Part shown: piece after piece, positions 1-54,003 of the stretch | Layout: each line of letters opens with the position of its first letter | Position numbering within the stretch: the first letter of the stretch is position 1 | Assembly (NCBI GenBank): GCA_030154225.1 | Contig: JASKKI010000008.1 | Span: forward strand, 1-54,003 | Source: Clostridia bacterium | GTDB lineage: Bacteria > Bacillota > Peptococcia > Peptococcales > BICA1-8 | Reading direction: 5' to 3' | Length of the DNA stretch: 54,003 nt | The notes under the pieces: model-generated | What the model was told of the DNA's origin: nothing | Database searches by the model: none | The model's input: only the letters and a program-made list of their open reading frames with translations | Made by a program: the position numbers and the translations under genes

Positions 1-188
1 CTGAAGTAAAAATAAATTTTTTGTTCAAATACTATACACAAAATACATAAAATGTTATAGTATAGGTAATGTAAAAATGCACTTTTATATAATACAGTTA
101 CCTCGGGGGTGATAAAGAAAGTTGTTGGTATTATATTAAATTATAGATGTAGAAAACTTGATGAGAAATTAAAGGCGGACAAAAATAT

Positions 189-1226
189 ATGAATAGGAAA
201 TTGTTAGCAATAATCTCAATATTATTATTATTTGCCTTTGTAGCAACTGCTTGTGGTAGCAGTCAATCTAAGCAGGAAGAAAAGAAAGAAGAACCTAAAA
301 AAGAAGAACAAGCTAGTAACGAGCCTAAAGTTATTAAATTAGCTCATGTTGTAAATGAAAAAGATCCTTATCATTATAATGCTTTAAAATTTAAAGAAAT
401 TGTAGAACAAAAAACTAACGGAAAGGTAAAAGTTGAAGTATATCCAAATGCTGTTCTAGGTGATGAACGTACTTTAGTAGAGGGTATGCAGGTTGGAACA
501 GTAGACATGGGTATTATTACCAACGGACCTATTGCCAACTTCTTGCCAGAAATTGCAGTATTTGAAATGCCTTTCTTGTTCGCTTCACCGGAAGAAGCTT
601 ATAAAGTTCTTGATGGTGAGGTAGGGCAAAAAGTATTAAAAAAACTTGAACAAGTCAACTTAAAAGGTTTAGCTTTTAGTGAACGTGGTTTTAGAAATCT
701 TACTAACTCCAAGCGTCCTGTAAAAAAACCGGAAGATGTAGCTGGTTTAAAAATAAGGGTTATGGAAAACCCTGTATATATCGAAACATTTAAAGCTCTA
801 GGTGCTAATGCTGTACCGATGGCCTGGACAGAAGCTTTAACTGCTTTCCAGCAAGGTGCAGTTGATGGACAAGAAAATCCCATTAATGTAGCCTATGCTT
901 TCAAATTATATGAAACCCAAAAGTACTTATCTTTTACCAGACACACCTATGCTCCAGCAACTATTTTAATGAGCAAGAAACTATTTGATTCTTTAGATAA
1001 AGAAACTCAAGACATAATCGTTAGTGTTGCTCAAGAAACAGCACAACTTACCAGAAAGTGGATTGCTGAACAAATGCAAGAACAATTGAAAGTATTAAAA
1101 GAAAATGGTATGGAAATCGAAGAAAATCCCGATATTCCTGCCTTCCAAGAAGCAGTTAAACCTGTTTATGAAAAATATGGTAAGAAATTTGGTACATTAA
1201 TAGAGGAAATAAATCAAGCTAAATAA
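189..1226 (+). CDS. dctP: TRAP transporter substrate-binding lipoprotein (DctP family)
   Basis: Extracytoplasmic solute receptor of a tripartite ATP-independent periplasmic (TRAP) transporter; it captures a carboxylate-type ligand and hands it to the DctQM membrane complex. The protein has 345 residues. Residues 1-21 form a lipoprotein signal peptide ending in a lipobox-like Val-Ala-Thr-Ala before Cys22, so it should be lipid-anchored. A Lys/Glu-rich linker (about 27-46) precedes the DctP fold. The conserved stretches around FKEIVEQKTNGKVKVEVYP and GLKIRVMENPVY are typical of the family, including the Arg that usually binds the ligand carboxylate. It is first in a dctP-dctQ-dctM-ilvD run. A TATAAT lies at 88-93 without a clear -35. 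The ligand cannot be read from sequence. Confidence 0.92.
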   Translation: MNRKLLAIISILLLFAFVATACGSSQSKQEEKKEEPKKEEQASNEPKVIKLAHVVNEKDPYHYNALKFKEIVEQKTNGKVKVEVYPNAVLGDERTLVEGMQVGTVDMGIITNGPIANFLPEIAVFEMPFLFASPEEAYKVLDGEVGQKVLKKLEQVNLKGLAFSERGFRNLTNSKRPVKKPEDVAGLKIRVMENPVYIETFKALGANAVPMAWTEALTAFQQGAVDGQENPINVAYAFKLYETQKYLSFTRHTYAPATILMSKKLFDSLDKETQDIIVSVAQETAQLTRKWIAEQMQEQLKVLKENGMEIEENPDIPAFQEAVKPVYEKYGKKFGTLIEEINQAK

Positions 1227-1235
1227 CTTTAAGAA

Positions 1236-1269
1236 ATTGGCACCTTGCATTTTTAAGCAAGGTGCCAAT
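1236..1269 (+). promoter_or_regulatory. Intercistronic stem-loop between dctP and dctQ
   Basis: A perfect 13-bp stem (ATTGGCACCTTGC with its complement at 1257-1269) encloses an 8-nt loop just after the dctP stop codon. No T-run follows on the plus strand, so it is not a standard intrinsic terminator. In binding-protein transport operons such hairpins often protect the upstream mRNA and allow excess receptor over membrane subunits; that role is inferred here. Confidence 0.75.
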
Positions 1270-1291
1270 AAAATACACCGGGGGTAAATTT

Positions 1292-1795
1292 ATGAGTAGA
1301 GTTGTTCAAATCTTTGACCTTTTAAGTGAGAGTATTGATTGGCTAGTAACGCGATTGGTATTTATCCTTATAGCCGGTATGGTTCTAGTAACAACTTCCC
1401 AGGTAGTTTTCCGGGTTTTCTTTACAGCCCTTTCTTGGAGTGAAGAATTATCTCGGTATTTACTGGTCTGGGGAACCTTTTTTGGTGCTACCATGGCCTA
1501 TAAAAGAGGTAACCATATTGCTCTAACTTTTGTTGTTGAAGCTTTTGGTTCCAAGATGAAAAAAATATTCTCTATAATAATTTACATTTTATCTATGATA
1601 TTTTTTGGTTATGTAATTTATTATGGCTGGCAAATGATAAAAATGCAGGTTTTCCAAATTTCACCTGCCCTTTCCCTACCCATGCAATATGTTTACCTAA
1701 GTATACCAATTAGTTTATTTATTATGATTATTCATGCTTTAGCAGGAATAACTAAGGAATTTACCGATTTAGTAAATGGGGGTGAATTAAAGTGA
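1292..1795 (+). CDS. dctQ: TRAP transporter small permease subunit (DctQ family)
   Basis: Small four-helix membrane subunit that partners DctM and docks the substrate receptor. The start ATG at 1292 follows the SD sequence CGGGGGT at 1279-1285 and gives 167 residues. Hydrophobic segments are visible at roughly residues 14-36, 48-66, 86-108 and 128-150. The motif around SWSEELSRYLLVWGTFFGA is the DctQ signature region. It starts 65 nt after dctP, past a stem-loop, and its stop overlaps the dctM start (GTGA), indicating translational coupling. Confidence 0.9.
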   Translation: MSRVVQIFDLLSESIDWLVTRLVFILIAGMVLVTTSQVVFRVFFTALSWSEELSRYLLVWGTFFGATMAYKRGNHIALTFVVEAFGSKMKKIFSIIIYILSMIFFGYVIYYGWQMIKMQVFQISPALSLPMQYVYLSIPISLFIMIIHALAGITKEFTDLVNGGELK

Positions 1796-3051
1796 CCACC
1801 CTGTTATTCGGAACTTTTCTAATATTACTTTTATTAGGTGTTCCTGTAGCAATAGGTATCGGACTTACTTCACTGGTAGTTTTAATAAGCCAGGATACTT
1901 CATTGATCGTTTTACCCCAGAGAATGTTTGCGGGAACAGATTCTTTTCCACTGGTGGCAGTGCCCTTTTTTATTTTAGCGGGTGATTTATTAGCCCACGG
2001 AAAGGTTTCGGAAAAGCTGGTTCAGTTTGCAGATTCCATTCTAGGCTTTTTAAAAGGTGGGCTCTGGGTGGTAGCTGTTATGGCCTCCATGTTCTTTGCT
2101 GCTATATCTGGTTCAGGTGCTGCTACAACGGCAGCTGTGGGGACACCATTAATCCCTGAATTGAAGAAAAAGAATTATAGTGCTCAGTTTTCAGCAGCTT
2201 TAATAGCGGCAGGTGGATGTACTGGAGTTGTCATACCACCATCTGTACCTATGATCATTTATGCTGTCATAGCAGACCAATCTGTAGCAAAATTATTTTT
2301 AAATGGCTTTGTTCCAGGTATTTTAATGGGGGCAAGCTTAATAGCTATTGCTTTATTCATAGCTTATAAAAATAACTATCCTACAGGTGCTAAATTTTCT
2401 GTTGCTAATATCTGGCGGACATTTAAAGGTGCAATCTGGGGTTTAATGACACCGATAATCATCTTAGGTGGAATTTTTTCCGGGTATTTTACTCCATCAG
2501 AGGCAGCGGTAATAGCAGTAGATTGGGCGTTATTCGTAGCCATATTTATTTATAAAGATATGGGCTGGCGAGATATATTCAGGATTATTACCCGTTCAGC
2601 CATTACCATGTCAGTAATCATGTTTATTATTGCTACTTCTAATACATTGAGCTGGATTTTAGCCAATTGGCAAATTCCAAATCAAATTGCTAATGTAATT
2701 CTTTCATTATCCCAAAACAAATTTGTTTTGTTGTTATTAATAAATATCATTATTTTAATTGCCGGTATTTTTATGGAAACCGCTTCTGCATTAATAATTT
2801 TAACTCCTGTATTCTTGCCACTGGTTGAACAATTGGGTATAGATTTAATCCATTTCGGATTAATAATGGTAATTGGTTTAGCAATTGGTATGGTTACTCC
2901 TCCTGTTGCTATCAATCTTTATGTGGCCAGTACTATTTCCGATATTCCTATTGAAAAGATCAGTAAGTCGGTAATACCGTTAATGTTAAGTTTGGTATTT
3001 GTTTTGTTGGTAGTTACTTATTTACCTTTAATCTATGATGTTATTTTCTAG
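1792..3051 (+). CDS. dctM: TRAP transporter large permease subunit (DctM family)
   Basis: Large membrane subunit that carries out Na+-coupled substrate import in TRAP systems. The product has 419 residues, a usual length, and is hydrophobic throughout with about 12 predicted helices. Conserved family stretches include [19 protein letters not shown] near residue 105 and [15 protein letters not shown] near residue 365. The GTG start overlaps the dctQ stop and follows GGGGGTGA. The ilvD homologue begins 19 nt after its stop, so the transporter and dehydratase are probably co-transcribed. Confidence 0.94.
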
Positions 3052-3070
3052 AGTGAAAAGGAGGCAAATT

Positions 3071-4744
3071 ATGAGGAGTCATGAAGTAACAAAAGGAATT
3101 GCGAGAGCACCACACCGTTCTTTGTTTTATGCAATGGGATATTTGCCTGAGGATTTAAAAAAACCGCTCATTGCTGTAGTAAATGCCCACAATGAGGTTA
3201 TTCCAGGTCATTTTCATTTGGATGAAATAGCCCAGGCAGTAAAGCTTGGGGTTGCTACCGCCGGGGGGACCCCTATTGAATTTCCAGCTATCGGCATTTG
3301 TGATGGAATAGCTATGAATCACAGTGGGATGAAATATCCATTAGCCAGTCGGGAATTAATAGCTGATTCTATTGAAGCCATGATGATGGGACATAAGTTT
3401 GACGGTATGGTCTTAATAGGAAACTGTGATAAGATTGTACCTGGTATGCTTATGGCAGCGGCTCGTTTGAATATTCCTTCTATATATGTTAGTGGCGGGC
3501 CAATGTTACCTGGTCGCTATCAGGGTGAAGATACCGACTTGATAAAAGGTGCTTTTGAAGCAGTAGGAACTTGTGCCAGCGGTAAGATTACCGAAGAAAC
3601 ATTAGAAGAAATGGCCCAAACAGCTTGTCCAACCTGTGGTAGCTGTGCCGGAATGTATACCGCAAATACAATGAATTGTTTAGCCGAGGTTCTAGGATTG
3701 GCTTTACCTGGTAATGGCACTATCCCTGCTCCTTATGGTGCACGAAGAGGACTAGCTAAAAAAGCAGGACTTAAGATAATGGAATTAGTTGAAAAGGATA
3801 TTAAACCCAGAGATATTATGACTTTAAACGCTTTCCGGAACACTATTGCCGTAGATATGGCCATAGGTGGTTCTACCAATACAGTACTACATCTTATGGC
3901 TATTGCTAACCAGGCAGAGGTTAAACTAGATTTAGAAGAGTTTGATAAAGTGAGTTCTGTTACTCCGCATATTTGTAAATTGAGTCCTGCTAGTGAGCAC
4001 CGGATCAGCAATCTTCATGAAGCCGGGGGTATTCCGGGGGTCATAAAAAGACTGCTCACAGCAGGGTTAATTGATGGAGAAGCATTGAATGTCAGCGGAT
4101 TAAAGGTAGCGGAGATAGCCGAGAAAGCACAAATTTTTGATAATGAAGTTATTAGACCACTGGATAAAGCTTATTCACCAACAGGTGGTATTGCTATTTT
4201 AAAAGGTAATCTAGCTCCTGAAGGAGCAGTTATCAAACAAGGTGCAGTAGCCAAGGAAATGTATACCCATGAAGGTCCTGCGCGGGTCTTTAATTCTGAG
4301 GAAGAAGCCTTTGATGCCATTATGAGCGGCAAAATCAAAAAAGGTGATGTAGTAGTTGTTCGCTACGAAGGTCCTAAAGGTGGACCAGGTATGCGGGAAA
4401 TGTTAAGCCCTACAGCTGCTATTACCGGAATGGGTCTTAGTAAAGAGTGTGCGTTAATTACCGATGGAAGATTTTCCGGAGGTTCTAATGGTGCATCTGT
4501 TGGTCATATTTCCCCAGAAGCTGCGGAAGGTGGTCCCATTGGACTTCTAGAAGAAGGGGATATTATTCAACTGGATATACCTAACAGGATTTTAAATGTG
4601 AAGCTTTCTGATGAGGAGTTAGCGGCAAGAAAGGCAAAGTGGGTAAAACCACCAACCCAGGCCATGCCCAATTCCTATCTCAAAAGATATGCTGCTTTAG
4701 TTACTTCCGCCAGTACTGGGGCAGTAATGCGTGACGACTTGTAA
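3071..4744 (+). CDS. ilvD: Dihydroxy-acid dehydratase (IlvD/Edd family)
   Basis: Iron-sulfur dehydratase. The canonical member converts 2,3-dihydroxy-isovalerate and 2,3-dihydroxy-3-methylvalerate to 2-keto acids in branched-chain amino acid synthesis; relatives act on sugar acids. The ATG at 3071 follows AAAAGGAGG and yields 557 residues. Visible motifs are [13 protein letters not shown] (Cys77), [10 protein letters not shown] (Cys119), the [18 protein letters not shown] block (Cys192 the expected cluster ligand) and [19 protein letters not shown] near the C-terminus. No other branched-chain gene is adjacent; it instead follows a TRAP transporter at 19 nt. Close to classical IlvD in length and motifs, but a catabolic sugar-acid role is not excluded by context. 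Confidence 0.92.
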
Positions 4745-4782
4745 AAGGGCTCTAAAAGTGCTCCTGGCTGCGTTCCAGAAAG

Positions 4783-4827
4783 TGTCCGAAATCCTCAACA
4801 TATTAGTATACGTCTCCGGTTAGGACA
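4783..4827. repeat. REP-like imperfect inverted repeat
   Basis: TGTCC at 4783-4787 can pair with GGACA at 4823-4827 across a partly complementary interior, within a non-coding stretch downstream of ilvD. It sits directly beside a stronger inverted repeat at 4859-4911. This may be a remnant of a dispersed palindromic element; only one copy is visible here. Confidence 0.3.
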
Positions 4828-4858
4828 AATGTTATTAACAATATCAATTAATAATTTG

Positions 4859-4911
4859 GGGTCAGGCTTTTTATAAGTGTATAATTATAAGCACTTATCT
4901 AAGCCTGACCC
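4859..4911. repeat. Long two-part inverted repeat (REP/MITE-like hairpin)
   Basis: GGGTCAGGCTT at 4859-4869 is matched by its exact complement AAGCCTGACCC at 4901-4911. Inside, ATAAGTG (4873-4879) pairs with CACTTAT (4892-4898) around an AT-rich loop. The outer arms end in GGGTC/GACCC. No T-run follows, so it is not a simple terminator. The form resembles palindromes mobilised by REP-associated tyrosine (RAYT) transposases, but no transposase is in the window. The 4745-5029 gap holds no gene that I can see. Confidence 0.6.
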
Positions 4912-5029
4912 TATTTGTGTTAAACCAATCTAGCGCAAATAAAACCTTAAATTAGAATGTAAATTTGCAGGAATTTTGTGGAAAAGTATCGTACTATTTT
5001 ATCATCGATTATTTTTGGAGTGAGAATTA

Positions 5030-5650
5030 ATGTTTGATGATATTAGAGTAAATAAACAGGTATTGATTATTATTCTAGTAGTTACTATTGCTTTATCGTT
5101 TTGGGCAGGTGCTAAATATGCCCAGTGGCGATTAGTACAAGAGCCCTTAACAATAATTGATGAGAGTGTAGAAAATGAAGAAAAAATTGAGGAAGCTGAA
5201 CAGAAAGTTGAAGAACAGCCTGTCAAAATTTTTGTGCATATTACCGGTGCAGTAAAAAAACCGGGGGTATATCAATTACAGGAAGGGGCAAGACTGGAAG
5301 ACCTTTTAAAGTTGGCAATCCCAACGGAAGAAGCAGATGTAGATACCTACCTGAACCGGGCGGCACTATTATATGACCAGGAAAAAATAACAGTTTATAA
5401 AAAAGGTGAAAAGGTTTCCTTGCCTCAAATAACTGGTAAGACTGGTACTGTTAATAACAAGATTAATATAAATAATGCCTCACTTCAACAGTTAGAAACC
5501 CTTATCGGTATAGGGCCTACCAAAGCCCGGGCCATTGTTGATTACCGGAATAATAATGGAAGATTTAATTCCATTGAGGAGCTAATGAATGTTAAGGGGA
5601 TAGGACAGGCCACCTTTGATAAGCTAAAAGATCAAATAACGGTAAATTAA
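5030..5650 (+). CDS. comEA: Competence protein ComEA (SLBB + helix-hairpin-helix DNA-binding)
   Basis: Membrane-anchored DNA receptor for natural transformation that passes DNA to the ComEC channel. The 206-residue protein has one N-terminal membrane helix (about 11-28), an acidic linker (42-64), an SLBB domain (about 66-124, KIFVHITGAVKKPGVYQL) and a C-terminal double helix-hairpin-helix domain (145-206) with GIGPTKA at 160-166 and GIGQATF at 190-196. SD TTTTGGAGTGAG precedes the ATG. In most Firmicutes comEA adjoins comEC; here comEC lies about 6 kb downstream, separated by the oppositely oriented hyd maturation operon. Confidence 0.93.
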   Translation: MFDDIRVNKQVLIIILVVTIALSFWAGAKYAQWRLVQEPLTIIDESVENEEKIEEAEQKVEEQPVKIFVHITGAVKKPGVYQLQEGARLEDLLKLAIPTEEADVDTYLNRAALLYDQEKITVYKKGEKVSLPQITGKTGTVNNKININNASLQQLETLIGIGPTKARAIVDYRNNNGRFNSIEELMNVKGIGQATFDKLKDQITVN

Positions 5651-5657
5651 ATATAAG

Positions 5658-5703
5658 GTTAAGGTTAAGGTAAAGGTTAAGAAAAAAATCTTTTCCTTAA
5701 CCT
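5658..5703. repeat. GGTTAA-type short tandem repeats with hairpin between convergent genes
   Basis: Four degenerate GGTTAA/GGTAAA units run from 5658 to 5680, and AGGTTAAG (5674-5681) pairs with CTTAACCT (5696-5703). It lies between the convergent comEA and hydF stops. A T-tract does not directly follow the stem on either strand, so terminator function is uncertain. Confidence 0.4.
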
Positions 5704-5808
5704 AGCGAAGCGAAACCTCAACTTTATCGGTGGACGGAGCACATTGTGATAAACTGACCTTCATCATTACACGTCAAGAAGGATTACATTCATGGTCACA
5801 CTTTTTTA

Positions 5809-7032
5809 CTATAAAACATTATATTCAATCCCGAAGGGCTTTAAGGCTCTGGGTAAAATGCCGTGAACATGGGCGATTAACACCCCGTAATTGACAATTG
5901 GTATACCTTGGTCTTTGACCTGTTTTATCCGATAAAGCATTTCTTTACGGTTTAACATACATCCGCCACAATGAACTACCAGTTTATACTCTTCTAGGTT
6001 ATCAGGAAATTTGCTACCATTGGCAAATTCAATTGATAATTCTCCGCCCACCAATTGCCTGAGCCAGCGGGGAATTTTAACCTTACCAATATCATCAGGT
6101 TGTTGGTGATGGGTACAAGCTTCGGCGATTAAGATCTTATCTCTGGGCTTTAGGCTGTCAATGGTTTTTGCTCCCCGAACTAGGGTCAAAAGGTCCCCTT
6201 TATACCTGGCCATCAGGATTGAAAATGAAGTTAAAGGTACGTCCGGTGGAGTATCGGCAGAAACTTTCATAAAAGCCTGAGAATCGGTAACCACCAGTTT
6301 TGGTGGCTCTTTTAAAGCTAAAAAAGCTTGCTTTAATTCATACTCTTTACAAACAACTGTCAGGCAGTCATGGTCTAAAATATCCCGGATAGTTTGAACC
6401 TGGGGTAATATTAACCGTCCTTTAGGGGCTGCCATATCAATGGGGACAACTAAAATTACCATATCACCTGGTTCCAGTAAGTCCCCTACGATAGCTGGTG
6501 CCAGCCAGTCGACAGGCTTAATTTTGCTCAAATGTTGTTTGAGATTGATAATTCCTTTTTTGGATAAAGTACTAACCCAAACATAAGGTAGATCATATTT
6601 TCCGGTAAATTCTTGTTCTAACCGGGATTTTTTTAGTTGATTCAACAAATCTTCTTTATTTAAGACTACAATTAAAGGGATTTTTCTATCTTGACAAAGA
6701 TTAATCACTTTATCTTCATAATTACTAAAACCTAACACAGAATCAACAACTAACAGGGCCACATCAGTCTTTTCTAAAACATCCATGGATTTTTTAACCC
6801 GTAGGTCACCTAAAGAACCTTCATCATCAATTCCCGCTGTATCAATAAGCATGACCGGACCTACAGGTAAGATCTCCATTGCTTTATATACCGGGTCAGT
6901 AGTAGTTCCCGGGATATGAGAAACTAGAGCTATATCTTGATTGGTTAAAGCATTGATTAAGCTGGACTTTCCAGCATTGCGACGGCCAAATAAAGCTATG
7001 TGTAAACGTGAACCCTTAGGAGTTTCCTGCAT
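5809..7032 (-). CDS. hydF: [FeFe] hydrogenase H-cluster maturation GTPase HydF
   Basis: Scaffold GTPase on which the 2Fe subcluster of [FeFe] hydrogenase is assembled before transfer to HydA. The start chosen is ATG at 7032 behind AAGGTGGTG, giving 407 residues; an upstream TTG at 7056 is in frame but lacks a good SD. G1 is GRRNAGKS at 16-23, G3 DTAG at 64-67, G4 NKED at 125-128. The C-terminal cluster-binding domain carries Cys306 and His308 (CTHH) and His354-Cys355-x2-Cys358 (HCGGC), the HydF CxH...HCxxC signature. It is last in the maturation operon and overlaps the 3' end of the lyase gene by 17 nt. Confidence 0.96.
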   Translation of the reverse strand: MQETPKGSRLHIALFGRRNAGKSSLINALTNQDIALVSHIPGTTTDPVYKAMEILPVGPVMLIDTAGIDDEGSLGDLRVKKSMDVLEKTDVALLVVDSVLGFSNYEDKVINLCQDRKIPLIVVLNKEDLLNQLKKSRLEQEFTGKYDLPYVWVSTLSKKGIINLKQHLSKIKPVDWLAPAIVGDLLEPGDMVILVVPIDMAAPKGRLILPQVQTIRDILDHDCLTVVCKEYELKQAFLALKEPPKLVVTDSQAFMKVSADTPPDVPLTSFSILMARYKGDLLTLVRGAKTIDSLKPRDKILIAEACTHHQQPDDIGKVKIPRWLRQLVGGELSIEFANGSKFPDNLEEYKLVVHCGGCMLNRKEMLYRIKQVKDQGIPIVNYGVLIAHVHGILPRALKPFGIEYNVL

Positions 7033-8431
7033 TACTATCACCACCTTTTCCTGCAATCCCCGGTCGAGCCAGTTCCCGGTAGTCGAGGATTTTTTCTATT
7101 TCATTTTCCGTCAACATTTTTAATTCTTTTACCGCTTGCCGCACCGGAATATTTTTTTCTCTGGCCAGTTTAATAACTTCTGCCGTTTTCTGGTAGCCCA
7201 GGTGGGGTACTAAAACCGGGGCCATAATTAAACTTTTCTCAACAAGCTCTTGACAATGGGCGTAATTTGCCTTAATTCCTTTGATACATTTTTCTGCTAA
7301 AATTTGTGCCCCGTGGGTTAAAAGCTCAATAGCATTTAAAAGATTATGAGCTACTAAGGGTAAAAAGGCATTCAACTCCAGCTGGCCATTATGGCAGGCC
7401 AGTGTAATGGCTAGATCAGCGGCCATGACCTGAAAAGTAACGTGGTTAACGGCTTCAGGGATAATTGGGTTGACTTTCCCGGGCATAATACTGGAGCCGG
7501 CCTGCATTTCGGGAAGTTGAATCTCAGCCAATCCTGTAATAGGTCCAGATGAAAGCAGGCGTAGATCAGAGGCAATTTTGTTTAAATTAACCGCTGCCGC
7601 CTTCAGTAATCCCGAAACTTCCACAAAAACATCAGTATTTTGAGTTATATCAATCATATTTTCTGCTCTGGCCAGGCCTATACCGGTATTTTGTCGCAGT
7701 TTTTCAATTACCAGATAGATATATTCCCGGGGTGCGTTGATACCTGTTCCAACGGCAGTTCCGCCCAGGTTAACCTGGCGTAACCGTTCTTCAACTTTAA
7801 AGATTCGCCAGCGGTCCCTGGAAACGGCCTGGGCATAAGCGCTAAATTCCTGTCCTAAAGTAATGGGTAAGGCATCCTGCAACTGGGTACGACCTGGTTT
7901 GATGATACCGGCAAATTCTGCTTCTTTTTCCTGAAGGCTGTCTTGTAGATAGGCCATACTTTCACTTAAAGGTAACAGTAATTGAATAGCTGCTATTCTT
8001 AAAGCCGTAGGATATACATCATTTGTGGACTGGTGCATATTAACATCATCAAGGGGATTAACTAAATATTGGCCTTTGGAGCCGCCTAAGAGTTCAGTAG
8101 CCCTATTTGCCAGAACTTCATTTACATTCATATTGGTTGAAGTACCGGCCCCACCCTGCAGGGCATCCAGAGGGAACTGGTCCAGGAATTTACCGGCTAA
8201 AATTTCCGCACCGGCTTCCATAATGGCATATCCTTTGTTTTCCGAGAGAAAGCCCAGCTCCATGTTGGCTTGAGCTGCTGAAATTTTAACTAACACTAAA
8301 GCTTTGATTAACTGCTGGTGTACTTTTTGCCCTGATAGGGGAAAATTATCTACTGCCCTTTGGGTATGGATCCCCCAGTAAACATCAGTGGGAAGAAGTT
8401 TTTCTCCTAAAAAATCTTTTTCTGTTCTCAT
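7016..8431 (-). CDS. aspA: Aspartate ammonia-lyase-like enzyme (aspartase/fumarase superfamily)
   Basis: Predicted to cleave L-aspartate to fumarate and ammonia. It has the superfamily architecture throughout, with TSTNMNVNEVLANRA near residue 100, the active-site histidine region MHQSTNDVYPTALR near 135, the catalytic loop GSSIMPGKVNP near 315 and the C-terminal small domain. The preferred ATG at 8431 follows AGGTGATG; ATG 8437 and GTG 8440 are alternatives (471-474 residues). It lies between hydG and hydF with no gap on either side. Aspartase-like genes recur in hyd maturation operons of Clostridia, and an ammonia-supply role for the azadithiolate bridge has been considered. Related fumarase or other lyase specificity cannot be ruled out, but aspartase is favoured by context and loop sequence. 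Confidence 0.88.
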   Translation of the reverse strand: MRTEKDFLGEKLLPTDVYWGIHTQRAVDNFPLSGQKVHQQLIKALVLVKISAAQANMELGFLSENKGYAIMEAGAEILAGKFLDQFPLDALQGGAGTSTNMNVNEVLANRATELLGGSKGQYLVNPLDDVNMHQSTNDVYPTALRIAAIQLLLPLSESMAYLQDSLQEKEAEFAGIIKPGRTQLQDALPITLGQEFSAYAQAVSRDRWRIFKVEERLRQVNLGGTAVGTGINAPREYIYLVIEKLRQNTGIGLARAENMIDITQNTDVFVEVSGLLKAAAVNLNKIASDLRLLSSGPITGLAEIQLPEMQAGSSIMPGKVNPIIPEAVNHVTFQVMAADLAITLACHNGQLELNAFLPLVAHNLLNAIELLTHGAQILAEKCIKGIKANYAHCQELVEKSLIMAPVLVPHLGYQKTAEVIKLAREKNIPVRQAVKELKMLTENEIEKILDYRELARPGIAGKGGDSNAGNS

Positions 8432-8440
8432 TGCCATCAC

Positions 8441-9856
8441 CTACAGGTAAAGGTCTCTTTCACCTTTTTTAATTCGGGCCAACTTTTCTTCTGTTAAGGC
8501 TTTAATGTTATTGTTGGGAATATCTGCTAAAAAGTTGTTAATAGTTTTTTCTCCTATCTCCCTGGTTTCTGGTGAAGCATAATCCAGTAAATATTCTTGA
8601 AAGGTTAAAATAGCATTGGGTTGGCAAACGTTAGCAATATTACCTGATTTGGCTAACTGCATAAAACGATCACCTGTACGACCCTGGCGGTAACAGGCTG
8701 TACAGTAACTGGGTAAATACCCTGATTTGCACAAACTAGCTAAAATCTCGTCAGGAGTTCTATGGTCACCGACTTCAAACTGAGCAGTATTTTGGTTTTT
8801 TTTCTCAACTTTATTTTTTTCCTGAAATTCTTTTTTATAGGCACCTACTCCGGTACAGGACCCGGCACTGATCTGGGAGACCCCTAAAGCAATGACTTCA
8901 TCTCTAAATTCGGGGTTTTCTCGGGTGGAGAGGATAATACCTGTATAAGGAACGGCCAATCTTAATACGGCCACGATCATTTTAAATTCTTCATCCTTTA
9001 CCAGATAGGGGAATTGATCTATGCTGACACCGGTGGCTGGTCTCAATCTGGGTACCGAAATTGTATGGGGACCGACTCCAAAAACTTTCTCCAAATGGAG
9101 GGCATGATAAAGTAAAGCTAGAACTTCAAATTTATAATCATACAAGCCGAAGAGTACTCCGAAACCTACATCATCAATTCCTGCTTCCATGGCTCTATCC
9201 ATGGCCGTTGTATGATAGTAGTAAGAGGCTTTAGGTCCTGCCGGATGCATTTTTTCATAGGTTTCCTGATGGTAAGTTTCTTGAAATAAAATATAGGTAC
9301 CGATTCCCGCTTCTTTTAGCTTTCTGTATTCCTCAACACTGGTAGCGGCAATGTTAACATTGACCCTGCGGATAGAACCCTGATCCTCACTGGTTTCATA
9401 TATTACTTTTATAGCCTCTAATACATAATCTAGGGGACAGTTAATGGGGTCTTCTCCTGCTTCAATAGCCAATCTTTTATGCCCCATTTTTTCCAGTATT
9501 TTTACTTCTTCCCTTATTTCATCCATAGTTAATTTGCGGCGGCAAATGTCATTGGCATGGCGGTAACCACAGTAGACGCAGTTGTTAACACAGTAATTAC
9601 TGAGGTACAAAGGGGCAAAAATAACGATTCGTTTGCCATAAATCTTTTCTTTAATTTCATGAGCAGCCTTAAATATTTCTTCTTTTAACGCTGGGTCGGT
9701 AACTTCCAAAAGTACGGCCGTTTCCAAGGGTGATAAACCTTTAGCTAATCGGGCTTTTTCAATAATTTTTTTTATCTGCTCCTGGGAAGTTTGCCGGGCT
9801 TCTTTTAAATCATTTTCTATTAGCCGGGGATTTATAAAATCTACAGTCTTGTTCAC
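8441..9856 (-). CDS. hydG: [FeFe] hydrogenase maturase HydG (radical SAM tyrosine lyase)
   Basis: Radical SAM enzyme that cleaves tyrosine to p-cresol, CO and CN- and builds the Fe(CO)2(CN)(Cys) synthon for the H-cluster. The 471-residue protein has the radical SAM motif CX3CX2C at Cys89, Cys93 and Cys96. The auxiliary cluster motif CX2CX22C is intact at Cys385, Cys388 and Cys411. The GTG start at 9856 sits 3 nt after the hydE stop and uses an AAAGGAGGT SD located inside the end of hydE, consistent with coupled translation. Both cluster motifs distinguish it from the related ThiH. Confidence 0.97.
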   Translation of the reverse strand: MNKTVDFINPRLIENDLKEARQTSQEQIKKIIEKARLAKGLSPLETAVLLEVTDPALKEEIFKAAHEIKEKIYGKRIVIFAPLYLSNYCVNNCVYCGYRHANDICRRKLTMDEIREEVKILEKMGHKRLAIEAGEDPINCPLDYVLEAIKVIYETSEDQGSIRRVNVNIAATSVEEYRKLKEAGIGTYILFQETYHQETYEKMHPAGPKASYYYHTTAMDRAMEAGIDDVGFGVLFGLYDYKFEVLALLYHALHLEKVFGVGPHTISVPRLRPATGVSIDQFPYLVKDEEFKMIVAVLRLAVPYTGIILSTRENPEFRDEVIALGVSQISAGSCTGVGAYKKEFQEKNKVEKKNQNTAQFEVGDHRTPDEILASLCKSGYLPSYCTACYRQGRTGDRFMQLAKSGNIANVCQPNAILTFQEYLLDYASPETREIGEKTINNFLADIPNNNIKALTEEKLARIKKGERDLYL

Positions 9857-9859
9857 TAT

Positions 9860-10912
9860 TCAGCGACCTCCTTTAAATTTAGGGCTATGCCCATAATCAT
9901 TACTAACAGTTCTGCCTAAAGCGGCAATTTTCCCTGAGATACAATTACGGCAATGGCCTGGTGTATCATTTAAACAAATTTTATTAGGATAGATTTGATA
10001 CAATTCTCTAAATTCCGTGGGGCTCACATTGGGCATTACTACATTGGCACCGGCTGCTAAAGCCATTTCCCTTCCTCGGGGATGGATAGTGCCCAAAGCA
10101 GTTGTAGAGGGTAAGTGAATTAAGGGCATGATGATCCTGGCTACAGCAACCATTTTTAAAGTCATTTCCAGTGTACCTTGTTCACCCCAGGCTAGAGGAG
10201 TGTCAGGGTGGGGAATAAAGGGACCGATCCCCGCCATGTCTACATCCATTTTTTTTAGTAATAACAGGTCATCCGCTAAAGTATCCAAGGTCTGGCCAGG
10301 GAGACCTACCATACATCCGGAACCTAGCTGATAGCCCAACTCTTTCAGCCAGCTCTGGCATTGTAATCTTTCTTCTAAAGTTTTGCCGGGACGTATTTGA
10401 GTATAAAGGACTGGGTCTGCAGTTTCATGTTTTATTAAGTAGCGGTCAGCACCAGCCTCCCGCCAAAGTTTATAGGTAGCATAGTCATGTTCTCCGAAAG
10501 AAATGGTAATAGCTACATCAAGTTTTTTGATATCCTTGATTAATTCAGCAAAATCTCCTGGGGAATAATGATTATCTTCTCCCCCTTGTAAGACCAGGGT
10601 TCTGTAGCCTAACTGCACAGCACTTTTAGCGGCAGCATAGATTTCTTCATAACTTAACTTATACCGCTTGAGCTTTTTATTGTCATACCTGAGACCACAG
10701 TAATGGCAGTTTTGTTTACAATAATTAGAGAATTCAATTATTCCCCTCAGATGTACTTCCTTACCCATGTATTTAGCCCTAACTTTATCAGCATACTGAA
10801 AAAGGGCCTGACTTTCTTTTTCACCGGCTGCTAAGAGGGTTTTAATATCTTCTTTACTTAGTTCTGTTGTTTTTCGGGCCTTATCCAAAGTGGCCGCAAA
10901 TATCTTTTCCAT
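9860..10912 (-). CDS. hydE: [FeFe] hydrogenase maturase HydE (radical SAM)
   Basis: Radical SAM enzyme acting on the HydG product on the route to the diiron subcluster. The 350-residue protein carries CX3CX2C at Cys65, Cys69 and Cys72 (CKQNCHYC). A second, dispensable-type cluster motif is at Cys313, Cys321 and Cys324 with the same spacing as in the studied Thermotoga enzyme. GEHD and MVGLPGQT are family stretches. The ATG at 10912 follows ACGGAGGGAT, one base after the stop of the regulator gene. Strongly separated from BioB and PylB by context and by the C-terminal cysteines. Confidence 0.96.
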   Translation of the reverse strand: MEKIFAATLDKARKTTELSKEDIKTLLAAGEKESQALFQYADKVRAKYMGKEVHLRGIIEFSNYCKQNCHYCGLRYDNKKLKRYKLSYEEIYAAAKSAVQLGYRTLVLQGGEDNHYSPGDFAELIKDIKKLDVAITISFGEHDYATYKLWREAGADRYLIKHETADPVLYTQIRPGKTLEERLQCQSWLKELGYQLGSGCMVGLPGQTLDTLADDLLLLKKMDVDMAGIGPFIPHPDTPLAWGEQGTLEMTLKMVAVARIIMPLIHLPSTTALGTIHPRGREMALAAGANVVMPNVSPTEFRELYQIYPNKICLNDTPGHCRNCISGKIAALGRTVSNDYGHSPKFKGGR

Positions 10913-10913
10913 T

Positions 10914-11171
10914 TTATCCCTCCGTGATAATATGATTGGTTAGGGCAGAGCGGACTTTAATACCTTTTAAATTACCCAGTTTTCCTGTTAAGGCACCAAC
11001 TTCTTCGTTACTGCCTTCAACAATTAAAGCAATTACATTTACCGAACCTCTGCGGGGGATACCCATCCGACCGATGATAATATCCCCATGTTCACTTAAA
11101 ATTGCATTAAGACGGCTGACATTTTCCTTTTCTTCAACAACTATACCAACAACCCCGATCCGTTTTTCCAC
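10914..11171 (-). CDS. TM1266-type iron-only hydrogenase system regulator (ACT-like)
   Basis: Small putative regulator that habitually begins [FeFe]-hydrogenase maturation operons. The GTG at 11171 follows AAAGGGGG and gives 85 residues; an in-frame TTG at 11198 has no SD. The sequence (KRIGVVGIVVEE ... RMGIPRRGSVNVIALIVEG) matches the ferredoxin-like fold shared with the NikR C-terminal and ACT domains, with no DNA-binding domain visible. It lies first in the operon directly behind a leader containing an intrinsic terminator. Whether it senses a ligand or binds nucleic acid is unknown. Confidence 0.87.
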   Translation of the reverse strand: MEKRIGVVGIVVEEKENVSRLNAILSEHGDIIIGRMGIPRRGSVNVIALIVEGSNEEVGALTGKLGNLKGIKVRSALTNHIITEG

Positions 11172-11435
11172 TGTGTAAACCCCCTTTATTAAATTCAAAG
11201 TATATAGATGGTTTATAGTTCAATTATCATTCGGAATAATGATTAAAAAGATTAATATAAAAAAACCCGTAATGTAACCTGGAAAATAGGTACAATACGG
11301 GCATAAACATGCAAAAGTAAGAGTATTTTTCCTTACCCCTATTTCCTCAGGTAAAACCCTTGGCTTAAGGTTTAAAATTAGTTTTCAAACATTTCCCCTT
11401 CCCTCAGAGGACTTTCCTCCAAGGAGTCAGGGCTT
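11172..11435 (-). promoter_or_regulatory. Structured 5' leader of the hyd maturation operon (candidate attenuator/riboswitch)
   Basis: From the predicted start site near 11435 to the first codon is about 264 nt on the minus strand. The 5' end can fold at once: CCCT with AGGG, and inside GACTCC with GG..AGTC (11403-11432). A second hairpin, AAACCTT with AAGGGTTT, lies near 11352-11373. The leader ends in an intrinsic terminator at 11259-11302. A competing pairing exists: ACCT (11349-11352) and GGAAATAGG (11338-11346) against AGGT (11277-11280) and CCTATTTTCC (11281-11290), which occupies the terminator loop and part of its 3' arm. I recognise no known riboswitch class in it. Ligand-, RNA- or protein-controlled attenuation is inferred. 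Confidence 0.55.
11259..11302 (-). terminator. Intrinsic terminator inside the hyd operon leader
   Basis: On the minus strand CCCGTATTGTACCT (11301-11288) pairs with AGGTTACATTACGGG (11280-11266) with one mismatch and one bulge, and seven T residues follow at 11265-11259. No minus-strand gene lies upstream to be terminated, since comEC runs the other way. The structure therefore acts within the leader of the TM1266-hydE operon itself. Confidence 0.78.
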
Positions 11436-11441
11436 ATTTTA

Positions 11442-11470
11442 ATTATATGTGAAAAAAATAACAATTGCAA
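11442..11470 (-). promoter_or_regulatory. Predicted sigma-A promoter of the hyd maturation operon
   Basis: Minus strand: -35 TTGCAA at 11470-11465, 17-bp spacer, perfect -10 TATAAT at 11447-11442. The expected start site near 11435 coincides with the beginning of the structured leader. The -35 sits at the centre of a 26-nt perfect palindrome. Confidence 0.72.
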
Positions 11471-11480
11471 TTGTTATTTT
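11455..11480. promoter_or_regulatory. 26-nt perfect palindrome over the hyd promoter -35 (candidate operator)
   Basis: The half-site AAAATAACAATTG (11455-11467) is followed directly by its exact complement (11468-11480). The palindrome is centred on the -35 box of the hyd promoter, a position suited to a dimeric repressor. It does not match the Rex, Fur, CRP/FNR or CIRCE consensus that I know. The binding protein is unknown. Confidence 0.65.
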
Positions 11481-11557
11481 AAGAAAACATTAGAGTTATG
11501 AAATATGCCTGGTTTGCAGGATTTTCCTAAAATAAACACGTATTTATGAAAACTGTA

Positions 11558-11579
11558 AGCCACTGTTAACAGTACGGCT
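11558..11579. repeat. Inverted repeat upstream of comEC
   Basis: ACTGTTAACAGT (11562-11573) is a perfect 12-nt palindrome, flanked by AGCC (11558-11561) and GGCT (11576-11579). It lies 30-50 nt before the comEC start and could be an operator or mRNA hairpin. No T-run follows. Confidence 0.4.
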
Positions 11580-11609
11580 AACCAGAACCTATTTTAATGT
11601 GAGGTAACC

Positions 11610-13913
11610 ATGGTTACAAATGTATCACGAACTTTAGTTAAAATAACCATTATTTTTGCCCTAGGAATAATTATTGGTTATTATTCTAATATTCCTCTTA
11701 ACTGGTCTTTTACAGCATGGGGAGGATTATTTTTGCTGGGGATTTTTTTCTTAATAGGAAAATATCCTTATAAAACATTTGTTTTCTTTATTTTTTTAAT
11801 GCTTTGGGGTGTGATCTGGGTAGATTTATTTGAATTAAATATTAATATCCTGGAAAACTGGCAGCAGCAAAAGGTTAAAGTTTCCGGGCAGGTTACATCT
11901 CTCAGTCAAGCTAATAATCAGCTGGTTCTGAAATTAAATAAAATAAACGATTGGGAATTAAAAGCCAAGCCTAAGGTTGTGGTTAAACTTAATTACCAGG
12001 AGTTTCAGGGGTTTCAGTGGGGAGATATTGTTACTTTTAGAGGTATACTGGAAAAAACTATGCCCCGGTCAAATCCGGGAGGATTTTCAGAACAAGACTA
12101 CTGGCGGCAAAAAGGTGTAGGTTATAAACTTATTTCATCCAGCCCAGGAAAAGTAGAAAAAAAAGCCCAAGGATTAAAAGCTGTTGTCTCCATGATAAGG
12201 GATAATATTTGTAAAATAATCAAATTAGAGTTACCCCCAAAAGAAAGGGGGATAATACTGGGTCTTCTTTTAGGGGACAAAGGGCTAATTGATGATAATT
12301 TTTATGAAGCTGCCCAAAAGCTGGGGATTGCCCATATTTTTGCAGTTTCGGGCTTACATGTAGGTGTAGTAATACTTTTTTATCTGGTAATTACTAAGTT
12401 CTTGAAAATACCCGACACTTTGACTTTAATGGGTGCTATAGTTATTTTAGCTTTGTACAGTTTGGTTACCGGTTTAACACCTTCCGTTGTCCGGGCCTCT
12501 ATAATGGCCGTCCTGGGACTTTTTGCAGTTAAATTATTAAAATATAAAGATTTTTACACATTCTTGGCTTTAGCTGCTTTATTAATTTTAATTTCCAGTC
12601 CATTAAGTTTGTTTACCATAGGCTTTCAACTATCCTTTATTACCACTTGGGGTATAGTTTATTTTTCTCCCTGGATTAAAGAACTATTATTTTTCTTACC
12701 TACTAAAATAAGGCTGCTTTTGGTTGTTCCCTTTGCTGCTCAACTGGCAGCATTACCTGTGGTAGTATATCATTTTAACCTTGTTTCTCTCTGGGCCCCT
12801 TTGATAAATATTTTAATCGTTCCAGTAATAATCATTGTTGTTCCTTTATTATTTGGAGCTTTGGGCCTAGCAGTTATCTGGATTAAATTAGCCGAACCAT
12901 TCCTCTTATTAGCAGGAGGGATAATTTACAGCTTATCTTTTTTGATAGAAATATTAGTAAATTCATTTACTAGAGGACATTTTTACCTGGCTAAGCCCCA
13001 CTGGATTTTAGTTGTTTTATACTTTTTAATTTTAATAGGATGGAGAGAAATCAATACATTAAAAAAAATATTGCCAGTAAAGCTAGGGATAGCCTTAGGT
13101 GTAGTGTTTATACTGGTTTTAATAATATTTTCTCTGCCAGAACCGGGGTCTTTGGAAATTACCTTTCTTGATGTAGGCCAAGGGGATGGGGCTGTATTGG
13201 TAACCCCGTATCGGCAGTTTATTATCATTGATGGAGGTCCGAGAGATGATATTATTGCCAGGCATCTCCAGTTTAAAGGCGCAAATAGGGTTGCCCTGGC
13301 GGTACTTTCTCACCCTGACCATGACCATATCACCGGCCTTTTTAAAGTTATTCAAGAGTTTCCTACCGAAATATTATTAATTCCTCCTGATATGGAAAAT
13401 AGCCAGGCTTTATATGAATTAAAAAAACTGGCTGAAAAAAGAAATACACAAGTTATAGAAGGAAAGCAAGGCATGGTAATTAAGTTTCCTTCGGGATTAA
13501 AGTTGAAAGTACTTTCACCAGAGTTAGGTATGTTAAATAATCTTGATACTAATAATGCTTCCCTGGTTGTTAATTGTTCTTATGGAGAACAGGATATATT
13601 GTTTACGGGGGATATAGATAAGTTTATGCTCTTAAAGTTATTACCTGTACTTAATGATATAGAATTGGTAAAAATTCCTCACCATGGGAGTAAAGGATCT
13701 TATTCGGAAGGATTTTATCAAAGTATAGATTCTGATCTTGCTGTTGTTTCTGCAGGAAGAAGTAACAGGTATGGCCATCCCCATAAAATAGTTATTGAGG
13801 GGCTGACAAAAGAAGGGTTAAAGATTTATCGAACAGATATTCAAGGGGCAATCATCTTGGAAACAGATGGAAAGGACATAACAGTAAAAACTATGCTTGG
13901 GGCAAGGGATTAA
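11610..13913 (+). CDS. comEC: DNA internalization protein ComEC/Rec2
   Basis: Membrane channel that passes single-stranded DNA into the cytoplasm during natural transformation. The 767-residue protein has N-terminal membrane helices (about 10-70), an OB-like DUF4131 region (about 85-170), the multi-helix Competence domain (about 225-490) containing FAVSGLHVG, and a C-terminal metallo-beta-lactamase-like domain (about 515-760) with LDVGQGDGAVLV, the metal motif HPDHDH and HHGSKGS. Full length compared with Bacillus ComEC. The ATG follows GTGAGGTAACC. It faces away from the hyd operon, sharing the intergenic region 11172-11609. Confidence 0.96.
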   Translation: MVTNVSRTLVKITIIFALGIIIGYYSNIPLNWSFTAWGGLFLLGIFFLIGKYPYKTFVFFIFLMLWGVIWVDLFELNINILENWQQQKVKVSGQVTSLSQANNQLVLKLNKINDWELKAKPKVVVKLNYQEFQGFQWGDIVTFRGILEKTMPRSNPGGFSEQDYWRQKGVGYKLISSSPGKVEKKAQGLKAVVSMIRDNICKIIKLELPPKERGIILGLLLGDKGLIDDNFYEAAQKLGIAHIFAVSGLHVGVVILFYLVITKFLKIPDTLTLMGAIVILALYSLVTGLTPSVVRASIMAVLGLFAVKLLKYKDFYTFLALAALLILISSPLSLFTIGFQLSFITTWGIVYFSPWIKELLFFLPTKIRLLLVVPFAAQLAALPVVVYHFNLVSLWAPLINILIVPVIIIVVPLLFGALGLAVIWIKLAEPFLLLAGGIIYSLSFLIEILVNSFTRGHFYLAKPHWILVVLYFLILIGWREINTLKKILPVKLGIALGVVFILVLIIFSLPEPGSLEITFLDVGQGDGAVLVTPYRQFIIIDGGPRDDIIARHLQFKGANRVALAVLSHPDHDHITGLFKVIQEFPTEILLIPPDMENSQALYELKKLAEKRNTQVIEGKQGMVIKFPSGLKLKVLSPELGMLNNLDTNNASLVVNCSYGEQDILFTGDIDKFMLLKLLPVLNDIELVKIPHHGSKGSYSEGFYQSIDSDLAVVSAGRSNRYGHPHKIVIEGLTKEGLKIYRTDIQGAIILETDGKDITVKTMLGARD

Positions 13914-14091
13914 AGATTAATTAACCCAGTGTCTAAGTGAACTAAGTGTATAGGTGTCAAAGGTTATTAACTTTTTTTATTACTAAATTAAAATAAGTTT
14001 CTATTGTTAAAATCTACTTTAGGGTAAAAGGGAAACTTTGTGTTATAATATTTGTTGTTGTATGAAAAGTAGCTTTTATGAGGTGATAATT

Positions 14092-15300
14092 TTGCGCGCT
14101 ATTATCGTAATATTCTTAGTTAAAATATTTACTTTAGGATTGACTTTTTCTGCATTTGCGGCTCCCAGTATCGAAGGAGAATCTTTTATACTTATTGATG
14201 GAAAAACAGGTCAGGTATTGTATGGTAAAGATATCAACCGTAAATTACATCCCGCCAGTACCACCAAAATATTGACTACAATTATTGCCTTAGAAAAAGG
14301 TAATTTAAAGGATACTGTGACAATTAGCAAAAATGTTCCTTTAGTGGAAGGTACTAAAGTTTACCTACGGGAAGGGGAAAAGATAAGCTTAGAAAAATTA
14401 TTACATGCAGCAATGGTTCATTCTGCCAATGATGCTGCTTTAGCCATAGCCGAGCATATTGCCAATTCGGAAGAAAGGTTTGCCAAACTAATGAATATAA
14501 AAGCTCAAGAAATAGGTGCCAAAAACTCCAATTTTGTTAATGCCCATGGGTTAACTGCTGAGAATCACTTAACTACAGCCTACGATTTAGCACTAATTGG
14601 AAGGTATGCCATGCAAAACCCTATATTTAGAGAATTGGCCCGGGAAAAGGTTTATGACTGGGAAGGAGAAGAGTGACAAACAAGGTTGATAAATAAAAAT
14701 AAATTTTTGTGGCGCATGGACGAATCTACGGGAATAAAGCCGGGATATACATCGGAAGCCAAATATACACTGGTAGCATCGGCCCAAAAAGGTGACCAGG
14801 AATTAATTGCTGTTATTTTAGGTAGTAGTGATAATAGGATTTGGGATGATGCTAAAGAACTTTTAAATTATGGATTCAAAAATTTTCAAAACTTAAGTTT
14901 AACACAAAATAACCAGATAGTTGCAACACTGAAAGTGGGTAATGATCGGGAAGTAAATTTAGTGCCGGCCCGTTCTTCAAGTATTGCTGTGGAAAATAAT
15001 ACAGAAACAAAGATTGAAAAAAGACTGGTACTTAATGATGTTTCTCTACCCATTGAGAAAGGGAAAATTCTAGGCGAGTTAGTAATTAGTATAAATGGGG
15101 AGGAAAAAGAAAAAATTCCCGTAAAAGCTTTAGATACTGTTGATAAGCCTATTAACTGGACTAGAATTATTTCCAATATTCTAGCCGGGCTATTCCTTTT
15201 ACAAATTATTGTTCGTATAACAAGACGAAGCGTTAAGAACAGGAGAAAGTCCAATATGTTTGGGTCTTCAAACAGGAGAATAACTTCTTACCGTATATAG
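14092..15300 (+). pseudogene. dacF: D-alanyl-D-alanine carboxypeptidase (DacF type) interrupted by in-frame TGA
   Basis: Low-molecular-weight penicillin-binding protein that trims peptidoglycan pentapeptides. The TTG at 14092 follows AGGTGATAA and starts a good signal peptide (1-23). SxxK is at Ser56-Lys59, SxN at Ser111-Asn113. Reading stops at TGA 14674-14676 (codon 195), yet the same frame continues without another stop to 15300, with the KTG-box variant KPG at 216-218, a PBP5-type C-terminal region and a terminal membrane helix. Homologues usually have Trp near this point, so TGG to TGA is the likely change. The 5' part alone lacks the third catalytic motif. Alternatives are read-through, since UGA followed by C is a leaky context, or a base-call error. 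Confidence 0.82.
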
Positions 15301-15312
15301 GAGTGGAATTAA

Positions 15313-16329
15313 ATGGAATACACGTCATTATTAAATAGTATAAATAGGGGTGTACTGGCTCCTGTTTATCTTTTTTATGGGGCAGAAAAGCTGTTAATGG
15401 ACCAGTGTTTAGAAAAATTGAAGTCTAAAATCCTTCCCGATGGTTTGGAAGCATTTAATCTGGATAAAGTAGAGGGAGATAAAGTAACTTCTAGGCATAT
15501 TATTGATTTGGCAAATACTTTACCAGTATTGTCGGAAAAAAGAATAGTAATTGTGGAAAATGCCTATTATTTTACAACCCAGAAAGGTAATGAAACAAAA
15601 GTGGAAGAAGAACCTTTACTGAATTATCTGGCTAATCCCAATACAAGTTGTTGTCTAATTTTTAAAGTTTTAGGGAAAGCGGATAAAAGGAAGAAAATTT
15701 TTAAATTAGTTCAGGAAGTGGGCCAAACTATCGAATTTGCTAGTTTAACGGGAGAAAAATTAGACCGTTGGGTAACAATTTTTTTAAAAGAACGGGGCAA
15801 AAGGATTGAATCGGAAGCTATAAATTACTTAGCTCTGCTGGCTAATGAAGGCCTTAATGTATTACAAAATGAACTGGAGAAACTGGTATTATATAGTGGA
15901 GCGAATCCACTCATCACTTTAGCCATGGTTCAAGAAATAGTTACCAAAAATACAGAGATAAATGTATTTAGTTTAATTGACAGTATTGCTAATAAAGAAG
16001 GTAAAAAAGCACTGGAATTGTTGCAAACTAGTTTAGTCATGGGGGAAGCTCCTATGAAATTAATTTATCTCCTTGTTCGCCAGTTTAGGTTGATACTTAT
16101 GGCTAAAGACATGATTGGCCAGGGTTATTCAGAAAAACAGATCAAAGAAAAGTTACAGGTCCATCCCTATGTGATGAGCAAAGTTCTCCGCCAAGGGCGC
16201 AAATTTACTTTAGAAGAGTTAGTAGTTTCACTGGAAAAACTATTAGAAACGGAGGTTCTCTTAAAATCTAGTGGTGGGGACTCTCTGGAATTAATGGAGA
16301 ATTTGGTGATGGAGTTGTGTTATGGTTAA
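15313..16329 (+). CDS. holA: DNA polymerase III subunit delta
   Basis: Clamp-loader subunit that opens the sliding clamp. The 338-residue product is a normal length for HolA/YqeN. The N-terminal AAA+-like fold begins with APVYLFYGAEKLLMDQCLEKL, and KRIVIVENAYYF follows near residue 80, typical of the family; the C-terminal helical collar domain ends the protein. The gene starts 12 nt after the dacF frame and precedes rpsT convergently, as in the conserved comEC-holA-rpsT order of Firmicutes. SD is TAGGAGTGG. Confidence 0.93.
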   Translation: MEYTSLLNSINRGVLAPVYLFYGAEKLLMDQCLEKLKSKILPDGLEAFNLDKVEGDKVTSRHIIDLANTLPVLSEKRIVIVENAYYFTTQKGNETKVEEEPLLNYLANPNTSCCLIFKVLGKADKRKKIFKLVQEVGQTIEFASLTGEKLDRWVTIFLKERGKRIESEAINYLALLANEGLNVLQNELEKLVLYSGANPLITLAMVQEIVTKNTEINVFSLIDSIANKEGKKALELLQTSLVMGEAPMKLIYLLVRQFRLILMAKDMIGQGYSEKQIKEKLQVHPYVMSKVLRQGRKFTLEELVVSLEKLLETEVLLKSSGGDSLELMENLVMELCYG

Positions 16330-16331
16330 AC

Positions 16332-16355
16332 AAAAAAGTCGCCTCAGGCGACTTT
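16332..16355 (-). terminator. Intrinsic terminator of rpsT
   Basis: The 9-bp stem AAAGTCGCC / GGCGACTTT has a TCA loop. On the minus strand it is followed by TTTTTTG, ideal for terminating rpsT, which ends 4 nt away. On the plus strand the tail is short, so it may only weakly stop holA transcripts. Confidence 0.82.
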
Positions 16356-16358
16356 GGA

Positions 16359-16625
16359 TTAACCAGCTATCTTATTGTAAAGCTTTGTTAAACGAGATTT
16401 TTTGTTAGCGGCATTGTTCTTATGCAAAATACCTTTAGAAGCAGCTTTATCAATAGTTTTTATAGCTTTTTGAAGTCTTATTTTAGCTTCTTCTACATTG
16501 GCAGCTTGAACAGCTTCTTCAAAACGCTTGATCATAGTTTTTACTGTGGATTTTATTGTCCGGTTTCTTAAAGCTCTCACTTTAGCTTTTTTAGCACGTT
16601 TCATAGCAGATTTAATATTAGCCAA
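16359..16625 (-). CDS. rpsT: 30S ribosomal protein S20
   Basis: Binds 16S rRNA early in small-subunit assembly. The TTG start at 16625 gives 88 residues beginning M-A-N-I-K-S-A, the normal S20 N-terminus, and is placed behind AAAGGAGGTGAC. A longer frame starting in that SD is unlikely. The protein is rich in Lys, Arg and Ala and helical throughout. A UUG start is notable because rpsT initiation at a non-AUG codon is a known basis for autogenous control in Escherichia coli; the same control here is inferred only. Confidence 0.96.
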   Translation of the reverse strand: MANIKSAMKRAKKAKVRALRNRTIKSTVKTMIKRFEEAVQAANVEEAKIRLQKAIKTIDKAASKGILHKNNAANKKSRLTKLYNKIAG

Positions 16626-16691
16626 GGATGTCACCTCCTTTAAAGCGGTAAAACAATCTATATATTCATTCCGTATTTTTCAACAAACTAT

Positions 16692-16720
16692 ATTCTACCA
16701 TGCACTTCTCTAAAATGCAA
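16692..16720 (-). promoter_or_regulatory. Predicted sigma-A promoter of rpsT
   Basis: Minus strand: -35 TTGCAT at 16720-16715, 17-bp spacer, -10 TAGAAT at 16697-16692. It is placed about 67 nt before the rpsT start codon. Confidence 0.6.
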
Positions 16721-16744
16721 CTATAAGCTGATTTAGAATAGTTT

Positions 16745-16773
16745 TTGTTTTTTTAGGGCACTCTTAATATAGT
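16745..16773 (+). promoter_or_regulatory. Predicted sigma-A promoter of the YvlD-like gene
   Basis: -35 TTGTTT at 16745-16750, 17-bp spacer, -10 TATAGT at 16768-16773, followed by AAAAGGAGGTG and a TTG start at 16802. The promoter lies back to back with that of rpsT. Confidence 0.5.
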
Positions 16774-16801
16774 AAGGTATTTCAAAAGGAGGTGAAAATA
16801 C

Positions 16802-17131
16802 TTGATTGGTACTATTATAAGGTTTATTGTATCCGCTTTGGTTTTGTTATTAGTCGGTTGGTTATTACCAGGTATCAGTGTTAATGGGTTTACTGGAGCA
16901 TTAATAGCCGCAGTAATTATTGCTATTTTAGGTTGGGCTGCTGAGAGCTTATTGGGTGATAAAAGATCACCTAAAGCAAGGGGAGTTATTGGATTTTTAT
17001 CAGCAGCTATAGTAATATATCTAGCCCAGTTTATAATTCCAAACCAACTCTCCGTTTCTATTTTTGGTGCACTTTTGGCTGCCCTGGTAATAGGTTTTAT
17101 TGATGCAATTGTACCAACAGAATTAAGATAA
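16802..17131 (+). CDS. YvlD/PF04020-type four-helix membrane protein
   Basis: A 109-residue integral membrane protein of the family named for mycobacterial 4-TM phage holins (superfamily IV). Four hydrophobic segments are visible at about 3-24, 28-50, 60-80 and 84-104, and the motif LLPGISVNGFTGALIAAVI is characteristic. In Firmicutes these proteins (YvlD) are chromosomal and not linked to phage; the function is poorly defined. The TTG start follows a strong SD AAAAGGAGGTG. It occupies the place where gpr (germination protease) normally lies between rpsT and spoIIP. Confidence 0.87.
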   Translation: MIGTIIRFIVSALVLLLVGWLLPGISVNGFTGALIAAVIIAILGWAAESLLGDKRSPKARGVIGFLSAAIVIYLAQFIIPNQLSVSIFGALLAALVIGFIDAIVPTELR

Positions 17132-17242
17132 TTGTTAATGCATAACCCCTACCTTTAGTTCATATATATCAATTATAATGGCATTTATTATGGTAGCTTA
17201 ATGATGAAAGGGTTTTCTCTTTCTGGTTAGGGAGGGGTTATT

Positions 17243-18406
17243 TTGTTTTTTTACAGGAAAAAAATTTCTTTAAATAAATTTGGAAATAGAAGGTCCAAGC
17301 TCTATTCCCTTTTAGGTATAGGCTTGCTTTTTATTTTAGGGCTAATAATTTTAGTTAATACCTATTTTTATCATGATAATCTAGCTATACCTGTTACTAC
17401 TAAAGATCCGACAATAGATTCCAGTCCGTTAATATTGGAGATAGGTAAACTGATGAGGTTATTAAATATATCGGAATTAAAGATGCAGCAAATTCTCGGA
17501 GAAGGATGTCCTTTAGTTATTAAACCCATTAGTAATGAGCTGGATAGTAAAATTAATGTTTTAAACCTTTTAGCCAAAGGTTTAGCTTATATTACGGACT
17601 TAAATAGTAATGACCCTACAACAATCTTTAAATCCCAGATGGCCGTATTTGCTTCAGCTGAACTAACAGAAGTGACTTCAGTTAAAGAACCGTTCTCATC
17701 AGATGATGATCAGGGCGAAGAAGATTTTTATTTAGAAACACCACCGGGACTAGATGACTGGGATTTTGAATTTGACCAAAATGAACCTGTAGAGTTAAGT
17801 AAAGACCCTGTAGTTTTAATTTACAATACTCACAATGCAGAAACTTATCTTCCAACAGATGGGAAAAGTAAATTGGAGGGTAGAAATGCTGGTGTAGTTA
17901 GTGTAGCAAAAGCATTAGAGCAAACCCTAGAGGGAAAATATGGTTTAAAAACTATTCGTTCAGAAGTAATTCATGATTATCCCGATTGGGCTAGATCATA
18001 TATAAAATCATTACAAACAGCACAAAAATTATTAAAAACTAATAAAACTATTCGTGCTGTTTTTGATATTCATAGGGATGCAGGTTTTAAAGATAAATCT
18101 ACTACAACAATTGATATAAATGGAAAAAAAGCTGCCTCAATTATGATAGTTATAGGTACTGAACATCAAAGGTGGAGGCAAAATCTAGCTTTCGCAGAAA
18201 AACTAGAAGTAAAAGCTAATCTACTTTACCCCGGTTTGATCAGGGATATTAGAATAAGAAATAATAGAAGATATAATCAACATTTGCACCCTAATGCTCT
18301 AATCCTAGAAGTAGGTAGTGATTTAAACACTTTAAAAGAAGCTCAATACAGTGCATCTTTATTTGCCCGGGTTATTACAGAAGTTATCAAAGATATGTCC
18401 CATTAA
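17243..18406 (+). CDS. spoIIP: Stage II sporulation protein P (SpoIIP)
   Basis: Peptidoglycan amidase/endopeptidase that, with SpoIID and SpoIIM, drives engulfment of the forespore. The 387-residue product has an N-terminal membrane anchor (about 22-43), a variable acidic linker (about 150-180) and the C-terminal SpoIIP domain (about 190-385) with VLIYNTHNAETYLP, FDIHRDAG and LILEVGS, which hold the expected His and Glu zinc ligands. The TTG start follows GGGAGGGG. It lies between rpsT and lepA as in other spore formers, although gpr is absent. Confidence 0.92.
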   Translation: MFFYRKKISLNKFGNRRSKLYSLLGIGLLFILGLIILVNTYFYHDNLAIPVTTKDPTIDSSPLILEIGKLMRLLNISELKMQQILGEGCPLVIKPISNELDSKINVLNLLAKGLAYITDLNSNDPTTIFKSQMAVFASAELTEVTSVKEPFSSDDDQGEEDFYLETPPGLDDWDFEFDQNEPVELSKDPVVLIYNTHNAETYLPTDGKSKLEGRNAGVVSVAKALEQTLEGKYGLKTIRSEVIHDYPDWARSYIKSLQTAQKLLKTNKTIRAVFDIHRDAGFKDKSTTTIDINGKKAASIMIVIGTEHQRWRQNLAFAEKLEVKANLLYPGLIRDIRIRNNRRYNQHLHPNALILEVGSDLNTLKEAQYSASLFARVITEVIKDMSH

Positions 18407-18603
18407 ATAATTTTATGTTAGGCTAATTAAATTTTCAAAAAAAGGAAAATGTTGAATGTAGTAGAAGAAGTGGAAAACAAGCCTAAGTAATAGCGGCAAT
18501 TATAGAATAAGTTACAAAGTAAGTGGAAATTATATTAATATGTTCAAATTTAGAGAAAGTGAATTAGAGTGAGTGTGTGTTAATTTAGAAGTATTACCTA
18601 AAG

Positions 18604-18622
18604 ACCTGCGAAGCAGGTTTTT
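18604..18622 (+). terminator. Intrinsic terminator immediately upstream of the next gene
   Basis: ACCTGC-GAA-GCAGGT is followed by TTTT. It lies about 200 nt after spoIIP and ends only 15 nt before the start of the 120-residue gene, so it either ends spoIIP transcripts or acts as a leader hairpin for the next gene. The 18407-18603 stretch holds no gene that I can see. Confidence 0.72.
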
Positions 18623-18637
18623 CTTAGGGGTGAAAAA

Positions 18638-19000
18638 ATGGGTTGGAAATGGTGGTTTAAAATTGTGTTTTTTATGATATTCTTTATGTGTCTAATAGTT
18701 ATTGGTACAAATATTTCTGCCCGAAGGCTTGCCATTATCACTAACCAGAATATTAACCCTCCATTTTTAATGAAACCTGTAAATAAAGACATTATCCAGA
18801 TTGATTTTTTGGGAAATAAATTTAATTATAATTTAATTCCTATTCGAGATAAATATTCCTTTGTTAAATCTTCTATACAAACTTCTTGGGTTACTGTAAA
18901 ATGTAACTTAGCTCCCAGAACTGATTATTTAATGTATCACTGGTTAAAGGGTATTGAACAATTAAAATCTGATTTGCATAACATAATGAAGTATTTTTAA
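18638..19000 (+). CDS. Hypothetical membrane-anchored protein, 120 residues
   Basis: I do not recognise this protein. It has one N-terminal hydrophobic helix (about 6-26) after MGWKWWFK, then a predicted extracytoplasmic part of mixed alpha/beta character without Cys-rich or catalytic motifs; the C-terminal third is helical. SD TAGGGGTGA is well placed 7 nt before the ATG. It follows a terminator hairpin directly and precedes murJ by 21 nt, so it may be co-transcribed with murJ. Base composition matches the surroundings. Real coding status is likely from SD and spacing but unproven. Confidence 0.6.
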   Translation: MGWKWWFKIVFFMIFFMCLIVIGTNISARRLAIITNQNINPPFLMKPVNKDIIQIDFLGNKFNYNLIPIRDKYSFVKSSIQTSWVTVKCNLAPRTDYLMYHWLKGIEQLKSDLHNIMKYF

Positions 19001-19021
19001 ATTTTGAAAAAGGTGAATTAT

Positions 19022-20599
19022 ATGTCTAAGACAAAACCAGGTGGTGTTGCTAAAGCTGCAGGAATAATAATGGTTGCTATGGCATTATCCCGTTTTTTTG
19101 GTTATATCCGAGATGTAGTTATATATACAAAATTTGGTCAGGACTTTCGAACTGATGCCTATAATGCAGCTTTTTCCATTCCTGATTTTTTATACTATCT
19201 TTTAGTAGGGGGGGCACTTAGCTCCGCCTTTATTCCTGTTTTTTCCAGTTACATTGCTACTAATAATGAGGAAGATGGCTGGGAAGTGGCCAGTACAATC
19301 TTAAATTTAGTTATGATACTTATGGTAATAGGTATTACCTTTGGCCTAGTATTTACTCCTGTTTTGGTCAAAATGCTAGTACCTGGTTTTACTGATAAAG
19401 CCTTCCAGCTTACAGTTTTATTAACCAGAATTATGTTTGCTCAAAGTTTTTTTATGGCTTTAAACGGTATTTCCCAGGGGATTTTACATTCGTATAAACA
19501 CTTTTTTTCTCCAGCTTTTGGTTCGGTACTTTATAATGTAGGAATAATAGTTGTTGGCATATTGTTAGTTAACAATTTTGGTATAATGGGGTTTTCCATT
19601 GGTGTAGTTATGGGAGCTCTAGCTAACTTTTTAGTTCAAGTACCAGCATTATTAAAAATTGGATTACAATATAAACCTGTCCTAAATCTAAGACACCCTG
19701 GTGTAAAAAAAATATTTACTTTAATGTTACCTGTTTTTATCGGTCTTTCAGTTACACATTTCAATCTTTTTGTTAATCAATTTCTGGCATCGTCTTTACC
19801 CCATGGGATGATCTCTGCATTGCGGGCAGCTCAAAGAATAATGCAATTGCCTATAGGTGTTTTTGCTATAGCTGTTGCCATAGCTGTTTTCCCTACGTTA
19901 ACTGGTCATGCAGCCCGTAATGAGGAAAAAGAATTTAAAAATACCATGTCTATGGGAGTAAGAACAGTAATCTTTATTACTTTACCTGCTGCCGTAGGAT
20001 TAATCGCCTTAAAAGTACCGATAGTAAGAGCTATGTTCCAACAAGGCGAGTTTACTCAAGCCAATACCCAGGCTACTGCCTATGCTTTACTATATTATTC
20101 ATTAGGTCTAATAGGTTATTCAGCTCAGCAAGTTTTAAACAGGGCTTTTTATGCTTTACAAGATACGAAAACACCGGTAACTGTTGGAATTGTTACTATA
20201 TTTATAAATATTATTTTTAATTTTATTTTGATCAGTCCTCTGGGGCATGGGGGATTAGCACTGGCTTATTCTATAGCAGGGTTAGCCAACATGGTTTTAC
20301 TATTATATTTTTTGAGAAGAAAAATTGGCAATATTGATGGTAGACATATGGTGATATCTTTTGGCAAAACTTTATTGGCTTCTTTATTTATGGGGATAGT
20401 AGTATATTTTACTGCTTATTTAATTGAGATTAATTTTAATATTCATAGTAAGCTAGTGCAAATTATGCAGGTATTAGCAGGTGTATGTGTAGGAGCCCTG
20501 GTTTATAGTATTATTGTCATGTTCATGAGGATGGAAGAAGCCAATACTGCCAAGGGGATATTATTGAGAAAATTTAAAAAGAAAAAGAATAGACCATAG
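19022..20599 (+). CDS. murJ: Lipid II flippase MurJ (MviN family)
   Basis: Moves the peptidoglycan precursor lipid II across the membrane. The start ATG at 19022 follows AAAGGTGA and gives 525 residues, a standard MviN length with about 14 helices. Family motifs are visible at the N-terminus (ALSRFFGYIRDVVIYTKFG) and in the DAYNAAFSIPDFLYYLLVGG stretch. It sits between spoIIP and lepA, a position not occupied by murJ in Bacillus, so it is an insertion into the conserved cluster. Confidence 0.94.
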   Translation: MSKTKPGGVAKAAGIIMVAMALSRFFGYIRDVVIYTKFGQDFRTDAYNAAFSIPDFLYYLLVGGALSSAFIPVFSSYIATNNEEDGWEVASTILNLVMILMVIGITFGLVFTPVLVKMLVPGFTDKAFQLTVLLTRIMFAQSFFMALNGISQGILHSYKHFFSPAFGSVLYNVGIIVVGILLVNNFGIMGFSIGVVMGALANFLVQVPALLKIGLQYKPVLNLRHPGVKKIFTLMLPVFIGLSVTHFNLFVNQFLASSLPHGMISALRAAQRIMQLPIGVFAIAVAIAVFPTLTGHAARNEEKEFKNTMSMGVRTVIFITLPAAVGLIALKVPIVRAMFQQGEFTQANTQATAYALLYYSLGLIGYSAQQVLNRAFYALQDTKTPVTVGIVTIFINIIFNFILISPLGHGGLALAYSIAGLANMVLLLYFLRRKIGNIDGRHMVISFGKTLLASLFMGIVVYFTAYLIEINFNIHSKLVQIMQVLAGVCVGALVYSIIVMFMRMEEANTAKGILLRKFKKKKNRP

Positions 20600-20713
20600 T
20601 AGATTAACGTGTGCAAGTAGGCTGGTGTGAGTTTGATAGACTAGTCACAAGTAACTAAATTTGCTATAATATCTTTTAATGTGTTAAGCTTCAAAAGAGA
20701 AGGAGGAGCTTCA

Positions 20714-22513
20714 GTGAAGCAGGAGAGGATAAGAAATTTTTGCATAATTGCTCATATAGACCATGGGAAATCAACTCTGGCTGACAGAATTTTAGAATAT
20801 ACAGGTGCCTTAACAAAGCGTGAAATGGTTCAACAAGTTTTAGATTCCATGGATTTAGAACGGGAAAGGGGAATAACCATAAAGCTTCAAGCGGTAAGAT
20901 TAACCTATAAAGCAAATGATGGGAAAGAGTATATTCTAAATCTCATTGACACACCCGGGCATGTTGACTTTTCTTATGAAGTTTCCCGCAGTTTAGCGGC
21001 CTGTGAAGGAGCAATACTTGTTGTTGATGCCGCTCAAGGTATTGAAGCTCAAACTTTAGCTAATGTCTATTTGGCTTTGGAGCATGACTTGGAAATTATC
21101 CCCGTTATTAATAAAATAGATTTACCTAGTGCAGAGCCGGAAAGGGTAAAAAAAGAAATTGAAGAAGTTATCGGTTTAGATGCCAGTGACGCTATTCTCT
21201 GTTCAGCAAAAGAAGGAATCGGTATCCCGGAAATACTAGAAGCTATTGTAAAAAAGGTTCCACCACCGGAAGGAGAGGTAGAAGAACCTTTACAAGCCCT
21301 AATTTTTGATTCCCATTATGATCCTTACCGGGGGGCCATCTCTTATCTAAGAGTAGTAAAAGGTAGTCTAAAAAAAGGTATGAAAATTAAGATGATGTCC
21401 ACCGGCAAAGTTTTTGAGGTGAATGAAGTTGGAGTATTTATACCGGCCATGACTTTGGTGGAACAATTAAATCCTGGTGAAGTTGGTTTTATGGCAGCTA
21501 GTATAAAAAATGTGAAAGATACCCAGGTTGGTGACACTATTACCAGTGCCGAAAAACCTGCTGCAAAACCTTTGCCGGGTTATCGGAAAGCCACTCCTAT
21601 GGTGTTTTGCGGTCTTTATCCGGTAGAAACAAAGGATTATGAAGATTTAAGAGAGGCTTTAGATAAGCTAAAGTTAAATGATGCTTCATTATTATATGAA
21701 CCTGAAACATCATCAGCCTTGGGATTTGGTTTTCGTTGCGGATTCTTAGGTTTGCTCCATATGGAAATAATACAGGAAAGACTAGAAAGGGAATATGGAT
21801 TAAATTTAATTACTACAGCCCCCAGTGTTATTTACCGAGTAAATAAAACTAACGGGGAAGTAATTATGATAGATAATCCGGCCAATCTACCTGCTGTTCA
21901 GAATATAGAGTCATTAGAAGAACCTTTTGTAGAAGCAACTATGATGGTTCCTTCAGATTTTGTAGGACCTGTTATGGAGCTTGCTCAGGAAAGAAGAGGT
22001 ACTTTTACCAATATGGAGTATCTTTCTGAAACCAGAGTTATGCTTAAATATGATCTACCACTTAGTGAAATTGTTTATGACTTTTTTGATCAGCTTAAAA
22101 CCCGTACTAAAGGTTATGCTTCCTTGGATTATGAAATGAAAGGTTATAAGGAGTCGAAACTGGTAAAGCTAGATATTTTAGTTAATAATGAACCTGTGGA
22201 TGCCTTATCCTGCATTGTTCATAAAGATAAAGCATATACCCGGGGTCGGGCTCTTGTCACCAAATTAAGGAGCATAATTCCCCGGCAAATGTTTGAAGTA
22301 CCTATTCAGGCTGCCATCGGCAGTAAGGTTATTGCCCGGGAAACAGTTAAAGCTTTAAGAAAAAGTGTGCTGGACAAGTGTTATGGTGGTGACATTACCC
22401 GTAAACGTAAGCTCTTGGAAAAACAAAAAGAGGGTAAAAAACGGATGAAACAGGTGGGCAGTGTAGAGATTCCCCAGGAAGCATTTATGGCAGTGCTTAG
22501 TTTAGAGGAATAG
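20714..22513 (+). CDS. lepA: Elongation factor 4 (LepA)
   Basis: Ribosome-associated translational GTPase implicated in back-translocation and 30S maturation. The GTG at 20714 follows AGAAGGAGGAGC and gives 599 residues, the usual length; an in-frame GTG at 20681 is too far upstream of the SD. G motifs AHIDHGKS (near 16), DTPGH (near 80) and NKID (near 135) are intact, followed by domain 2, the EF-G-like domains and the LepA-specific C-terminal domain ([20 protein letters not shown]). It keeps the spoIIP-lepA-hemW order apart from the murJ insertion. Confidence 0.97.
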
Positions 22514-22665
22514 GGTATGTCTGACTCACTAGTTAACCTGTAAGTAGATGTCAGACGCAATATCTTACCCAGAAGTATATCAGACGTAAAATATTTTTTT
22601 TTAAGTATAATTCTAGTCTACTGGGCACTGAGCACTGGACCTTTTATGTTAAGGAGAAGGTGAAA

Positions 22666-23802
22666 ATGATTGAAGCCTTATATGTGCATATTCCTTTTTG
22701 TGAAGCAAAATGTTATTACTGTGATTTTATAAGTTTTCCCCAGTGTTCTGAAGAATTAAAGGAAAAATACATTAATACTTTGAAAAAGGAAGCTCTTAAT
22801 AGGCTAGGTAATTTAAATATAAATTTAAAAAGTGTTTTTATTGGCGGAGGAACGCCCACTTGTCTTTCAGGTGGGCTTCTTGCTCATTTCATAGAATTTT
22901 TAAAGGAAAATTTTCCCTTGAATTCACCTGTAGAAATTAGTGTGGAGGCCAATCCGGGTACAATTGATAGGGTGAAACTAAATTTATTAAAAAATGCCGG
23001 TGTTAATAGGGTATCTCTGGGTGTTCAGTCCTTTTGTGAAAAATTATTAGAAAATGTAGGTCGAATTCATACCCCTGAAGATATATATATAAGTTACAAG
23101 CAGGTTAGAGAGGTAGGATTTAACAATATTAATATCGATCTTATGTATGGTTTGCCAGGGCAATCACTTCCAGATTGGAAAGAAACATTACAGCGAACAA
23201 TACAATTAAACCCGGAACACATTTCGTTATACCAGCTTAAAATAGAAGAAGGAACACCTTTTGGTTTGCAGTTATCTCAGGGAATTTTAACAGAGTTTGA
23301 TGATGAATTGGCTTTAGAAATGTATAAAATTGCTAGAGAATATCTAGCTCGAGCAGGATATATTCACTATGAGATATCTAATTTTGCTAAAACGGGCTAT
23401 AAGTGTATTCATAACCAGATGTACTGGTTAAATCAGCCCTATTTAGGATTAGGGGTGGGAGCCCATTCTTACCTTCCTCCCCGGCGGATAGAAAATCTTG
23501 GTAATTTGCGTGCATATATTAAATCTATTGAACAAGGCCAGCTTCCCCCATCCAGAGTTGAAGAGATTACCTTAGAAATTGCCATGACGGAAACTATGTT
23601 TATGGGACTTAGACTAATAGAAGGAATCAATTTAATTGATTTTCAAGTTCGTTTTGGTCAAGATGCCCGTCTTGTTTTTAAAAGAGCTATCCATAAATGC
23701 TTGTCTTTAGGATTGGTAGAGTTAAATAATAACCATTTAAAATTAACCGAAAAAGGGCTATTTTTAGGTAATATAGTTTTTCAAGAATTCCTTCTTGATT
23801 AA
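22666..23802 (+). CDS. hemW: HemW, heme chaperone (radical SAM, coproporphyrinogen oxidase-like)
   Basis: Radical SAM family protein long annotated as oxygen-independent coproporphyrinogen oxidase; members adjoining hrcA are HemW-type heme-binding chaperones. The protein has 378 residues, shorter than true HemN. CX3CX2C is at Cys12, Cys16 and Cys19, followed by Asp-Phe as is usual in HemW; HemN has a further Cys directly after this motif. GGGTPT and SVEANPGT are SAM-binding stretches, and the C-terminal HemN_C domain is present. The ATG follows AAGGAGAAGGTG. Confidence 0.93.
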   Translation: MIEALYVHIPFCEAKCYYCDFISFPQCSEELKEKYINTLKKEALNRLGNLNINLKSVFIGGGTPTCLSGGLLAHFIEFLKENFPLNSPVEISVEANPGTIDRVKLNLLKNAGVNRVSLGVQSFCEKLLENVGRIHTPEDIYISYKQVREVGFNNINIDLMYGLPGQSLPDWKETLQRTIQLNPEHISLYQLKIEEGTPFGLQLSQGILTEFDDELALEMYKIAREYLARAGYIHYEISNFAKTGYKCIHNQMYWLNQPYLGLGVGAHSYLPPRRIENLGNLRAYIKSIEQGQLPPSRVEEITLEIAMTETMFMGLRLIEGINLIDFQVRFGQDARLVFKRAIHKCLSLGLVELNNNHLKLTEKGLFLGNIVFQEFLLD

Positions 23803-23814
23803 TTTGGAGAGGAA

Positions 23815-23842
23815 TTGACAAAAGCGGTTAGAAAATGATATT
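23815..23842 (+). promoter_or_regulatory. Predicted sigma-A promoter of the hrcA-dnaK operon
   Basis: A consensus -35 TTGACA at 23815-23820 is followed after 16 bp by GATATT (23837-23842). The CIRCE operator lies just downstream, so HrcA binding would block initiation or escape. Confidence 0.7.
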
Positions 23843-23855
23843 TTTTAATTAGGCG

Positions 23856-23882
23856 TTAGCACTCATTAAAGGAGAGTGCTAA
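23856..23882. promoter_or_regulatory. CIRCE operator (HrcA binding site)
   Basis: TTAGCACTC, nine spacer bases, GAGTGCTAA: a perfect match to the CIRCE inverted repeat. It lies between the promoter and the hrcA start and should put hrcA, the chaperonin, grpE and dnaK under heat-shock control by HrcA, with autoregulation. Confidence 0.98.
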
Positions 23883-23903
23883 CAAATGTGGGGTGATTGT
23901 ACT

Positions 23904-24929
23904 ATGGAATTAGATGCTCGCAAACGAAAAGTCCTGGAAGCCATAGTTATTGATTATATTGCTACAGCAGAGCCTGTAGGCTCTAGAACTATTGCCCGTA
24001 AGTATGACCTAGGGGTTAGTCCGGCAACTATTAGAAATGAGATGGCTGATCTGGAAGAAATGGGTTTAATCGAGCAGCCTCATACCTCTGCCGGAAGAGT
24101 ACCATCTGATGCTGGTTATCGATATTATGTTGATTGTTTGATGGAGAAAACTGCTATAGCCCAGGAAGCCAAGACGCTTATCGAAAAAAGTTTTCAAACT
24201 AAGATTAAACAGCTGGAAGATCTTATTCAGTTATCTTTAAAAATATTATCCCAGATGACCAGCTATACTTCACTGGTTCTGGCTCCACAGTTCGGTAAGA
24301 GTACTTTACAACTTATTCAACTAATGTTTGTTGAGCCGGGTAAAGCTTTAATTGTTGTGGTTACAGATAGTGGTAGGATAGAAAATAGAATAGTAGATAT
24401 TCCTGAATCAGTTACCAAAACTGATTTAGAAATAGTATCTAAAGTACTAAATGATAAATTTAAGGGGTTACCTGTAAAAGATTGGGAAAAAGCTATTCTC
24501 AAAGAAGTTAGAGCCCAGCTTGTTAAACAACACAAAGTATTATCACTAGCTCTTGAATTAATTAACACTCTTTTAAATGAAGAAACTGATGATAAGGTAT
24601 ATTTAGCCGGAGCGTTAAATATTTTAAATCAGCCTGAATTTAAAGATATTAGTAAAGTAAAAAATATTTTTCAATTGCTAGAAAATGAAGATGTTGTATG
24701 TAGTATGTTAAAGGATGAAAGTGAAGATGGCATTCAAGTTAAGATAGGCCATGAAAACAAACATGAGAGTATAAAAGAATGTAGTATAATTACTGCTACT
24801 TATAAACTTGAAGGTAGGATACTGGGAACTATTGGTCTTTTAGGACCCACCCGCATGCAGTATTCTCAGGCTATGTCCATTCTTGAATTTTTAACTGAAA
24901 CCCTTTCTTTAGCAATAAAAAGGTTATAA
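23904..24929 (+). CDS. hrcA: Heat-inducible transcription repressor HrcA
   Basis: Repressor that binds CIRCE and is kept active by chaperonin, classically GroEL. The ATG at 23904 follows GGGGTGAT; an in-frame ATG at 23886 begins only 3 nt after CIRCE and lacks an SD. The product has 341 residues. It has an N-terminal winged helix (about 1-75; ATIRNEMADLEEMGLIEQPH is the recognition region, followed by TSAGRVPSDAGYRYYVD), a GAF-like middle and an inserted dimerising domain. Head gene of the operon. Because the next gene is an archaeal-type chaperonin, HrcA activity here might be tied to that chaperonin rather than to GroEL. Confidence 0.97.
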   Translation: MELDARKRKVLEAIVIDYIATAEPVGSRTIARKYDLGVSPATIRNEMADLEEMGLIEQPHTSAGRVPSDAGYRYYVDCLMEKTAIAQEAKTLIEKSFQTKIKQLEDLIQLSLKILSQMTSYTSLVLAPQFGKSTLQLIQLMFVEPGKALIVVVTDSGRIENRIVDIPESVTKTDLEIVSKVLNDKFKGLPVKDWEKAILKEVRAQLVKQHKVLSLALELINTLLNEETDDKVYLAGALNILNQPEFKDISKVKNIFQLLENEDVVCSMLKDESEDGIQVKIGHENKHESIKECSIITATYKLEGRILGTIGLLGPTRMQYSQAMSILEFLTETLSLAIKRL

Positions 24930-25067
24930 TTGGGAATAATTACATTGGTGTAGAAAAATTTTGTGAATTATAGGCTACTAACATGCAGAAATAAATTTTT
25001 ACAAATGGGAATATGAACCTGAAAGTAGTCGTTTTTGACTATTTTCTCCTGGGAGGGTACTTTAATT

Positions 25068-26633
25068 TTGAATGTAAAGAATGTAACAAAAAACTCGGAA
25101 ATTGATACTAAATATAGTGCTTTGGAAACAAATGTTAATGCAATAAGGGCTATAGCAGGAGCAGTTCAAGGTACTATCGGACCTAAAGGGCTGGATACTA
25201 TGCTGGTAGACCAATTTGGGGATGTTGTGATTACCAATGATGGTGTAACAATTTTGAATCTCATGGAAGTCAGTCATCCGGCAGCCAAGATGCTGATTAA
25301 TATCGCTAGAGCACAACAGGAAGAAATTGGAGATGGGACTACAACCGCTACTCTTATGGCTGGCGAAATGGTTAATGAGGGATATAATCAAATTATCCAG
25401 GGTGTTCCCGTAGCTAGAGTTATTGAAGGTTTAAGAAAAGGGGTAAAAGCTGCTATTACAAGTATTGAAAAGAAAAGTATAGCAATTAAGGGTCTGGATG
25501 ACCCATTATTACATAATATAGCTTTAATTGCAGGTCGTGAACATGAAGATATTGCCCAATTGGTAGTTAAAGCAGCACAAATTATTGGTAAAGATAAACT
25601 GGTGGATCATTCCTTTAAACTTTCAGAAACTATTAAAGCAATGGAGGGAGCAGAAAATGAAGTTTTCCTGGGTGTTCTTGTTAATAAAGAAAGAATGAAC
25701 AAACAAATGCCCAAGGAGTTAAACCAAAATGTAAAAGTACTAATTATTGACGATGCATTGGAACCAGAGGAAATTGATGATGAAGCTTTAGCTACTGAAG
25801 CTGGTTTTACAAGGTATCTACAGCTAAGGGAAGATTTTAAAAATAATTTAAATAAAATTATTAATTTAGGTGTCAATCTTGTCTTAGTAGACCGGGGAGT
25901 AGATGATCTGGCTGAAGAGATTTTTGCCGATGCTGGAATCATGGTAGTACAAAGGGTTTCTAATAAAGAGTTGCGAAATGTTGCTGAACATACAGGAGCA
26001 AGAATGATTAAAAGAACTGGGCTCAAAAAATCACAAGAAGAAATTGCACGATATTTAGGTATTGCTGCAAGAGTTTATGAAAATGAAAAATTAGAGCATA
26101 TTCGTATCTTAGGTGGTAAAGCTAAACCTATTGCCACTGTTCTGGTAAGTGCATCTACCTCGGAAGTAGTTGGTGAAAGGGAAAGAATAGCTAAAGATGC
26201 TGCTTCCGCTGTTCAAGCTAGTATTAAAGGGGGTATAGTACCCGGGGGAGGTTCTATCGAGCTGGCAATTGCCAGGGAAGTAGAAGAACTAAAAAAAGAT
26301 TTGAGAGGAATGTCCGCTTTTGGTATTAATTGTATTACCGCTGCTTTACAAAGACCATTTATGCAAATTGTAGCCAATGCTGGATATAATCCTTTAGAAA
26401 AATTAGGGGATGTTACCCAGGCTCAAGTAGAACAAAACACTTTTTCTTTAGGTATTGATTGTGATTCCGGTGATGTAGTAGATATGTTGAAAATAGGTGT
26501 TATTGACCCTACCCTAGTTAAAATATATGCTTTAAAAGCAGCCGGTGAAGTAGCAGAAGCTATTTTACGTATTGATACAATTATACGTAAAAAGGAGACC
26601 AATAACTTACAAGAGGACAATATGGATAAGTAA
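25068..26633 (+). CDS. Archaeal-type (group II/III) chaperonin, thermosome/TCP-1 family
   Basis: ATP-driven folding chamber with a built-in lid, normally found in archaea and eukaryotes. The TTG at 25068 follows CTGGGAGGG and gives 521 residues. TCP-1 signatures are present: [20 protein letters not shown] (38-57), [20 protein letters not shown] (70-89), GDGTTT (88-93), catalytic Asp377 in [12 protein letters not shown] (392-395), and the C-terminal [21 protein letters not shown] helical-protrusion segment lies near 231-265, unlike GroEL. One stretch ([17 protein letters not shown]) resembles GroEL. Such genes occur in the dnaK operon of Carboxydothermus and relatives (called group III). It starts 138 nt after hrcA; grpE starts 21 nt after its stop. 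Confidence 0.95.
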
Positions 26634-26654
26634 ATAAATACGGGTGGTGAAAAA

Positions 26655-27242
26655 ATGACTGAAAAAAAAGTAGATAATCAAGTTGAAAATATTGCTGAAG
26701 AAACTGTTGATGAGAAAGCAATTGCTGATGATGAAAGTGTTAAAAAACAGGACGATAGTAGTGGGGAAATTGATCAGTTAAATCAGCAAATAAATGAGCT
26801 TAACCAAAGATTACTGAGGTTGGCAGCGGATTTTGATAATTTCCGAAAGAGAACTAATATCGAGAAAGAGGAACTGGCTAAATATGCTAATACAAATTTA
26901 ATTTGCCAGTTACTTCCTGTTTTAGATAATTTTCAAAGGGCTTTAGATGTTAAAAACCCCAATGAAGAAGTGAAAAAATTTCTTACCGGTATGGAAATGA
27001 TTTATAAGCAGTTAATACAAATTTTATCAGAAGCAGGTCTGGAACCTATTAAAGCTGTTGGGGAATCTTTTAACCCTGAAAAACATGAAGCAATCATGCA
27101 GGTAGAGGACAACTCTGTTGAAGATAATTGTATTTTAGAGGAACTTCGTTGTGGTTATATGTATAAAGATAAAGTTATTCGACCTAGTATGGTAAAAGTA
27201 GCTAGAAACGCCACTGAAGAAAAAGAAGGAGAAAGTTCATAG
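26655..27242 (+). CDS. grpE: Nucleotide exchange factor GrpE
   Basis: Exchanges ADP for ATP on DnaK. The 195-residue product has an acidic disordered N-terminus (1-35), a long coiled coil (about 36-100, with LRLAADFDNFRKRT) and the C-terminal beta-wing domain (GESFNPEKHEAIMQVED, then KVIRPSMVKVA). SD GGGTGGTGAA precedes the ATG. It lies between the chaperonin and dnaK, 21 nt and 69 nt away, and is expected under the same CIRCE promoter. Confidence 0.97.
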   Translation: MTEKKVDNQVENIAEETVDEKAIADDESVKKQDDSSGEIDQLNQQINELNQRLLRLAADFDNFRKRTNIEKEELAKYANTNLICQLLPVLDNFQRALDVKNPNEEVKKFLTGMEMIYKQLIQILSEAGLEPIKAVGESFNPEKHEAIMQVEDNSVEDNCILEELRCGYMYKDKVIRPSMVKVARNATEEKEGESS

Positions 27243-27311
27243 TCGATGGTTGTTATGAACTATCAACTATAAAATTTTGAAAAAAATTTTATACTTAGGA
27301 GGTAAATTTAG

Positions 27312-29147
<1,836 letters not shown>

Positions 29148-29189
29148 AAATATGCGTGCCCAGTGTTCAGTGACCAGTGCCTAGCAATG

Positions 29190-29220
29190 AAAATTGGCAG
29201 GGATTACCCTGTCCAATTTT
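29190..29220 (+). terminator. Intrinsic terminator after dnaK
   Basis: AAAATTGG-CAGGG pairs with CCCTG-T-CCAATTTT (one bulged T) around an ATTA loop, followed by CTTGTTT. This should end much of the hrcA-dnaK transcript before dnaJ. It is the first of three hairpins in the 317-nt dnaK-dnaJ gap, which holds no gene. Confidence 0.75.
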
Positions 29221-29348
29221 CTTGTTTAGTATAGTTGAAGCCATTGATGAACACAGATAAATAAACACGGATTTATTAAGCAGTCAATGGTCAATAGCAA
29301 AAAATATTAACTATATAACTATAGACTATTAGCTATCGACTTTTGACT

Positions 29349-29371
29349 AAATACTGGTAAAGCCAGTATTT
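29349..29371. promoter_or_regulatory. Second hairpin in the dnaK-dnaJ gap
   Basis: AAATACTGG (29349-29357) and CCAGTATTT (29363-29371) form a 9-bp stem with a 5-nt loop; ATTTTT follows after a few bases. Role uncertain: weak terminator or mRNA structure. Confidence 0.5.
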
Positions 29372-29422
29372 CTAAAAATTTTTGCGGAATATTATAGTAC
29401 TAGTTACCAGTCACTAGTAACT

Positions 29423-29445
29423 AAATTGTCCGCAGGACAATTTTT
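29423..29445 (+). terminator. Third hairpin, terminator-like, directly before the dnaJ SD
   Basis: AAATTGTCC-GCA-GGACAATTT is followed by TT and ends 20 nt before the dnaJ start. The stem leaves the GAGGAGGTG ribosome binding site free. It could stop or attenuate read-through from dnaK into dnaJ. Confidence 0.6.
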
Positions 29446-29464
29446 GTAGAGGAGGTGAACCGGG

Positions 29465-30607
29465 ATGGCTAAACGTGATTATTATGAGGTTTTAGGTATA
29501 AATAAAGATGCTAGTGAAACAGACATAAAAAAAGCGTATCGTAAGCTGGCCCGGCAATATCACCCTGATGTTAACCCGGGAGATAAAGAAGCAGAGGTTA
29601 AGTTCAAAGAAGTTAAGGAAGCCTATGAGGTGCTTTCCGATCCTGAAAAGAGGGCTCGGTATGATCAATTTGGTCATTCGGGGGTTGATCCCAATGGATT
29701 TGGCGGCTTTGGAACTCAGGATTTTGGGGGCTTTGGTGATATATTTGATATGTTTTTTGGTGGTGGTTTTGGCGGACAGACCCGTAGAGGACCCCGTAAA
29801 GGAGCCGATCTTCGCTATGACCTAACCATTGAATTTGAAGAAGCTGCCTTTGGTACAGAAAAAACTATAACTATTCCTCGCTGGGAAACCTGTTCCCAAT
29901 GTGAAGGTTCGGGGGCCAGAAAGGGTACCCGTCCCGAGACTTGCCCTAAATGTAAAGGTACAGGTCAGGTAGCCCATACTCAGAGAACACCATTGGGACA
30001 TTTTCAAACTATACGAACTTGCCCGGAGTGTGAGGGTGAAGGTAAAGTCATCAAGAATCCTTGTCCGGAATGTAAAGGAAAAGGAAAAGTAAGGAATAAT
30101 AAAAAGGTACAAATTAAAATTCCAGCAGGTGTTGATACCGGTTCTCGTTTGCGAATGGCCGGAGAGGGTGAAGCCGGTGAATTGGGTGGTCCTCCCGGAG
30201 ACTTATATATATTCATTACAGTAAAACCCCACAAGTATTTTATTCGTCATGATGATGATATTTATTACGAATTACCAATTACTTTTGTCCAGGCCGCTTT
30301 AGGTGCGGAAATTGAAATACCAACCTTGGAAGGCAAGGTTAAGTTCAAAATACCTGAAGGGGTTCAAACAGATACTATATTTAGGCTAAAAGGTAAAGGT
30401 ATTAGAAATGTACAAGGTTATGGGAAAGGTGACCAACATGTTAAAGTAAAGGTAGTTACCCCTCGAAACTTAACATCTGAGCAAAAGGAACTGTTAAAAA
30501 AGTTTGCCGGAACTTTAGGAGAACACCAGCATCATATAGAAGAAGATGAGGCTTCTCCAAAAGAGAAGAGCTTCTTTGAACGTGTCAAAGATGCATTTAA
30601 AAGTTAA
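29465..30607 (+). CDS. dnaJ: Chaperone DnaJ (Hsp40, type I)
   Basis: Co-chaperone that loads substrates on DnaK and stimulates its ATPase. The 380-residue product has the J domain (1-70) with HPD in [10 protein letters not shown], a Gly/Phe-rich linker (about 75-110), four zinc-binding CxxCxGxG repeats ([32 protein letters not shown]) and two C-terminal substrate domains. The SD GAGGAGGTG is very strong. Separated from dnaK by three hairpins, so expression may be partly independent. prmA follows after 11 nt. Confidence 0.98.
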
Positions 30608-30618
30608 GGAGAAATAAT

Positions 30619-31557
30619 ATGAATTGGTTAGAGGTCAAAGTAACCACGGTACAGGGTGCTATTGAAGGAATAGCTAATATTTTTCATGAGATGGGAGCTG
30701 GGGGCGTAGTTATTGAAGACCCCCAGCTAATTGCCATGTACGCCCGGAGGGGAGAATGGGATGACCATGAATTTGATAATGACCTTTTAGAAACTGAAGC
30801 GGTTGTAATAAAAGGTTATTTACCAATGGATCAATATTTATTGGGTAAATTAGAGGATATAAAGCAAGAACTTTTATATTTACAGGTCAGGTTGGAAAGT
30901 ATACCGATAGAACTTGATGTAGCGGAAGTACAAGAAGAAGATTGGGCCAATTCCTGGAAGGCATATTTTAAACCAGAAAAAGTGGGTAATAAAACTGTAA
31001 TCAAACCATCCTGGGAAGATTACTTACCTCGAGAAGGGGAACTGATAATTGAGCTTGATCCTGGAATGGCTTTTGGTACAGGTAATCATGCCACAACAGC
31101 TTTATGTATAAGACTATTGGAAGAATACATGAAACCAGGTGTGGAAGTTTTTGATGTAGGTACCGGTAGTGGTGTTCTAAGTATCCTGGCTGCTAAACTG
31201 GGAGCCCGATCTGTCCAGGCTTTAGATTATGATACCGTTGCAGTGGAAGCTGCCCAAAATAACATATCAAAGAATAATCTTAAAGATGTTATATCGGTGA
31301 TTCACAGTGACTTATTAGATAAAGCTCTTGGTAAGGCGGATCTAATAATAGCCAATATAGTTGCAGATATTATAATCAGGCTTGTTCCTGATATACCAGA
31401 CAAATTAAAAAGGGAAGGGATATTTATTTGTTCTGGTATAATTGATGAAAGGAAAAAGGATGTACTTGAAGTATTAAAAAAATATGCTTTTGATGTAATT
31501 GAAGTGAGGGAAGATGCAGGTTGGGTAGCAATAGTTGCTAGGTATAGTGACCAGTGA
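30619..31557 (+). CDS. prmA: Ribosomal protein L11 methyltransferase PrmA
   Basis: SAM-dependent enzyme that trimethylates ribosomal protein L11. The 312-residue product has an N-terminal substrate-binding domain and a C-terminal Rossmann-like methyltransferase domain with motif I VFDVGTGSGVLSILAAKLGA and the upstream signature LDPGMAFGTGNHATT. Gene order dnaJ-prmA-rsmE is conserved in Firmicutes. SD TAAGGAG. Confidence 0.96.
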   Translation: MNWLEVKVTTVQGAIEGIANIFHEMGAGGVVIEDPQLIAMYARRGEWDDHEFDNDLLETEAVVIKGYLPMDQYLLGKLEDIKQELLYLQVRLESIPIELDVAEVQEEDWANSWKAYFKPEKVGNKTVIKPSWEDYLPREGELIIELDPGMAFGTGNHATTALCIRLLEEYMKPGVEVFDVGTGSGVLSILAAKLGARSVQALDYDTVAVEAAQNNISKNNLKDVISVIHSDLLDKALGKADLIIANIVADIIIRLVPDIPDKLKREGIFICSGIIDERKKDVLEVLKKYAFDVIEVREDAGWVAIVARYSDQ

Positions 31558-31652
31558 TTAGAAAGGTTTAGCCACCTTTGAGTTTAGTGTGAAAGTGCGA
31601 TAGTTTGTTAGTGTGTTAATTTGACCCGTAATGTTTACAGGAGAGAAAAGAG

Positions 31653-32393
31653 ATGCGTCGTTTTTTTGTTTCCCCCCAGGGGATTGAGGGTGAAAAAGTT
31701 TATATTACAGGTTCTGAGGCTCATCATCTGGTTGAAGTCTTACGGTTAAAAGAAGGTGATCAAGTAATAATTATTGATGGGACAGGACTGGAATATGAGG
31801 TCAGAATTAATACTATCACTGAAGGTATAGTAAAAGGTGATATTAAGGGCGTTACTTCTTCAACAAGGGATACTAGTGTCAAAGTTACTTTAGTACAGGG
31901 TATTCCCAAAGGAGATAAAATGGAACTAATAATTCAAAAATGTACGGAATTAGGAGTTACAAAAATTATTCCCATTTTGACCGAGCGGACGGTGGTTAAA
32001 TTAGATAATGATAAAAAGAAAAAAAGGCAGGAGAGGTGGCAGAAAATTGCCCAAGAGGCTAGTAAACAGTGTAAAAGAGCCACTGTTCCAGAAGTTACAG
32101 AAATTATTAAATGGGAACAGTATCTTAATTCTATAGATGATGGAGAAGAAATAATAGTATTGTGGGAAGATGAATTAACAAGAGGTCTAAAAAGTTATTT
32201 GCAGGTGAAAAAAAAATTGGGCAGCTTAAGCCTTGTTATAGGACCGGAAGGTGGGTTTTCCCCCTCTGAGATAACCCAATTAAGAAATAAAGGAGCAAAA
32301 ACTGTTTCCCTAGGACCAAGGATACTGCGGGCGGAAACGGCAGGTTTGGCCGCATTAACAATGGTTCTCTATGAACTAGGTGATTTGGGGTGA
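31653..32393 (+). CDS. rsmE: 16S rRNA (uracil1498-N3)-methyltransferase RsmE
   Basis: SPOUT-class methyltransferase acting on U1498 of 16S rRNA. The 246-residue protein has an N-terminal PUA-like domain (RRFFVSPQGIEGEKVYITG) and the trefoil-knot SAM site LVIGPEGGFSPSEI with LGPRILRAETA near the C-terminus. It follows prmA and overlaps none; mtaB starts 6 nt after its stop. Confidence 0.95.
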   Translation: MRRFFVSPQGIEGEKVYITGSEAHHLVEVLRLKEGDQVIIIDGTGLEYEVRINTITEGIVKGDIKGVTSSTRDTSVKVTLVQGIPKGDKMELIIQKCTELGVTKIIPILTERTVVKLDNDKKKKRQERWQKIAQEASKQCKRATVPEVTEIIKWEQYLNSIDDGEEIIVLWEDELTRGLKSYLQVKKKLGSLSLVIGPEGGFSPSEITQLRNKGAKTVSLGPRILRAETAGLAALTMVLYELGDLG

Positions 32394-32399
32394 ATTATT

Positions 32400-33722
32400 T
32401 TGACCAATCCCAAGGTAGCATTTTATACCTTAGGTTGTAAAGTTAACCAGAATGAGACTGAAGCTTTGGGTGCGTTATTTAAGGAACATACATACGATGT
32501 TGTTGATTTTGTTGATAAGGCAGATATATATATTATTAATACCTGTACTGTTACCCACCTGGGGGATCGAAAATCCCGACAGGTTATTCGTCGCGCCATT
32601 AATACCAATCCCGATGCTATTATTGTAGTTACGGGATGTTATGCCCAAACTTCTCCCGGAGAAGTACAAAAAATTCCCGGAGTGGACCTAATTATTGGTA
32701 CCAGTGACAGGGCGAAGATTGTAGAACTTATCGAAGAATATAAAAGAGGTAAAGAACCTGTTACCTATGTAAATGATATTTTAAAAGTAAAAGATTTTGA
32801 GGAATTGCCAGTAGATCGTTTAATTAATAGAACTAGGGCTTATTTAAAGGTACAAGAAGGATGTGAACAATTTTGTACTTATTGTATTATTCCTTATGCC
32901 CGGGGGCCATCTCGGAGTCGTAGTATAGAAAGTACTCTCAAGGAAGCCGGTAAATTAATCGCTGCTGGTTTTAAAGAATTGATATTAACGGGTATTCATT
33001 TGGGAGCCTATGGTAAGGATCTAGCAGAAAATATTGATTTAGCATATTTATGTAAAACATTATTAGAAAAAACCAGTATCCAACGTCTCCGGTTAAGTTC
33101 AATAGAGCCTACAGAGATAACTGATGAGCTTATTGAATTAATGAAAGGAAACCCCCGATTTTGCCGTCATTTACATATCCCATTGCAAAACGGTAATGAT
33201 GAAATATTAAAATACATGCATCGGCCCTACACCACAAGGGATTATCGTTTCATTATAGAAAAAGTTAGAAAAAAAATCCCCGATATTGGTATAACCTCAG
33301 ACATTATGGTTGGATTTCCAGGGGAAACCCAGGAGCATTTTTCCGATAGCCTGGACTTTGTTAAAGAGATGGAATTTAGTGGTTTACATGTTTTCAAGTA
33401 TTCACCCCGTAAAGGAACTCCTGCCAGCAAGTTTTCCAATCAGGTTTCATCACCGGAAAAGGAAAAACGTAGTAAAGCTATGTTGGAGCTAGGAAAGCAA
33501 GGGTTTACAAATTTTGCTCAAAGGTACTTAGATAAAATTGTTGATGTGCTGGTAGAAACCTCCTGGCCTCAGGGTGGCTGGGAAGGACATACAGATAATT
33601 ACTTAAAAGTTGTATTTAAAGGAGAAACGGAAAAAGGAGAAATAGTTCCAGTTCGTTTGCAAAGTTTAGAAGAAAATTATGTAATTGGTGAATTGATTAA
33701 AAGAAGGAACTACAACTATTAG
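32400..33722 (+). CDS. mtaB: tRNA t6A37 methylthiotransferase MtaB
   Basis: Radical SAM methylthiotransferase converting t6A37 to ms2t6A37 in ANN-decoding tRNAs. The 440-residue product has an N-terminal UPF0004 domain (FYTLGCKVNQNETEAL with further Cys in NTCTVTHLGD and VTGCYAQT), the radical SAM CX3CX2C in CEQFCTYCIIPYARG, and a C-terminal TRAM domain. TTG start behind GGGGTGAATT. The NQNETEAL motif and location after rsmE favour MtaB over MiaB or RimO. Confidence 0.95.
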   Translation: MTNPKVAFYTLGCKVNQNETEALGALFKEHTYDVVDFVDKADIYIINTCTVTHLGDRKSRQVIRRAINTNPDAIIVVTGCYAQTSPGEVQKIPGVDLIIGTSDRAKIVELIEEYKRGKEPVTYVNDILKVKDFEELPVDRLINRTRAYLKVQEGCEQFCTYCIIPYARGPSRSRSIESTLKEAGKLIAAGFKELILTGIHLGAYGKDLAENIDLAYLCKTLLEKTSIQRLRLSSIEPTEITDELIELMKGNPRFCRHLHIPLQNGNDEILKYMHRPYTTRDYRFIIEKVRKKIPDIGITSDIMVGFPGETQEHFSDSLDFVKEMEFSGLHVFKYSPRKGTPASKFSNQVSSPEKEKRSKAMLELGKQGFTNFAQRYLDKIVDVLVETSWPQGGWEGHTDNYLKVVFKGETEKGEIVPVRLQSLEENYVIGELIKRRNYNY

Positions 33723-33848
33723 TGTAGAAATAATGGACAAAGTAGTTGTACCATGATTAACCACTTATGAGTATATTAATAATAAAGAGCAATTAAGGCA
33801 ACCGGAATGCTATTAGTTACTATTTTTGGTCCGGGAGGTGAAAGAAAA

Positions 33849-34193
33849 ATGTCAGATTGCATATTTTGTAAAATTGTAGATAAAGAAATACCAGCTAAGG
33901 TTGTTTATGAAGATGATACAGTATTAGCTTTTAATGACATTCAGCCTCAAGCACCAGTGCATGTTTTGGTAATACCTAAAAAACATATTAGTGATCTTAC
34001 TGCCTTAGCAGAAGCGGATTTGTCTAAAGTAACCCATATTTTCAAGGTTATTAAAGAAATAGCTAAAGACAAAGGAATAGATGAGGAAGGATACAGGATT
34101 GTTAATAACTGTAGGGAAAAAGGCGGCCAAACTGTAGGACATCTTCATTTCCACTTATTAGGTGGAAGGCAAATGCACTGGCCACCAGGTTAA
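33849..34193 (+). CDS. hinT: HIT-family purine nucleoside phosphoramidase (HinT)
   Basis: Hydrolyses adenosine phosphoramidates and aminoacyl-adenylates. The ATG at 33849 follows GGGAGGTGAAAG and gives 114 residues. SDCIFCKIVDKEIPAKVVYED is the canonical N-terminus, the HIT triad is GHLHFHLLGG, and the C-terminus MHWPPG is typical of HinT. An upstream in-frame ATG at 33807 has no SD. Order mtaB-hinT-rpsU is common in Clostridia. Confidence 0.95.
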   Translation: MSDCIFCKIVDKEIPAKVVYEDDTVLAFNDIQPQAPVHVLVIPKKHISDLTALAEADLSKVTHIFKVIKEIAKDKGIDEEGYRIVNNCREKGGQTVGHLHFHLLGGRQMHWPPG

Positions 34194-34196
34194 GGC

Positions 34197-34225
34197 TTGA
34201 TTATATATGTAATTTTTAGTATAAT
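34197..34225 (+). promoter_or_regulatory. Predicted sigma-A promoter of rpsU
   Basis: TTGATT at 34197-34202, 17-bp spacer, perfect -10 TATAAT at 34220-34225, about 88 nt upstream of the rpsU start. Confidence 0.6.
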
Positions 34226-34313
34226 TAGCTATGTGCGATTTTTTATTCCCCAGTGAACTAATCCACTTATTTAGATTATTAGAAAGGGTTAGTAGTGGAG
34301 GGAGGGATATCAG

Positions 34314-34496
34314 GTGAGCGAAGTATATGTTGGTAAAAATGAAACTTTAGATAGCGCACTTCGTAGATTTAAAAGGTCATGCCAGAAATCTGGTGTGTTA
34401 TCTGAATGTCGTAAGCGTGAGCACTATGAAAAACCTAGTGTTAGACGTAAGAAAAAATCAGAAGCAGCGCGAAAAAATAAAAGAAGATTCGGCTAG
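34314..34496 (+). CDS. rpsU: 30S ribosomal protein S21
   Basis: Small, very basic protein of the 30S platform. The GTG start at 34314, behind GGAGGGATATCAG, gives 60 residues: [20 protein letters not shown] then a Lys/Arg-rich helix and tail [16 protein letters not shown]. Length and sequence are standard for Firmicutes. yqeY, which follows rpsU in Bacillus, is missing here. Confidence 0.95.
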
Positions 34497-34579
34497 GGGA
34501 GGCTTTGTGTCCTTAAACGATGGAGTTTTGGTGTAAACTGGCAAATAAATAGTAAGTACTTTGTTGAATGATTAAAATT

Positions 34580-34606
34580 AAGGTAGTCTATATGGCTGCC
34601 TTTTTT
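34580..34606 (+). terminator. Intrinsic terminator of rpsU
   Basis: AAGGTAGTC pairs with GGCTGCCTT (two G-U pairs) around a TATAT loop and is followed by TTTT. In the gap 34497-34801 the only other signals I see are a possible promoter near 34726-34755. Confidence 0.75.
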
Positions 34607-34725
34607 GATTGCTATAAATCCTAAAACATAACTCTCATCAGTGGAATGTAAAAAGAAATTGCTAACTTAGCTCGCGATAATTATAAGAGTGTCACTATAT
34701 TAAAGAATTGTTCACATTTATACCC

Positions 34726-34755
34726 TTGTTTTTAGGAATAAAAGAGGCCTATAAT
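34726..34755 (+). promoter_or_regulatory. Possible promoter of the nfeD-floA operon
   Basis: TTGTTT at 34726-34731, 18-bp spacer, perfect TATAAT at 34750-34755, 47 nt before the yqeZ start. The -35 is weak. Confidence 0.42.
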
Positions 34756-34801
34756 GGGAGAAGGAAAAAATAATGGAATTGGCAGGAAAGGGGTGTGATA
34801 A

Positions 34802-36109
34802 ATGGATAAAAAATATTTAATAATATTAATGATCCTGGCAGTTTTAACTTTGTTAGTATTGCCTGGGATAGCAGCACCTCCCAAATTAGTTATGGTTGTG
34901 CCTATAGAAAAAACAGTGGAAAAAGGCTTATCTTCCTTTGTAGAAAGGGCTTTTCAAGAAGCGGAAAAAGAAAATGTAGATTTAATTATCTTGGAAATTG
35001 ATACTCCCGGTGGGAGAATAGATGCTGCTAAAGAAATTAAAGATGTCATTATGAACTCGGAAATTCCTACAGCAGCTTTAATTAAAAGCCATGCTCTTTC
35101 TGCAGGGTCATATATTGCCCTAGCCAGTGATCATATTGCCATGCAGCCTGGTTCAACTATTGGAGATGCAGAACCCCTTGTGGGTGGTAAAAGAGCTGGA
35201 GAAAAGATTTTATCGGCATGGAAAGCGGATCTGGCCACTGTTGCGGAAGCCCATGGCCGTAATCCGGAAATTGCCAAGGCTTTTGCTGACAGGGATATGG
35301 AAATTACTGGTGTGACAGAAAAAGGCAAATTATTAACCCTTACCCCCAAAGATGCCGTTAAGTTGGGGATGGCTGATTATGAAGTTGCTAACCGGGAGGA
35401 ACTATTACAGATCCTTGGTTTTGAAAATGCACAAATTATTTCTGCCAATCCTACTTTAGCTGAAAAGCTTTCCAGGCTGGTTACTAATCCTTTTGTAGCT
35501 CCCGTACTTTTAACCATAGGTATTGCAGGTTTGGTAATAGAAGTTATTACTATCGGCTTTGGTATTTTTGGAATAGTAGGGCTAACATCTTTGATTTTAT
35601 TTTTTGGCGGACACCTAATTGCCGGATTTTCAGGTTGGGAAGCTATTTTGTTGTTTGTTGTCGGTTTGATTTTAATGGTGATAGAAGCTTTTATACCAGG
35701 TTTTGGTATTTTCGGCATTGGTGGTCTGATGGCATTTATTACCAGTATAGTCCTGGTTTCACCTACCTTTGAGACAGCTTTAATTTCCCTTACTATAGCC
35801 ATAATAGGTACTATAGTAATAGTACTTTTAAGCATGAATTTTTTAACAACCAGGAATTTTTGGAAGAAAATAATTTTAGGTAATAAATTGGTTTCTGAGG
35901 AAGGATATATTGCTGCCCGACCGGATTTAATTCAATATATTGAAAAAGAAGGTGTTGCCTTAACTATTCTTAGACCTTCCGGTACGGTGGTATTGGATGA
36001 TGGAACTAGGTTGGATGTTGTTTCAGCAGGGGATTATATTGAAAAAGAAAGCAGGGTAAAAATAACTAAGGTCGAAGGTAATAGAATAATAGTACAAAAA
36101 ATTAATTAA
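34802..36109 (+). CDS. yqeZ: NfeD-family membrane serine protease (YqeZ-like, ClpP class)
   Basis: Membrane protein pairing a ClpP-like serine protease domain with an NfeD domain; partner of flotillin/stomatin-type proteins. The 435-residue product has a signal peptide (1-24), a protease domain (about 28-215; EIDTPGGRIDAA and SHALSAGSYIALASDHIAM holding the nucleophilic Ser), a helix-rich centre (about 230-345) and a C-terminal OB-fold NfeD domain. SD AAAGGGGTG. The floA gene begins 12 nt after its stop, the usual yqeZ-floA operon. Confidence 0.92.
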   Translation: MDKKYLIILMILAVLTLLVLPGIAAPPKLVMVVPIEKTVEKGLSSFVERAFQEAEKENVDLIILEIDTPGGRIDAAKEIKDVIMNSEIPTAALIKSHALSAGSYIALASDHIAMQPGSTIGDAEPLVGGKRAGEKILSAWKADLATVAEAHGRNPEIAKAFADRDMEITGVTEKGKLLTLTPKDAVKLGMADYEVANREELLQILGFENAQIISANPTLAEKLSRLVTNPFVAPVLLTIGIAGLVIEVITIGFGIFGIVGLTSLILFFGGHLIAGFSGWEAILLFVVGLILMVIEAFIPGFGIFGIGGLMAFITSIVLVSPTFETALISLTIAIIGTIVIVLLSMNFLTTRNFWKKIILGNKLVSEEGYIAARPDLIQYIEKEGVALTILRPSGTVVLDDGTRLDVVSAGDYIEKESRVKITKVEGNRIIVQKIN

Positions 36110-36121
36110 AGGAGGAAGTCT

Positions 36122-37108
36122 ATGTTTTTTGAATTATCACTTTTAGTCATGTTGGTCATTGTAATTCTAGCCATAGTAGTTTTGTTTACTTTTATTCCAG
36201 TTGGTCTCTGGATTTCAGCTCTGGCCGCTGGGGTTAGGGTGGGTTTATTTACACTTATTGGTATGCGTTTAAGACGGGTCCCCCCGGCTAAAATTGTCTT
36301 ACCACTAATTAAGGCTGTTAAAGCAGGCTTAGATTTGGATACTGCTAAACTGGAAGCCCATTATTTAGCAGGTGGAAATGTAGATCGGGTAGTTGATGCT
36401 TTAATCGCTGCCCAAAGGGCAGGTATTGATCTAAACTTCTCTCGAGCTGCTGCTATTGATTTAGCAGGTCGAAATGTTAAAGAGGCTGTAACTGTTTCTG
36501 TGACTCCTAAAGTAATTGAAACTCCTGTTGTAGCTGCCATGGCGAAAGATGGGATTCAGGTAAAAGCTACCGCCAGGGTTACAGTCAGGGCTAATATTGA
36601 ACGATTGGTAGGGGGCGCAGGAGAAGAGACTATTATTGCCCGGGTTGGGGAAGGTATTGTTACTACCATTGGTAGTGCCAGTTCCCATAAAAATGTTTTA
36701 GAGAACCCCGACAGTATCTCTAAAACTGTATTGGCCAAAGGTTTAGATGCTGGTACAGCCTTTGAAATATTATCTATTGATATAGCTGATGTCGATGTTG
36801 GTAAAAACATCGGAGCAGAACTGCAGGCTGACCAGGCAGAAGCGGATAAAAAGATTGCTCAGGCAAAAGCTGAGGAACGTAGAGCTATGGCTGTAGCTCA
36901 AGAACAAGAAATGAAAGCAAGGGTTCAGGAAATGAGAGCTAAAGTTGTTGAAGCGGAAGCTGAAGTACCTAGGGCTATGGCTCAAGCTTTAAGGGATGGT
37001 AAAATGGGTGTAATGGATTATTATAATATGCAAAATATCATGGCTGATACATCTATGCGTGAAAATATTGCTAAAACAACTAGTCCAGAAAATCCTTCTA
37101 AAGAATAA
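36122..37108 (+). CDS. floA: Flotillin-like protein FloA
   Basis: Scaffold protein of functional membrane microdomains. The 328-residue protein has a membrane hairpin at the N-terminus (about 5-50), a PHB/SPFH-like domain (about 55-220) and an Ala/Glu/Lys-rich coiled coil (about 230-300), ending in the low-complexity tail. [14 protein letters not shown] and [20 protein letters not shown] are family-typical. SD AAAGGAGGAAG. Partner of the preceding NfeD-type protease. Confidence 0.96.
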
Positions 37109-37149
37109 TGTAAGTATGATAGGGAATATTCAGAATTAGCCCATTAGCA

Positions 37150-37644
37150 TTGGGAAAGGTGGTGTTAATACTGGATTTTGATCTGATAGGTGTTTTAATC
37201 TTTCTATGGTTCATATATAAAGGTTTTAACAGTAGTAGAGAAGCTAAAAGAAAATACCAACAACGGCGACGAGAAGAAACTATATCTAAAAAGTCAACAA
37301 GGCCATCTACTACCCATAAAAAAAGGCGAGAAGTAAGACCGGAGTCGAAGTATGAACCTGCTCCATCATGGTTTCCTTTTCCTAAGAACTCCAGGCATAG
37401 AGAAGTTGCAAGGAAGGGGACTGAAAAAGTTGAAGATATTAAACCAAAAGCTACTATGAAAAAATCTTTCAGTGAAGAAGAGAAACAAAAACCTTCCAGA
37501 AAAGAAATAGTTACACCTTCTATTATTCAACTTCAAGAAAAACAATGGAAATCTCAAGGTCAGAGTTTAGCTTTTGATAAAAAAGCAGTAATTAACGGGA
37601 TTATCTGGTCAGAAATATTAGGTCCACCAAAAGTTAAAAAATAG
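37150..37644 (+). CDS. Hypothetical membrane-anchored basic protein
   Basis: Not recognised. After a short N-terminal hydrophobic helix (DLIGVLIFLWFIYKGF) the protein is strongly charged and likely disordered, rich in Lys, Arg, Glu and Ser. The last 30 residues (FDKKAVINGIIWSEILGPPK) look like a conserved C-terminal patch seen in small proteins near floA in Clostridia. The start is unclear: TTG at 37150 precedes the GGGAAAGGTGG SD, while a CTG at 37171 lies about 7 nt after it and would begin just before the hydrophobic helix. A terminator follows at 37659. Confidence 0.6.
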   Translation: MGKVVLILDFDLIGVLIFLWFIYKGFNSSREAKRKYQQRRREETISKKSTRPSTTHKKRREVRPESKYEPAPSWFPFPKNSRHREVARKGTEKVEDIKPKATMKKSFSEEEKQKPSRKEIVTPSIIQLQEKQWKSQGQSLAFDKKAVINGIIWSEILGPPKVKK

Positions 37645-37658
37645 AAAAGAAATAACAG

Positions 37659-37704
37659 AACCCTGTTTTTTTGAATTTATTACTTCATAAAAGCAGGGTT
37701 TTTT
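37659..37704 (+). terminator. Intrinsic terminator after the floA group
   Basis: AACCCTG (37659-37665) pairs with CAGGGTT (37694-37700), extended by TTTT/AAAA with a bulge, and is followed by a six-T run. Confidence 0.8.
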
Positions 37705-37757
37705 ATTTGTAAGAGAGAAAGTATAAGATTTAAGTAATATCAAAGGAGTGAGAGTTT

Positions 37758-37937
37758 GTGTGGATGGCCATCACTGCTTGGATTGTTTTAATTGGTTTAA
37801 GTCTAATGATGTTGTTATTTTTTAATTATATGATTTATAACAAACATTTTAAAATATTTTTTAATACCAGTATACTGGTATTTACTTTAGTAGCTACTGT
37901 TTATCTGTATCTTAACTGGAAAACTATTTTTATATAA
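37758..37937 (+). CDS. Small two-helix membrane protein, 59 residues
   Basis: A short frame starting with GTG at 37758 behind AAAGGAGTGAG and ending TAA at 37935-37937. The product has two clear hydrophobic helices (about 6-25 and 35-51) joined by the basic loop NYMIYNKHFK, and ends NWKTIFI. A strong intrinsic terminator follows 14 nt later, and another precedes it, so it forms a single-gene unit. I do not recognise the family. Coding status rests on the SD, the clean membrane pattern and the flanking terminators. Confidence 0.62.
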   Translation: MWMAITAWIVLIGLSLMMLLFFNYMIYNKHFKIFFNTSILVFTLVATVYLYLNWKTIFI

Positions 37938-37951
37938 ATTAAATTTACTCT

Positions 37952-37975
37952 AAAACCGAGCATTGCTCGGTTTTT
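37952..37975 (+). terminator. Intrinsic terminator of the 59-residue gene
   Basis: AAAACCGAGC-ATT-GCTCGGTTTT, a perfect 10-bp stem whose 3' arm runs into TTTTT. The stretch 37976-38170 that follows shows no gene. Confidence 0.87.
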
Positions 37976-38171
37976 AAAGTAATATGCAAATATTATTAAA
38001 AGGATTATTGCAAACCAGCTTGCCTTTTTTACAATTTTGCTTTTAACGCGGATTATAGGAAAGCAACAAATAACACAGTTAACCTATTACTCTGGATAAT
38101 ATACAAATGGGTCAAAAAGATGAAAAAAGTAAATTTAACTAGCCCCTAACAACTAATAACTAAGTAGAATA

Positions 38172-38218
38172 TTCCCTCTTTTTCCAGCATAAATTTATTA
38201 GGAAAGAGGGGGATTTTT
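38172..38218 (+). promoter_or_regulatory. Terminator-like hairpin overlapping the yqfC ribosome binding site
   Basis: CCCTCTTT (38174-38181) plus CC pairs with GG plus AAAGAGGG (38203-38210), extendable by two G-U pairs to 38212. Five T residues (38214-38218) follow and run into the yqfC ATG at 38219. The only SD-like sequence for yqfC (AGAGGGGG) is inside the 3' arm. The structure can therefore act as a terminator or mask translation initiation. Confidence 0.6.
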
Positions 38219-38500
38219 ATGACTTTAAATAATAAAAGCAAACTAAAACAAAGATTCTCCAGTTTTTTAGATATGCCTAAAGATGTTATGTTGGATTTAC
38301 CCAAACTTACAATTATTGGGGATATCCAAATATATATTGAAAATCACCGGGGAATTATTGAATATACCAATGAATTAGTAAGAATTAGTACTTCTTTAGG
38401 GCAGTTAGCCATAAAAGGTGAAAGCCTGGTTTTACGTAATATTAGTGCAGAAGAAATATACATTGATGGGCGAATTATGGAAATAGGCTACACACGGTAG
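38219..38500 (+). CDS. yqfC: Sporulation protein YqfC
   Basis: Small protein of the YabP/YqfC family, made in the mother cell in Bacillus and Clostridia; function undefined. The 93-residue product shows the family pattern: MPKDVMLDLPKLTIIGDIQI followed by beta-rich sequence with ENHRGIIEY and GESLVLRNI. It is followed by yqfD after 58 nt. Its SD is buried in a hairpin, so expression may need melting or an alternative promoter downstream. Confidence 0.9.
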   Translation: MTLNNKSKLKQRFSSFLDMPKDVMLDLPKLTIIGDIQIYIENHRGIIEYTNELVRISTSLGQLAIKGESLVLRNISAEEIYIDGRIMEIGYTR

Positions 38501-38558
38501 TACGTGACTCAACCTTAAGTTTTCGGTGTCTTGATATGCATGTTGGAGGTGACTTTAA

Positions 38559-39791
38559 TTGAGATGGTATTCCTATCTAGTAGGTTATTTAATTGTAACA
38601 ATTGAAGGTGAATTTCCCGAAAAAGTAATTAATATGGCTTTAATACGGGGAATTTTTTTATGGGATATAATACAAGTTGCTGATAAAAAAATCATGCTAA
38701 AGATTAGGTTGCATGGTTTTCGTCCATTAGCTCGCATAGCGAGGAAATGTAGATGTCATATTAGCATCTATGAGCGTAAGGGTATTCCTTTTCAATTTAA
38801 AAAGATAAAAAAACGTAAAACCTTAGCTTTAGGCAGTATGCTATTTTTTTTAAGTTTATATATTTTATGCTCTTTTGTTTGGGTTATTGAAGTAAAAGGA
38901 ACAGAGGATTTAACAGTAAGTGAAGTAAAAGAATTGGCTGCTGATTTCGGATTAAAGCCAGGTGCAGTTATTAAGAAATTGGATCTAGATAAATTGGAAG
39001 TAGAGATGCAAGATAACCATCCCAAATTGGCCTGGGTGGGAATTAGTATTCAGGGTACTAAAGTCACTATTGAAATTGCAGAAAAGGTTTTAATACCTGA
39101 AACTGAAGAACATAAATATGCCCACCTGATAGCTAGAGAGCCGGGGATTATTGAAGAAATGCTGGTTTTAAAGGGAACTCCCCAAGTTAAAGAGGGAGAT
39201 CAGATAGAAAGGGGACAGATTTTAATTTCGGGATGGGTTTATCCGGAAATGCATCTTAATGATGATGGTACATATACACCCATGGGTAATCCTGAATTAG
39301 TGAGGGCCAAGGGAATTGTCAGGGCCAGGGTAAAACATATTATAAAAAAGTCTTGCCCCATTAAGGAAAGTAAGATTATTCAAACTGGTGAAAAAAGTGA
39401 ACAGGTTATCTTAAAAATAGGAAAAAAACAAATAGTTCTTAAAGGACCGCAAACTACTCCTTTCCAATATTATCAAAAAGAAACCACCTTAAAACCCCTT
39501 CTTAATTGGAGGAATATCCAGGTACCTGTCGAACTAATTACCAATACCTTTATTGAACAAAAACGTTTAAATAACAATTATGGCCATGAAGGTGCTTATC
39601 AAGAAGCAATTAAAAGGGCTGAAAATAATTTGAGGGCAATTTTACCCCAGGATGCTAAGGTTTTAAATCAATCTGTAAAGTTATTATCTACGGAAAGTAA
39701 AGAAATTGTAGAAGTAGAAGTGATCTGGGATTGTTTAGAAAATGTAGCAGTTCCCATGCTTATACACGATGGTAATATTGGCGATCCTTAA
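38559..39791 (+). CDS. yqfD: Sporulation protein YqfD
   Basis: Membrane protein of the YqfD/stage IV sporulation family. The TTG start at 38559, behind TTGGAGGTGAC, gives 410 residues. It has a cytoplasmic N-terminal region with three short beta units (to about 85), one transmembrane helix (about 92-112) and a large predicted extracytoplasmic domain with a POTRA/FtsQ-like start (VIEVKGTEDLTVSEVKELAA). Order yqfC-yqfD-phoH is conserved in spore formers. Confidence 0.92.
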   Translation: MRWYSYLVGYLIVTIEGEFPEKVINMALIRGIFLWDIIQVADKKIMLKIRLHGFRPLARIARKCRCHISIYERKGIPFQFKKIKKRKTLALGSMLFFLSLYILCSFVWVIEVKGTEDLTVSEVKELAADFGLKPGAVIKKLDLDKLEVEMQDNHPKLAWVGISIQGTKVTIEIAEKVLIPETEEHKYAHLIAREPGIIEEMLVLKGTPQVKEGDQIERGQILISGWVYPEMHLNDDGTYTPMGNPELVRAKGIVRARVKHIIKKSCPIKESKIIQTGEKSEQVILKIGKKQIVLKGPQTTPFQYYQKETTLKPLLNWRNIQVPVELITNTFIEQKRLNNNYGHEGAYQEAIKRAENNLRAILPQDAKVLNQSVKLLSTESKEIVEVEVIWDCLENVAVPMLIHDGNIGDP

Positions 39792-39881
39792 TTTGATGAT
39801 GTATAATAGGATAGGACTTAACTCGGTGTAAAAGTGTGTAGAATAAAACTTTTATCAAAACATAGGAGGTATAAATTAATT

Positions 39882-40859
39882 TTGTCCACCCAACATCAAA
39901 TTAAAATATCTTTGAAAGATAACAATCAAGCTGCTATACTTTTCGGAATGCAGGATATGAATTTAAAATTTATTGAAAAAAATCTCTCTGCTAAAATTGT
40001 GGCCCGGGGGGATGAAATTATTTTATCAGGTTCTGAAAGTGAAGTTAAAGAGGCTAAGCAATTGTTTGATCATTTAATAGAATTAATTAGTAATGGTAAA
40101 AATATTAATCTTACCGATATAAATTATGCCTTAACTTTAATTCTTCAAGAACCGGAGGAGAAAATTTCTGAACATCTCTCAGAAGTATTATTGATTACTG
40201 CTCGGGGTAAACAAATTCGCCCCAAAACGTTAGGTCAATATAAATATGTTAAAGCAATTCATGAAAATGATATAGTTTTTGGAATTGGGCCTGCGGGTAC
40301 TGGAAAAACTTATTTAGCTGTGGTCATGGCTATAAAAGCACTTAGAAACAAAGATGTACAACGGATAATATTAACTAGACCTGCTGTTGAAGCTGGTGAA
40401 AAGCTGGGTTTTTTACCTGGAGATTTACAGGAAAAGGTTGATCCTTATTTAAGACCTTTATATGATGGTTTATACGATATTTTAGGGATAGAAACTGCCC
40501 AGAGATATATGGAAAAGAGAATAATAGAAATAGCTCCTCTAGCCTATATGCGGGGGAGAACTCTGGATGATTCCTTTATCATTCTAGATGAAGCTCAAAA
40601 TACTACACCGGAGCAAATGAAAATGTTTTTAACCCGGATCGGCTTTGGTTCAAAAGCAGTTGTAACCGGTGATATAACCCAGGTGGATTTACCTAAAAAT
40701 AACGAATCCGGACTTATTATAGTGCAACGAATTTTACAATCTATACCGGAAATAAGCTTTCAATATTTAACCCGGGCTGATGTAGTAAGACATCCAGTTG
40801 TTTCAAAGATCATAGCCGCTTACGAGTTATATCAACAAGAGGTGGATGAGAGGAGGTAA
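39882..40859 (+). CDS. phoH: PhoH-family ATPase
   Basis: Predicted RNA-linked P-loop ATPase (PhoH/YbeZ type), often associated with YbeY in rRNA processing. The TTG at 39882 follows AGGAGGT and gives 325 residues. It has an N-terminal KH-like region (to about 105) and an ATPase domain with Walker A GPAGTGKTYLA, Walker B FIILDEAQN and the SPGE-like region TRPAVEAGEKLGFLPGD. The gene precedes pgpH and ybeY as in Bacillus. Confidence 0.95.
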   Translation: MSTQHQIKISLKDNNQAAILFGMQDMNLKFIEKNLSAKIVARGDEIILSGSESEVKEAKQLFDHLIELISNGKNINLTDINYALTLILQEPEEKISEHLSEVLLITARGKQIRPKTLGQYKYVKAIHENDIVFGIGPAGTGKTYLAVVMAIKALRNKDVQRIILTRPAVEAGEKLGFLPGDLQEKVDPYLRPLYDGLYDILGIETAQRYMEKRIIEIAPLAYMRGRTLDDSFIILDEAQNTTPEQMKMFLTRIGFGSKAVVTGDITQVDLPKNNESGLIIVQRILQSIPEISFQYLTRADVVRHPVVSKIIAAYELYQQEVDERR

Positions 40860-40865
40860 CTCCAG

Positions 40866-43061
40866 ATGGCTCTTAATAAAATTCAGGTAAAGTTACCCAA
40901 AGTATTAACCCATTGGTTGGGATATACTAAAGTACGTCGGTTACTTTGGAGTTTATTATTTTTTTGTTTTACCTTAGGTATTTTTTCCCTGCATTTTTTG
41001 CCTGATCGCGTCCCACTAGAAGTAGGACAAGTTAGTCCCGTTGATATAACTGCTAACAGGTATTTGACCTTTGAAGATGAAGAGGCGACAGAAAAAAAAC
41101 GTCAAGAGGCGGCTCAGAATGTAAAAGACGTTTATGAACTTAATCCCAAGGTTATAGAAAAGACGAAAAGTGAAATTGGAGCTAATTTTAAAAAAGTTTT
41201 GGGGGTATCTATTAATCCCAAATTAGATCAAAATGAAAAAATCAAAGCACTAAAATCATTTAATTGGCAAATAACAGACAACCAGTGGCAAGAAATCTTA
41301 AGTCTCGAACCGAAGCAAATTCAAGAATTAGAAGAACAAACTAAAAAGATAGTAACTAATACTTTTTCTAAAGGGGTAAATAGTGAAAACTTACAATTTG
41401 CTATAGATAAAATCATATCAGAAGTAGAGCTCTTGGAAATAAACCCAGCCTACAGGTCTTTAATAAAAGGTGTTTTGAGTTCGGTAGAATTTCAACCCAA
41501 TTTACTTTTTAATCCCGTGGCCACAGAAGAAAAACGAAAAGAAGCTAGAGAGGCTGTAGAACCTGTTAATGTTGTAATCCAGAAAAATGAAAGAATTGTT
41601 AGTGCCGGAGATGTTTTAACCCAACGCCAGGTCAATATCTTAACTTGGCTCGGTTATAAAAATAATGCTTCTCCAACTTTTATTATCCTGGGCTTAGCTT
41701 TATTTACGGGTTTAATCATGATGTTAGGAGCTTTATTCCTAAGGCATTATCGTAAAGAGCTTTATCGAAATGAAACATATTTAGTACTCTTAATGCTCTT
41801 GGTTGTCTTAACCCTGGTTTTGTGTAAACTGATAATATCTATAAAACTAAGTAATATTCCGGAAAAGGCAGACCAGGTAGGACATATGATTCCCGTTGCC
41901 GCTGGTACAATGCTCATTGCTATTCTTTTAGATACCAAGCTGGCAATTTTTACAACTGTTATTTTTACAATGTTTGTTGGACTCTTTACAGGTCAAATGT
42001 CTTTTGTCTTAACTGCATTAACTGGTGGACTTGTTGGGGTATATAGTGTATCCCACTTAAGCCAGCGTTCAGACCTAGCTAAAGCAGGCATTTGGGTAGC
42101 TTTTGCTAATATTGTAAGTGTATTTTCTTTAGGATTGCTTAATAATTTAAGCTGGAAGTTGATTTTAATTGGTTCCAGTTTTGGTATTGCCAATGGTATA
42201 TTATCTTCTGTACTAACTATTGGCCTATTACCTTATCTAGAAAGTGGTTTTGGTATAACAACATCTGTTCGTTTATTGGAACTTTCCAATCCCAATCATC
42301 CTTTATTAAAACGCTTACTTTTAGAAGCTCCAGGTACTTATCATCACTCTATTTTAGTGGGTAACTTGGGAGAAGCAGCTGCCGATGTTATTGGTGCTGA
42401 ATCCTTACTGGTTAGGGCAGGAGCGTATTACCACGATATTGGTAAAGTAAAGAGACCATATTTCTTTGTTGAAAACCAGATATCGGGAGAAAATCCCCAC
42501 GAAAAAATTGCAGCTCCATTAAGTACTCTAATAATTACCTCTCATGTCAAAGATGGTGTGGAATTAGCTAAAAGCTATGGTTTGCCCCAGGTAATTGTAG
42601 ATATGGTAGCCCAGCACCATGGTACTAGTTTGGTTAAGTATTTTTACCATAAAGCTCTAGAAAATGAGAAAGAAGATACTATTAAGGAAGAAGACTTCCG
42701 GTATGATGCTCCAAAACCCCAAAGTAAAGAAGCAGCTATAATTATGCTGGCTGATAGTGTTGAAGCAGCAGTTAGATCAGTAAAACAGCCGACACCTGGT
42801 AAAATCGAAGGAATGGTTCGCAATATCATAAAAGAAAGATTAAATGATGGTCAATTAGATGAATGTGATTTAACCTTTAAAGATTTGGATAAGATAGCTA
42901 ATGCTTTTGTAAGAGTTCTTAATGGTATATTTCATTCCCGGATAGAATATCCGGAAAGTATTCTTAAGGCTATGGAAAAGAAAAAGAAAGGTGAAAAAGA
43001 TGGCACTGATAATAAACAACCAGCAGCAAAAAGTTCAAATTCCCCATCAGTGGGAGGCTAA
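40866..43061 (+). CDS. pgpH: 7TM-HD cyclic-di-AMP phosphodiesterase PgpH
   Basis: Degrades c-di-AMP at the membrane (PgpH/YqfF family). The 731-residue product has one N-terminal helix (about 24-42), a large extracytoplasmic 7TMR-HDED domain (about 45-265), seven helices (about 270-465) and a cytoplasmic HD domain (about 480-690) with HHSILVGNLGE, YYHDIGK and AQHHGT metal motifs. It starts 6 nt after phoH and its end overlaps ybeY by 62 nt. Confidence 0.95.
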   Translation: MALNKIQVKLPKVLTHWLGYTKVRRLLWSLLFFCFTLGIFSLHFLPDRVPLEVGQVSPVDITANRYLTFEDEEATEKKRQEAAQNVKDVYELNPKVIEKTKSEIGANFKKVLGVSINPKLDQNEKIKALKSFNWQITDNQWQEILSLEPKQIQELEEQTKKIVTNTFSKGVNSENLQFAIDKIISEVELLEINPAYRSLIKGVLSSVEFQPNLLFNPVATEEKRKEAREAVEPVNVVIQKNERIVSAGDVLTQRQVNILTWLGYKNNASPTFIILGLALFTGLIMMLGALFLRHYRKELYRNETYLVLLMLLVVLTLVLCKLIISIKLSNIPEKADQVGHMIPVAAGTMLIAILLDTKLAIFTTVIFTMFVGLFTGQMSFVLTALTGGLVGVYSVSHLSQRSDLAKAGIWVAFANIVSVFSLGLLNNLSWKLILIGSSFGIANGILSSVLTIGLLPYLESGFGITTSVRLLELSNPNHPLLKRLLLEAPGTYHHSILVGNLGEAAADVIGAESLLVRAGAYYHDIGKVKRPYFFVENQISGENPHEKIAAPLSTLIITSHVKDGVELAKSYGLPQVIVDMVAQHHGTSLVKYFYHKALENEKEDTIKEEDFRYDAPKPQSKEAAIIMLADSVEAAVRSVKQPTPGKIEGMVRNIIKERLNDGQLDECDLTFKDLDKIANAFVRVLNGIFHSRIEYPESILKAMEKKKKGEKDGTDNKQPAAKSSNSPSVGG

Positions 43062-43470
43062 TTTTGAGAAAATTGCCATTAAATGCCTGGAATTAGAAAA
43101 TATCGACCCACAAGCAGAAATCAGCTTGGTTTTTGTAGATGATAATGGGATACAAGAATTAAATAAAAATTATCGAGGTAAAGATATGCCCACTGATGTA
43201 CTTTCCTTTGCCTTAACTGAGATGGGAGAAGATGAGTTAGAAATTGTTGAAGGTGAAATGGAAACCCTATTAGGTGATATAATAATCTCCCTGGAAACTG
43301 CCCTCCGACAGGCGGAGGAATACGGTCATACCGTAGAAAGGGAAGTAGCTTATTTAATGGTCCATGGGTTATTACATTTACTGGGATATGATCATATGAC
43401 TGAAGAAGATAAAAAGGTGATGCGCCAGAGGGAAGAAAAAGTTTTGGAGGCAGTAGGGATAACCAGATAG
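43000..43470 (+). CDS. ybeY: Endoribonuclease YbeY (rRNA maturation factor)
   Basis: Zinc-dependent RNase needed for 16S rRNA 3' maturation and ribosome quality control. The ATG at 43000 follows AAAGGTG; GTG 42991 overlaps the SD. The 156-residue protein has NKNYRGKDMPTDVLSF in its centre and the metal site HGLLHLLGYDH near residue 120. The start lies 62 nt inside pgpH in another frame, so translation is probably coupled. Confidence 0.95.
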   Translation: MALIINNQQQKVQIPHQWEANFEKIAIKCLELENIDPQAEISLVFVDDNGIQELNKNYRGKDMPTDVLSFALTEMGEDELEIVEGEMETLLGDIIISLETALRQAEEYGHTVEREVAYLMVHGLLHLLGYDHMTEEDKKVMRQREEKVLEAVGITR

Positions 43471-43521
43471 AATAACTAGACCCCCAAAATTAATCTACAA
43501 GTTGATTGGATGGTTTTAACC

Positions 43522-43902
43522 ATGAAGAAACGGAGAAAATTTTTAAGTGGTTTCAATTTTGCTTTGCAAGGAATTATATATTGTATTCAAAATGAACGTC
43601 ATATGCGTTTTCATATATTTGCTGCGGCTATAGCTTTATTATTTGGTTGGTATTTAAATATTTCCGGTATGGAATGGCTTATACTAGTATTTAGTATTAC
43701 TTTGGTTATAGTTTTAGAAATGATTAATAGTGCAATTGAAAATACTATAGATATGTTTACTAATGAATATCATCCTTTAGCTGAGGTGGCCAAAAATGTG
43801 GCCGCTGGAGCAGTATTAGTGGCCGCCCTAAATGCTTTAGTAGTTGGGGCGGTTGTTTTTCTACCAAAATTATTCAATTTTTTATCTAACGCTAATTTCT
43901 AG
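43522..43902 (+). CDS. dgkA: Undecaprenol / diacylglycerol kinase (DgkA family)
   Basis: Small three-helix membrane kinase; Gram-positive members phosphorylate undecaprenol. I choose ATG 43522 (126 residues) over ATG 43510, though neither has a good SD. SGFNFALQGIIYCIQNERHMR and VLEMINSAIENTIDM, with the catalytic Glu in the latter, mark the family; a third helix ends the protein. Order ybeY-dgkA-cdd-era is classical, here with three genes inserted before cdd. Confidence 0.92.
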   Translation: MKKRRKFLSGFNFALQGIIYCIQNERHMRFHIFAAAIALLFGWYLNISGMEWLILVFSITLVIVLEMINSAIENTIDMFTNEYHPLAEVAKNVAAGAVLVAALNALVVGAVVFLPKLFNFLSNANF

Positions 43903-43917
43903 GATGGGGGTTCCTTT

Positions 43918-45171
43918 TTGGATACTAGCACTTTTTTCCAGGGGTTTATTTTAACAATTTTATTAATACTATCAGGTTTTTTTTCTTCAACGGAAACAGC
44001 GTTGTTTTCTTTAAATAAAGTTCGTATTTTGCATATGGCTGAAGAAGGAAATAAAAAGGCCCAATTAGTAATGGATATGTTAGATGAGCCAAATCGCCTC
44101 ATTGCTACAATTTTGGTTGGTAATAACATTGTCAATATAGGTGCTTCTGCCTTGGCCACTTCTTTAGCTATTGATATTTTTGGCAGTAAAGGTGTTGGTA
44201 TTGCTACAGGGGTAATGACATTACTAGTTTTAGTCTTTGGAGAGGTTACACCTAAAACTTTTGCTGCCCAAAATGCAGAAAAATGGTCTTTGGCTATAAT
44301 TAATATAATCATATTTTTGAGCCAGGTGTTGTTACCAATTATTAAAATTTTAGGATTATTAACTAACCTATTATTGAAAATAACAGGAAATAAAACAAAG
44401 CAGGATCCTTTTATTACTGAAGATGAGTTGAAGCTTCTGGTTAATGTAGGTCAGGAAGAAGGGCTTATTGCTGAAAGTGAAAGGGAAATGATAAATAGTA
44501 TATTTGAGTTTGATGATACTCTGGTTAGAGAGATAATGACCCCTAGAATTGACATGATCGTCACAGATGTGAATGAAACATTTGCCAATGTAGTAGCTAC
44601 AGCTATAGATGCCGGTCATTCTCGGATACCGGTTTATGAAGATACAATTGATAACATCATAGGAATAATTTATGCTAAGGATTTATTGAAAAATATTAAT
44701 AAAGATTTTTCAACTTTAGAAATTAGAAAATTAATGCGTCCTGCCTATTATATTCCAGAAACAAAAAAAGTAAGAGATCTATTAGCTGAATTAAGACAGG
44801 CAAAAGTACATATGGCCATAGTAATTGATGAATATGGAGGAACAGCTGGCCTGGTAACAATTGAAGATGTTATTGAAGAAATTATAGGAGATATCCAAGA
44901 TGAATTTGATATTGAAGAAGAATCTATTATAATGCTATCTGATGGTAGTATCAGGGCTGATGCCAGGGCCAGTATTTATGACATAAATGAAGCATTAGAT
45001 ACAGAACTACCTGATGATGATTATGAAACTATAAGTGGCTTGGTATTTCATTTATTGGGTCATATTCCAAAAGAAGGAGAAGAATTAAGCTTGGAAAATG
45101 TTAAAATAATGGTAGAGAAAACTTTAGGTAGGCGTGTTGATAAAGTAAGGATCTGGAAAGAAGATAATTAG
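43918..45171 (+). CDS. CNNM/CorC-family membrane protein (DUF21-CBS-CorC_HlyC)
   Basis: Predicted ion transporter or regulator of the CNNM/CorB family, linked to Mg2+ efflux. The TTG start follows GGATGGGGG. The 417-residue protein has a DUF21 membrane domain (about 1-150, FFSSTETALFSLNK and FGEVTPKTFAA), a CBS pair (about 205-325, MTPRIDM and DEYGGTAGLVTIEDVIEEI) and a CorC_HlyC domain at the C-terminus. A second Mg2+ gene, mgtE, lies 3.4 kb downstream. Often annotated as hemolysin, which is misleading. Confidence 0.92.
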   Translation: MDTSTFFQGFILTILLILSGFFSSTETALFSLNKVRILHMAEEGNKKAQLVMDMLDEPNRLIATILVGNNIVNIGASALATSLAIDIFGSKGVGIATGVMTLLVLVFGEVTPKTFAAQNAEKWSLAIINIIIFLSQVLLPIIKILGLLTNLLLKITGNKTKQDPFITEDELKLLVNVGQEEGLIAESEREMINSIFEFDDTLVREIMTPRIDMIVTDVNETFANVVATAIDAGHSRIPVYEDTIDNIIGIIYAKDLLKNINKDFSTLEIRKLMRPAYYIPETKKVRDLLAELRQAKVHMAIVIDEYGGTAGLVTIEDVIEEIIGDIQDEFDIEEESIIMLSDGSIRADARASIYDINEALDTELPDDDYETISGLVFHLLGHIPKEGEELSLENVKIMVEKTLGRRVDKVRIWKEDN

Positions 45172-45217
45172 GTGTGAAAATGGCGATAATGAATGTTGAA
45201 AAGAAGGTGTTTTTAGA

Positions 45218-45862
45218 ATGCTAAAAAAGCTACAAACATATTTTATTACCGGGTTAGTAGTCTTACTTCCTACTGTAGTTAGCATTTATGTGTTTTTATT
45301 ATTGTTTAATTTTATTGATAAGTTGATTTTAGGTAAATTACCCTTTGCTGAATATATACCCGGCCTTAATTATTTAAATTCGTTAGCACAGAAAATACCA
45401 GGTATTGGTTTTATTAGTACAATTCTACTTATTTTATTAATCGGAATACTGGCTAAAAATATAATTGGCAAAAGATTAATCAATTTTTTTGATCGCTTAA
45501 TGCTGTCTTTGCCAGTTGTTAAATCCATTTATAATGCCGTAAAACAAATAATAGAAGCTTTTATACGTCAAGATAAGGATGCCTTTCAAAAAGTTGTTCT
45601 CTTAGAGTATCCACGTAAAGGCTTATATGCTTTAGCTTTTGTTACCGGTACAACTAGAGGAGAAATTCAGGCCAAAACCAGGCAAGAAATGATAAATGTA
45701 TTTCTACCAACTACTCCTAACCCTACATCAGGATTTCTATTATTAGTACCGAGAGAAGATTTAATACCCTTAGAAATGTCTGTAGAAGAAGGAATAAAAC
45801 TAATTATCTCAGGAGGAGTAGTTACCCCACCTTATCAAGTGGAGGAGCAAGGAGGAGATTAA
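45218..45862 (+). CDS. DUF502 family membrane protein
   Basis: Conserved membrane protein of unknown function. The 214-residue product has two N-terminal helices (about 8-30 and 60-82) and a cytoplasmic region with LPVVKSIYNAVKQIIEAF and FLPTTPNPTSGFLLLVPRED, both hallmarks of DUF502. SD AGAAGGTG. The next gene starts 1 nt after its stop, so the two are co-translated. Confidence 0.87.
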   Translation: MLKKLQTYFITGLVVLLPTVVSIYVFLLLFNFIDKLILGKLPFAEYIPGLNYLNSLAQKIPGIGFISTILLILLIGILAKNIIGKRLINFFDRLMLSLPVVKSIYNAVKQIIEAFIRQDKDAFQKVVLLEYPRKGLYALAFVTGTTRGEIQAKTRQEMINVFLPTTPNPTSGFLLLVPREDLIPLEMSVEEGIKLIISGGVVTPPYQVEEQGGD

Positions 45863-45863
45863 A

Positions 45864-46895
45864 ATGAATTGGTTAAGACAAAATATTATCATATTTGTTT
45901 TACTCATTTTTGGAATTATTTCCGGTGTAGCGGGTTTTGTTTATATGGGAGATTTATTAGAACCCCATCAACAAGTAGAGAAAAAGGAACCACCGAAAAC
46001 TGAAATTCCGGAGCCACCAATGAATAATAGTGAAGAAAAGGAAAAATGGCTTGAACTTCCCAGAGAAAGAAACTTGGTTGTACTAATTGATAATGACCTA
46101 AATGCCCGTCCCCAGGCCGGGCTTAAAGATGCAGATATAGTTTATGAGTTACCTATAGAGGGTGGAACAACACGTTTTATGGCTATCTTTTCCCGTTTTA
46201 GTTCGGAATTAATCGGTCCTATTAGAAGCGCTCGGGATTATACGATAGATATTGCTAAAGAGTTTGATCCCATCTTTGTTCATGCCGGGGGAAGCCCCCA
46301 AGCTTTTGCTAAGTTTGAAGAAATCGGTAATCTAAATGGTTTAGAAGGTGGGGTTGATCGAGCATTTTGGAGAATAGGTGAACGGGAAGCTCCCCATAAT
46401 CTTTATTCTGATTCCAAAACTTTACGCAGAGTAGCAAGACAAGAAGGTTTTCGAGAAAAAGGTAAACTCTTAGAATTTAAATATTTAACCTCAGGGGAAA
46501 ATTTTGAAGGTAAAAAATCTGATAACATAATGATTAACTACGGTCATAAAGACTTTAGAGCGGAATTTCTTTATGATAAAAATACTAAAAAATATTTAAG
46601 GTTTACCGGTGGTGTTAAACACTGGGATAACACAGGGGAACAAATTGCTGTAAAAAATATTATTATTCAAAAGGTAAAAGCCCGGGTTAAAGATGAGAAA
46701 GGACGCCTACACCTTGACATAGTTGGTAAAGAGAAAGCCCTCTTCTTCTCTGAAGGACAGGTGATACAAGGATATTGGGAGAAAAAACAGGATGGAATTA
46801 CTAAATTCTATAAAGCAGTGGGTGAAGAAATAGCTCTCAAGGAAGGAAATACCTGGATAAGTGTAGTTCCAGTTAATGTACAGGTAGCATATTAA
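45864..46895 (+). CDS. DUF3048 (YerB-type) membrane-anchored protein
   Basis: Predicted secreted protein of the YerB family with unknown function. The 343-residue product has one N-terminal membrane helix (about 7-28), a charged linker and the two-part DUF3048 region: VLIDNDLNARPQAGLKDAD, then IGPIRSARDYTID and GGSPQAF, and a C-terminal part with VKHWDNTGEQIAVKN. SD GGAGGAG. Together with the DUF502 gene it is an insertion between dgkA and cdd relative to Bacillus. Confidence 0.88.
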   Translation: MNWLRQNIIIFVLLIFGIISGVAGFVYMGDLLEPHQQVEKKEPPKTEIPEPPMNNSEEKEKWLELPRERNLVVLIDNDLNARPQAGLKDADIVYELPIEGGTTRFMAIFSRFSSELIGPIRSARDYTIDIAKEFDPIFVHAGGSPQAFAKFEEIGNLNGLEGGVDRAFWRIGEREAPHNLYSDSKTLRRVARQEGFREKGKLLEFKYLTSGENFEGKKSDNIMINYGHKDFRAEFLYDKNTKKYLRFTGGVKHWDNTGEQIAVKNIIIQKVKARVKDEKGRLHLDIVGKEKALFFSEGQVIQGYWEKKQDGITKFYKAVGEEIALKEGNTWISVVPVNVQVAY

Positions 46896-47025
46896 TTTGC
46901 ATTTGAGTGAACATATTCCGTCAGTGCGCAAGTGTGACGGCTAAAAAAAGCAAATCTGCATGATAGTGTGAAAAACTTTGACAATATCGCACTTAGTAAA
47001 CAAATTACTATCGAGGTGAAAAAAG

Positions 47026-47436
47026 ATGGTTAGCTATGAAGAATTAGTGCAAATAGCGGCTGAGGCTAAAAAAAAGGCTTATGTCCCTTATTCTCAGTTT
47101 CGAGTAGGAGCAGCAATATTAAGTGAGGATGGACTAATTTTTTCGGGCTGTAATATAGAGAATGCAAGCTATGGATTAACTAATTGCGGGGAGCGGACGG
47201 CCCTTTTTAAAGCAGTTTCTGAAGGAGTACGAAAATTTAAAGCCATAGCCATTTCTACCGATACAGAAGAAATCACTTCACCGTGTGGACCTTGTCGGCA
47301 GGTACTATTAGAATTTGGAGAGGATATTGAGGTAATAATGGCTAATGTTCATGGAGATTATAAAATTTGTAAAGTTAAAGACCTATTACCTCTGGCTTTT
47401 AGTCCGGCCAAATTAGAGGAGGAGCGACTATCATGA
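47026..47436 (+). CDS. cdd: Cytidine deaminase
   Basis: Deaminates cytidine and deoxycytidine in pyrimidine salvage. The 136-residue tetrameric-type enzyme has Cys54 and Glu56 in NCGERTAL and Cys87 and Cys90 in PCGPCRQVL, the three-Cys zinc site of the Bacillus type. SD GAGGTG. The stop overlaps the era start (ATGA), as in the conserved cdd-era pair. deoC lies nearby at 49944 and could serve the same salvage route. Confidence 0.96.
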   Translation: MVSYEELVQIAAEAKKKAYVPYSQFRVGAAILSEDGLIFSGCNIENASYGLTNCGERTALFKAVSEGVRKFKAIAISTDTEEITSPCGPCRQVLLEFGEDIEVIMANVHGDYKICKVKDLLPLAFSPAKLEEERLS

Positions 47437-48317
47437 AATCTGGCTTTGTAGCCATTATTGGTAGGCCTAATGCTGGAAAGTCTACATTATTAAATCAAAT
47501 ATTAGAACGCAAAGTGGCTATAATTTCTGATAAGCCCCAAACAACCCGTAACCGGATTTCCGGTATTTTGACCAGAGATGAAGCTCAGATAATATTTTTA
47601 GATACACCTGGGATTCATAAACCCAAACATAAGCTGGGAAAATATATGGTTGATGTTGCCCAGGGAACACTGGCTGAGGTTGATCTAATATACTATATGG
47701 TAGACGCAAGCACTAGTTTTGGTTCTGGTGAACAATATATAATTGATAAATTATCTGAGATAGATACTTCAGTTTTTTTATTATTAAATAAAATAGATGT
47801 ATTGAAACCACAACAAGTTTTGGAGAATATTGCAGAATGGCAAACAAAGGGTGATTTTACTGAGATATTTCCATTATCGGCCCTTAATGGGAAAAATGTT
47901 CAGCCGTTAATTACCAAAACCATTGAATATTTACCTGAAGGACCTCTATATTATCCCCCCGATGCTGTTACTGACCAGCCTGAACAGGTGGTAATTGGGG
48001 AATTGATAAGGGAAAAAATAATTTTATTAACTCGCGAAGAAATACCCCATAGTGTTGCTGTAATGATAGAGATGATGGAAAAAAGGGCAAATGATACTGT
48101 TTATATTGGAGCAACTATTTTTGTGGAAAGGAACTCTCAAAAAGGAATTATAATAGGTAAAAAGGGAGAACTGCTGAAAAAAATAGGTTCTGAGGCCCGT
48201 AAAGATATAGAATTTTTGTTAGGTAACAAAGTTTTTTTAGAACTATGGGTGAAAGTTAAAGAAGACTGGCGCAATAGAGAAAAGATATTGCGTAATCTCG
48301 GTTATGAAAAGTTTTAG
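47433..48317 (+). CDS. era: GTPase Era
   Basis: Essential GTPase for 30S assembly that binds the 3' end of 16S rRNA. The 294-residue protein has G1 GRPNAGKST, the switch TTRNRISG, G3 DTPGIH, G4 NKID and a C-terminal KH domain with IIIGKKGELLKKIGSEARKD. It overlaps cdd by 4 nt. It closes the yqfC-to-era block shared with Bacillus; recO, which often follows, is not here. Confidence 0.97.
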   Translation: MKSGFVAIIGRPNAGKSTLLNQILERKVAIISDKPQTTRNRISGILTRDEAQIIFLDTPGIHKPKHKLGKYMVDVAQGTLAEVDLIYYMVDASTSFGSGEQYIIDKLSEIDTSVFLLLNKIDVLKPQQVLENIAEWQTKGDFTEIFPLSALNGKNVQPLITKTIEYLPEGPLYYPPDAVTDQPEQVVIGELIREKIILLTREEIPHSVAVMIEMMEKRANDTVYIGATIFVERNSQKGIIIGKKGELLKKIGSEARKDIEFLLGNKVFLELWVKVKEDWRNREKILRNLGYEKF

Positions 48318-48389
48318 TAAAGGAATATCGCCAACTTTTTAGTTGACAGTGAACCCCTTAATTGATAAAGTCAAATAGGTATTAATTGG

Positions 48390-48483
48390 TGATGTTTACG
48401 TGGCTAGACCATTAAGTAATAAGTTGAGGTGAAAAGTTGTGGAAGGCAACCCGCGAAGTAGCAAGTTAAATATTAAAACATCA
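48390..48483 (+). ncRNA. Possible structured leader RNA upstream of mgtE
   Basis: TGATGTTT (48390-48397) and AAACATCA (48476-48483) form a perfect 8-bp closing stem around 78 nt. Inside, GTTG (48436-48439) pairs with CAAC (48447-48450) and TGG with CCA near 48401-48411. It lacks the conserved M-box sequence blocks that I know. A structured regulatory leader is only a possibility. Confidence 0.28.
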
Positions 48484-48487
48484 TTAA

Positions 48488-48518
48488 GGGGAGCCCTCAT
48501 CCACATTTAAGGCTCCCC
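48488..48518 (+). promoter_or_regulatory. GC-rich hairpin just upstream of the mgtE ribosome binding site
   Basis: GGGGAGCC (48488-48495) pairs perfectly with GGCTCCCC (48511-48518) over a 15-nt loop. GGAAAGGAGGAG follows directly, so there is no T-run and the SD stays free. It could be an end structure of era mRNA, a leader element or a Rho-related structure. Confidence 0.5.
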
Positions 48519-48534
48519 GGAAAGGAGGAGCTAA

Positions 48535-49893
48535 ATGAAAGAGCGGAAAAATTATTTGCTTACTGTAATAAAAGAGTTATTAGCTGTCAAGGATGAAAAG
48601 CATTTAAAACAATTTCTAAAAGATACCCATCCTGCTGATATTGCCGAAGTACTTTCCCAAATAGAAACCAAAGCTGATCAGCAATTTTTATTGGCACAGC
48701 TTGATTCCCAATTAGCCGCCTTAGTTCTTAATGAATTAGATGCTGAGTTAGTAGCTGAATTTCTACAAGAGATATCGGAAGACCGGGTATCTGAAATCCT
48801 GGATGAAATGTCTTTTGACGATGCAGCAGATTTTCTAGGTGAACTATCGGAAAATGAAAAGGAAAAATTTCTAGAACTGTTTGAGGACCAGGATGCGGAA
48901 GATGTCCAGGAGTTAATGGAATATGAAGAAGACACTGCCGGTGGTATTATGACCACTGAGTATGTGGCTATTCCTGATAATATAACTGCAAGTAAAGCTA
49001 TTGAGGTTTTAAGGGAAACTGCTCCTGATGCAGAAACAGTATATTATGTCTATGTTATTAATATGAAAAACCAATTAGTTGGTGTAATTTCCCTTCGAGA
49101 ATTAATTATTGCTAATCCAAATGCCTTAATTTCCGACATAATGCGGAAAAAGGTAATAAGTGTAAATGTTAATGAAGACCAGGAAGATGTTGCCAGACTA
49201 GTTTCCAAATATGACTTTTTAGCTGTTCCTGTTGTAGATGATAGCCAACACTTAATAGGTATAATTACAGTTGACGATATTATTGATGTTATTCATGAAG
49301 AGGCAACAGAGGACCTATATCGTTTAGCAGGTACTTATGCCGCCGAAGAGGATGAAACTTTAGCCAGATTTACCACTGCTTTAAAATCCAGACTTCCCTG
49401 GCTTTTAGTAACGCTGCTGGGAGGCTTAATGTCCGGCCAGGTCCTAAAAAACTTTTCAGATCAGTTAAATGCAGTAGTTGCTTTAGCTTTCTTTATCCCA
49501 TTACTTATAGGCATGGGTGGGAATGTTGGTACCCAGTCTTCAACTGTTACCATTAGAGGTATTGCCACAGGACAAATAAATACTAGTACAGTAGTTAAAA
49601 CTATTCTTAGGGAATCTATGGTTGGTATTTCATTAGGTACTGTAATGGGTTCACTAGTTGCCTTAACAGCATTTATTTGGCAAGGAAGTATGAAAATTGG
49701 TCTGGTAGTAGGATTAACTATGTTGGCTAATATGTTTACAGCAGCAACTATGGGTTCGGCAGTACCTATCATACTAAAAAGAATTGGAGTTGATCCGGCA
49801 ACTGCTTCTGCACCTTTTATAACAACTACTATTGATATTGTAGGGTTAATAATTTATGCAACATTAGCTACCATCTTGTTAGGGATTTTTTAA
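48535..49893 (+). CDS. mgtE: Magnesium transporter MgtE
   Basis: Mg2+-gated Mg2+ channel. The 452-residue protein has the acidic MgtE N domain (about 1-130, superhelical repeats such as [13 protein letters not shown]), a CBS pair (about 135-255), a linker helix and the five-helix pore domain (about 280-452) with [15 protein letters not shown]. All domains are intact, including the acidic residues that sense cytosolic Mg2+. SD AAAGGAGGAG. Upstream hairpins may regulate it. Confidence 0.96.
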
Positions 49894-49943
49894 AATTAAA
49901 TACTATTAGCTATAGAATATTGATTCCTCTGGAGGGAAGAATA

Positions 49944-50627
49944 ATGCCTGAAATCCAAATTGCCAAATATATTGACCATACTGCTTTAAAACCAGAAACC
50001 ACTGAAGGAAATATTATAGAACTTTGTAGAGAAGCTAAACATTACGGTTTTGCTGCGGTTTGTGTAAATCCTTATTATGTTAATTTAGCCAGTAAACTAT
50101 TAACTGGTACAACAGTAAAGGTAGCTACTGTTATTGGTTTTCCTTTAGGAGCTACTACTATTGAAACAAAAAATTTTGAAGCTGAACAAGCTTTTAAAGA
50201 AGGTGCCCATGAGGTTGATATGGTAATAAATATTGGAGCTTTAAAATCCAATAAGGATGAATATGTCCAGAATGATATTGAAGCGGTTGTTAAAATAGCT
50301 AAAAGTCAGGTGCCTAAAAAACTTGTTAAAGTTATAATTGAAACCTGTCTTTTGACAGATGAGGAGAAAAAGCGTGCTTGTAAACTAGCCATCCAAGCTG
50401 GAGCAGATTTTGTTAAAACCTCTACAGGATTTGGTGGTGGTGGAGCTACCATTAAAGATGTTAGACTAATGAAAGAAGTTGTTCAAGATAAGGCCTTGAT
50501 TAAAGCTTCCGGTGGTATAAGGGATTATAAAACAGCTTTAGAAATGATTAAAGCGGGAGCAGATAGAATCGGAACAAGCTCCGGAGTAGCAATTGTTACT
50601 AATAAATTAGGCTCAGAAGGGTACTAA
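49944..50627 (+). CDS. deoC: Deoxyribose-phosphate aldolase
   Basis: Cleaves 2-deoxyribose 5-phosphate to glyceraldehyde 3-phosphate and acetaldehyde. The ATG at 49944 follows CTGGAGGG and gives 227 residues. The TIM-barrel motifs are [39 protein letters not shown] and the Schiff-base Lys in [14 protein letters not shown], followed by KASGGIRDY. Deoxynucleoside salvage together with cdd is plausible. Confidence 0.96.
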
Positions 50628-50662
50628 ATTATCCCTGTCGTATAAAATTAGGTGATTATATT

Positions 50663-51331
50663 ATGGACCAAAAGGATATCAAAATATTGGTGGTAGAACC
50701 TGACCTTTTAGTAAGGAAAGGATTGATCAGCGTTCTAAATCAAGCTGAAGGCTTAAAAGTTGTAGGTGAAGCTCAAAACGCAAGAGAAGCATTGAATTTT
50801 ATTGAAAATAATGAAGTAGATGTGGTAGTTACCGAATTATGGATTAAAGATGAACAAAAATCCCTGGTTGCCACAATTGGTAAAGAATTTCCTGGAAAAA
50901 CCAAGATAGTTATTTTAACCGCCTCACAGGAAGCTAAACATCTTTTCGATGCCATGCGCTTGGGTGCCCAGGGTTATTTATTAAAAACTTTGGAACCTGA
51001 AATCTGGATAGAGGTAATACGAAGTGTGGTTAAAGAAAAGGAGTCCTTAGCATCTAATGTAGCTTGTGATATTCTCCGTCAATTTGCTGAACAATTAGGT
51101 AAAGAAAGTAATGATAAAATAAATTCATTAACAAATAGGGAAAAAGAAATTCTGCATTTAGTGGCTATAGGGCATACCAACCAAGAAATTGGTTCTCAGT
51201 TAAGTATTTCTGCTAATACTGTAAAAAATCATGTAAAACGTATTAGTGATAAGGTAGGGGTTAGTAATAGGGCTCAATTAGTGGCTTTTGCTGTTCGTCA
51301 CGGTTTCACCGTGAAGGGGAATGATCGTTGA
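50663..51331 (+). CDS. NarL/LuxR-type response regulator with atypical receiver
   Basis: Transcription regulator with an N-terminal receiver domain (about 5-122) and a C-terminal LuxR helix-turn-helix (about 152-214; LTNREKEILHLVAIGHTNQE, then SISANTVKNHVKRI). At the expected phosphoacceptor site the sequence is VVVTELW, placing Glu58 where Asp is normal, and the acidic pair is Glu12-Pro13. The Thr (ILTAS) and Lys (YLLK) switch residues remain. No sensor kinase is adjacent. It probably does not use ordinary Asp phosphorylation; constitutive activity or another input is inferred. 222 residues, usual length. A terminator follows. Confidence 0.9.
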   Translation: MDQKDIKILVVEPDLLVRKGLISVLNQAEGLKVVGEAQNAREALNFIENNEVDVVVTELWIKDEQKSLVATIGKEFPGKTKIVILTASQEAKHLFDAMRLGAQGYLLKTLEPEIWIEVIRSVVKEKESLASNVACDILRQFAEQLGKESNDKINSLTNREKEILHLVAIGHTNQEIGSQLSISANTVKNHVKRISDKVGVSNRAQLVAFAVRHGFTVKGNDR

Positions 51332-51369
51332 AAATCTTAGGTATTTTTCATTTATACAATATAATTGAG

Positions 51370-51411
51370 AATGCAGGCCAATTATACGCAAGAATAATTA
51401 GCCTGTATTTT
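51370..51411 (+). terminator. Intrinsic terminator after the response regulator gene
   Basis: ATGCAGGC pairs with GCCTGTAT (one G-U) and an inner AATTAT with ATAATT, followed by a T-rich tail. Confidence 0.82.
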
Positions 51412-51451
51412 TTATATATTTGTTTTATATATTTTGCAATAATTAGCCATA

Positions 51452-51500
51452 TTAGTACATTTGTACTAAAAAATTACTCAAATAATACTAAAAGTTAGTA
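51452..51500. promoter_or_regulatory. Paired inverted repeats TTAGTA/TACTAA upstream of feoA
   Basis: TTAGTACATTTGTACTAA (51452-51469) is a 7-bp inverted repeat with a 4-nt centre. TACTAA-AAG-TTAGTA (51486-51500) is a second with the same half-site in the opposite arrangement. Four copies of one half-site within 50 nt, upstream of iron uptake genes, suggest an operator for a dimeric regulator. The regulator is unknown. Confidence 0.5.
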
Positions 51501-51551
51501 CAATATAAGACTTTTATTAATCCGAGTGTTATAGTAAGATATAACTACCAA

Positions 51552-51566
51552 TGAGAATGTTTATCA
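51552..51566. promoter_or_regulatory. Fur-box-like site before feoA
   Basis: TGAGAATGTTTATCA matches the 7-1-7 Fur consensus TGATAATnATTATCA at all but two arm positions. It lies just upstream of the feoA SD, where a Fur-family repressor could block transcription in iron-replete cells. Confidence 0.45.
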
Positions 51567-51582
51567 TCAAGGAGGGTGCCAC

Positions 51583-51804
51583 ATGGTTTTATCAGAAGTT
51601 AAAAAAGGTCAAACCTTTAAAATTTTATCTATTCCTAATGAGATAGTCCGTGCTCAAGCCATTCGTTTTGGTATTGCTGAAGGTGCTATTGTTACTTGTG
51701 ATGAACTGGTTCCTGCGGGTCCGGTTATTTTAAGAAAAAATAAACAAGAAATAGCTGTAGGACATGGCTTAGCAAGGGAAATACTAGTGGAAGCAATCCA
51801 ATAG
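51583..51804 (+). CDS. feoA: Ferrous iron transport protein FeoA
   Basis: Small SH3-like cytoplasmic partner of FeoB. The 73-residue product shows the family pattern: KGQTFKILSIP, then RFGIAEGAIVTCDELVPAGP and ILRKNKQEIAVGHGLA. SD AAGGAGGGTG. FeoB starts 52 nt downstream. Confidence 0.92.
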   Translation: MVLSEVKKGQTFKILSIPNEIVRAQAIRFGIAEGAIVTCDELVPAGPVILRKNKQEIAVGHGLAREILVEAIQ

Positions 51805-51856
51805 CATATAGGTAAAAATGCATGTCAGTGTGAAAACTTGAAGGAGGAAAAAGAAA

Positions 51857-53833
51857 ATGGCCCATTGTCATGGATCTAATATAAAAATAGATTTGCCCGA
51901 ACATGGCCGTAAAATTGTTTTGGCCGGGAATCCTAATGTAGGTAAATCTGTGTTTTTTAATGCCTTAACGGGCATGTATGTTGATGTTTCTAATTATCCC
52001 GGTACTACCCTAGATATATCCTATGGTCGTTTGGGCGAGGATCTAGTTATAGATACACCAGGTGTCTACGGCATTTCTTCATTTAATGATGAAGAACGAA
52101 TTGCTAGGGATGTTATTCTTTCTGCTGACATAGTTATTAATGTGGTTGATGCTGTTCACCTGGAAAGGGACCTTTTTCTAACCCAGCAAATTATTGATAC
52201 AGGAGTACCTGTCATTGTTGCTCTTAATATGATTGATGATGCCCAGAAACAGGGTTTAAAAGTAGATGCTGACTTATTAGAGCACCTTCTGGGTGTACCT
52301 GTAATGGAAACAGTTGCTATTAAGGGTAAGGGGTTAGACCAGGTTAAAAATAATATAAACAAAGCTCGTTCTGGAATTATCTCCCATCCGGAGTTACAAA
52401 AAATGTTAACCAAGATGAAGGCTAGGGTAGCTAGCCAAGGAGAAGCCTTATTAATTCTGGAAGGTGACCCTATTATTTCTGGACGGCACGGTTTACAGCC
52501 AGCCAAGCATCGGGAAGAAATTTATCTCATGCGTCGAGAAAGGGTTAATGATCTAGTAGGTCATGTAATTTCGGAAATAAAAGAAGGTACTGATTTTAAA
52601 ACAAAGTTAGGTCGCTGGATGATTACTCCTGTTACTGGAATTCCTATTTTATTTGGAATGTTATATTTAATGTATCAGGTAATAGGTGTATTTGTAGCCC
52701 AAACTGTTGTTGGTATAACTGAAGAAACTATCATGGTTGGTATGTATGAACCTTTCATGCAAAGTTTGGTAAGTAAATTTGTAGATTTAGAAAGCTGGCT
52801 TGGGTATATGCTGGCTGGTGAATTTGGTGTATTAACCATGACTGTTACCTATGTTTTAGGACTTTTAATGCCATTGGTAGTAGGCTTTTACTTTTTCCTC
52901 TCAGCCTTTGAGGACTCAGGATATTTACCCAGGCTTGCAGCTTTAACCGATAGAATGTTATCCCTGGTAGGATTAAACGGGAGAGCAATTATCCCTATAA
53001 TTTTAGGTTTTGGTTGTGTAACTTTGGCTACTGTTGTAACAAGACTTTTAGGTTCAGTAAGGGAAAGAAGAATAGCTATTTTTCTTTTAGCTTTAGCTAT
53101 CCCCTGCTCGGCTCAGCTAGGTGTAATTGCCGGGATGTTAGCAGGTCTGGGAGGAATTTATTTAACCCTTTATGTAATTGTAATTTTTAGTGTTATGGCT
53201 ATTGTCGGTACATTATTAAATCGATTTATGCCTGGTAAGTCTTCTGATTTATTAATTGATTTACCACCTTTGAGGATACCTAGAATTGAAAATGTAATCA
53301 AAAAGACTGTTACTAAGTCTTTTGCTTTCTTAAAAGAAGCTACTCCTTTATTTGCCTTAGGTGCTTTCTTAATTAGTGTTATGAATTTAACCGGCCTTTT
53401 AGCTGCTCTACAAAACTTTTTAGCACCGATTACAGTTGGTTGGTTGAATTTACCTAAAGATGCTTCTACTGCCTTTGTAATGGGGATAGTGCGTCGTGAT
53501 TTTGGCGCGGCAGGTTTAACTGATCTGGCTATGGATCCTTTATCTACTATCGTAGCTTTAATTACCATAACTTTATTTGTTCCTTGTATTGCGGCAATTT
53601 TAGTTCTTTTCAAAGAACGTAATAAAAAAGAAGCAGCTATTATGTGGTTTGGTTCTTTAACTATAGCTTTCTTGATAGGTGGTATTGTCAATAAATTGAC
53701 AGGCATGTTTGCTAACGAAACTACAGGAATTTGGTTTACTATCTTGGTCTTTTTAGGAACTATTGGTTTAACATCTTTGTTGACCCGAATTCGTAACAAT
53801 ACTAATGTAAAAACAGTTTCCCAGGAGGGATAA
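51857..53833 (+). CDS. feoB: Ferrous iron transporter FeoB
   Basis: GTPase-gated Fe(II) importer. The 658-residue protein has an N-terminal G domain (G1 GNPNVGKS, G2 within NYPGTT, G3 DTPGVY, G4 NMID), a helical GDI region (about 170-245) and the membrane domain with two Gate regions and FeoB_C, including FFLSAFEDSGYLPR and GFGCVTLATVVTR. The N-terminus MAHCHG carries a Cys and two His that could touch metal. SD AAGGAGGAAA. Confidence 0.97.
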   Translation: MAHCHGSNIKIDLPEHGRKIVLAGNPNVGKSVFFNALTGMYVDVSNYPGTTLDISYGRLGEDLVIDTPGVYGISSFNDEERIARDVILSADIVINVVDAVHLERDLFLTQQIIDTGVPVIVALNMIDDAQKQGLKVDADLLEHLLGVPVMETVAIKGKGLDQVKNNINKARSGIISHPELQKMLTKMKARVASQGEALLILEGDPIISGRHGLQPAKHREEIYLMRRERVNDLVGHVISEIKEGTDFKTKLGRWMITPVTGIPILFGMLYLMYQVIGVFVAQTVVGITEETIMVGMYEPFMQSLVSKFVDLESWLGYMLAGEFGVLTMTVTYVLGLLMPLVVGFYFFLSAFEDSGYLPRLAALTDRMLSLVGLNGRAIIPIILGFGCVTLATVVTRLLGSVRERRIAIFLLALAIPCSAQLGVIAGMLAGLGGIYLTLYVIVIFSVMAIVGTLLNRFMPGKSSDLLIDLPPLRIPRIENVIKKTVTKSFAFLKEATPLFALGAFLISVMNLTGLLAALQNFLAPITVGWLNLPKDASTAFVMGIVRRDFGAAGLTDLAMDPLSTIVALITITLFVPCIAAILVLFKERNKKEAAIMWFGSLTIAFLIGGIVNKLTGMFANETTGIWFTILVFLGTIGLTSLLTRIRNNTNVKTVSQEG

Positions 53834-53836
53834 TTT

Positions 53837-53986
53837 ATGAAATGTCCCCAATGTGGTTATGAAATTAAGGATGAAGAAGCCGTTCGTTGTCCTAGATGCT
53901 TTAAAAGCCTGCTACATATAGGAGGATGTACTAACTGTGGCAAATGCTCTATTGGTTCTAGTCGGACGTTGAAAAAAGGTACATAG
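53837..53986 (+). CDS. 49-residue Cys-rich zinc-ribbon-like protein in the feo operon
   Basis: A short frame beginning ATG at 53837, 3 nt after the feoB stop, with its SD (CCAGGAGGG) inside the end of feoB. The product contains seven Cys: CPQC (3, 6), CPRC (18, 21) forming a zinc ribbon, and a following CTNCGKC (31, 34, 37). The tail is basic. It is too short for FeoC and lacks a winged helix. Role in Fe(II) transport or metal sensing is inferred from position only. Confidence 0.75.
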   Translation: MKCPQCGYEIKDEEAVRCPRCFKSLLHIGGCTNCGKCSIGSSRTLKKGT

Positions 53987-54003
53987 CTGCGTTAATTTTA
54001 GCC

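Follow-up and report, generated by a model that had tools for sequence, protein, structure and literature searches.

Why does an intrinsic terminator stand ahead of the first gene of an [FeFe]-hydrogenase maturation operon? Little is known of how bacteria regulate the costly pathway to the H-cluster, whose CO and cyanide ligands are toxic, and the named regulator TM1266 is not known to have a described mechanism. The locus was analysed in a 54,003-nucleotide stretch of a contig from a Clostridia bacterium (JASKKI010000008.1), which is referred to as a whole as the window. A first-pass annotation, made from the letters alone, had proposed that the leader of this operon is an attenuator or riboswitch of no known class.

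Genomic context of the leader

The hyd operon lies on the minus strand (5809..11171). It consists of a gene for a TM1266-family 'iron-only hydrogenase system regulator' (10914..11171; TIGR03959, 98 bits; PF21699; PDB relative 2nzc), followed by hydE (9860..10912; TIGR03956, 399 bits), hydG (8441..9856; TIGR03955, 671 bits), an aspA-type aspartate ammonia-lyase gene (7016..8440; NF008909, 660 bits) and hydF (5809..7056; TIGR03918, 596 bits). The ammonia-lyase gene (7016-8440) inside a hyd operon fits the role in dithiomethylamine synthesis that has been reported for ammonia-lyases (PMC11736057).

A sigma-70-like promoter (TTGCAA-17-TATAAT, 10/12 match) was located at 11442..11470 on the minus strand. 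As it ends at 11442, the transcript is expected to start at about 11436, just ahead of the 5′ hairpin. Among 59 leaders, 27 carried a promoter-like match of at least 9/12 just upstream, while shuffled sequences gave 5.45 on average and 12 at most. The neighbouring comEC gene (11610-13913) is divergent and, as had been claimed, no minus-strand gene lies directly upstream that the terminator could end. A perfect palindrome, TAACAATTGCAATTGTTA, found by self-match at 11459-11476 (extended 11455-11480), overlaps the −35 box of the hyd promoter. It is a likely operator for a transcription factor, and the hyd operon may therefore have two control layers.

From the 5′ end, the leader was parsed as follows, all on the minus strand. 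Element 1 (P1), the first copy of a hairpin with GA loops (CCCUGA-[hairpin]-GAAGGGG), occupies 11395..11432; the nested hairpin predicted at the start of the transcript is thus present, with an extent of 11432-11395. A linker hairpin, GUUUgAAAacuaaUUUUaAAC, at 11370..11390 was recognised by alignment and folding, and its pairing is kept with altered sequence in the leaders of one family (f12), though not generally. Element 2 (E2), the second copy and the presumed switching hairpin, spans 11336..11371 with a minimum-energy fold of −10.0 kcal/mol and the sequence CCU-UAAGCCAA-GGG-UUUUA-CCU-GAGGAAAUA-GGGG; the segment between the linker hairpin and the terminator is ACCUGAGGAAAUAGGGG (11352-11336). 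The Shine-Dalgarno sequence of TM1266, AAAGGGGG (11180..11187; GTG start at 11171-11169), was read from the sequence. It lies 3′ of the terminator and is separate from E2. An inverted repeat, AATCATTATTCCGAATGATAATT, which loosely resembles a metal-regulator box, is found at 11221-11243, between terminator and start codon.

Terminator and antiterminator in the window

The intrinsic terminator (11259..11302, minus strand; −17.0 kcal/mol) comprises a 7-bp basal stem, an upper stem and a T7 run, the stem covering 11302-11266 and the T7 following directly. It was missed by a simple terminator scan because its stem is interrupted. The 5′ strand of the antiterminator, ACCUGAGGAAAUAGG, at 11338..11352 on the minus strand, is composed of ACCT (11352-11349) and GGAAATAGG (11346-11338). 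Its 3′ strand, CCUAUUUUCCAGGU (11277..11290, minus strand), lies in the upper stem and loop of the terminator; the minus strand reads CCTATTTTCCAGGT at 11290-11277. All coordinates that had been proposed for the terminator and both antiterminator strands were recovered on the minus strand. What had not been seen is that the 3′ half of E2, the second copy of the upstream folded domain, doubles as this 5′ strand.

In fold computations on the window, the antiterminator duplex (14 bp) reached −19.1 kcal/mol, compared with −17.0 kcal/mol for the competing terminator. The predicted best fold contained the antiterminator when the transcript ended at 11276-11272 and the terminator once 11266 was reached. 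The claim that antiterminator pairing breaks the terminator holds for the upper stem and the loop, which are destroyed, and fails for the 7-bp basal stem (−8.3 kcal/mol), which survives intact. E2 and the terminator of the window are not in direct conflict with each other. Folding exceeded chance expectation, with a fold z of −3.6 for the 175-nt window leader and of −4.2 for a related leader from another family.

Relatives of the leader and covariance models

A DNA search of the class returned the leader with 73% identity over 104 nt and 66-67% over about 200 nt. These relatives (G037, G044 and also L035) precede TM1266 in another family and have an antiterminator 5′ strand that is identical from CUGAGG on, and a conserved terminator; CTGAGGAAATAGGGGTAAG is identical in L033, L034 and L035. 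Among the regions upstream of 82 TM1266 homologues, a CCUGA...AAGGGG signature was found repeated in distant leaders. The core pattern was present in 32 of these regions (dinucleotide shuffles: average 3.8, maximum 9). A search of 299 genomes with an exact 19-mer pattern, allowing 3 mismatches, was abandoned, as chance matches swamped the signal.

Model R1 was built from three sequences (core plus terminator). Run over whole genomes, it gave distant matches (L088-L092) that were rejected, being mostly coding sequence and including no hyd leaders; its weak matches in TM1266 loci pointed to the real motif. Model R2 was built from alignment A6, which holds 10 leaders and leaves out the window and its near relatives. 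It recovered 11330-11434 of the minus strand (19.7 bits, E 5e-4), the next match in the window scoring 9.7. At whole-genome scale the window leader was joint best with one unrelated site, 19.7 bits being a modest score. R2 gave no match in four non-Bacillota loci (L045, L047, L050, L051).

A conserved hairpin with covarying helices

The recurring unit is a symmetric hairpin of the form CCU-GA-N3-6-RA-GGG-loop-CCU-GA-N3-6-RA-GGG, in which three short helices are arranged around two GA/RA internal loops. The window leader contains two copies, at 11395-11432 and 11336-11371; P1 is a copy with a longer middle helix, and some lineages (f48, f101, f94) have a single copy only. The internal-loop nucleotides are conserved across about 31 families. 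The consensus hairpin was the minimum-energy fold in six representatives and for the E2 of the window, which departs from the consensus in having UA/UA instead of GA/RA in one loop. E2 had also been drawn as two mini-hairpins (CCUGA..AAGGG, twice), and this was replaced by one hairpin on the basis of RNAalifold and a P2xP3 permutation test. A kink-turn reading was rejected because no 3-nt bulge was seen.

A lack of covariation in homologous leaders had been named as grounds for refuting the first-pass annotation; leaders from about 31 families covary strongly. In the 10 seed leaders of A6, two-sided changes were observed in 5 of the 8 P1 pairs, and in 50 leaders in all 8. The covariation score over these 50 leaders was 0.475, whereas shuffling gave 0.157 and slid partners no more than 0.136. 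The fit of this alignment to the model biases it towards the structure, but relatedness is preserved in the slides. For the middle helix of E2, the arms of 44 distinct leaders scored 7.07 with their own and 5.38 with permuted partners (z = 6.1), a value reached by none of 20,000 permutations. Registers within 2 were allowed in this test, leaders with arms misplaced by the model were left out, and the window, L187, L112 and L115 were parsed by hand with 2 pairs each. Exchanged arms included GUCC/GGGC, ACGA/UCGU, GUUU/AAAC, CGC/GCG and GGU/ACC. In E2, the CC and GG of both the outer and the inner helix are near-invariant and therefore neither support nor contradict pairing.

Recurrence of the proposed switch

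The E2 segment was compared with its own downstream region in 63 leaders. The best ungapped helix scored 18.9, against 17.0 for permuted partners (z = 5.9), and this complementarity was reached by none of 5,000 permutations. RNAduplex energies had been tried for antiterminators and were dominated by base composition; ungapped helices with permutation were used instead. Mutual exclusion of terminator and antiterminator was predicted by computation in the window and by permutation over the 63 leaders. Terminator and antiterminator recur while their sequences differ and their complementarity is matched, which supports the proposed reading as a switch or attenuator. In the strongest cases, the pairing strand is the loop-proximal stretch of one or other E2 arm: UGCGCCAAAG pairs with CUUUGGCGCA in L161 and L169, and GGGGGGAGAA with UUUUCCUCCC in L175 and L176, while L034 pairs GGAAAUAGG with CCUAUUUCC, a helix that contains one bulge in the window. 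About one third of the leaders had no terminator by a simple finder, and about half had no special antiterminator match.

A second type of output is suggested by the leaders of ECF genes. Here the terminal G run of E2 (GGGGG) doubles as the Shine-Dalgarno sequence, and the start codon follows within 12 bases; the terminal G run also forms the Shine-Dalgarno sequence in one hydE leader (L185).

Gene association and distribution

R2, trained on TM1266 leaders only, was used to scan 399 genomes of the phylum with the RNA alone. Following removal of duplicates, 67 fetched loci remained. The downstream gene was TM1266 in 35, HydG in 13, HydE in 5 and an ECF S component in 3; a hyd or ECF gene thus followed the RNA in 56 of 67. 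The other 11 were weak and mostly inside open reading frames, except for L171, which was cut off by the contig end. Model R3 matched 24 of the 26 genomes that share a class with G311 and 14 of the 22 that share one with G057. Of 32 R3 loci, 31 preceded TM1266, HydG, HydE, HydF (L255) or an ECF gene, some of these being sites from the first scan or members of the R3 training set; the sole exception, L274, is a probable pyr leader. By family labels the RNA is carried by about 31 families, and its carriers include culturable organisms, Moorella thermoacetica among them. The RNA that precedes the H-cluster maturation operon TM1266-hydE-hydG-aspA-hydF in the window is, in other genomes, also located ahead of hydG, hydE, hydF and an ECF transporter gene, an association that goes beyond the first-pass annotation.

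An orphan ECF-transporter S component was found directly behind the RNA in two families (L173, 2078-2572; L174, L204, L231, L232, L269). The association was seen in f48 and again, at a weaker threshold, in f124 (L231). The protein is a PF12822 substrate-binding subunit. Structure comparison returned weak matches only, to ThiT and RibU (E about 0.01, TM about 0.6), from which no specificity was inferred. Its substrate may be the RNA ligand or a nutrient for H-cluster assembly; across the genes downstream of the RNA, no single function indicates a ligand.

Comparison with known RNA classes

At the gathering threshold, Rfam 15 gave no match in the window or in 40 related loci, in agreement with the earlier failure to recognise a class, and permissive searches gave chance-level matches only. 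The motifs of Weinberg 2017 are reportedly largely in Rfam. Literature searches returned no paper on a hyd-linked RNA. Hydrogenase was not mentioned in the main text of three surveys of new bacterial RNAs (PMC11109978, PMC8632094, PMC6429828) or of an attenuator survey (PMC2965389). The hyd leader RNA thus appears to be an undescribed structured RNA, absent from Rfam 15 and widespread in unrelated Bacillota.

Several known systems share parts of this design. RNAs of the Guanidine-II (mini-ykkC) type consist of two small similar hairpins in tandem, as in the hyd RNA; the latter, in contrast, is conserved in two internal loops rather than the terminal loop and precedes other genes. T-box and amino-acid attenuators are clostridial leaders in which terminator and antiterminator compete, like the hyd leader. 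No T-box match in Rfam was obtained for the window or its relatives, and no AGGGUGGNACCGCG element was seen. The PyrR attenuator (RF00515) likewise combines a conserved hairpin, an antiterminator and a terminator, and is of the protein-controlled type; R3 matched one probable pyr leader, as noted above. However, the hyd leaders precede other genes and fold differently, and RF00515 scored 19.1 bits (E 3.9) on the window, far below its gathering score of 54. With riboswitches that have transcription-terminator platforms and tandem copies (for example those reviewed in PMC9481103) the hyd RNA has in common a conserved domain at the 5′ end that is present once or twice, strand competition, metabolically linked genes plus a transporter gene downstream, and terminator or Shine-Dalgarno outputs. 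It differs from them in having no Rfam match and in its unit, which is one hairpin without branches that contains two GA/RA loops.

Proposed mechanism and alternatives

One fold is shared by leaders of hyd genes and appears, when formed, to end transcription or mask the start of translation, so that a signal read by RNA probably controls hydrogenase assembly. On balance, we favour a cis-regulatory class that reports on the product of, or the need for, H-cluster assembly, and in which folded E2 is the OFF state. One or two tandem hairpins at the 5′ end of the transcript would sense this product or need. Folding of the gene-proximal E2, presumably stabilised by ligand, would make its strand unavailable for the antiterminator; the terminator would then form and the gene would be off. 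In the ECF-transporter leaders and the one hydE leader, folded E2 would hide its internal Shine-Dalgarno sequence, with the same outcome. With E2 open, one of its strands could pair with the 5′ arm or loop of the terminator, and transcription would continue. It is from the terminator and Shine-Dalgarno arrangements together that we infer a stable E2 to turn the gene off, and it is in the same spirit that a small molecule or metal, and not a protein, is put forward as what E2 binds. A narrower form is rather unlikely: a riboswitch for an intermediate or product specific to H-cluster maturation, such as the iron-carbonyl-cyanide synthon, CO or cyanide, or for a small molecule moved by the ECF transporter, that would shut assembly off once supply suffices.

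A protein-controlled attenuator is less probable, though it deserves serious attention. TM1266 or another protein would bind the repeated GA-loop hairpins and control its own operon and other hyd genes. Among the genes that follow the RNA, TM1266 is the most frequent (35 of 67 loci). It is small and ACT/NikR-C-like, and is called a regulator, yet domain and family profile searches of the window protein gave no DNA-binding domain match; tandem small hairpins would also suit an oligomeric protein. TM1266 was present in all 22 RNA-bearing genomes tested, most of them picked for the RNA before another gene, which is weak evidence because about 46 of 53 HydG-bearing relatives carry it whether or not the RNA is present. 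TM1266 moreover occurs in genomes and loci that yielded no such RNA.

Rather unlikely is a switch of opposite sign, in which the bound hairpin turns expression on, for example where binding opens E2 or favours the antiterminator. The OFF assignment comes from strand competition only, a ligand-free folded E2 could be the ground state, and E2 and terminator of the window do not conflict directly. Against this, stabilisation of E2 would, in both output types, work against expression, by withdrawing the antiterminator strand or by masking the Shine-Dalgarno sequence, and ligand binding usually stabilises the conserved fold. A constitutive leader structure serving stability, pausing or processing, with a terminator of fixed efficiency and no sensing, would account for conserved structure and terminator without any ligand. 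This is improbable given the internal-loop conservation in about 31 families, the co-change of the exclusive strands with the terminator and the use of two different outputs. That the element is no leader RNA at all is very improbable: AT-rich DNA is rich in short hairpins with T runs, as the shuffle counts show, but conservation, covariation and gene association exclude chance, and the promoter in place and the missing upstream minus-strand gene speak against the terminator of such a gene.

In the favoured reading, the RNA would be a concrete switch in culturable organisms, including M. thermoacetica, and would offer biohydrogen and acetogen research a new handle. It offers a direct test of TM1266 action on RNA, and the list of co-regulated genes, with its orphan vitamin-type transporter subunit, may reveal a missing nutrient or cofactor.

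Other leaders upstream of TM1266

A second leader type upstream of TM1266 has CUGA-[hairpin with GGGUACGUCCC]-AAAGGC before a terminator and does not take the two-copy form. Its hairpin consensus is GGGUNCGYCCC. It was found in five leaders (L012, L023, L024, L095, L097), one of which (G003/L097) belongs to the window's own family, and no Rfam match was obtained in the loci tested. It may be a one-hairpin variant of the hyd leader RNA. A third type (L004, L006, L032) reads CUGACAC-AAAGAUUCGUUCU-GCGUG-AAAGGC and is possibly related to the hyd leader RNA. Finally, a module-like sequence at 1369-1466 of L018, matched by R1 only, separates TM1266 from the gene that follows, which was read as hydG, and suggests that the RNA may also sit inside hyd operons.
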